From the NCBI GenBank assembly GCA_021808195.1, contig JAKBCE010000041.1, forward strand, positions 1-28,842: a stretch of DNA of 28,842 bases, read 5' to 3'. The notes beneath the pieces are model-generated. The model searched no databases and had not been told where the DNA came from. It was given only the letters and a program-made list of their open reading frames with translations. Numbering within the stretch: position 1 is the stretch's first letter; each line of letters opens with the position of its first letter. A program made the translations under genes and the position numbers. This stretch comes from Pseudomonadota bacterium (lineage in GTDB: Bacteria; Pseudomonadota; Gammaproteobacteria; Steroidobacterales; Steroidobacteraceae). This document shows positions 1-28,842 of this stretch, one piece after another.

Positions 1-937
1 CGAGATCGACCCCGAGCGGCCGGACGCGCTCGATGAGGCCGAGACCGGCGGACTCGGCCGCGAGGCGTGCATACCGCCGCTCGTCGAGATCGGTGTGCGG
101 GGGATAGTAGTGGAAGCACTCGAGCCGAGGCGCGGCAGCGCCGGCGAGCGACGCTAGCACCATGGAGGAATCGAGTCCGCCGGAGAGCGAGACCAACACG
201 CTCTCGAAGCACGCGCCCCAGGCGCGAACCACTTCCCGGGTGCAGCGACCGAGCCGCTCGGCGGCCCCGGGCCCTTCGATCGGCGCTGCCGCCGCGATCT
301 GGAGCGGATCCCAGTGACAGGTCCTCAGGACCGAGCCGCCATGATGGCGCGCGCACTCCCCACCGACTAGCTGCGAGACACCCTCGAGCCCGGTGCGCCG
401 GCTGTGCTCGCGCACCAGGCTCAGACAGGCCGCCACATACGCCCAGTCCGCCCGAAACGGTTCGCTGCGCATCGGCAGCACGTCGCGGATGGAGGAGCAA
501 TACACGTCGATCGCGCCGAGGCGGGTGGTGTAGCACGGCAACCCCGCCGATGGATCTCGCAGAACACAGACGCTGCCCGAGTCCGGCTCACGGAGCACCG
601 CAACGTATCGGCCCCAATAGCGCTCCAGGAGCCGGCGACCCTCGGAGGCTGCCATTGCGCAGCTCTCCGCGTCGTCGAACGCCGCCGGTGCCGGTCGGGA
701 CACGCCCTCGCCGTCGGACCTGAAGACGGCCCCGAGTACCACACCCTGCCCGCCCGCGAGGGGCCGCGCCGCATTGCCTGCTTGCCACTCGCCGACGCAA
801 CGCACTTCGAAGCCCGCACCCCGGCTGACCGTTCGCCACTCCTCAGCCGCTCGCTGCAGCCCCTCGAGCAGCCGCTGCGCCTGCGCACGCGCCGCGACGT
901 CTCGATCGTTCCAGATGAACACCAAATACCGGAACAC
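1..937 (-). CDS. Lasso peptide cyclase C (asparagine synthetase-like), module 1, partial
   Basis: This is the ATP-dependent macrolactam synthetase of a lasso cluster: it adenylates the Asp/Glu side chain and closes the ring with the core's Gly1. Reading leftward from a GTG at 937, 312 codons are present and the gene runs off the left edge (family length is about 600). Residues 1-160 are the degenerate glutaminase-like domain; it begins VFRYLVFIWN and lacks the Cys2 of true asparagine synthetases, as lasso C proteins do. The ATP-binding PP-loop SGGLDSS lies at 252-258. The start is two bases after the stop of the upstream B gene, so the two are coupled. The protein aligns by eye with the second C protein in this window (shared FIWN/FLWN start, VLRD..GLPCY, PP-loop, DERRYARLA). 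Confidence 0.9.
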   Translation of the reverse strand, partial: MFRYLVFIWNDRDVAARAQAQRLLEGLQRAAEEWRTVSRGAGFEVRCVGEWQAGNAARPLAGGQGVVLGAVFRSDGEGVSRPAPAAFDDAESCAMAASEGRRLLERYWGRYVAVLREPDSGSVCVLRDPSAGLPCYTTRLGAIDVYCSSIRDVLPMRSEPFRADWAYVAACLSLVREHSRRTGLEGVSQLVGGECARHHGGSVLRTCHWDPLQIAAAAPIEGPGAAERLGRCTREVVRAWGACFESVLVSLSGGLDSSMVLASLAGAAAPRLECFHYYPPHTDLDERRYARLAAESAGLGLIERVRPLGVDL

Positions 938-939
938 GG

Positions 940-1662
940 TCAGATGCTCAGAATGGGTGAATACTGGCGCACGCGGTCCGGCGCGTCATTGAAGAGGACC
1001 GCCCCGTACTGGACCCAGCAATGCGCATGAAACGGCGCGGTGCGCACACCGAAGACCCAGTGCGGGTGCAGGCCGTACTGCGCAAGGAAAGTCACGAGCG
1101 CCAGCGAGTCGAGCAGACAGGCGCCGCGTGCGCTGTAGAACCACGGCCGCAGATGCACGAATCGGCGCACCAGCGCCTGCGCGTGCCCGACATCAAACCG
1201 TGCACCGGGCGGAGAGTCGATCGGGCGTTGCCGGCGGGTCTGCTCGAGCACCGTGTACATCGGCCGAAGCCTCAGTGCACTCGCCGCTGCCGCACAGGCC
1301 CAGGCCGCACGGCGCAGGTCGCGCCCGTTCGGCCGCGGCGGTGCATCGAAATCGAATTCGAGCAGCGTGCGCTGCGGCGATTCGATCGAGATCGGCGTCG
1401 CGGCATGACCTGCGCCGCGCTCGCACACCAGCATCCCGTGCTCGATCAGCCGACCGAGAACCGCCGGAGGAGACCCGAGCGTCATCGGGGCCGGCAGCGG
1501 CCACGCTCCGATCCACCCCGAGAGGCGCGCCGCGGGCTGCACCGCGAGGTAGCGGTTGCGCCGCAGATCCATCAGGACCGCATGAGGGCCGCACAAGGCC
1601 AGATGAACATGGTGCGCCAGCCAATACGGTTCCGTCCGTTCCAGTTCCGTGCCCTGCTGCAT
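940..1662 (-). CDS. Lasso peptide leader protease B (fused B1-B2), module 1
   Basis: B cleaves the leader from the lasso precursor so that the free Gly1 amine can be cyclised. The protein has 240 residues. Residues 15-85 resemble the PqqD-like leader-recognition domain (MDLRRNRYLAV), and 160-240 are the transglutaminase-like cysteine protease domain. The putative triad is Cys182 (ACLLDSLAL), His214 (FHAHCWVQ) and Asp226 (FNDAPD). I chose the ATG at 1662 because GGGGAGG lies just upstream and the residues that follow match the N-terminus of the other B protein; the open frame extends further upstream without family similarity. The gene lies 149 bases after the exporter gene and is followed at once by C. 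One-piece B proteins are the usual proteobacterial form. Confidence 0.9.
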   Translation of the reverse strand: MQQGTELERTEPYWLAHHVHLALCGPHAVLMDLRRNRYLAVQPAARLSGWIGAWPLPAPMTLGSPPAVLGRLIEHGMLVCERGAGHAATPISIESPQRTLLEFDFDAPPRPNGRDLRRAAWACAAAASALRLRPMYTVLEQTRRQRPIDSPPGARFDVGHAQALVRRFVHLRPWFYSARGACLLDSLALVTFLAQYGLHPHWVFGVRTAPFHAHCWVQYGAVLFNDAPDRVRQYSPILSI

Positions 1663-1811
1663 GTGCCTCCCCTGTCCCGCCAGACCCGTCCCGCGGGCTC
1701 CGCATACCTCGCGTACATCTGTACCACGGCCGCCCCATGCCCGACAGCGCCCTTGCCGGCGTCCATGAGTAGAAATGACACCCGATGGGCCCCAAGCCCA
1801 CTGCGCGCGCC

Positions 1812-3578
1812 TCAGGCCGCCGCCGCACCCGGATGTTGCGCCGCCCACAATGCCGCGTACCGCCCCCCCGCCTGCAGCAACATCTCGTGGCGGCCGCACT
1901 CGACGACTCTCCCGGCGTGGAGCACCAGGATGCACTCGGCGTGCACGACGCTCGCCAGGCGATGTGCGATCAGCACCGTGGTGGCCGTTCCCGCCATCGC
2001 ACGCAGGCTGGCCAGGACCGCCTGCTCGGTCCGGCTGTCGAGCGCCGCAGTCGCCTCGTCGAAGACATAGACGAGCGGGCGGCGCAGCGCCGCCCGCGCG
2101 ATCGCAATCCGTTGACGCTCTCCGCCCGAGAGCCGCATGCCACGCTCGCCGACGACCGTGTCGTAACCGTCGGGCAGTGCCGTGACGAACTCCTCGAGCT
2201 GCGCAATCCGCGCCGCCTGCCGCACCTCCTCGTGGCTCGCTTGCGGCTTCGCAACCGCGATGTTGAACTCGATCGTGTCATCGAACAGCACGACCTCCTG
2301 AGGGACCACCGCGATCGCGCTGCGCAGCGCCTGGGGTGCGATCTCCTTCAGCGCGAGTCCGCCGAGCCGGATCTCGCCGCGCTCCGGTTCGATCAGCCGC
2401 AGCAGCACTCTCACCACGGAAGACTTTCCCGAGCCGCTCTGGCCGACGATGCCGAGCGTCGATCCGGCGGCCACCGTGAAACTCACGGCCTCGAGCGCCG
2501 CCCGTTCGGGAGCGTAGCGCAGTGTCACCCGATCGAACTGCAGCGTCCCCTGCAGCGTATCCGGCAACGCCGCACCGCTCGCCGGTTCCGAGGCGACCGC
2601 CAGCAGCGCGATCGCCTTCTCGAGCAATGCTGCGCCCTGCGCAAACCCCTGCACGGCGAAACCGAGCATCTCGGCCGGCCGCACCAATTGCAGCATGTAG
2701 GTATTGACCAGCACGAAGCCCCCCACGGTGAGCGTTCCGGCGCGCACCGCATGCACCGCACAGATCAGGGTCGCCGCCAGAAACAGCGCGAACACCGCCG
2801 CCACCGCCAGTCCGTTGCGTGCATAGCGCCGATAGAAGTGCACCCACGCCGCCTCGCTGCGCTCGAGCGCCCGCCCGGCCTTACCCGTCACGAGCCGCTC
2901 CGCTCCGAACGCCTTCACCGTCTCGAAATTCAGCAGCCCATCGGTCATCACGGCCCCCGCCGCCACCCGGCTCGCGGCCGCGTCGCGGGCACTGTCGCCG
3001 ATGCGGCGCGCGGAGCGTCCGAATACCACGGCGTAGCAGAGCGCCGCGCCGCAAAAGAGCACGAGGAAGACCGGCTGGCGCAGTCGATGCAGCACATAGG
3101 CCGCGAGCAGCAGCTCGGCACACACCGGCAGCACGGTGAATACCAGGTGATGCAGAATCAGCCGCACCCCTTCGAGTCCGTTTTCGATGGTCTGGCTGAC
3201 CGCACCGGTCTGTCGGGTGAGGTGATAGCGCAACGGCAGCCCCAGCACATGCGCGAACAGCCGTTCGTTGAGCGTCCGCAACACCCGCCGCTCCGCCCTG
3301 GCGTACCGCAGCGTGCGCAATTCCGCACTCGAACGGCCGAGCCACTGGCTCACCGCATAGAGCCCCACGAGCACGCCGGCGCCGAGCGGAACGCGGCCCT
3401 CGCCACTCAGACCATCGATGATCCATTTCAACGCCAGAGGCGCCAGTGCGTTCATGGCAGCCCCGAACACAACCAGCAGCAGCACTTCCGTGAGCCGCAG
3501 CGCCACATACGGCGTCACCTCGCCACGCAGCAGCCCGACCGCCCGCCACCACAGGTGCCGGCGGGACTCGTAGGTCAC
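1812..3578 (-). CDS. ABC exporter with fused membrane and ATPase domains (lasso D type)
   Basis: This is a type I ABC half-transporter of 588 residues, expected to act as a homodimer in the inner membrane and to export the mature lasso peptide, often giving self-immunity (McjD role). The membrane domain spans about residues 20-330. The ATPase domain shows Walker A GQSGSGKS (379-386), Q-loop VVPQE (about 425-428), signature LSGGERQ (484-490), Walker B PLVYVFDEAT (501-510) and switch His539. The ATPase sequence also recalls the Atm1/HMT1 branch (VVPQEVVLFDDTIEFNIAVA), so the export substrate is inferred from position. The start is a GTG overlapping the previous gene's TGA (GTGA), which implies translational coupling. 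The order D before B and C is unusual; D is commonly last (A-B-C-D). Confidence 0.88.
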   Translation of the reverse strand: MTYESRRHLWWRAVGLLRGEVTPYVALRLTEVLLLVVFGAAMNALAPLALKWIIDGLSGEGRVPLGAGVLVGLYAVSQWLGRSSAELRTLRYARAERRVLRTLNERLFAHVLGLPLRYHLTRQTGAVSQTIENGLEGVRLILHHLVFTVLPVCAELLLAAYVLHRLRQPVFLVLFCGAALCYAVVFGRSARRIGDSARDAAASRVAAGAVMTDGLLNFETVKAFGAERLVTGKAGRALERSEAAWVHFYRRYARNGLAVAAVFALFLAATLICAVHAVRAGTLTVGGFVLVNTYMLQLVRPAEMLGFAVQGFAQGAALLEKAIALLAVASEPASGAALPDTLQGTLQFDRVTLRYAPERAALEAVSFTVAAGSTLGIVGQSGSGKSSVVRVLLRLIEPERGEIRLGGLALKEIAPQALRSAIAVVPQEVVLFDDTIEFNIAVAKPQASHEEVRQAARIAQLEEFVTALPDGYDTVVGERGMRLSGGERQRIAIARAALRRPLVYVFDEATAALDSRTEQAVLASLRAMAGTATTVLIAHRLASVVHAECILVLHAGRVVECGRHEMLLQAGGRYAALWAAQHPGAAAA

Positions 3579-4609
3579 CGGCCGCCCTTGGTCCGCCCGG
3601 GATCGTGCGGGTCAGTGCTCTCGGCCCCAACAGCCTCGCCGTCCGTCCCGTTCTTTTCCGGGTCCTCCTTGCCCTCCTTCGCCGCGGTATCCCGCGCAGT
3701 CGATTCCGCCTCGCGGCGCGCTCGAACTTCCGCCAGAATCGCCTCGGCCGCAGTCATTAGCCCGCGCGGGTCACGCGCCCGCAGCGTCAACACAGTGCCC
3801 TGCAGAGAGCTCTCATCCCGAGCGAGCAACTCGCCAATGGACTTCAGCGCCACACCGCATCGCACGGCGACCAACGTGACCAGCGCTCGGGCCCGGCAGA
3901 CCCGGCGCACCCGGGACCGCTCCGCCATCTGTTCGGCCGGAAGCTCGCAATACCGCGCCACGAACCCGATGACAGACCGCAGCAGCGCCAGCTGCTGCCG
4001 TTTGCGCACGGCACGGGCCTGAACGAACACCTCGCGAATCCCCGGTACTGCACCACCCGGGGAGGCAAAGGCCCGCGCCAATTCACTCTCGACGCCCCGG
4101 GCTCGCAACAGCCGGTATTCGCGCACCGCACCCGGTCCGCGTCCGAGCTGCTCGAGCACCACGCGACTATCGAGCCAGGCAAGCCGTCCCGGCTCTTGAT
4201 AGGCCGCATCCCCGGTCCAGCCCGCTCCGTTCAACGGACGGTGCAGCCACAGCACGAATTCAGTTCGAAATGCGTCGCGAACCCGGAAGGTCCGCAGCCG
4301 CTTGAACACCGGGCCCGTACTGCCCCGTGATCGATTGAAATGCAGAGCATAGGGCACGGTGACGTAGCGGAACATGCGTCCGATCGGAACTTGCGCCGCT
4401 TCAATCGCGAACTCTACACGGTCCGCTTCGCAGCGACAGGCGAACACCCGCCCGCCGCACCAGAACAGCATCGAATCGATGCTCTCCGTCATCTTGCGCC
4501 AATCGACCTCGTCCCGGACAAGCGGACCGGAACGACAGCCGCGCAGAATGACATGTAACAGCGCTGACGACCGATGATCCGATCCCAACTGAGCGCGCCT
4601 GGCCCTCAT
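3575..4609 (-). CDS. Catalytically degenerate Y1-transposase-like protein with DnaA-like C-terminal domain
   Basis: The 344-residue protein has the layout of Y1/REP-associated tyrosine transposases: HVILRG (19-24) matches the family's YHVxxRG, FNRSRGSTGPVFKRLRTFRV (91-110) matches RFNRRHGRxGHLFQGRFK, and a WL...LLEQFG-like segment follows at 145-156. The catalytic centre is gone: where the family has the NHxHLL motif this protein reads EADRVEFAI (61-69), and the RYIHLNPVRAG helix carrying the nucleophilic Tyr reads FVLWLHRPLNGAG (118-130). Residues 220-278 resemble DnaA domain IV (CELPAEQMAERSR..RARALVTLVA...IGELLARDESSLQ), a DNA-binding helix-turn-helix. A charged tail follows. The ATG at 4609 has GGGGAGGG upstream. 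The gene overlaps the exporter by GTGA and is first in this operon. I infer a domesticated DNA-binding protein, perhaps a regulator. Catalytic loss is judged by eye. Confidence 0.72.
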   Translation of the reverse strand: MRARRAQLGSDHRSSALLHVILRGCRSGPLVRDEVDWRKMTESIDSMLFWCGGRVFACRCEADRVEFAIEAAQVPIGRMFRYVTVPYALHFNRSRGSTGPVFKRLRTFRVRDAFRTEFVLWLHRPLNGAGWTGDAAYQEPGRLAWLDSRVVLEQLGRGPGAVREYRLLRARGVESELARAFASPGGAVPGIREVFVQARAVRKRQQLALLRSVIGFVARYCELPAEQMAERSRVRRVCRARALVTLVAVRCGVALKSIGELLARDESSLQGTVLTLRARDPRGLMTAAEAILAEVRARREAESTARDTAAKEGKEDPEKNGTDGEAVGAESTDPHDPGRTKGGR

Positions 4610-4692
4610 GCCGCCCTCCCCTTTTGCGCGCCCCGTCCAATCTCAGGCCGATCGTGTGCGCGCACTCCGACAACTTCCTCTTCGCCGAACAT
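4606..4692 (-). CDS. Possible 28-codon leader ORF coupled to the Y1-like gene
   Basis: A short frame begins MFGEEEVVGVRAHDRPEIG and its TGA overlaps the ATG of the Y1-like gene (ATGA). An in-frame stop lies two codons before its ATG and only a weak purine patch (GGTGA) precedes it. It could be a translational-coupling leader ORF or chance. It contains a Gly followed nine positions on by Glu, as in a lasso core, but the leader part would be eight residues and lacks the Thr at position -2, so I do not call it a precursor. Confidence 0.2.
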   Translation of the reverse strand: MFGEEEVVGVRAHDRPEIGRGAQKGRAA

Positions 4693-5241
4693 CTGTCACC
4701 AACACCGACAGACGACGACCGCCTCTCAACAAAAAAATACGTTACTCCGACACTTCGCACGATGCAACACCGCTCCCCGCAGTTGGTTTTGCCTGTTGCC
4801 CTTCACTCGGCCCTCGAACTTCAGGGACCTCTCCAATCCCCAACCTTCGCACCCGCAACCGCCGAATTTTCCCCAACTTTTCCCAACCTGCCGCGCTCGA
4901 ACCGAAACTCGGAAGCACCTGCGCATCGGTGAAAATCTGTTGGTTATAGTCATCAAGATTGGGCACTTTTTGCCGAGCGTCGCCCATCAACGAGGCCCAT
5001 AAGTCACTGAATACTAATGACAAATATTTTTTCGGCGGCCGCGGAACCGCATAACCCCGACTGCGCGGCTCCTTCTGCGACCCGCACCGTCCTGGGACGA
5101 ACTCGTTGATGGTAGGGACGAACTCGTCAATCCGCCTCTTGACAAACCGCGCCTCTAGGAATTGCGTAATCACGTCACCAAAGACTCGGCGCCGGTCCGC
5201 GAGTGATACGACAGTCCATTCACGCAATGAGGAGAACGACC
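4610..5241. other. Divergent intergenic region between the two lasso modules
   Basis: This 632-base stretch separates the leftward Y1-like/D/B/C operon from the rightward A/B/C operon and must hold both promoters. It is less GC-rich than the flanks, with A/T runs near 4730-4740 and 5021-5032. It contains a pair of 13-bp direct repeats (5094-5127) and a TTGACA at 5139-5144. I found no convincing precursor gene for the leftward module here. A long minus-strand open frame (5296-4742) crosses it, but no family is recognisable and its 5' end runs antisense through the precursor gene. Confidence 0.6.
5094..5127 (+). promoter_or_regulatory. Two 13-bp direct repeats 21 bp apart, candidate operator
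   Basis: GGGACGAACTCGT occurs at 5094-5106 and again at 5115-5127, start to start 21 bp, which is two helical turns and would place both copies on one face of the DNA. A -35-like TTGACA follows at 5139-5144; no good -10 is visible at 16-18 bp (TTGCGT/TGCGTA). The repeats end 114 bases before the precursor ATG. The binding protein is unknown; the DnaA-like domain of the divergent gene is one candidate. Confidence 0.4.
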
Positions 5242-5334
5242 ATGCAGAACCTCGGCCATATTTCGACGGAGACGAAGGGAACGCGCGGAACCGCAACGGA
5301 GCAGGGAGTCATCCTCGGATTCGATCCGCGTTAA
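5242..5334 (+). CDS. Lasso peptide precursor A
   Basis: This 30-codon gene encodes a 12-residue leader ending ...STETK and the core GTRGTATEQGVILGFDPR. The hallmarks are Thr at leader position -2 (TKG junction), Gly as core residue 1, Glu at core residue 8 for a Gly1-Glu8 isopeptide ring, and a ten-residue tail with bulky candidates for steric locks (Ile12, Leu13, Phe15, Arg18). GAGGAG at 5229-5234 lies seven bases before the ATG and decides the start; an in-frame ATG at 5227 would give a 17-residue leader but has no ribosome site. The gene is followed by a hairpin and then B and C on the same strand. The leader is short for the class. The only other junction with Thr at -2 (TRG) would leave no acidic residue at positions 7-9. 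Confidence 0.88.
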   Translation: MQNLGHISTETKGTRGTATEQGVILGFDPR

Positions 5335-5341
5335 CGGAACC

Positions 5342-5371
5342 GGCGGTGTGCGGCGTCAGCCGCACACCGCC
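5342..5371 (+). terminator. 13-bp perfect hairpin between precursor and B gene
   Basis: GGCGGTGTGCGGC (5342-5354), a GTCA loop and GCCGCACACCGCC (5359-5371) form a perfect 13-bp stem beginning eight bases after the precursor stop. It is followed by TTCCCCC and not a T run, so it probably acts as a partial terminator or as protection of the short precursor mRNA, letting A be made in excess over B and C. Confidence 0.65.
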
Positions 5372-5407
5372 TTCCCCCTGAAGGCTCTACGAAGGGAAAT
5401 TCACGCC

Positions 5408-6115
5408 ATGTATGATCTCGCGCCGGACGTCTTTGCATGCGCCACAGGACGGCGCTACATCTTTCTCGACTTGAAACGCGATCGCTATATCGCTGTATCT
5501 GCCGCCCGGTTGCAACATCTTGCCCCGATGATCAGCGGTTCGCACCCGGACCACCACGCAAACGACCGTCTCGGTGTGCACGATGACTCGTCCACGGATG
5601 TGGCCGAAGAGCTACTGCAAGCAGGACTCTTGTGTCATGCGCCGCGGCTCGAAGGACCCCGGCTGTCACTGCCCGCCGCCGCCACCTGTGAATTAGAATA
5701 TTCGAACCGCGCGACGACAGACCGCCGGACACCGCGGCATAGTCTCCGGGCAGTCCGGGCAATGCTTCGTGCAGACATCGCCCTCCGGTGGACCCCACTA
5801 TGGCGGATTGCTGACCGCATTCGCGCAAACAAGAAGCACGCAGCACCGGACTTATCCGATCCACCCCCATGGGAGGTCGAGTCCATTACCTCCTCGCTTC
5901 TACATATCAGACCGTGGTATCCGCGAAACTACCTCTGTCTGTATGACTCCCTTGCTCTGATGCTGCTTCTTGGGAGCTGTCGAATTAGAGCAGATTGGTT
6001 CTTTGGCGTCAGAGAGGACCCATTCATCGCGCACTGTTGGGTTCAGCATAAATCCACGGTTCTCAATGATCACCTAGATCGAATCCGCCTCTTTGTTCCA
6101 ATCATGGCCATTTGA
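5408..6115 (+). CDS. Lasso peptide leader protease B (fused B1-B2), module 2
   Basis: This leader peptidase has 235 residues. Residues 5-80 form the leader-binding PqqD-like part (FLDLKRDRYIAV at 19-30). The C-terminal cysteine protease domain has Cys177 (YLCLYDSLAL), His209 (FIAHCWVQ) and Asp221 (VLNDHLD). I chose the ATG at 5408, with GAAGGGAAA upstream, because it matches the N-terminus of the other B protein; an earlier ATG at 5348 lies inside the hairpin and adds unrelated residues. The gene lies 73 bases after the precursor and nine before C. Both B proteins share RPWxxx...C(L)xDSLAL and VFGVR/FFGVR...AHCWVQ, so they are homologous but clearly divergent. Composition is noticeably less GC-rich than in module 1. 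Confidence 0.92.
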   Translation: MYDLAPDVFACATGRRYIFLDLKRDRYIAVSAARLQHLAPMISGSHPDHHANDRLGVHDDSSTDVAEELLQAGLLCHAPRLEGPRLSLPAAATCELEYSNRATTDRRTPRHSLRAVRAMLRADIALRWTPLWRIADRIRANKKHAAPDLSDPPPWEVESITSSLLHIRPWYPRNYLCLYDSLALMLLLGSCRIRADWFFGVREDPFIAHCWVQHKSTVLNDHLDRIRLFVPIMAI

Positions 6116-6124
6116 TCAACCGCG

Positions 6125-7948
6125 ATGGAATTTCCCTACATTGCGTTCCTCTGGAACCCCCGCGATTTCGCCCAGTCCCAGAATGCTGCTCAGCTCCTGA
6201 AACAGTTTTCACGCACGGCATGGATTACGCAGATCGAGCAGCCTGGTCTGGTGGTCTACAGAAAACCGATTGCAACCCGCAGCATCCGGACATACGTTCT
6301 CCCGAACAACACGGGCGTCCTCTTTGGGACCATATTTCGTCGCAGTTCGACTCGCCAATTGATCGCAGAAGAACTCGCCAATGATCCTGATCTCTGCACA
6401 TCATCCCCTCATGTTGCCGACACCTTGACCCGAAACTATTGGGGAGGATTTATAGCGCTGCACTCACAACCTGGTTCCGGCCAATGGTGCGTACTCCGCG
6501 ATTGCTCAGGATCCCTTCCCTGCTATTACTCCAGCATACGCGGAGTCACCCTGGCGACTTCCGATGCCCGCTATATGTTTTCCTGCTCGATCTGGCGCCG
6601 CGAATCGGGACTCCCCGCGCCCCCTCGCATCAACTGGCATTATTTGTCGCACTTTCTCCAAGACTCTCAGCTGCCGATCCGAGGAACCGGCCTTTTGGGT
6701 GTCCAAGAACTCCTGGCCGGGGAAGCTCTCATCAACCGGGAGAGAGATCCTCAGATTGAACTGACCTGGAACCCCGCGAACTTTGTGATCGACACGTCGG
6801 GACACTCAATTGCGAGGATTTGCGAAGAACTCCGCGAGACGACTCGCGCGTGCATTCAGGCATGGGCTCAGGCTCATGAATCGATCGTTCATCACCTATC
6901 CGGCGGATTTGACTCATCTTTAATTCTCGCACTGCTCACTCACAGCAACCCTAGACCCAGCGTCCTCTGCATCAACCGATTCGCCGAAGGCCCTGCAGAG
7001 GATGAGCGCGCGTACGCAAGACTCGCATCCCAGGTCTCCGCCGCGCCGCTCGTCGAATGTCCGTGGGGTTTTTCGAGCTACACACTGGATCATTCGTGTT
7101 TTGACATCCCCTTCGGCGCGAAGCCGTATGTTCAGTCACTCCTGTATCCCGTGGAGTCCTCATATCTCGCCCATCTTCAGTCGTTATACCACTTTGATTC
7201 GATATGGACTGGCGAAGGCGGAGACCACCTATTCATCGCGTATCGAAGCAACTATGGACTCATAGACTTCTTGGAATCTTACGGCCTGAACCGAAATACT
7301 CTATCTATCGCGTTAGACTCCTCTAGGCTGACCGGAACGTGCATTCCAATTCTTCTCAGCAACTTATTTTTCCACGTCCTACGCCTTGCCGCGCATCGAT
7401 CAATCAAATTTCGGGCATTCCGCGATGCGGCACCTGACGAACGCCCGCCATCCGTCCATCCCTGGATGGCTCAACTACTCGACTCACCACCCGGCAAGCG
7501 TGAGCAAATCGGATTACTCGCAGAAGTGCTCCACCGTCATCATGGAACTCCGGGATCACTCGACTCCATGACTCGTCATCCACTACTTTCCCAACCCCTC
7601 ATCGAATTGATCCTGCGAATCCCGCTCTATACTCTGCTGCATAACGGTCAGACGCGGGGGCTAGCTCGACGCGCATTCGCGAATACCTTACCGCGAGCCA
7701 TCCTTGATCGCGAAGCAAAGGGCGAAACAACGCACAGTCTCACCGGAATACTTCAGCGCAGTCTTCCCTTTGTGCGTGATGTTCTCCGTGACGGGGCCCT
7801 CCGGAGTCAGGCTCTAGTCGACCCCTCACTCGTCAGGACCATTCAAAACAGCCAGTCGGCCCTTGAGGCTCACCAGATTCTTCCGCTCTGCGCAGCCATT
7901 GCTGCCGAACTTTGGTCACGTACTTGGTCCTCGGGGCACATACAATAG
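6125..7948 (+). CDS. Lasso peptide cyclase C (asparagine synthetase-like), module 2
   Basis: This is a full-length (607-residue) lasso macrolactam synthetase. The N-terminal glutaminase-like domain (about 1-215) starts MEFPYIAFLWN and lacks the catalytic Cys2. The synthetase domain carries the PP-loop SGGFDSS (259-265), the AEDERAYARLASQV segment (291-304) and GEGGDHLF (363-370), as expected for ATP/Mg2+ binding. It should adenylate Glu8 of the core and form the Gly1-Glu8 bond together with B. The gene starts nine bases after the B stop and is the last gene of the A-B-C operon. Composition is low in GC for this window: two sampled 60-base lines are about 52% and 58%, against 63-73% in lines of the right-hand operon. 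This suggests a separate origin. Confidence 0.93.
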   Translation: MEFPYIAFLWNPRDFAQSQNAAQLLKQFSRTAWITQIEQPGLVVYRKPIATRSIRTYVLPNNTGVLFGTIFRRSSTRQLIAEELANDPDLCTSSPHVADTLTRNYWGGFIALHSQPGSGQWCVLRDCSGSLPCYYSSIRGVTLATSDARYMFSCSIWRRESGLPAPPRINWHYLSHFLQDSQLPIRGTGLLGVQELLAGEALINRERDPQIELTWNPANFVIDTSGHSIARICEELRETTRACIQAWAQAHESIVHHLSGGFDSSLILALLTHSNPRPSVLCINRFAEGPAEDERAYARLASQVSAAPLVECPWGFSSYTLDHSCFDIPFGAKPYVQSLLYPVESSYLAHLQSLYHFDSIWTGEGGDHLFIAYRSNYGLIDFLESYGLNRNTLSIALDSSRLTGTCIPILLSNLFFHVLRLAAHRSIKFRAFRDAAPDERPPSVHPWMAQLLDSPPGKREQIGLLAEVLHRHHGTPGSLDSMTRHPLLSQPLIELILRIPLYTLLHNGQTRGLARRAFANTLPRAILDREAKGETTHSLTGILQRSLPFVRDVLRDGALRSQALVDPSLVRTIQNSQSALEAHQILPLCAAIAAELWSRTWSSGHIQ

Positions 7949-7964
7949 GCCGAGGCGGCATCAC

Positions 7965-7985
7965 CCGTGTTTTGCCAAGACACGG
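7965..7985. terminator. Weak hairpin between the convergent C and isopeptidase genes
   Basis: CCGTGT...ACACGG with inner T·G, T-A and T-A pairs forms a nine-pair stem around a three-base loop in the 129-base convergent gap. There is no T run on either side, so its role as a two-way terminator is only suggested by position. Confidence 0.3.
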
Positions 7986-8077
7986 CACCGGAAATCCACA
8001 ACGTATCGCAGGAAGGTCCAATAGGACGCGTAACGGTCCACCCTCAACCGCCGACGGCTCGCCGCATCCTGAATCGG

Positions 8078-10162
8078 CTACCGTGGAACTGCCGCTTTTG
8101 GAATAGACAGTCCAACGCTCGCCAGCTGTGCGGGCGATACGGAACTCGGCCCGAGTAAATTTAACTCCGCCCAATAAAGATTTCGCTTCCTTGAGATTCT
8201 TGCCTCCGCAGGCACACTGAGCCAATGAACGCTGCGTCGATACGCGAATGCCTCTACGGTCGTGCCAGTTGCCTTCCATTCTTCAAGCAGCTGCCCTGCA
8301 TCCGGATTTCTACTCACGAACTCCAGCAATACCGGTCCATTCGCGGGCCTCCCGCTTCCCGCTGGATCAAAGTATTGATAGCGCATGATATTCTTCGCTA
8401 CCGGCGCCCCACCGAAGAAGATCGACGATTCTCGCCTCCAAAGCGCTCCCCCAAGAGCATACTCGGTGACGTTGTAATCTGCCGGATCTCCGACTTCTGC
8501 CGCCACATACTGATGCAGCCGCTCTATGGCATCTGCCGCGAACATGCCACCGAAACTCCATCCCATCACCATCGCCCTACTCACGTGAACTCCGACGGAT
8601 TCCGCTGCTGGAATCGCGTGCGCGAACGTCGAGACAGCACTCTCTTGTGCGCGCTTGGAGGCAATGAAATTCCCAAAACCCCTATCGTCAATGGTCGCCC
8701 AGTTGACGAGCATCACCGCGATTCCTGCGTGCACGAGGCTCGCAACGGGGTATGACGTAATCCACTGTGCGTACCTCGAGTAGCTCTCGGAAAATCCGTA
8801 TGCCATGACCGCCATTGGTACGCATCGTCCCGCCGATCCGGAAGGCACCGCGAGAAATCCCGTACTGTACGTTCCGAAGCTAGACGGGACCCTGACGGTT
8901 TTGAATCTAAAACTGAGTCTGTGCTGCCGTGCATCCATTTTTCCGAGGCTCGTCATCTCCCCGGAATGTAGATCAATCTCGACGAGTCTAGGCGGATCTC
9001 TCAGCGTTTGCGCAATACAGACGGCCCGTGTCCTATCCGCGTCAAATTGGCACGCACGCCCAAAGCCCCCAAGATCACCATGCGGCCAACGAAACACCCT
9101 CACGAGCGTGTCCGTCTTCGTATCCACCTCATCGATACGCCAACGGTTTACCCCTCCAGGTCTTTGAAATCCCAGCGAGTCGATAAACACCCGATCGTTT
9201 CCCGAGAACCACACTCCCCCCACGTCCCGGATGAATCTCCGGGCGGTCAATGCCGACGCTTCTCTTAGCCCGCCGCGCGGATGCAACAGAAATGCCTTCA
9301 ATGAGCCGACGCAACCGCATCGATTCTTGCGGGATCGATTCGCTTCAATGCGGTTCGATATCAGCAGGAGTCGACCGCGAGGTGACGCGAACATTGAGTC
9401 AATTCTGAATAGCGGGACGTCTCGGTGAATTCTCACTCCGGACTCTATATCGTAGATTTTCGTGCGGACGGATTGCAGTGATGACACCAGCCCCAGAAGT
9501 CGCCCGTGGTTCCATATGAGCTGCGGCGCGAGCTTGAATCGGGCGATGGAGAGATGAATCTTTTTTGCCAAAACTCCCCGCGACTCCTGCACCAGTCTGA
9601 CTGCCCCAACCCGTTCCACCACCGGCCAACGCGCCCAACTCGGCGAAATGAGCTCAAGCGTCGTCATCCCGCCCTTGACGCGAACGGAATTTCTTCCGCG
9701 CCAGCGCCACGGAACGGCATATGAATACGCCAACAGCCCACGACGTCGATCGTAGGCTGAAAAATTCAATGGATGCTTGCTCTGAAGCAGAACCCCCCGC
9801 GCCTGGCTGAGAATATTCTCCCATCGAATTTCGTTCACCGAACCATACTGAGAGAACAGAATGGTCCTGGCATTTCGCCACAGCACGGTTCCAATTCCGC
9901 GCCCCTTGAATACGACGCTTACCTGGTCGCCGCCGATATCCCTGATCGCAACCCGCTCCATGCCGTGCGAACTGGCACGAATTCTCTCCACTTCTGCCAA
10001 TTTCGTACCACCCGGCGATAGCGCATACGACAACACGACCCACGGTTGTTGCGCGTTTTCCGAATCGGCATGCACACCGGTCATAAGACAGGCAAGCGTC
10101 ACCAGCAGAACGAGGACGCTCACGGGCGCACGAGCAAACACTGTCATCACATTCTTTCGCAT
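8078..10162 (-). CDS. Lasso peptide isopeptidase (S9 prolyl-oligopeptidase-like, secreted)
   Basis: The family (AtxE2-type) hydrolyses the isopeptide bond of its cognate lasso peptide, returning it to a linear form. The 694-residue protein begins with a signal peptide (positive MRKN, hydrophobic VSVLVLLVTLACLMTG, cut after VHA near residue 32). A beta-propeller-like region follows to about residue 420, then an alpha/beta-hydrolase domain with nucleophile Ser536 in GWSFGG. The likely acid is Asp621 (SRNPDAG) and the base His646 (SVHWLS). I chose the ATG at 10162 (TGGAG nine bases upstream) over one at 10210 because it places the signal peptide at the N-terminus. It lies convergent to the A-B-C genes and downstream of the receptor, as in astexin-type clusters. 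A general dipeptidyl peptidase is the alternative; the context argues against it. Confidence 0.88.
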   Translation of the reverse strand: MRKNVMTVFARAPVSVLVLLVTLACLMTGVHADSENAQQPWVVLSYALSPGGTKLAEVERIRASSHGMERVAIRDIGGDQVSVVFKGRGIGTVLWRNARTILFSQYGSVNEIRWENILSQARGVLLQSKHPLNFSAYDRRRGLLAYSYAVPWRWRGRNSVRVKGGMTTLELISPSWARWPVVERVGAVRLVQESRGVLAKKIHLSIARFKLAPQLIWNHGRLLGLVSSLQSVRTKIYDIESGVRIHRDVPLFRIDSMFASPRGRLLLISNRIEANRSRKNRCGCVGSLKAFLLHPRGGLREASALTARRFIRDVGGVWFSGNDRVFIDSLGFQRPGGVNRWRIDEVDTKTDTLVRVFRWPHGDLGGFGRACQFDADRTRAVCIAQTLRDPPRLVEIDLHSGEMTSLGKMDARQHRLSFRFKTVRVPSSFGTYSTGFLAVPSGSAGRCVPMAVMAYGFSESYSRYAQWITSYPVASLVHAGIAVMLVNWATIDDRGFGNFIASKRAQESAVSTFAHAIPAAESVGVHVSRAMVMGWSFGGMFAADAIERLHQYVAAEVGDPADYNVTEYALGGALWRRESSIFFGGAPVAKNIMRYQYFDPAGSGRPANGPVLLEFVSRNPDAGQLLEEWKATGTTVEAFAYRRSVHWLSVPAEARISRKRNLYWAELNLLGPSSVSPAQLASVGLSIPKAAVPR

Positions 10163-10511
10163 CTTAAGGCTCCACAATTTTTGGTCACGCACGCACCTAT
10201 GCGCGCTCAACGAATTCAGGGCGGAGCTCCATTGGGATCCCCATCGGTACGCCTCGTCACGCCGGTGAGTTCAATTCTGTCGCAAGTTTCCGGCCGTCGA
10301 GATCCCCCCAATCACCGGCCGTTCGCTCACTGGTGACTTGCTCGACCGCCTCCGGAATTTAACGCACCCCGCAATTCCGCTCAGCGATGCGCACAGAACT
10401 CGCACCGTCGATTTCCCCCGAATGATCAAATACTGAAAGACTGTCTGTTGTTTACCGGTGCGCCGTGAGCGCGCGAGCGCGTCCTTGCGCAAGCCGCGCA
10501 CACCACTCAGA
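10163..10511. other. Intergenic region between receptor and isopeptidase genes
   Basis: This 349-base gap between two minus-strand genes shows no convincing gene. Near the receptor stop is a very GC-rich, hairpin-prone patch (10455-10505, including the palindrome CTTGCGCAAG at 10484-10493). There is also a seven-pair inverted repeat with one G·T pair (10312-10318/10330-10336). Either could end the receptor transcript. An isopeptidase promoter is expected near 10170-10260, but I see no strong hexamers. Short frames here lack lasso precursor features. Confidence 0.5.
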
Positions 10512-13196
10512 TCACCATCTTATGGAGACCGTGGCACTGATGAATCTACCCAGAGGATTGGCGTTGGCGCCGTCGTACCCCAACATGCTGCTCGTCAGCT
10601 GCGAAACTTCCGGCGGTGCCCGATCTGCGCAATTGATGCAGGACAGATCTAGCATCGGACGCCCCCACCGATTCTTCCCGTCAAACAGCCGATACGATGC
10701 CGTGAAGTCGAATGTGGTCCATGACGCAATCGGAACCGGTGTCAGTCCGGACGTATCTTCGTATCGATTGACGTAATTCGTGAACGCAGTGATTCCCCAT
10801 GCCTTATGGTGCAGGCCGACAGAGAGCCGCCCCCTGAAATTGACAGGTCGCCCGAATATTCCCAGGGTGCTGAAGGAAGGCGCGGCAGAAACAATTCGAC
10901 TGTCATATGAAAAGATGTACGCCCCACTAAATCCCAGGTCATATCGATATCCATCGATCTCCTGCGTGAAATTGAGCGTTGCCAGCAACCCTCTGGTACG
11001 ACTTGTTCCTACGTTTTGAAACCGATCATCAACGACTGCCGTCGCGTCCGCGAGTTGTCTCGGCGGGCCATAGCCCGGATACGCGGTCAAATTTGTAAAA
11101 GCGTCAGACGCGTTTACGTATTGTTCTAATTCTGCGTACGATGGGTTTCGGAGGATGTAGGCCGAATATAGATTTCCGTTATCCAGCGCGTCCAAAATCG
11201 GAACAATCGAGTTCTCGAGCTTGTTCGTAAACCGTGCCTCATAATACGTGATGTGTCCCTGCAGTCCTTCGAGTTCTCTCGGTTCAAAATCAACGCCGAC
11301 AGTCCACTCAGTCGAGCGCTCAGCCGTTAGCCCTGGATTCGCTCCCACTCGCACGAGCGCGGCGGTCGATTGTCCGGTCGGCAGCGTTGCTTCCGGAGAG
11401 TTAACTAGATAGGTATAGACACCACCGTAGAGTTCATAGAAGTTTGGCGCCTTGAACGATCTACTGAGGGTGCCTCTGAATTTGATTCCCCGCACCGGCT
11501 GCCATGCGATTCCGATTCGCGGATTTGTCGTGGATCCGAAGTCAGAATAGTGATCGAGGCGCGCCGCGACGTCGACATTGAGTTTCTGTCCATGATCCCC
11601 TTCGTTCCTGGGACCCAGCAACGGGATCTCGCCTTCGACGAACGCAGAGTCCACTTCACGACTCTTGCGAATACTCTGTTCGACTTCATAAAGTCCGGCG
11701 AAGTAGGCCGATAAAGAGTCTTTCCGGTATTGCACACCGACGGCTGCCTTTGCGGTACCGCCGGGCATCCGGAACAAAGGCCCGCTGCCGACCAGCGATC
11801 CGGTCGTGAGCGCGTTATCCCCGGCGAGAAGACCCTCCGTAGAGCTCGTATGCGAGTCATTTCCTCCGTACGAGCCATGTGCCCGCAGCGACCAATGGTG
11901 TGGAAGCAACATGTCGGCGCCAAGCGAGTAGGAGTACTGGGTGACTCCGACGTACGCGCCTAGCGTGATTCCGGCGGTCACCAGAGTGGAATCCCGGCGA
12001 TGCGAGTAGAAGGCTGAACCGTTGAGAGAAACATCTCGAGCGAGAGACTCGTTCCCAGTTATATAGACACTGTTTGTCGTCATCGATGGAGTCAGCTGAC
12101 CCGGAACGGAATTGAAGCTGTACGCGCGATCATCGGCGTTCAATGGCGTTTCGTCGTGATATTCGTACGCTATCAGCGCGTGCCCGGAGGCCCAGTTGAC
12201 TCCATAGGATTGAGACGCACGATAGTCGTTGAGACTCCCGTGTGTTACGGACCCATATTCCAGCGACGTTGCGCCGCCTTCCTGCCTGTCCTTCAGAATG
12301 TAGTTGACAACGCCCCCCATTGCATCCGATCCGTATATGGCAGATGCGCCGTCGGTCACGACATCGATTCGTTTGATCATGCTCAACGGAATGACGGAAA
12401 TATCGGTAAACGCGCCATTGATTCCGGCAGGCGCAAGACGATGACCATTCACCAGCACGAGGGTCGAGTCATATCCCATACCGAGGAGATCGACGCCCGC
12501 TCCGTCGGCCTCGTTTCCGGCGTCATTTTGCGTGGGCAGATTATTGACTTCGGACCCGACGGAATGCAGGTTCTCCGGCAGCGACGCCATGAGCTGCTCG
12601 ACGCTCTGGTATCCGGATTCCCGGATCTGGCGCGCCGTGATGCTGATGATCGGCTCAGACGGCGGCGGACCGCCGCTGATGTGGCTGCCCGTCACGATGA
12701 CTTGCTGCAGGATCGGCGGCGTTTGCGCGTTCCGTGACTGTCGCGACGGCTTAGGCCTGCGTGCAGTCGGGCCCTCCTTCTCAATCACCGCCGGTGAGCC
12801 ACCAGATTCGGTACGCCGGTTCGCCTCGCCCCTTGCCCTCGGGAAAATCTCAACGGTCCGGTCCGTGACGGAGTACGTGAGGTGAGTCCCTTTCAGCAGT
12901 CGGGCAATGACTTCACGTGCGCTATATCGCCCCGACAGTCCCGGAACCGCGTGTTCCGTATGCTCGGCGCCGCGGAAGATGATCTGCAGGTGCGCCTGTC
13001 GCCCGAAGGCAAGCAGCGCCTGGCGCAGTCCTTCAGGTTGAATTTGAAATGCAGTGACGTGATCCAGAACGCCGGCGTGTGCTGGCGTTGCGAACGCCAG
13101 CGGGAGCGCACAAAGCGATGCGGCCACAAAGTGATGAAGCCGCGCATGAAGTCTGCTCGCGCGGCGATGAGTCAGGCTGTGAACATCAAACACCAT
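10512..13196 (-). CDS. TonB-dependent receptor with N-terminal STN signalling domain (FecA-like)
   Basis: This 894-residue outer-membrane protein has a signal peptide cut after AHA near residue 41. An STN domain (about 49-118, FQIQPEGLRQALLAFGRQAHLQIIF...TVEIFPR) is the periplasmic part that touches FecR. After a linker come the plug from about 163 (QQVIVTG, later LVLVNGHRL and DGASAIYGSDAMGGVVNYIL) and a barrel ending in Trp. GGGGGA lies five bases before the ATG. It lies downstream of sigma and fecR and upstream of the isopeptidase. From this context I infer that it imports the lasso peptide and reports its presence to FecR; in known isopeptidase-type lasso clusters a TonB receptor occupies this position. 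A siderophore receptor is the alternative, but no siderophore genes are near. Confidence 0.88.
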   Translation of the reverse strand: MVFDVHSLTHRRASRLHARLHHFVAASLCALPLAFATPAHAGVLDHVTAFQIQPEGLRQALLAFGRQAHLQIIFRGAEHTEHAVPGLSGRYSAREVIARLLKGTHLTYSVTDRTVEIFPRARGEANRRTESGGSPAVIEKEGPTARRPKPSRQSRNAQTPPILQQVIVTGSHISGGPPPSEPIISITARQIRESGYQSVEQLMASLPENLHSVGSEVNNLPTQNDAGNEADGAGVDLLGMGYDSTLVLVNGHRLAPAGINGAFTDISVIPLSMIKRIDVVTDGASAIYGSDAMGGVVNYILKDRQEGGATSLEYGSVTHGSLNDYRASQSYGVNWASGHALIAYEYHDETPLNADDRAYSFNSVPGQLTPSMTTNSVYITGNESLARDVSLNGSAFYSHRRDSTLVTAGITLGAYVGVTQYSYSLGADMLLPHHWSLRAHGSYGGNDSHTSSTEGLLAGDNALTTGSLVGSGPLFRMPGGTAKAAVGVQYRKDSLSAYFAGLYEVEQSIRKSREVDSAFVEGEIPLLGPRNEGDHGQKLNVDVAARLDHYSDFGSTTNPRIGIAWQPVRGIKFRGTLSRSFKAPNFYELYGGVYTYLVNSPEATLPTGQSTAALVRVGANPGLTAERSTEWTVGVDFEPRELEGLQGHITYYEARFTNKLENSIVPILDALDNGNLYSAYILRNPSYAELEQYVNASDAFTNLTAYPGYGPPRQLADATAVVDDRFQNVGTSRTRGLLATLNFTQEIDGYRYDLGFSGAYIFSYDSRIVSAAPSFSTLGIFGRPVNFRGRLSVGLHHKAWGITAFTNYVNRYEDTSGLTPVPIASWTTFDFTASYRLFDGKNRWGRPMLDLSCINCADRAPPEVSQLTSSMLGYDGANANPLGRFISATVSIRW

Positions 13197-13303
13197 GGAG
13201 TCCCCCGATCGTCGCTGTTGTCTTGGGTCAAGAGACGGACAGTGACTCGGGAAGGGAACCCGCAGAGGATGGATCCTGCGAATGCCGGCATCGCAGCCTT
13301 CAG

Positions 13304-13333
13304 AAACTGATACGTCGTAGGCGACGTCAGTTT
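13304..13333 (-). terminator. Hairpin directly after fecR
   Basis: On the transcribed strand AAACTG-ACGTCG pairs with CGACGT-(AT)-CAGTTT around a four-base loop. The 12-pair stem has a two-base bulge and starts within the FecR stop codon, in the 135-base gap before the receptor. It may lower read-through from the sigma/fecR genes so that the receptor is driven mainly by its own sigma-dependent promoter; no such promoter is evident by eye. Confidence 0.45.
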
Positions 13334-14414
13334 AGGACGTGTGACAATCGTTTAGTCGAGGCGTGTTCACAGACGCATGCAATCGGACGCACACGCCACG
13401 GCTCGTGCGAACGGCCACAACGGGAAGCACTCGGCTGAGTCCGTTGAGCCATTGAGGAATGTGATGACTGAGAACGAGCGTGGTGAGACGAAGGTTTGCG
13501 GCGGCAGGCGACACCCGGATCGGCGAGCGCGAATATCGACTGAGATTCTCGGCAATCACTCCGAGCGGTTCGTCCACGAACTCGAGGCGTCCTCTCGTCC
13601 AGCCGAGCGCCAAGCGGGGACTGACGTAGCGGATGTCCCCAGGAATCTGCGTGCCATAGACGAATCGCTCGCCGCGGCGCAACCGAATCGGCTTCAGGAC
13701 CAGCCCCCCGAGGCGCGGTGCGCGCGGCATGCCTGCGACGGACACCTCCACTTGTCCCTGGGTCACAGTGACTTCGGTGCGCCCGGATTCCCGATCGACC
13801 ACGAATGCCGTGCCGAGATCGCGGATTTGTTCATTGCCCGCAGTGACCAGAAAAGGCCAGTGCTTGCGATGGACGACGTCGAACCAGGCTTCACCGCGTT
13901 TCAGAACGAGCGCCCGCTGCCGCGGGGTGTAGGTCACGTCGAGTACCGTCCGTGCACCGAGGACCACCGTCGAGCCATCGGCTAGACGGAACTGCCGCGT
14001 CTGTCGGGCGGCCGTGCGGTAGACGGAGGACTCGACGGGGGATTGCTCGGACGCGGTCGGTACGGGCTTCGGTGGCACCTCCGGGCGGAACAGGACAGTG
14101 CTGGCTGCACACACCGCAAGGACAGCGCCCGCCGGCATCCACCGCATCGACTGCCAGACGCTTCGGGCCTTCCGGTGCGTATGTGGCGCATCGATCCGGA
14201 CCACGCTCCGGGAGTCTTCCAGCCCCTGGGCGTCTCGGTAGAGCTGCGCGCAGGCCGCATACACTCTGCGATTGTCGTCGTCGAGGACCCACTGTCGCCA
14301 GGCCTCCTGCTGCTGCGGCGTCAGACCATCGGCTGCGCATCGCAGCGCATGCCAATCGAGCGCTGCGAGCCAGCGATCTTCGTCGTATTCGTAGAGGAGT
14401 TCAGCGGGCCTCAC
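13332..14414 (-). CDS. FecR-family anti-sigma/signal-relay protein
   Basis: This single-pass inner-membrane regulator (360 residues) holds its partner sigma factor until the receptor's STN domain signals. Residues 14-65 match the cytoplasmic N-terminal segment of the family (ALDWHALRCAADGLTPQQQEAWRQWVLDDDNRRVY). A membrane helix lies at about 92-110 (WMPAGAVLAVCAASTVLF). The periplasmic FecR domain follows at 133-250 (RLADGSTVVLGARTVLDV...GEAWFDV...GTAFVV), and a C-terminal STN-like segment at about 285-345. The GTG start overlaps the sigma-factor TGA (GTGA), so the pair is translationally coupled and presumably made in a fixed ratio. Confidence 0.88.
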   Translation of the reverse strand: MRPAELLYEYDEDRWLAALDWHALRCAADGLTPQQQEAWRQWVLDDDNRRVYAACAQLYRDAQGLEDSRSVVRIDAPHTHRKARSVWQSMRWMPAGAVLAVCAASTVLFRPEVPPKPVPTASEQSPVESSVYRTAARQTRQFRLADGSTVVLGARTVLDVTYTPRQRALVLKRGEAWFDVVHRKHWPFLVTAGNEQIRDLGTAFVVDRESGRTEVTVTQGQVEVSVAGMPRAPRLGGLVLKPIRLRRGERFVYGTQIPGDIRYVSPRLALGWTRGRLEFVDEPLGVIAENLSRYSRSPIRVSPAAANLRLTTLVLSHHIPQWLNGLSRVLPVVAVRTSRGVCVRLHASVNTPRLNDCHTS

Positions 14415-15013
14415 GGCGCAGCACTCCCGTCGTCTCCGTTGTCCAGGGACGCATGCAGATACGCGAGCGCCCGCGCCACATAAATCTTGGCCATCCGGCC
14501 GCTGATACCCATGGCCTGGCCGACCTCATCGAACGGCAGCCCCTGCACGACGCGCAAAGTGAACGCGTCGAGGCAGCGCGGCGGCAACTGCTCGAGCGCC
14601 TGCTCTATGATCTCCAGACGCTGTCGGGCGTCGACCACAGTCTCGGCAGACGGGGCCAACTGCTCCGCTTCGGCACGAACCGCTTGGACGAACCGCTCGC
14701 GCACGCCACGGCGGCGTCCGTGATCGGTCATGAGATTGAGTGCACACCGCCACAGGTAACTCGCCAATGAGGCGATCGAGCCCTGCCGTTCCACCGCAAG
14801 TACTTTGACGTACGCATCCTGGGCAATCTCCTTGGCCACCTCGACAGATCCGGTCCGCTGCGTGAGAAATCTCACGAGCGGCGCATGGTGCTGCCGAGCG
14901 ACTTCTGCGAGCGCCGCAGAGCGGTCCTCGTGCGGCGCACCGGTGACCTCAGTGCCCTCGCCGTTCGATTCGGATACCGCGTCGAGTGACGCCTCCGCGC
15001 TTCGTGCGTTCAC
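14411..15013 (-). CDS. ECF (FecI-type) RNA polymerase sigma factor
   Basis: This 200-residue ECF sigma factor carries region 2 at about 40-95 (LVRFLTQRTGSVEVAKEIAQDAYVKVLA, ...SYLWRCALNLMTDHGRRR) and region 4 at about 130-190 (QALEQLPPRCLDAFTLRVVQGLPFDEVGQAMGI, then the recognition helix ISGRMAKIYVARALAYL). The FecI-type linkage to FecR and an STN receptor predicts that it transcribes the receptor and perhaps the isopeptidase when the ligand is sensed. The first 30 residues are a poorly conserved, acidic extension; the ATG at 15013 is the longest supported start. Confidence 0.9.
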   Translation of the reverse strand: MNARSAEASLDAVSESNGEGTEVTGAPHEDRSAALAEVARQHHAPLVRFLTQRTGSVEVAKEIAQDAYVKVLAVERQGSIASLASYLWRCALNLMTDHGRRRGVRERFVQAVRAEAEQLAPSAETVVDARQRLEIIEQALEQLPPRCLDAFTLRVVQGLPFDEVGQAMGISGRMAKIYVARALAYLHASLDNGDDGSAAP

Positions 15014-15467
15014 GGCAGGTCCATTCGAGTGAGAAACGCACGAGGTGCGCGGGCGGGAAGCGCGGGGCGCTCTCGTTCTGCGTGTTCTGTTGCCTGCACC
15101 ACGTCCCCACCCCCTCGCGCGGATTCTTCCTGCATCCGCGAGACCGACTCGCGGAACACCGGTGTCCGCGGCATGTTGTCCGCGTGCGACATTCCGGCAT
15201 CATTCCGACACCGTGTAGACTATAGTCCTCACTGTGGCTGCAGCGCCAACCCTTTCGTCTCGGATCGTCGTGTTTGGATTGTGGCGTATGCCTCAGGTGA
15301 TGCACGGACGCCACAGCGTCATCCGCAACTTCCAATTCGGACTGAGGATGTTGCGGCGTGAGCAAGCGTCATGAACCAGACGCCGACGCGGACGCCTCAA
15401 TATGGGATCGTCCGAGCGGGAGGGAGGGGCCAACGCAAGCGCCCCGCACGAGACCTCGCGGACCCCC
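15014..15467. other. Gap upstream of the sigma gene and downstream of nagE
   Basis: This 454-base minus-strand-to-minus-strand gap has no convincing gene. At 15218-15227 is the perfect palindrome GACTATAGTC, which on the minus strand reads as a -10-like TATAGT about 210 bases before the sigma gene. The best upstream -35 (TTGGCG) is 19 bp away, so this promoter is only a possibility. An inverted repeat TGTGGCG/CGCCACA (15280-15286/15309-15315) and a GGGGC/GCCCC pair near 15425-15445 lie downstream of nagE and may help end its transcript. Confidence 0.4.
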
Positions 15468-17255
15468 TCAGGCGGGTAGCGGCACCGCGCCGAGCATCGC
15501 GCGCAGACTCGTCGCCGTGGCCGGGGCCGCCGGGCCGACGATGATATGCAGGCAGTCGGGAGCAACCCACGCGCTTCCGCGCAGCTCGAGGCGCTGCAGC
15601 GCCTCGGCATTCACGCGCCCCGCATCGGCGAGCGCGATGCGCAGCCGCGACGATGCGGCCGCAACGTCTCGAACGTTCGCAGCGCCGCCGAGCGCCGTGA
15701 GCAGATCCTGGATCTGCGCCGACTCGAGCGCAGGCGCCTCCGGAATCTCGATCGCAGGAACCGGGGCCGAAGACGCCACAGGAGCGGCGACCGCCGCGGC
15801 CTCGGGCGGCATGTGCTGCAGCGCCTCGCGCATCTCGCCAGCGATCTGCTCCGCCACCGGTCCGATGATGACCTGAAGCGCCGTCGGGGTCGGACGCACC
15901 ATGCCGACTGCCCCGAGTGCCTTCAGAGCGGCTTCGTTGACCGCGCTCTGCGCGTGCACCGTCAGGCGCAGCCGCGTCGTGCAGGCATTGACCGACTCGA
16001 GATTCCCCGGACCACCCAGAGCGGCGATATAGGCTCGCGCGCGCTCGCCCCCGGCGGCGGCCGGGGCCACCGCGGCCGGCTGTGCCTCGCTTTCGCGACC
16101 GGGGGTCTTCAGATCGAACTTTACGATCGAGTAGCGGAAGATGCCGTAATAGAGCGCGAAGTACACCGCACCGATCGGCAGCAGCAGCAGCGGATGGGTG
16201 GCGTACTTGAAATTCAGGATGTAATCGAACAGCCCGGCGGAGAACCCGAATCCGAGTCGCACGTCGAGCGCGTTCGTAATGATGAACGCCAGGCCCGTGA
16301 GCAGCGCGTGCACCAGGTACAGCCCCGGCGCGAGAAACATGAACGTGAACTCGACCGGCTCGGTGACCCCCGTCAGGAAGGAGGTGAGCGCGATCGACAG
16401 CAGCAGACCGGCGACCGCTGGTCGGCGCTCCGGCCGGGCCGTGTGGTACATCGCCAGGCAGGCCGCTGGCAAGCCGAACATCATCACGGGGAAGAACCCG
16501 GCCATGAAGGCGCCGGCGTGCGGATCGCCGGCAAAGAAGCGGTTCATGTCGCCGGTGACGCCGTGGTAGTGCCCGACGATGAACCAGGCGAAGCTGTTGA
16601 GGATGTTGTGCAGGCCGGTGACGATGAGCAAGCGGTTCAGCACGCCATAGACGAACAGACCCCACGGGCCCGAGGCGAGCACCGTGCGGCTCAGTGCGTC
16701 CATGCCGCGCTGGATGTGCTCGAGCTCCATGCCGAGCAGGATGGCGATCGGCAGCGCGGCGAACCCAGTGATGATGGGCACGAAGCGCCGGCCGCCGAAG
16801 AACGCCAGGTAGCTCGGCAGCGTGAAATTGTGGAAGCGGTTGTAGAGCGCCCCGCCCATCAGACCGGAGACGATGCCCACCGGGACGGTGAGCTCGGCGA
16901 GCTGCTTGCGGGTGAAGGCCTCGATCACCAGCGCGTGCGCATGGGCTGGCACCCCGGCGAGCACCGCCGCGGGTGCCACGACGAATACGGCCGCGCCTTT
17001 ATTGATGACCAGATAACCCACGACCGCCGCCATACCGGCCGCACCGTGATTGTCGCGCGCCAATCCGATCGCCACGCCCACCGCGAACAGCAGCCCGAGA
17101 TTGGCAAAGATCGCCTGACCGGCGGCGGCCATGACCGGGATGTTCAGCAGATCGGGCTGGCCGAGCCGCAACAGCAGGGCCGCGGCCGGCAGCACCGCGA
17201 TCGGCAGCATCAACGCGCCGCCGAGTTTCTGCAGCGAGGTGAGGATCTGTTTCAT
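15468..17255 (-). CDS. nagE: GlcNAc-specific PTS permease EIICB with an extra, cysteine-less EIIB domain
   Basis: This inner-membrane permease imports N-acetylglucosamine and phosphorylates it to GlcNAc-6-phosphate. The EIIC domain (about 1-385) shows the glucose-superfamily features (LGGALMLPIAVLPAAALLLRLG, GLHNILNSFAWF, FGLPAACLAMYH, GVTEPVEFTFMFLAPGLY). A first EIIB domain at 405-480 carries phosphocysteine Cys425 (NACTTRLRL). A Pro/Ala linker leads to a second EIIB-like domain at 513-590, where the same position is Ala534 (AAASSRLRI), so it cannot carry phosphate. There is no EIIA domain; that function is in the next gene upstream. I chose the ATG at 17255 (MKQILTSLQKLGG); an in-frame ATG at 17264 is possible. 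The gene starts 13 bases after the upstream stop and is last in the operon. Confidence 0.9.
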   Translation of the reverse strand: MKQILTSLQKLGGALMLPIAVLPAAALLLRLGQPDLLNIPVMAAAGQAIFANLGLLFAVGVAIGLARDNHGAAGMAAVVGYLVINKGAAVFVVAPAAVLAGVPAHAHALVIEAFTRKQLAELTVPVGIVSGLMGGALYNRFHNFTLPSYLAFFGGRRFVPIITGFAALPIAILLGMELEHIQRGMDALSRTVLASGPWGLFVYGVLNRLLIVTGLHNILNSFAWFIVGHYHGVTGDMNRFFAGDPHAGAFMAGFFPVMMFGLPAACLAMYHTARPERRPAVAGLLLSIALTSFLTGVTEPVEFTFMFLAPGLYLVHALLTGLAFIITNALDVRLGFGFSAGLFDYILNFKYATHPLLLLPIGAVYFALYYGIFRYSIVKFDLKTPGRESEAQPAAVAPAAAGGERARAYIAALGGPGNLESVNACTTRLRLTVHAQSAVNEAALKALGAVGMVRPTPTALQVIIGPVAEQIAGEMREALQHMPPEAAAVAAPVASSAPVPAIEIPEAPALESAQIQDLLTALGGAANVRDVAAASSRLRIALADAGRVNAEALQRLELRGSAWVAPDCLHIIVGPAAPATATSLRAMLGAVPLPA

Positions 17256-17268
17256 AGGTGCCATTCCA

Positions 17269-19815
17269 TCACGGTTGCGCGGACCGCAGCGCCGCGGCCG
17301 GTTCGCCGGCCGCCTCGTCCCATGCGGCACAGCGGGCGCGTACGGCCTCGGCCGAGTCCTGCGCGAGCGCGCTCGCGGCTCGCCCGCGGCACTGCTCGAG
17401 GGTGAGCGTTGCGAGCAGCGCCTTGATCTGCGGGATCACCGCCGGCACGCACGACAGCTCGTGCACGCCGAGTCCGACCAGGATCGGCACCGCCTGCGGA
17501 TCGGACGCCAGTCCGCCGCACACGGCGGTGCGCCGCCGGTGAGCATGGGCCGCCTCGGCGGTGCGTGCGATTAGGCGCAGCACGGCTGGATGCAGCCCAT
17601 CGAGACGGGCGGCGAGAAGCGAGTGGCCGCGGTCCATCGCCAGGGTGTACTGGGTGAGATCGTTGGTGCCGATGGAAAAGAAGTCGACCTCGCGAGCGAG
17701 CGAGTCGGCCATCAGTGCTGAGGCCGGCGTCTCGATCATGACGCCGAGCTCCACCGCAGCGGTGCGGCCGATGCGCCGGCAGGCGTCCTCGAGGTGGGCC
17801 CGCACGATCCGGATCTCCGTCACGTCAGTGATCATCGGCAGCAGCAGCCGGCATTGTCCGGGCGGCTGGACCGCGAGCACCGCGCGCAGCTGCTCATCGA
17901 GCAGCGCCTCGCGCCAGAGACTGGTACGGATGCCGCGCAGGCCGAGTGCGGGATTCTCCTCTGCCGGCAGCGGCAGGTAGGGGATCGGCTTGTCCCCCCC
18001 GATGTCGAGCGTGCGCACCGTCAGCGGCCGCCCCGCCAGCGCGGTCGCGATACGTTGATACTCAGCGCGCTGCTCGGCCTCATCCGGCGCCGTCTGGCGC
18101 TCGAGAAACAGGAACTCGGTGCGCAGCAGCCCACAGCCCTCGGCGCCATTGCGCACCGCGAGTTCCGCGTCCGCCAGCGAGCCGAGGTTGGCGAGGACTT
18201 CGATGCGGGTTCCGTCGGCGAGACGGCATTCCCGCTGCGCCGCCAGCCGCTCCCGGGCGCGCCGCTCGGCGGTCCGTGCAATCTGCCGGCGCGCCGCATC
18301 CAGGGCCGCGGCGCCCGGATCGACGAGCAGCTCGCCGCGCTCGGCATCGAGCACCAGCGTCGTTCCTTCCTGGATGTGCTCGAGCGCCGCGCCGAGTGCC
18401 ACCAGCGCGGGAATGCCCGCGGCAGCCGCCAGAATCGACACGTGTGAGGTGGCTCCGCCGGCGGCCAGACAGATGCCCGCGAGCGTACCGGTCTCGAGCC
18501 CCACGAGCTGCGAGGGCAGCAGCTCGTGGGCAATGAGAATGGCCCCGGAGGCAACCGACGGCACCGCAGCGCTCTGCCCGGTGAGCACGAGCAACACCTG
18601 CTGCTCCAGATCGATCAGGTCGTCGGCCCGCTCGGCCATGCGACCATCCTCGAGCGCGCGCAACGCCTCGATACTCTGGCGGATGACCGCCCGCCACGCG
18701 AACGCCGCGCTCTTGCCCTGCCCGATCAGCGCGAGCGCGCTCGAGTGCAGGGCCGGATCCTCGATCAGGGCCAGGTGCGCCGTGATGATTTCAGCGGCGG
18801 CGCCACGGGTGCCCTCGAGAGAACGCTCCAGGACCGCCTGCACCTGCGCACAGGCCCGGCGCAGAGCGGCGCTTTCGGCATCGATGCCGCTCCCGGCTTC
18901 CGCCACGGCGATCTCCTGCCGGCGCAGCACCGCCGCCGGGCCCACCGCCAGACCCCGGCTCGCGACGACTCCGCGCAGCGCTCCGCCGGCCCCGACCGGC
19001 GCCTTCGACGCCGCTGAGGCTGGCGCTGCCGCGACGCGCGGCACGGCCCGGTGTGCGTTCGGTTCGGGCTTCGAGAGCAGCCCCGCGAGGACCTCCAGTG
19101 CGGCAGCCGCGTCGGCGCCACCGGCACACAACTCGACCGCATCGTCCCGCCGCACCCCGAGCGTCATCAGTCCGGTGGCGCTGCGCGCATCGGCGCTGCG
19201 TCCCTGAAAATGCACCTGCACCTGCGCGCGCAGCCCCTTCAGCGCCGCGGCGGCCTGCGCCGCTGGACGCGCATGAATGCCATGCTCGAGCGCCACCCGC
19301 ACGGATCGGGTCAGCGCAGCCTCCTCGTACCCTGCCGGCGTCTCGGCTGCCGCCTGCGGCGCCGCCCACTCCAGGAGCAGATCGCCGACGCTCACGGCAC
19401 AGTTCTGGATGCGCCGCGTCAGCTGCGGCGCGGGGCTGCCGAGCAGCAGCACCGGCGTGAGCACGCTCGGCACGCGGCGCGTGAGCAGGTCCAGGTCGAA
19501 GCGGATGAGTGGATCGCCCGTGCGAACCGCCTGACCGGCCGTAACGCACGCTTCGAACCCTTCCCCACCGAGCCCCACGGTATCGATACCGATGTGCATC
19601 AGGATGTCTGCGCCGGTGGCGGTCCGCAGCGTGATTGCATGGCGCGTCGCGGGCAGCACCGCGACCTGCCCGTCGCAGGGAGCGTAGAGCGTTCCCTCGA
19701 GCGGATCGAGAGCCACCCCGTCCCCGAGCATCCGGCCGGAAAATACCGGATCGGGCACCTCCTCGAGCGGGGCGCTCCAGCCTCGCAGCGGCGAGCGCAG
19801 CACCCGTTCACTCAT
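17269..19815 (-). CDS. nagF: PTS multiphosphoryl transfer protein EIIA-HPr-EI
   Basis: This is a complete cytoplasmic phosphorelay in one chain (848 residues): EI takes phosphate from phosphoenolpyruvate, passes it to HPr, then EIIA, then NagE. The glucose-type EIIA spans about 15-150, with catalytic His74 (LMHIGIDTVGL) and the pairing His59. HPr spans about 168-250, with His181 (EHGIHARPA). EI runs from about 280 to the end, with phospho-His458 (GGATSHVSI), the PEP-binding RTEFLFL and LDIGGDKPIPYL segments, and the C-terminal active-site Cys (LGVHELSC). Its ATG overlaps the chitinase stop (ATGA). The order matches NagF-type fusions known from GlcNAc loci; the symbol is given on that basis. 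The adjacent EIIA-less NagE supports the pairing. Confidence 0.9.
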   Translation of the reverse strand: MSERVLRSPLRGWSAPLEEVPDPVFSGRMLGDGVALDPLEGTLYAPCDGQVAVLPATRHAITLRTATGADILMHIGIDTVGLGGEGFEACVTAGQAVRTGDPLIRFDLDLLTRRVPSVLTPVLLLGSPAPQLTRRIQNCAVSVGDLLLEWAAPQAAAETPAGYEEAALTRSVRVALEHGIHARPAAQAAAALKGLRAQVQVHFQGRSADARSATGLMTLGVRRDDAVELCAGGADAAAALEVLAGLLSKPEPNAHRAVPRVAAAPASAASKAPVGAGGALRGVVASRGLAVGPAAVLRRQEIAVAEAGSGIDAESAALRRACAQVQAVLERSLEGTRGAAAEIITAHLALIEDPALHSSALALIGQGKSAAFAWRAVIRQSIEALRALEDGRMAERADDLIDLEQQVLLVLTGQSAAVPSVASGAILIAHELLPSQLVGLETGTLAGICLAAGGATSHVSILAAAAGIPALVALGAALEHIQEGTTLVLDAERGELLVDPGAAALDAARRQIARTAERRARERLAAQRECRLADGTRIEVLANLGSLADAELAVRNGAEGCGLLRTEFLFLERQTAPDEAEQRAEYQRIATALAGRPLTVRTLDIGGDKPIPYLPLPAEENPALGLRGIRTSLWREALLDEQLRAVLAVQPPGQCRLLLPMITDVTEIRIVRAHLEDACRRIGRTAAVELGVMIETPASALMADSLAREVDFFSIGTNDLTQYTLAMDRGHSLLAARLDGLHPAVLRLIARTAEAAHAHRRRTAVCGGLASDPQAVPILVGLGVHELSCVPAVIPQIKALLATLTLEQCRGRAASALAQDSAEAVRARCAAWDEAAGEPAAALRSAQP

Positions 19816-21032
19816 GGCGTGGTGTGCTGCACATGCAGACCCCAGACCAGCGCCCGCAGCAGCGAGTCGCGCGCATCATCTTCTCCGAGCACCCAGATCA
19901 TCACTCCGCGCAGATGTTCGTGCCGCACGAACGCGGCCTTGATGCCGAGCGAGTGTGGATCATCGTAGGTGAAGAAGATATGCCGCCGCGCGTTGTACAG
20001 CCAGGGCGCCTCGGCGGTGGCGCTCCAGTGGCGTACCCACGCCGGGCTCCTCAACATGCGCGCTGCAATGGTCTTCCACGGCGTCTCCGGATAGCCGGCC
20101 GTGTACTTCGAGTACAGCCCCGCATGCCGGGCACTCACGCCCTTGAAGCCGCGACCGTAAAAGGCGATGCCGAGCAGGATCTTGTCCGCCGGCACCCCGT
20201 GCGCCTCGTAGTAGCGCACCGCGCCGAAAAGATTGTCGCGTGCGCGCTCCGGCTGCGGGTCGCGCGGATCGGCCCGCAGCGGCGTATTGAATCCGCTCAC
20301 CGGGCTGAAAATGGTGTTCATGTCATAGGTCATGACATTGAACCAGTCGACCTCGGGGGCAATCGCCGCCAGATCGTAACTGTCGCTCACCGAATACGCC
20401 CCGCCCTCCTGCCAGGTACCGGCCGGCGTCGCGATGGTGAGCAGATAATGCCGGTGCGTCCGGGCGCCGAGGGTATCGAGCTGCCGACGCAGCGTGCGCA
20501 CCAGCGCGGTGGCATCGGCCCGGTCCTGCGGGCGGGAGCGGTTCATGCCCCCGTGCACCGGGAACTCCCAGTCCAGGTCGATGCCGTCGAAGTGATCCTG
20601 ATCGATCATCCGCCGCACGCAGCTGCGTGCGAAGGCGGCGCGCGATGCCTGGGTGAGCGCGATATCCGAGTATTCGGGCGCCTCGTCCCAGCCGCCGATC
20701 GACACCAGCAGCGTCAACCCCGGGTGATGCCGGCGCAGCTGACGCAGCTGCGCGATGGTGCGCTGCTGTGCGCCACTCGGTCGCGCACAGCGTCCGGCCG
20801 CGTTCGGTTCCTCGAATGCATAGATGACGGTATTCAGATGTTGCACCGGAATGGCCGCCACCGGCATCCCGCCGTCGTAGTAGGCCACGATCTGCGGCAC
20901 CGCGGCCCGCGCCGGCGCGGCCAGAACGAGCGCACCGATCAGCGCCCCCAGCCCCGCACCCACACTTCGCATCACCGTGCCGCCGCGCGCTGCCGGCGGG
21001 CACCGCACCGCGCCCGCCTTTGGGGTCTGCAT
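19812..21032 (-). CDS. Secreted GH18 chitinase/chitodextrinase
   Basis: This glycoside hydrolase family 18 enzyme (406 residues from the chosen start) should cut beta-1,4 linkages in chitin or chito-oligosaccharides. The GH18 signature DGIDLDWEFP (149-158) holds the catalytic acid Glu156; SIGGW (111-115), MTYDM and a C-terminal Trp region (VMIWVLGEDD) are also typical. A hydrophobic export segment MRSVGAGLGALIGALVLAAPARA lies at 21-43. I used the ATG at 21032 because GAGGCAGGG precedes it; the ATG at 20972 would give a neater signal peptide, and a TTG at 21053 is also possible. There is no separate chitin-binding domain, suggesting soluble oligosaccharides. It is first in the chitinase-nagF-nagE run and overlaps nagF by four bases. 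Confidence 0.88.
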   Translation of the reverse strand: MQTPKAGAVRCPPAARGGTVMRSVGAGLGALIGALVLAAPARAAVPQIVAYYDGGMPVAAIPVQHLNTVIYAFEEPNAAGRCARPSGAQQRTIAQLRQLRRHHPGLTLLVSIGGWDEAPEYSDIALTQASRAAFARSCVRRMIDQDHFDGIDLDWEFPVHGGMNRSRPQDRADATALVRTLRRQLDTLGARTHRHYLLTIATPAGTWQEGGAYSVSDSYDLAAIAPEVDWFNVMTYDMNTIFSPVSGFNTPLRADPRDPQPERARDNLFGAVRYYEAHGVPADKILLGIAFYGRGFKGVSARHAGLYSKYTAGYPETPWKTIAARMLRSPAWVRHWSATAEAPWLYNARRHIFFTYDDPHSLGIKAAFVRHEHLRGVMIWVLGEDDARDSLLRALVWGLHVQHTTP

Positions 21033-21203
21033 ACACCCTGCCTCATTGTTCAATGGATGATCCCCCGAGGACGCTGGCGGCTCCTCGCGCCGCCGCCGGC
21101 CCGGCCGACAACCGGCACAGCTCCCGTACCGGTTGTCAGCCCCACCGGGATCATCGCAGCTGGGGGGATTCGCCGCGAGGACCCCGGCGCCGGAACTCTC
21201 GCG

Positions 21204-21238
21204 CCGGTCTCCTGCGCCGGGTCGCCGCAGGAGACCGG
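21204..21238 (-). terminator. 13-bp perfect hairpin after the chito-oligosaccharide receptor gene
   Basis: CCGGTCTCCTGCG (21204-21216) and CGCAGGAGACCGG (21226-21238) form a perfect 13-bp stem with a nine-base loop, 24 bases after the receptor stop codon. No T run follows on the minus strand. A second perfect nine-bp inverted repeat (GACAACCGG 21107-21115, CCGGTTGTC 21129-21137) lies between it and the chitinase start. Together they could stabilise the receptor message and reduce transcription into the chitinase-PTS genes. Confidence 0.5.
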
Positions 21239-21261
21239 GCCGTCATTACCTGGTCATCGAG

Positions 21262-23946
21262 CTAGAACTTGTACTGTGCCGTCAAATAATACTGGCGGCC
21301 GTTGTTGTAGATCGCCACCGGCTGCGACAGGTTCTGCCCGTACTCCTTGACGAGTTCGCCGGTGAGGTTGCGCGCACTGAACGTGACGCTCAGATCGCGA
21401 GTCACCGAGTAGCCCACCTGCATATTGAGGAACCCGGCATTGGCGACGTTCTGTGGCGAACCCTCCGCCACCGCCGCGTAGTAGTGCGAGCGGTAGTTGT
21501 AATCGAGGTTCGCGCTGATCGGCCCGTGCTGGTAGTACCCCATGACGTTGTAAGTGTACTTGGAGTTGTCGAGCACCGGATTGCCGTCCGAGGTGGTCCC
21601 GTCCGTATACGTCAGATTCGTATTCAGACCGAAGCCGTACGGCAGTGCCTGATCCCAGGCCGCCACGACACCCTTGATCTGCGCCGGGGTATTGAACGGC
21701 GAGGTGATGCTGAAGCTCGCGAACTGCTTGGTGGTCGCGTTGTAGTACGTGCCCTGCGAGGTGCCGAAGTCGACGTAGGAGGACAGGTCCATGTTGAACA
21801 GCTTCACCTCCACCATCGACTCCGGACCGTAGTAGTACTCGAGGTCCGTGCTGTACACCGCGCCTTTGATCGGTCGCAGGTTCGGATTGCCGCCGCTGCC
21901 GGTGAGGTTGGTGTCGGTGAGGTTGATGCCGCCCCCGAGGGTGCTGTAGTCCGGCATCGAGATGGTCTCGGCCGCCGCGAACCGGGCGATCAGGTGCTTG
22001 GTCAGATCGAACTTCAGGTTCACGCTCGGCAGCGCGTTGAAGTAGCGGTTGTCCACTTCGGTCGCCGTGAACGGCCCGAACGCCGAGGTGGTGACCGGAT
22101 TCGATCCGCCGGCGACGTTGGTCAGCACTTCCTCCAGCGTGTTCTCGATGCGCACGCCAAAGTTGCCGCTCCAGTGATCACCGCCCACCTGGGCCATCAG
22201 ATAGGCGGAGAAATCATTCTCCGCGACATTGAAGGTGCCGAGCCAGTAATAGCGACCCGGCCCGGTGCTCAGATTGGTTGCATCGAACGCCTCGATGGCG
22301 CTCTCGGAGTTCGTGAAGATGTTGTTCGCCCAGGCCCCACCGCCCGGGAGCGTGGATTGATAGTTCGACGGGTACTCCCCTCCCGAGTACGCCGGTACGC
22401 ACGTCGGCGGACCGGAATAGCACGCCAGGCCCTGATCCTGAGGCCACATGGTGTTGTGCTGGTGGTGCGCGAAGCGCACACCCATCTTCAGCGCTTGCAT
22501 CGCGCCGTCGTCGAGCCGCAGCGTGGCGTCGAGCTTGCCGTAGGCTTCCTTGTCGATCGAGTGCAGAACATCGTTCCATGCCCAACTGACGCCGTAGCCG
22601 GCCGGATTGTTGGTCGCCGTGCCCGGGAACTGCACCTGTGCCAGGCTGTTCAATCCATTCAGCTGATAGCTGACGCCGTTTCCGCCCATATACTCGAACG
22701 CAGGCTGCGACGGCGTCTTGCCCTCACCGTACGTGAAGCCGAGCTGACCGCCAATGGTGAGGCGGCTGCTCGCCTCCCACTTGCCGTCGAGGTTGATGTA
22801 TCCGGTCCGGGCGGATGCATCCGGACGCATGATCTGGTCATACACGATCGAGGGCGGCGCACCGGCCTGGGTCGGCCAGCTGCCGGCGACCAGCGTGCCG
22901 TTCTGCACGGTGAGGGACGTCGGCACGTAGGTCGGGGAGATGAACTTGCTGCCCCACATCAGGAAGTTGTCGTTGTAGTTCGACGCCAGCAGATGCGAGT
23001 AGAAGGCCGTCAGGTTGAACGACAGCGTATCGGTCGGCTTGATCTGGATATCGAGCAGTCCACCGGTGTTCTCCTGAGTCTGCTCGAACAGCGCCTGACC
23101 GAGCAGCGTCGGATACATCGCGCCGGCGGCATTGGGCAGCGACGGATTGGCCGCCTGCCAGGCCGCCGCGGTCGCACCCGGAACCGGGGCGTAGCCCAGT
23201 ATTTCCTGACCGTCGCGGCGGATCGACTGCTTCTGGTAGAAGACCTGGCCGAGGACGCCGAAGCGATGATTGTGCCAGCTCAACTGCAGGCTGCCCTGCG
23301 GATTGGTCTTGCCGGACATGTCCCAGTAGTTGGCGCCCGCATTGACGAAGCCGTGCAGCCCCGCCTTGTAGTCAAAGGGCTTCGGGGTCTGGATGTCGAC
23401 CGTGCCAGCGACGCCGCCGGCGAGCAGGTTCGCGCCCTGGCTCTGGTACGCCGTCACCCGGGAAATCATCGTGGCCGGGAACAGATCGAAGCTCACGCTG
23501 CGCCCGACGGTCGCGTACTGGTCCTCGATGAACCAGTCACCCGAGGAGACGTAATGACCATCGACCGTGACCTGGGTCAGGATCGGCGGGGCGCCGAGCA
23601 GACTGACGCGATCGTTGATGGCGAAGCCGCCCTCGCCGGCCACCGAGGACTGGGTGTCGACGCCCGGCATGGTCTGCAGCACGTCGGCGACGTTCTGTGC
23701 CGGCAGCTTGCCGACGTCCTCGGCGGTCATCACCTCGACGTTTTCCGTCGAGGCGCGCTTCAGCTCGAGCGACTGACGTACGGAAAAGCGAATACCGGTG
23801 ACGACCACTTCCTGCAGCGCCGAGCTCGGCGATTTGGTCTTGCCGGAGTTGTTCGACGACACGCTCGCCTGCTGCGCGAACCCTGTGCCGCCCCACAGCG
23901 CAACCGCGACGGCGGTGCCGATCAACGTAGATTTCGCGATTCTCAT
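21262..23946 (-). CDS. TonB-dependent receptor, probable chito-oligosaccharide/GlcNAc importer
   Basis: This 894-residue outer-membrane receptor has a signal peptide MRIAKSTLIGTAVAVALWGGTGFAQQ and a TonB-box-like ALQEVVVTGIRFSVRQSLELKR near residue 45. The plug follows (AEDVGKLPAQNVADVLQTMPGVD), then a long barrel ending in Phe (QYYLTAQYKF). The RxSxxxSLxxKR and DxGKLPxxNVAxxL signatures belong to the receptor group common in Xanthomonas and Caulobacter carbohydrate loci. Unlike the other receptor here it has no STN domain, so it is an uptake protein and not a signalling one. The ATG at 23946 gives the signal peptide directly; upstream codons do not look coding. It is divergent from the GntR regulator, with tandem TGGTA-type repeats between them, so GlcNAc-responsive control is likely. 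Substrate is inferred from the locus. Confidence 0.88.
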   Translation of the reverse strand: MRIAKSTLIGTAVAVALWGGTGFAQQASVSSNNSGKTKSPSSALQEVVVTGIRFSVRQSLELKRASTENVEVMTAEDVGKLPAQNVADVLQTMPGVDTQSSVAGEGGFAINDRVSLLGAPPILTQVTVDGHYVSSGDWFIEDQYATVGRSVSFDLFPATMISRVTAYQSQGANLLAGGVAGTVDIQTPKPFDYKAGLHGFVNAGANYWDMSGKTNPQGSLQLSWHNHRFGVLGQVFYQKQSIRRDGQEILGYAPVPGATAAAWQAANPSLPNAAGAMYPTLLGQALFEQTQENTGGLLDIQIKPTDTLSFNLTAFYSHLLASNYNDNFLMWGSKFISPTYVPTSLTVQNGTLVAGSWPTQAGAPPSIVYDQIMRPDASARTGYINLDGKWEASSRLTIGGQLGFTYGEGKTPSQPAFEYMGGNGVSYQLNGLNSLAQVQFPGTATNNPAGYGVSWAWNDVLHSIDKEAYGKLDATLRLDDGAMQALKMGVRFAHHQHNTMWPQDQGLACYSGPPTCVPAYSGGEYPSNYQSTLPGGGAWANNIFTNSESAIEAFDATNLSTGPGRYYWLGTFNVAENDFSAYLMAQVGGDHWSGNFGVRIENTLEEVLTNVAGGSNPVTTSAFGPFTATEVDNRYFNALPSVNLKFDLTKHLIARFAAAETISMPDYSTLGGGINLTDTNLTGSGGNPNLRPIKGAVYSTDLEYYYGPESMVEVKLFNMDLSSYVDFGTSQGTYYNATTKQFASFSITSPFNTPAQIKGVVAAWDQALPYGFGLNTNLTYTDGTTSDGNPVLDNSKYTYNVMGYYQHGPISANLDYNYRSHYYAAVAEGSPQNVANAGFLNMQVGYSVTRDLSVTFSARNLTGELVKEYGQNLSQPVAIYNNGRQYYLTAQYKF

Positions 23947-24323
23947 AAATTCACTTACCCCGGTGATGTTGTCGTTTGTCGAGACCGCCCATGTCGTGAG
24001 CCTCATCGGCGCCACACGCCCTGGCGACCGTTCCGCCTGATCCCAGCGCCGCCTCCTGGCTGCAATCCCGGTGTTTTACGCAGTGCCGCCCCGATTGTTC
24101 GACCCGGAGGCGTTGCGTAAACACCACACTGGTACCTTTTAAATGCCAGTGTAATACCAGTTTTTCGAAAAAGCTATACCATGGTGATGCCGCGGGCTCT
24201 CCCGCAGTTTATATAAGCTAATTCATATGCTTGAAACTGCGATTAGACAGTGCGATTGCAGAATGGTACTGTAGTGGTATTATCAGACCGATGACGAAAC
24301 GGGCCGGGGGGATTACACCTTTG
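23947..24323. promoter_or_regulatory. Divergent control region of the GlcNAc locus with repeated TGGTA sites
   Basis: The 377 bases between the receptor and regulator genes hold several copies of a TGGTA half-site. On the plus strand TGGTACT-N4-TGGTATT lies at 24264-24281; on the minus strand TGGTATT-N4-TGGCATT lies at 24159-24142. Both pairs are spaced 11 bp start to start. ACTGGTA (24127-24133) and ATACCATGGT (24175-24184) add further sites. GntR/HutC regulators of amino-sugar genes (NagR, DasR) bind TGGTnTAGACCA-like boxes, which these resemble. A possible regulator promoter is TTGCAG (24256-24261), 16 bp, TATTAT (24278-24283), with sites inside its spacer. A small GCGGG/CCCGC hairpin lies at 24192-24205. 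Confidence 0.5.
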
Positions 24324-25058
24324 ATGCTGTCGCACACGCTCGGCAAGCTCGATGGGAGCAGCGCTCTGCCTCTGTACCAGCAACTGCAGCGCGCGCTGCG
24401 CGAGGCCATCGAGACTCGGTTGATCGGTCCCGACGATGCCCTGCCGCCGGAGCGCGACATCGCCGAGGATTTCCACATCTCGCGCATCACGGTGCGCAAA
24501 GCGATCGATGGATTGGTGAGCGAGGGGCTGCTGGTGCGCCGCCAGGGCGCCGGCACGTTCGTGTGCGCGCGCGTGGAGAAGAACTTCTCCAAGCTGACCT
24601 CCTTTTCCGAAGACATGCAGGCGCGCGGCCGCACCCCGCGCAGCGTGTGGGTCCGCAAGGCCGAGGGCAGTGTGACGCCCGAGGAAGCGCTCACGCTGCG
24701 CTCGAGCCCCGGCACGCCGGTGTACCGCTTTCACCGCATCCGCTACGCCGACGACGCGCCGATGTGCATCGAGTACGCGACCGTACTCGCCTCCTGTCTG
24801 CCCTCGCTCGATGCGGTGGAGTCCTCTCTCTACGAAGCGCTCGAACGCTCCGGCAACCGCCCCGTTCGCGCCCTGCAGCGCCTGCGTGCGGTGCTGTTCA
24901 GCGCCGAACAGGCCAAGCTGCTGCAGATCCGCGAGCGCGATGCGGGACTGCTCGTCGAGCGGGTCGGGTTTCTCAAGGACGGCCGGGCCGTGGAATTCAC
25001 CCAGTCGTACTTCCGCGGCGATATCTACGACTTCGTCGCGGAGTTGAGTGACATATGA
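24324..25058 (+). CDS. nagR: GntR/HutC-family regulator of GlcNAc catabolism
   Basis: This 244-residue transcription factor has an N-terminal winged helix-turn-helix (about 10-80: ALPLYQQLQRALREAIETR...PPERDIAEDFHISRITVRKAIDGLVSEGLLVRRQGAGTFV). An effector-binding UTRA domain follows (about 95-240, ending FTQSYFRGDIYDFVAEL). NagR proteins of this class respond to GlcN-6-P or GlcNAc-6-P and usually repress. The symbol is assigned from family plus position next to nagB-II and nagA. I chose the ATG at 24324, preceded by GGGGGGA; the ATG at 24291 is also in frame but would sit at the probable transcription start. The stop overlaps the next ATG (ATGA). Repeated TGGTA sites upstream suggest self-regulation and control of the divergent receptor. 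Confidence 0.87.
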   Translation: MLSHTLGKLDGSSALPLYQQLQRALREAIETRLIGPDDALPPERDIAEDFHISRITVRKAIDGLVSEGLLVRRQGAGTFVCARVEKNFSKLTSFSEDMQARGRTPRSVWVRKAEGSVTPEEALTLRSSPGTPVYRFHRIRYADDAPMCIEYATVLASCLPSLDAVESSLYEALERSGNRPVRALQRLRAVLFSAEQAKLLQIRERDAGLLVERVGFLKDGRAVEFTQSYFRGDIYDFVAELSDI

Positions 25059-26095
25059 GCCCGCAGATGCCCGAATCGGCCACCCGCATGTATTGCGAGG
25101 CCGCGCAGGCCGCCCAGGTCGTGCGCGACCAGCTGTTCAGCAACGCCGAGCGCATGGAGAGCCTGGCGGAGCGGCTGCGAGTTCAGCCCCCGCGCGTCGT
25201 GGTGACGTGCGCGCGCGGCAGCTCAGACCATGCCGCGACGTTCGCGAAGTACCTGATCGAGACGCGTCTGGCGGTGCCGACCAGTTCCGCGGCCCCCTCG
25301 GTGAGCTCCCTCTATGACGCGCGCCCGGACCTCTCCGGCGCGCTGTGTCTGGCGATCTCCCAATCGGGCGCGAGCCCCGACCTGCTGGCCTCGGTGCGCA
25401 AGGCGCGCGAGGCCGGCGCCCGGGTCGTGGCGCTGGTGAACGCGGCGAACTCGCCGCTCGAGGCACTCGCCGATGACGTCGTCCCCCTCACCGCCGGGGT
25501 CGAGACGAGCGTAGCGGCCACCAAATCCTTCATCGCCTCACTCGCGGCCATCACGCACCTGGTGGCCTGCTGGAGTGCCGATCGGACGCTCTCCGAGGCG
25601 CTGCGCAAGGCCCCGAAACACCTCGAGCGCGCCTGGAGCCTCGATTGGAGCGCCGCTCTGGAGCCGCTCGTCGAGGCCCACGACCTGTACGTCATTGGCC
25701 GCGGCATCGGACTTGCCGTGGCGCAGGAGGCGGCCTTGAAGCTGAAGGAGACCTGCGGGCTGCACGCCGAAGCGGTGAGCGCCGCGGAACTGCGCCACGG
25801 ACCGATGGCGCTGGTGAAGCCCGGCTTCCCGGTGCTGGTCTTCTCGCAGAACGACGAGGCGCGCGCCAGCATCGAGATGCTGGCGCAGGAACTCACCGCG
25901 CGCCGCGCCGCCGTCATGATCGCCGGGTCGCGCTGCCCGCAGGCCCTGCAACTGCCGGCCGAGCCCGCCCACCCGGTGATCGAGCCGATGCTGCTGATCC
26001 AGACGTTCTACCGGCTGGCGAACGCACTGTCGCTCGCGCGCGGACTCGACCCGGATCATCCCCCTCACCTGCGCAAGGTCACCGAGACCGTCTGA
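25055..26095 (+). CDS. nagB-II: SIS-domain glucosamine-6-phosphate deaminase (NagB-II type)
   Basis: This 346-residue enzyme is related to the isomerase half of GlmS and is expected to convert glucosamine-6-phosphate to fructose-6-phosphate plus ammonia, replacing classical NagB. It has two SIS domains: the first, about 45-170, contains ARGSSDHAATFAKY, ISQSGASPDLLASVRKAREAG and GVETSVAATKSF. The second, about 200-330, contains VIGRGIGLAVAQEAALKLKETCGLHAEAVSAAELRHGP. There is no glutaminase domain, which separates it from GlmS. Its ATG overlaps the regulator's stop (ATGA) and its TGA overlaps the nagA start (TGATG). The position between nagR and nagA, with no other nagB in view, supports the assignment. 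Confidence 0.9.
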   Translation: MSPQMPESATRMYCEAAQAAQVVRDQLFSNAERMESLAERLRVQPPRVVVTCARGSSDHAATFAKYLIETRLAVPTSSAAPSVSSLYDARPDLSGALCLAISQSGASPDLLASVRKAREAGARVVALVNAANSPLEALADDVVPLTAGVETSVAATKSFIASLAAITHLVACWSADRTLSEALRKAPKHLERAWSLDWSAALEPLVEAHDLYVIGRGIGLAVAQEAALKLKETCGLHAEAVSAAELRHGPMALVKPGFPVLVFSQNDEARASIEMLAQELTARRAAVMIAGSRCPQALQLPAEPAHPVIEPMLLIQTFYRLANALSLARGLDPDHPPHLRKVTETV

Positions 26096-27240
26096 TGTCC
26101 ATTGCACTGATCAACGCGCGGGTGCTGCGCGACGGCAAACTCCTCGACGAGCACGGCGTGCTCGTCGACGGCGGACGCATCGTAGACGTCGTGCCCGCCG
26201 CGCAGGCACGCGGACCGGGCATCGATCGGGTGGATCTCGGCGGCGGACTGCTGCTGCCGGGATTCATCGACACCCAGGTCAACGGCGGCGGGGGCGTGCT
26301 GTTCAATGACGCGCCGAGCATCGAGGCGATCCGGCAGATCGGCCGCGCCCACCGCCGGTTCGGCACCACCGGGTTCATGCCGACACTGATCAGCACGGAC
26401 CTCGAGGTCGTCGCACAAGCCATCAGCGCCACGCGCGGGGCGCTCGCGGCCGGCGTGCCCGGGGTGCTCGGCATCCACATCGAGGGGCCGTTTCTCAGCG
26501 TCGAGCGCAAGGGCGTGCACGACCAGGCGAAGCTGCGCGAACTCGACGAGAGCGCCGTCGGCCTGCTGAGCTCCCTCGGCGCCGGGCGCACCATCGTCAC
26601 GCTCGCTCCCGAGGTGACCACTCCTGAGATCATCCAGCGGCTCGCCGATGCCGGCGTCATCGTTTCGGCCGGTCACACCAATGCGACCTATGCGGAGGTG
26701 ACCGAGGCGCTGCGTCACGGGCTGCGCGGCTTCACGCACCTGTTCAACGCCATGTCGCAACTGACGAGCCGCGAGCCCGGTGCCGTAGGCGCGGCGCTCG
26801 AGGATTCCTCGAGCTGGTGCGGCATCATCGTCGACGGGGAGCACATCGCCCCGCCGGTGCTGCGCCTGGCGCTGCGCTGCAAGCCGCACGAGCGGTTCAT
26901 GCTGGTCACCGACGCGATGCCCGCACTCGGGACCGACCTGCGCACCTTCGAGCTGCAGGGCCGGCGGATCATCGTGTCCGGCCCGGTGTGCTACGACGAG
27001 GACGGCCGGCTCGCCGGCTCGAACATCGACCTGGCCAGCTGCGTACGCAACGCCATGGGGCTGCTCGGCCTGCCGCTGCACGAGGCGGTGCACATGGCGA
27101 GCCTGTATCCGGCGCAGTTTCTCGGTCTCGCCGGGGAACTCGGGCGGATCGAGCCGGGCTACCGGGCCAACCTCGTGTTGACCGACGAGACGCTGCACGT
27201 GCGCGCCACCTGGATCGACGGGCAGCGCGAAGACGCCTGA
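26095..27240 (+). CDS. nagA: N-acetylglucosamine-6-phosphate deacetylase
   Basis: NagA removes acetate from GlcNAc-6-phosphate in the cytoplasm to give glucosamine-6-phosphate for NagB-II. The 381 residues match the family length. Visible motifs are GFIDTQVNGGGG (57-67), the metal-binding Glu130 in HIEGPF, His194 (SAGHTNATY), His215 (THLFNAM) and the catalytic Asp273 (VTDAMPALG). The C-terminus has YPAQFLGLAGELGRIEPGYRANLVL, the usual amidohydrolase ending. The ATG at 26095 shares a base with the upstream stop, so translation is coupled. No amino-sugar kinase gene is present, as expected, since the PTS delivers GlcNAc already phosphorylated. Confidence 0.94.
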   Translation: MSIALINARVLRDGKLLDEHGVLVDGGRIVDVVPAAQARGPGIDRVDLGGGLLLPGFIDTQVNGGGGVLFNDAPSIEAIRQIGRAHRRFGTTGFMPTLISTDLEVVAQAISATRGALAAGVPGVLGIHIEGPFLSVERKGVHDQAKLRELDESAVGLLSSLGAGRTIVTLAPEVTTPEIIQRLADAGVIVSAGHTNATYAEVTEALRHGLRGFTHLFNAMSQLTSREPGAVGAALEDSSSWCGIIVDGEHIAPPVLRLALRCKPHERFMLVTDAMPALGTDLRTFELQGRRIIVSGPVCYDEDGRLAGSNIDLASCVRNAMGLLGLPLHEAVHMASLYPAQFLGLAGELGRIEPGYRANLVLTDETLHVRATWIDGQREDA

Positions 27241-27344
27241 GCGCAGCGGCGGGCGCCGGCGCATTCCGCTATCCTTGGGATTCGGCCCGGCCCGGCGCCG
27301 CAACGGCGCAGCCGCCCCCGGGCCGACCGCAAGGAGATGCCCGC

Positions 27345-28664
27345 ATGTCGATCATCCGTCGCGGCGCAACCTGGCTGCCAGTGCTGCTCGCCCTGAGTCT
27401 GAGCGGGTGCGGCAACAGTGGCGATGCCCAGATCCGCCTGCTCAATGCCAGCGCCGGCTATGCCGCGCTCGACGTGTACTTCGAGCGCAGCGGCACGGCA
27501 GGCACCCCCCAAATCAGCAACGTCGCCTCGGGCTCGGTGAGCAGCTACAGCGCGGTGGTTCCGGCCGCCTATACGGTGTACTTCACCAGCCACGGCGTCG
27601 GGGCGGCGAACGCCCTCTCGAGCGTCAGCAAGACCCTCGCCAACAGCGAACGGCGCACCTACGTCGCCTACGGGGACAGCGGCTCGTTCGGCGTGCTCGA
27701 CATCAATGAGCAGCAGGCCTCCCCGAACGGCGGCTATGCAAACGTCGAGGTCCTCAACGCCGACCCGGATGCCGGCAGTCTCGATGTGTACCTCACCAGT
27801 CCCGGGATCCCGCTGAGCAGCGCCTCGCCGAACTTCAGCGCCCTCGCCGGCGGCAAGGCGAGCGCGTTCAGTGCCATCCCGCAGGGCACGTACGAGCTGC
27901 GCATCACGGGGGCGGGCAAGAACACGGACCTGCGCTTCGACCTGCCGAGCCTGAAGCTCTCCGACCAGGAGACCCTCTCGCTGATCGTCACCGAATCGCC
28001 CGGCGGCTACCTGGTCAACGTCATGGCGCTGCCGCAGAAAGGCACGCTCACCGTCTACACCAACCCCGATGCCCGGGTGCGCGCGGCAATCGGCGTCAGC
28101 GGCGCGAGCAGCGTGTCCGCTTCCGTGGGCTCGACGGCGCTGCTGAGTGCGGCGCCGGCCTCGACGATCGGCACCTACCAGCTGGTGCCCGCCGGCAGCC
28201 AGACGGTGAGCCTCGCGGTGGACGGCACGGCCGTGAGCGCCCCGAACCAGACGCTCACGGCCGGCCAGGACTACACCCTGCTCGTCTACGGCACGCCGGG
28301 GAACGTGCAGGAGAGCTGGCTGGCGGACAGCAATATCCCGGCCCTCAGCGGCTACTCGAGCGTCCGGCTGGTCAATGCCATGTCCGGCAGCGGCGATCCG
28401 CTCTCCCTCGCGGTGAATTTCATGCCGGTGGCCACCGGGGTGCCGCTGGGCTCGGACCTGCCGAGCGGAGCGGCGAGCGGCACCTCCCCGTACAATACCC
28501 AGGTGGCCGCAACCACGACCGGAACCGTGACCGTTACCGACTACACCACCTCCCAGACGCTGTACTCGCAGACCACCGCGACGCTCGGCTCGGGCAACGT
28601 GTACAGCATGTTCATGTTCGGCAGCACCAGCGCCCCGGTCGGGGTACTCTCCCAGGACCGCTAG
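27345..28664 (+). CDS. DUF4397-repeat outer-membrane lipoprotein
   Basis: This 439-residue predicted lipoprotein has positive MSIIRR, a hydrophobic segment and the lipobox LSGC with lipidated Cys22. The next residue is Gly, so outer-membrane sorting is expected. The rest shows DUF4397-like beta-rich repeats, each opening with a RLLNAS/VEVLNAD/RLVNAMS motif at about residues 31, 135 and 350, followed by LDVYF/LDVYL/LAVNF. A fourth, degenerate unit may lie at 240-310. AAGGAG eight bases before the ATG fixes the start. It follows nagA by 104 bases on the same strand, but its function is unknown and a link to chitin use is only positional. Ser/Thr/Ala/Gly-rich composition fits a surface-exposed protein. 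Confidence 0.85.
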   Translation: MSIIRRGATWLPVLLALSLSGCGNSGDAQIRLLNASAGYAALDVYFERSGTAGTPQISNVASGSVSSYSAVVPAAYTVYFTSHGVGAANALSSVSKTLANSERRTYVAYGDSGSFGVLDINEQQASPNGGYANVEVLNADPDAGSLDVYLTSPGIPLSSASPNFSALAGGKASAFSAIPQGTYELRITGAGKNTDLRFDLPSLKLSDQETLSLIVTESPGGYLVNVMALPQKGTLTVYTNPDARVRAAIGVSGASSVSASVGSTALLSAAPASTIGTYQLVPAGSQTVSLAVDGTAVSAPNQTLTAGQDYTLLVYGTPGNVQESWLADSNIPALSGYSSVRLVNAMSGSGDPLSLAVNFMPVATGVPLGSDLPSGAASGTSPYNTQVAATTTGTVTVTDYTTSQTLYSQTTATLGSGNVYSMFMFGSTSAPVGVLSQDR

Positions 28665-28693
28665 GCCCCGACGCCGCTGCGGGCACAAAAGCA

Positions 28694-28712
28694 CCGGGGA
28701 CCGGAACCCCGG
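28694..28712 (+). terminator. Hairpin after the DUF4397 gene
   Basis: CCGGGG, a seven-base loop and CCCCGG form a six-bp GC stem 30 bases after the stop codon. There is no T run immediately after it, so it is a weak terminator candidate. Confidence 0.35.
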
Positions 28713-28755
28713 CGGCGCAGCCCGCTCAAAGACGTTACACTAGGACTTTTTACAG

Positions 28756-28772
28756 CCGTTCGGTCTGAACGG
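28756..28772 (+). promoter_or_regulatory. Inverted repeat upstream of the last gene
   Basis: CCGTTC-GGTCT-GAACGG is a perfect six-bp inverted repeat 31 bases before the ATG of the right-edge gene, just after an A/T-rich TTTTTACA. It could be an operator or a small hairpin in the 5' untranslated region. Confidence 0.3.
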
Positions 28773-28803
28773 ACCTGAAATACCCGAGCCAAGGGGGAGA
28801 TTG

Positions 28804-28842
28804 ATGAGATTCGATTGCGCTCGCGCAATACCGGGCGCCGTG
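28804..28842 (+). CDS. Start of a further gene, truncated by the window edge
   Basis: An ATG at 28804 preceded by AAGGGGGAG opens a frame reading MRFDCARAIPGAV to the last base. The strong ribosome site supports a real start, but 13 codons are too few to identify a product. Confidence 0.5.
   Translation, partial: MRFDCARAIPGAV

Follow-up and report, generated by a model that had tools for sequence, protein, structure and literature searches.

The TnpAREP transposase of E. coli (PDB 4er8) is a catalytic protein that binds REP hairpins and is not known to carry a DnaA-like tail, and the recognition helix of DnaA itself reads RDHTTV. Lasso peptide clusters of Proteobacteria can have an isopeptidase, a TonB receptor and FecI/FecR as companions. 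The subject of this work, Y1L, is encoded in such a cluster; unlike the E. coli transposase it is non-catalytic, judging by its residues, and has a DnaA-like tail added, and it differs from DnaA domain IV (PDB 3pvp, 1j1v) in its recognition helix (RDESSL) and in lacking the AAA+ domain.

According to the available text of Quentin et al. (2018; PMC6006769), subclass 2.1 of the TnpAREP/RAYT proteins (TIRYT) has the same composition as Y1L, that is, a Y1 scaffold followed by a C-terminal HTH of the Bac_DnaA_C type. Y1L differs from this subclass in that the HUH motif, the Tyr and the third metal ligand are gone, terminal inverted repeats were not found in seven of eight loci, and the gene adjoins lasso genes. 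The same text reports a tree for which 722 of 924 sequences, those with complete HUH and Y motifs, were kept, so degenerate relatives were met there but set aside.

By analogy, the closest concept to our reading of Y1L is that of TldR, described in the available part of its source as nuclease-dead TnpB proteins turned repressors (PMC13418256). Both come from the IS200/IS605 world, have lost catalysis and are bound to a neighbouring gene set; nucleic-acid binding is kept in TldR and predicted for Y1L. The protein families are different, and TldR is RNA-guided whereas Y1L would be protein-guided, which, if true, would make Y1L a protein-guided counterpart of these repressors within the same world. 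As for lasso clusters, Metanodin is an example from Steroidobacterales (PMC12670498), and the word "transposase" does not occur in the main text of that paper. The window described below resembles Proteobacterial lasso clusters in having A, B, C and D genes, an isopeptidase-like gene, TonB and sigma/FecR, but Y1L clusters add a dead transposase gene and a second B-C pair. No lasso component derived from a dead transposase was seen in the available text of the literature, mainly open-access (including PMC12670498, PMC6006769, PMC7470986, PMC8987985, PMC8266576 and PMC13418256), which agrees with an earlier sequence-only reading of this DNA that knew of no lasso cluster with such a protein.

If Y1L and its relatives are regulators, they would offer handles for awakening lasso clusters that are silent, in organisms represented largely by metagenome bins, and would be a clear example in bacteria of the exaptation of a Y1 transposase. 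Y1L also makes it testable how a TnpAREP fold functions without chemistry.

Organization of the locus

The window is the whole stretch of 28,842 nucleotides that was analysed, and it contains the precursor, the B protease/RRE and the cyclase by which a lasso cluster is recognized (Table 1). The plus-strand genes A1-B1-C1 diverge from a minus-strand series formed by Y1L, the exporter, B2 and the start of C2, and downstream of C1 the isopeptidase-like gene, the TonB receptor, FecR and the ECF sigma factor lie on the minus strand. A good ribosome site precedes the Y1L frame, which encodes 344 aa, as the sequence-only reading had described, and the Y1L stop and exporter start overlap in GTGA. No convincing precursor candidate was found for B2/C2, and no site passed a sigma-70 promoter scan; the conserved blocks of the divergent region are treated as blocks only, with no promoter assigned.

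Table 1. Features of the lasso locus, in window coordinates
Feature	Position	Strand	Support or remark
Second lasso cyclase (C2), start part	2..931	-	PF00733; window end cuts gene
Second lasso B protein (B2)	940..1662	-	NF033537, 84 bits
ABC exporter (lasso D)	1812..3578	-	Start overlaps Y1L stop
Y1L, RAYT/TnpAREP-DnaA(IV) fusion, 344 aa	3575..4609	-	Catalytic residues lost
DnaA domain IV-like HTH of Y1L, residues 203-300	3710..4003	-	Helix RDESSL
RAYT-like (Y1/HUH scaffold) domain of Y1L, residues 15-182	4064..4567	-	AF2 model and VIA-align to 4er8; dN/dS
W121 of Y1L, expected Tyr nucleophile position	4247..4249	-	Trp in 32/32
R64-V65-E66 of Y1L, expected HUH pair position	4412..4420	-	
Box 4 of array, AGGTTGGGGATTG	4834..4846	-	
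Extra weaker box, AAGTTGGGGAAAA	4867..4879	-	4.6 bits only; about one helix turn from box 3
Box 3 of array, AGGTTGGGAAAAG	4877..4889	-	
LytTR-type site copy 1, GGGACGAACTCGTT	5094..5107	+	
LytTR-type site copy 2, GGGACGAACTCGTC	5115..5128	+	21-bp spacing to copy 1
TTGACA hexamer upstream of A1	5139..5144	+	Identical in window and 7/7 loci aligned there
Lasso precursor A1, 30 aa	5242..5334	+	Benenodin model match below cut-off; core probably GTRGTATEQGVILGFDPR
Lasso B1	5348..6115	+	NF033537, 73.5 bits
Lasso cyclase C1	6125..7948	+	PF00733
Lasso isopeptidase-like	8078..10210	-	NF033523, 51 of 400 bits, far under cut-off
TonB-dependent receptor	10512..13196	-	
FecR	13332..14414	-	PF04773
ECF sigma factor	14411..15013	-	PF08281, PF04542, PF07638

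Fold and active site of Y1L

The AF2 model of Y1L has two domains, one RAYT-like and one like DnaA domain IV: residues 15-182 align with RAYT 4er8, a C-terminal HTH of the Bac_DnaA_C type is present, and the profile match to the TnpAREP/RAYT subclass 2.1 type spans nearly the full length. Pfam finds no AAA+ ATPase domain, and the remainder of the model aligns with RAYT. Where the sequence-only reading had noticed EADRVE in place of the HUH motif, R64 and E66 stand at the two His positions, and neither His occurs in any of the 32 family members; the missing Tyr nucleophile is likewise confirmed, Trp occupying its place throughout the family, and the third metal ligand is also lost. By its residues, then, Y1L is catalytically dead, with HUH, Tyr and metal ligand all gone, and the model, the residues and the GTGA overlap bear out the earlier description of a dead Y1 fold with a DnaA-like domain, coupled to a lasso exporter.

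Selection on a dead domain

Substitution rates were estimated by NG86, which is approximate, over 11 overlapping ortholog pairs. The dN/dS ratio is 0.10-0.23 in the Y1 domain and 0.11-0.38 in the HTH, the short linker is variable, and constraint is relaxed in the C-terminal tail (0.21-1.52, with saturation in two pairs); for the exporter the ratio is 0.15-0.20 (three pairs). No stop codon lies inside the Y1L match in any of ten loci (L009 ends at its contig end). The values for the dead transposase domain indicate that Y1L is no pseudogene, and purifying selection so strict implies that this domain is in use. Two copies, P0010 and L004, are shortened mid-protein.

Linkage of Y1L to lasso genes

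Of the 31 matches in an initial protein search with Y1L, one is 99% identical; the names among the protein matches include Steroidobacteraceae (P0011) and Steroidobacter (P0097). The genome collection holds ten loci with a Y1L relative (L001-L010, all metagenome bins), and the exporter lies directly downstream in 10/10. In all seven whose contig extends that far, A1-B1-C1 form the divergent half. The B2/C2 pair is present in five of the ten, broken or partial in three and not found in two (L006 and L010), where Y1L and the exporter persist; C2 is a full-length ORF in L001-L003 and L005, whereas in L004 the contig ends within it. Among 396 genomes of the order, taken as Steroidobacterales on the strength of those names and scored with only five candidates per genome, Y1L occurs in eight (E <= 2.6e-87; next best match 2.4e-18), all of which fall among the 54 with a lasso B over cut-off (Fisher p 7e-8, kinship ignored). 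Judged from these loci, Y1L has a fixed place beside lasso genes, which as sequence-based linkage does not by itself establish function.

The wider RAYT-DnaA clade

The surroundings of all 65 lasso B sites over cut-off outside the Y1L genomes were also searched; some are shortened by contig ends, and local HMMs recovered B or C in 60 of them. A RAYT-DnaA-like gene lies at 14 of these loci, 435-8542 bp from B, although five of the 14 (L135, L138, L140, L144 and L146) are near-identical orthologs and so not independent. Such a gene is found in none of 40 control windows, each 20 kb long and taken from 12 of these lasso-bearing genomes (p 7e-4, kinship ignored), which were hand-placed at round coordinates on long contigs and neither random nor GC-matched, and in none of ten windows around outside LytTR-type tandem sites.

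The first HUH His is absent from the window protein, from all ten Y1L loci and from 13/13 of the lasso-adjacent relatives in which that column is present, of 14; the Tyr is kept in eight of the 14 and the second His in eight, and five (L121, L127, L128, L150 and L153) have lost all three residues, as Y1L has. L138, at 24.5 bits, still clears the 23-bit cut-off of Pfam Y1_Tnp, and L150 matches no Pfam family. The recurrence beside lasso genes with the same HUH loss that the sequence-only reading had proposed to look for is thus observed, at the exporter in 10/10 loci and at 14/65 further lasso loci; homologs are not confined to unrelated places, though some dead relatives do sit away from lasso genes.

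Away from lasso genes, HUH and Tyr are kept in 16 rows (14 distinct genes) with no lasso B within 20 kb. Degeneration is seen in nine more non-lasso rows, in L157 at the Tyr only, where Phe stands while both His are kept. Nothing was found near L062 and L065; tblastn finds a sigma-like gene beside L064, L066, L070 and L164, with domains confirmed by HMM for L064 alone; the orthologous L063 gave no sigma match in the tblastn test; and L067 has sigma and FecR on a 4.7-kb contig. Since these nine belong to the same clade, the lasso link is not universal. In a tree of 50 proteins, from which L121 and the partial L134 were excluded, the degenerate rows form one clade of 34 (support 97/92) nested among intact transposases, and Y1L falls in a clade of 13 (100/100); the tree has several long branches, and some joins were flagged unsafe by the program.

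A wider protein search gave 148 matches, and the 117 new ones among the 120 listed were checked: among these, none has the full HUH and Tyr set, the first His is absent in 117/117, the second is kept in 111 and the Tyr in 97. Many relatives among the matches listed bear the annotation "putative transposase" or "REP element-mobilizing transposase RayT", so inside lasso clusters they may easily be dismissed as mobile-element debris. At class level, the broad profile matched 248 of 369 genomes; HUH and Tyr are kept in six of the nine best non-Y1L loci and three (L209, L214 and L215) are degenerate. Of the 19 best-matching class genomes, one carries a lasso B gene, located on a different contig, and hence the association with lasso genes is, within this sample, confined to the order to which the Y1L genomes belong.

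Repeats in the divergent region

Direct repeats with a period of approximately 21 bp are typical of LytTR regulators. Just upstream of the TTGACA hexamer before A1, GGGACGAACTCGT occurs twice, 21 bp apart (the GGGACGAANTCG tandem). With up to three mismatches, the tandem is found at 20 places in 9/10 genomes (reversed control, one), at the lasso region in six genomes and elsewhere in nine. It faces A1 in the window and in L001, L002 and L003, faces Y1L in L007, L008 and L010, and is missing from the lasso regions of L005 and L006. Four of the ten outside loci L052-L061, picked for visible regulator-like ORFs, were HMM-tested (L052, L055, L058 and L060), and a LytTR response regulator gene adjoins the tandem in all four, a histidine kinase being confirmed at two; in L061 the neighbour is a different gene. 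This adjacency makes the tandem probably not Y1L's, and, judging by its neighbours, it is assigned to a LytTR two-component system. The GGGACGAACTCGTC tandem was therefore set aside as a Y1L site, as it recurs outside lasso regions beside LytTR regulator genes.

A second kind of repeat, AGGTTGGGRAnTG, lies on the Y1L strand. L005-L008 have four such boxes, spaced approximately 65, 82 and 43 bp (the final gap is 128 bp in L007/L008), and a pair 43 bp apart is found in the window, L001, L002 and L004, the window having two clear boxes. A matrix from L005-L008 finds two to three correct-strand sites above 7 bits in the window and L001-L004, and in L010 six partly overlapping sites, three of them at the 65/82 spacing. 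Conversely, with the window-group matrix all four boxes are recovered in both L005 and L006. In L007 and L008 it recovers three of the four, together with a site near -40, and in L010, where the array is weak, only two sites. Shuffled controls gave means of 0.5-1.1 and maxima of 2-6 sites. The cross-trained sites are nearly all on one strand and their spacings are alike; because the regions of the two groups share ancestry, a common position is in itself little proof, and the informative point is the repetition of boxes within each region.

A pair of GTTGGGRA at 40-45 bp, a pattern derived from these same loci, matches five times in five of the ten whole genomes, always in the divergent region (reversed control, one match), and the other five genomes are without it. 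In the window GGTTGGGRA occurs three times against 0.26 expected, twice in the divergent region; a window-wide matrix scan gives 23 matches in 28.8 kb, one of which falls within the divergent region but on the opposite strand, and a plain repeat count there does not exceed chance expectation (183 of 500 shuffles). No spaced GGGRAWW array stands upstream of 20 other dead members, which have at most three (L126) or two (L067) single matches, so the box is at best Y1L-specific. With these qualifications, the GGTTGGGRA array is the best candidate for a putative Y1L target. By eye the box resembles the DnaA-box at six of nine positions, a likeness that could be chance.

Proposed role and alternatives

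We consider it rather probable that Y1L is a subclass-2.1 TnpAREP exapted to regulate the lasso genes as a sequence-specific DNA-binding protein encoded in the cluster, with the box array as its most likely target. A TIRYT-type, HTH-tailed ancestor would have lost its HUH/Tyr active site, the dead Y1 domain being retained as a dimerisation or architectural scaffold; through its DnaA-like HTH, Y1L would bind between A1-B1-C1 and Y1L-exporter, most likely at the GGTTGGGRA boxes, and tune its own operon and precursor production alongside the LytTR system and the ECF sigma/FecR pairs. The sequence-only reading had proposed a transposase domesticated as a DNA-binding component or regulator of the lasso operon, possibly acting on the adjoining divergent region. 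Its first half, domestication, appears well supported by the lost active site, purifying selection on both domains, lasso linkage and nesting among intact transposases; the second half stands only in part, because regulation is something we infer, and the candidate box array fits it. More tentative, and to us slightly doubtful, is the broader view of a whole Y1/HUH clade with DnaA-like tails, disarmed and recruited in Steroidobacterales as a new class of lasso transcription factor, with Y1L reading a spaced DnaA-box-like array.

The boxes could instead belong to other factors, GGTTGGGRA to one of the ECF sigma factors and GGGACGAACTCGT to LytTR, leaving Y1L with no site here. The sigma/FecR genes flanking the clusters, and the company that the GGGACGAANTCG tandem keeps in 4/4 other loci tested, speak for this, but four same-strand boxes with wide conserved spacing are unlike a promoter, and the GTTGGGRA matches outside the divergent region are intragenic, none lying just upstream of sigma, FecR or TonB genes; we regard it as rather unlikely. 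Constraint on the Y1 domain equal to that on the HTH, and the conserved blocks between the boxes and the Y1L start, would suit the idea that Y1L keeps the RAYT hairpin-binding side and acts on mRNA or ssDNA, for example the leader of its own gene; the HTH, however, is of a double-strand-binding type, and the idea seems improbable. Quite improbable, too, is that Y1L, made with the exporter by translational coupling, assists it or the maturation of the peptide, with DNA binding secondary or lost: the GTGA overlap, the exporter after Y1L in 10/10 loci and a distant relative at the exporter start in L134, L150 and L153 favour it, yet the HTH is under purifying selection, the exporter is on the opposite strand in L069, L138 and L140, and in L068, L126, L127, L128, L135, L144 and L146 the relatives adjoin B-C and the retrieved sequence shows no exporter. 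The vanished catalytic residues and the shortened P0010 and L004 copies might suggest that Y1L is a transposase in decay, carried along in a lasso island, but this is contradicted by the dN/dS of 0.10-0.23 in 11 pairs and by the lack of internal stops in ten loci, and is very improbable.

Terminal repeats and a possible origin of the boxes

Matching terminal inverted repeats around Y1L are no better than shuffles in seven of eight loci (five shuffles each), and Y1L therefore does not look mobile; in L006 one 17-bp inverted pair flanks it. Intact relatives have terminal inverted repeats of 21-48 bp in five of nine cases (L158, L160, L162, L163 and L041), built from short direct repeats of approximately 7-9 bp, an arrangement suggesting tandem boxes as what the DnaA-like tail recognizes. 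When boxes were compared with terminal repeats, low shuffle counts came from L159-window (3/200 shuffles), L162 (3' end)-L001 (2/200), L159-L004 (6/200) and L160-L007 (4/200); the resemblance is non-significant after correction, and most of the 100 pairs are at chance. The window Y1L and the intact L162/L163 have the helix RDESSL in common, and the terminal repeats of the latter carry GGGATT/GGGAAAA-like boxes, a suggestive hint, and only that, that the boxes may descend from terminal repeats.

A shared tandem site and a possible LytTR regulon

The LytTR-type tandem site that lies upstream of the lasso precursor A1 is common to the lasso cluster and to loci that encode LytTR response regulators (L052, L055, L058 and L060), in two of which a histidine kinase was confirmed. 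This sharing suggests that the lasso genes belong to a small LytTR regulon. A further copy, with one mismatch, is found at locus L061, where it precedes a gene of the TP_methylase family (PF00590) by approximately 480 bp.

Locations of the features described
Feature	Sequence	Position	Strand
Tandem site, lasso cluster	window	5094-5128	
Tandem site copy	L061	5991	
TP_methylase-family gene	L061	4605-5507	-
Second B-C pair	window	2-1662	
Shortened Y1L copy	L004	540-1421	

The Y1L operon and its relatives

The operon of Y1L, the catalytically dead RAYT-DnaA fusion, also holds a second B-C pair, for which no recognisable precursor was found in the operon, either in the window or in loci L001-L010; the pair is broken or was not found in L006-L010. 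Two Y1L copies (that of L004 and the protein match P0010) lack approximately 50 residues mid-protein, in frame.

Large genomes of the order also encode a conserved dead RAYT-DnaA paralog at sites away from lasso genes (L063, L064, L066, L070 and L164). ECF sigma-like genes adjoin it in four of the five; the HMM check of the domains covered L064 alone. RAYT-DnaA-like proteins with a degenerate HUH motif are encoded in further genomes of the class (L209, L214 and L215), and no lasso B gene was found in these genomes except for one in that of L209, on a different contig.

The terminal inverted repeats of intact RAYT-DnaA genes (L158, L160, L162, L163 and L041) contain a GTGCCGG- or GCCGGG-like motif as well as short direct repeats, such as TTTGGCTTA, present four times in L160.
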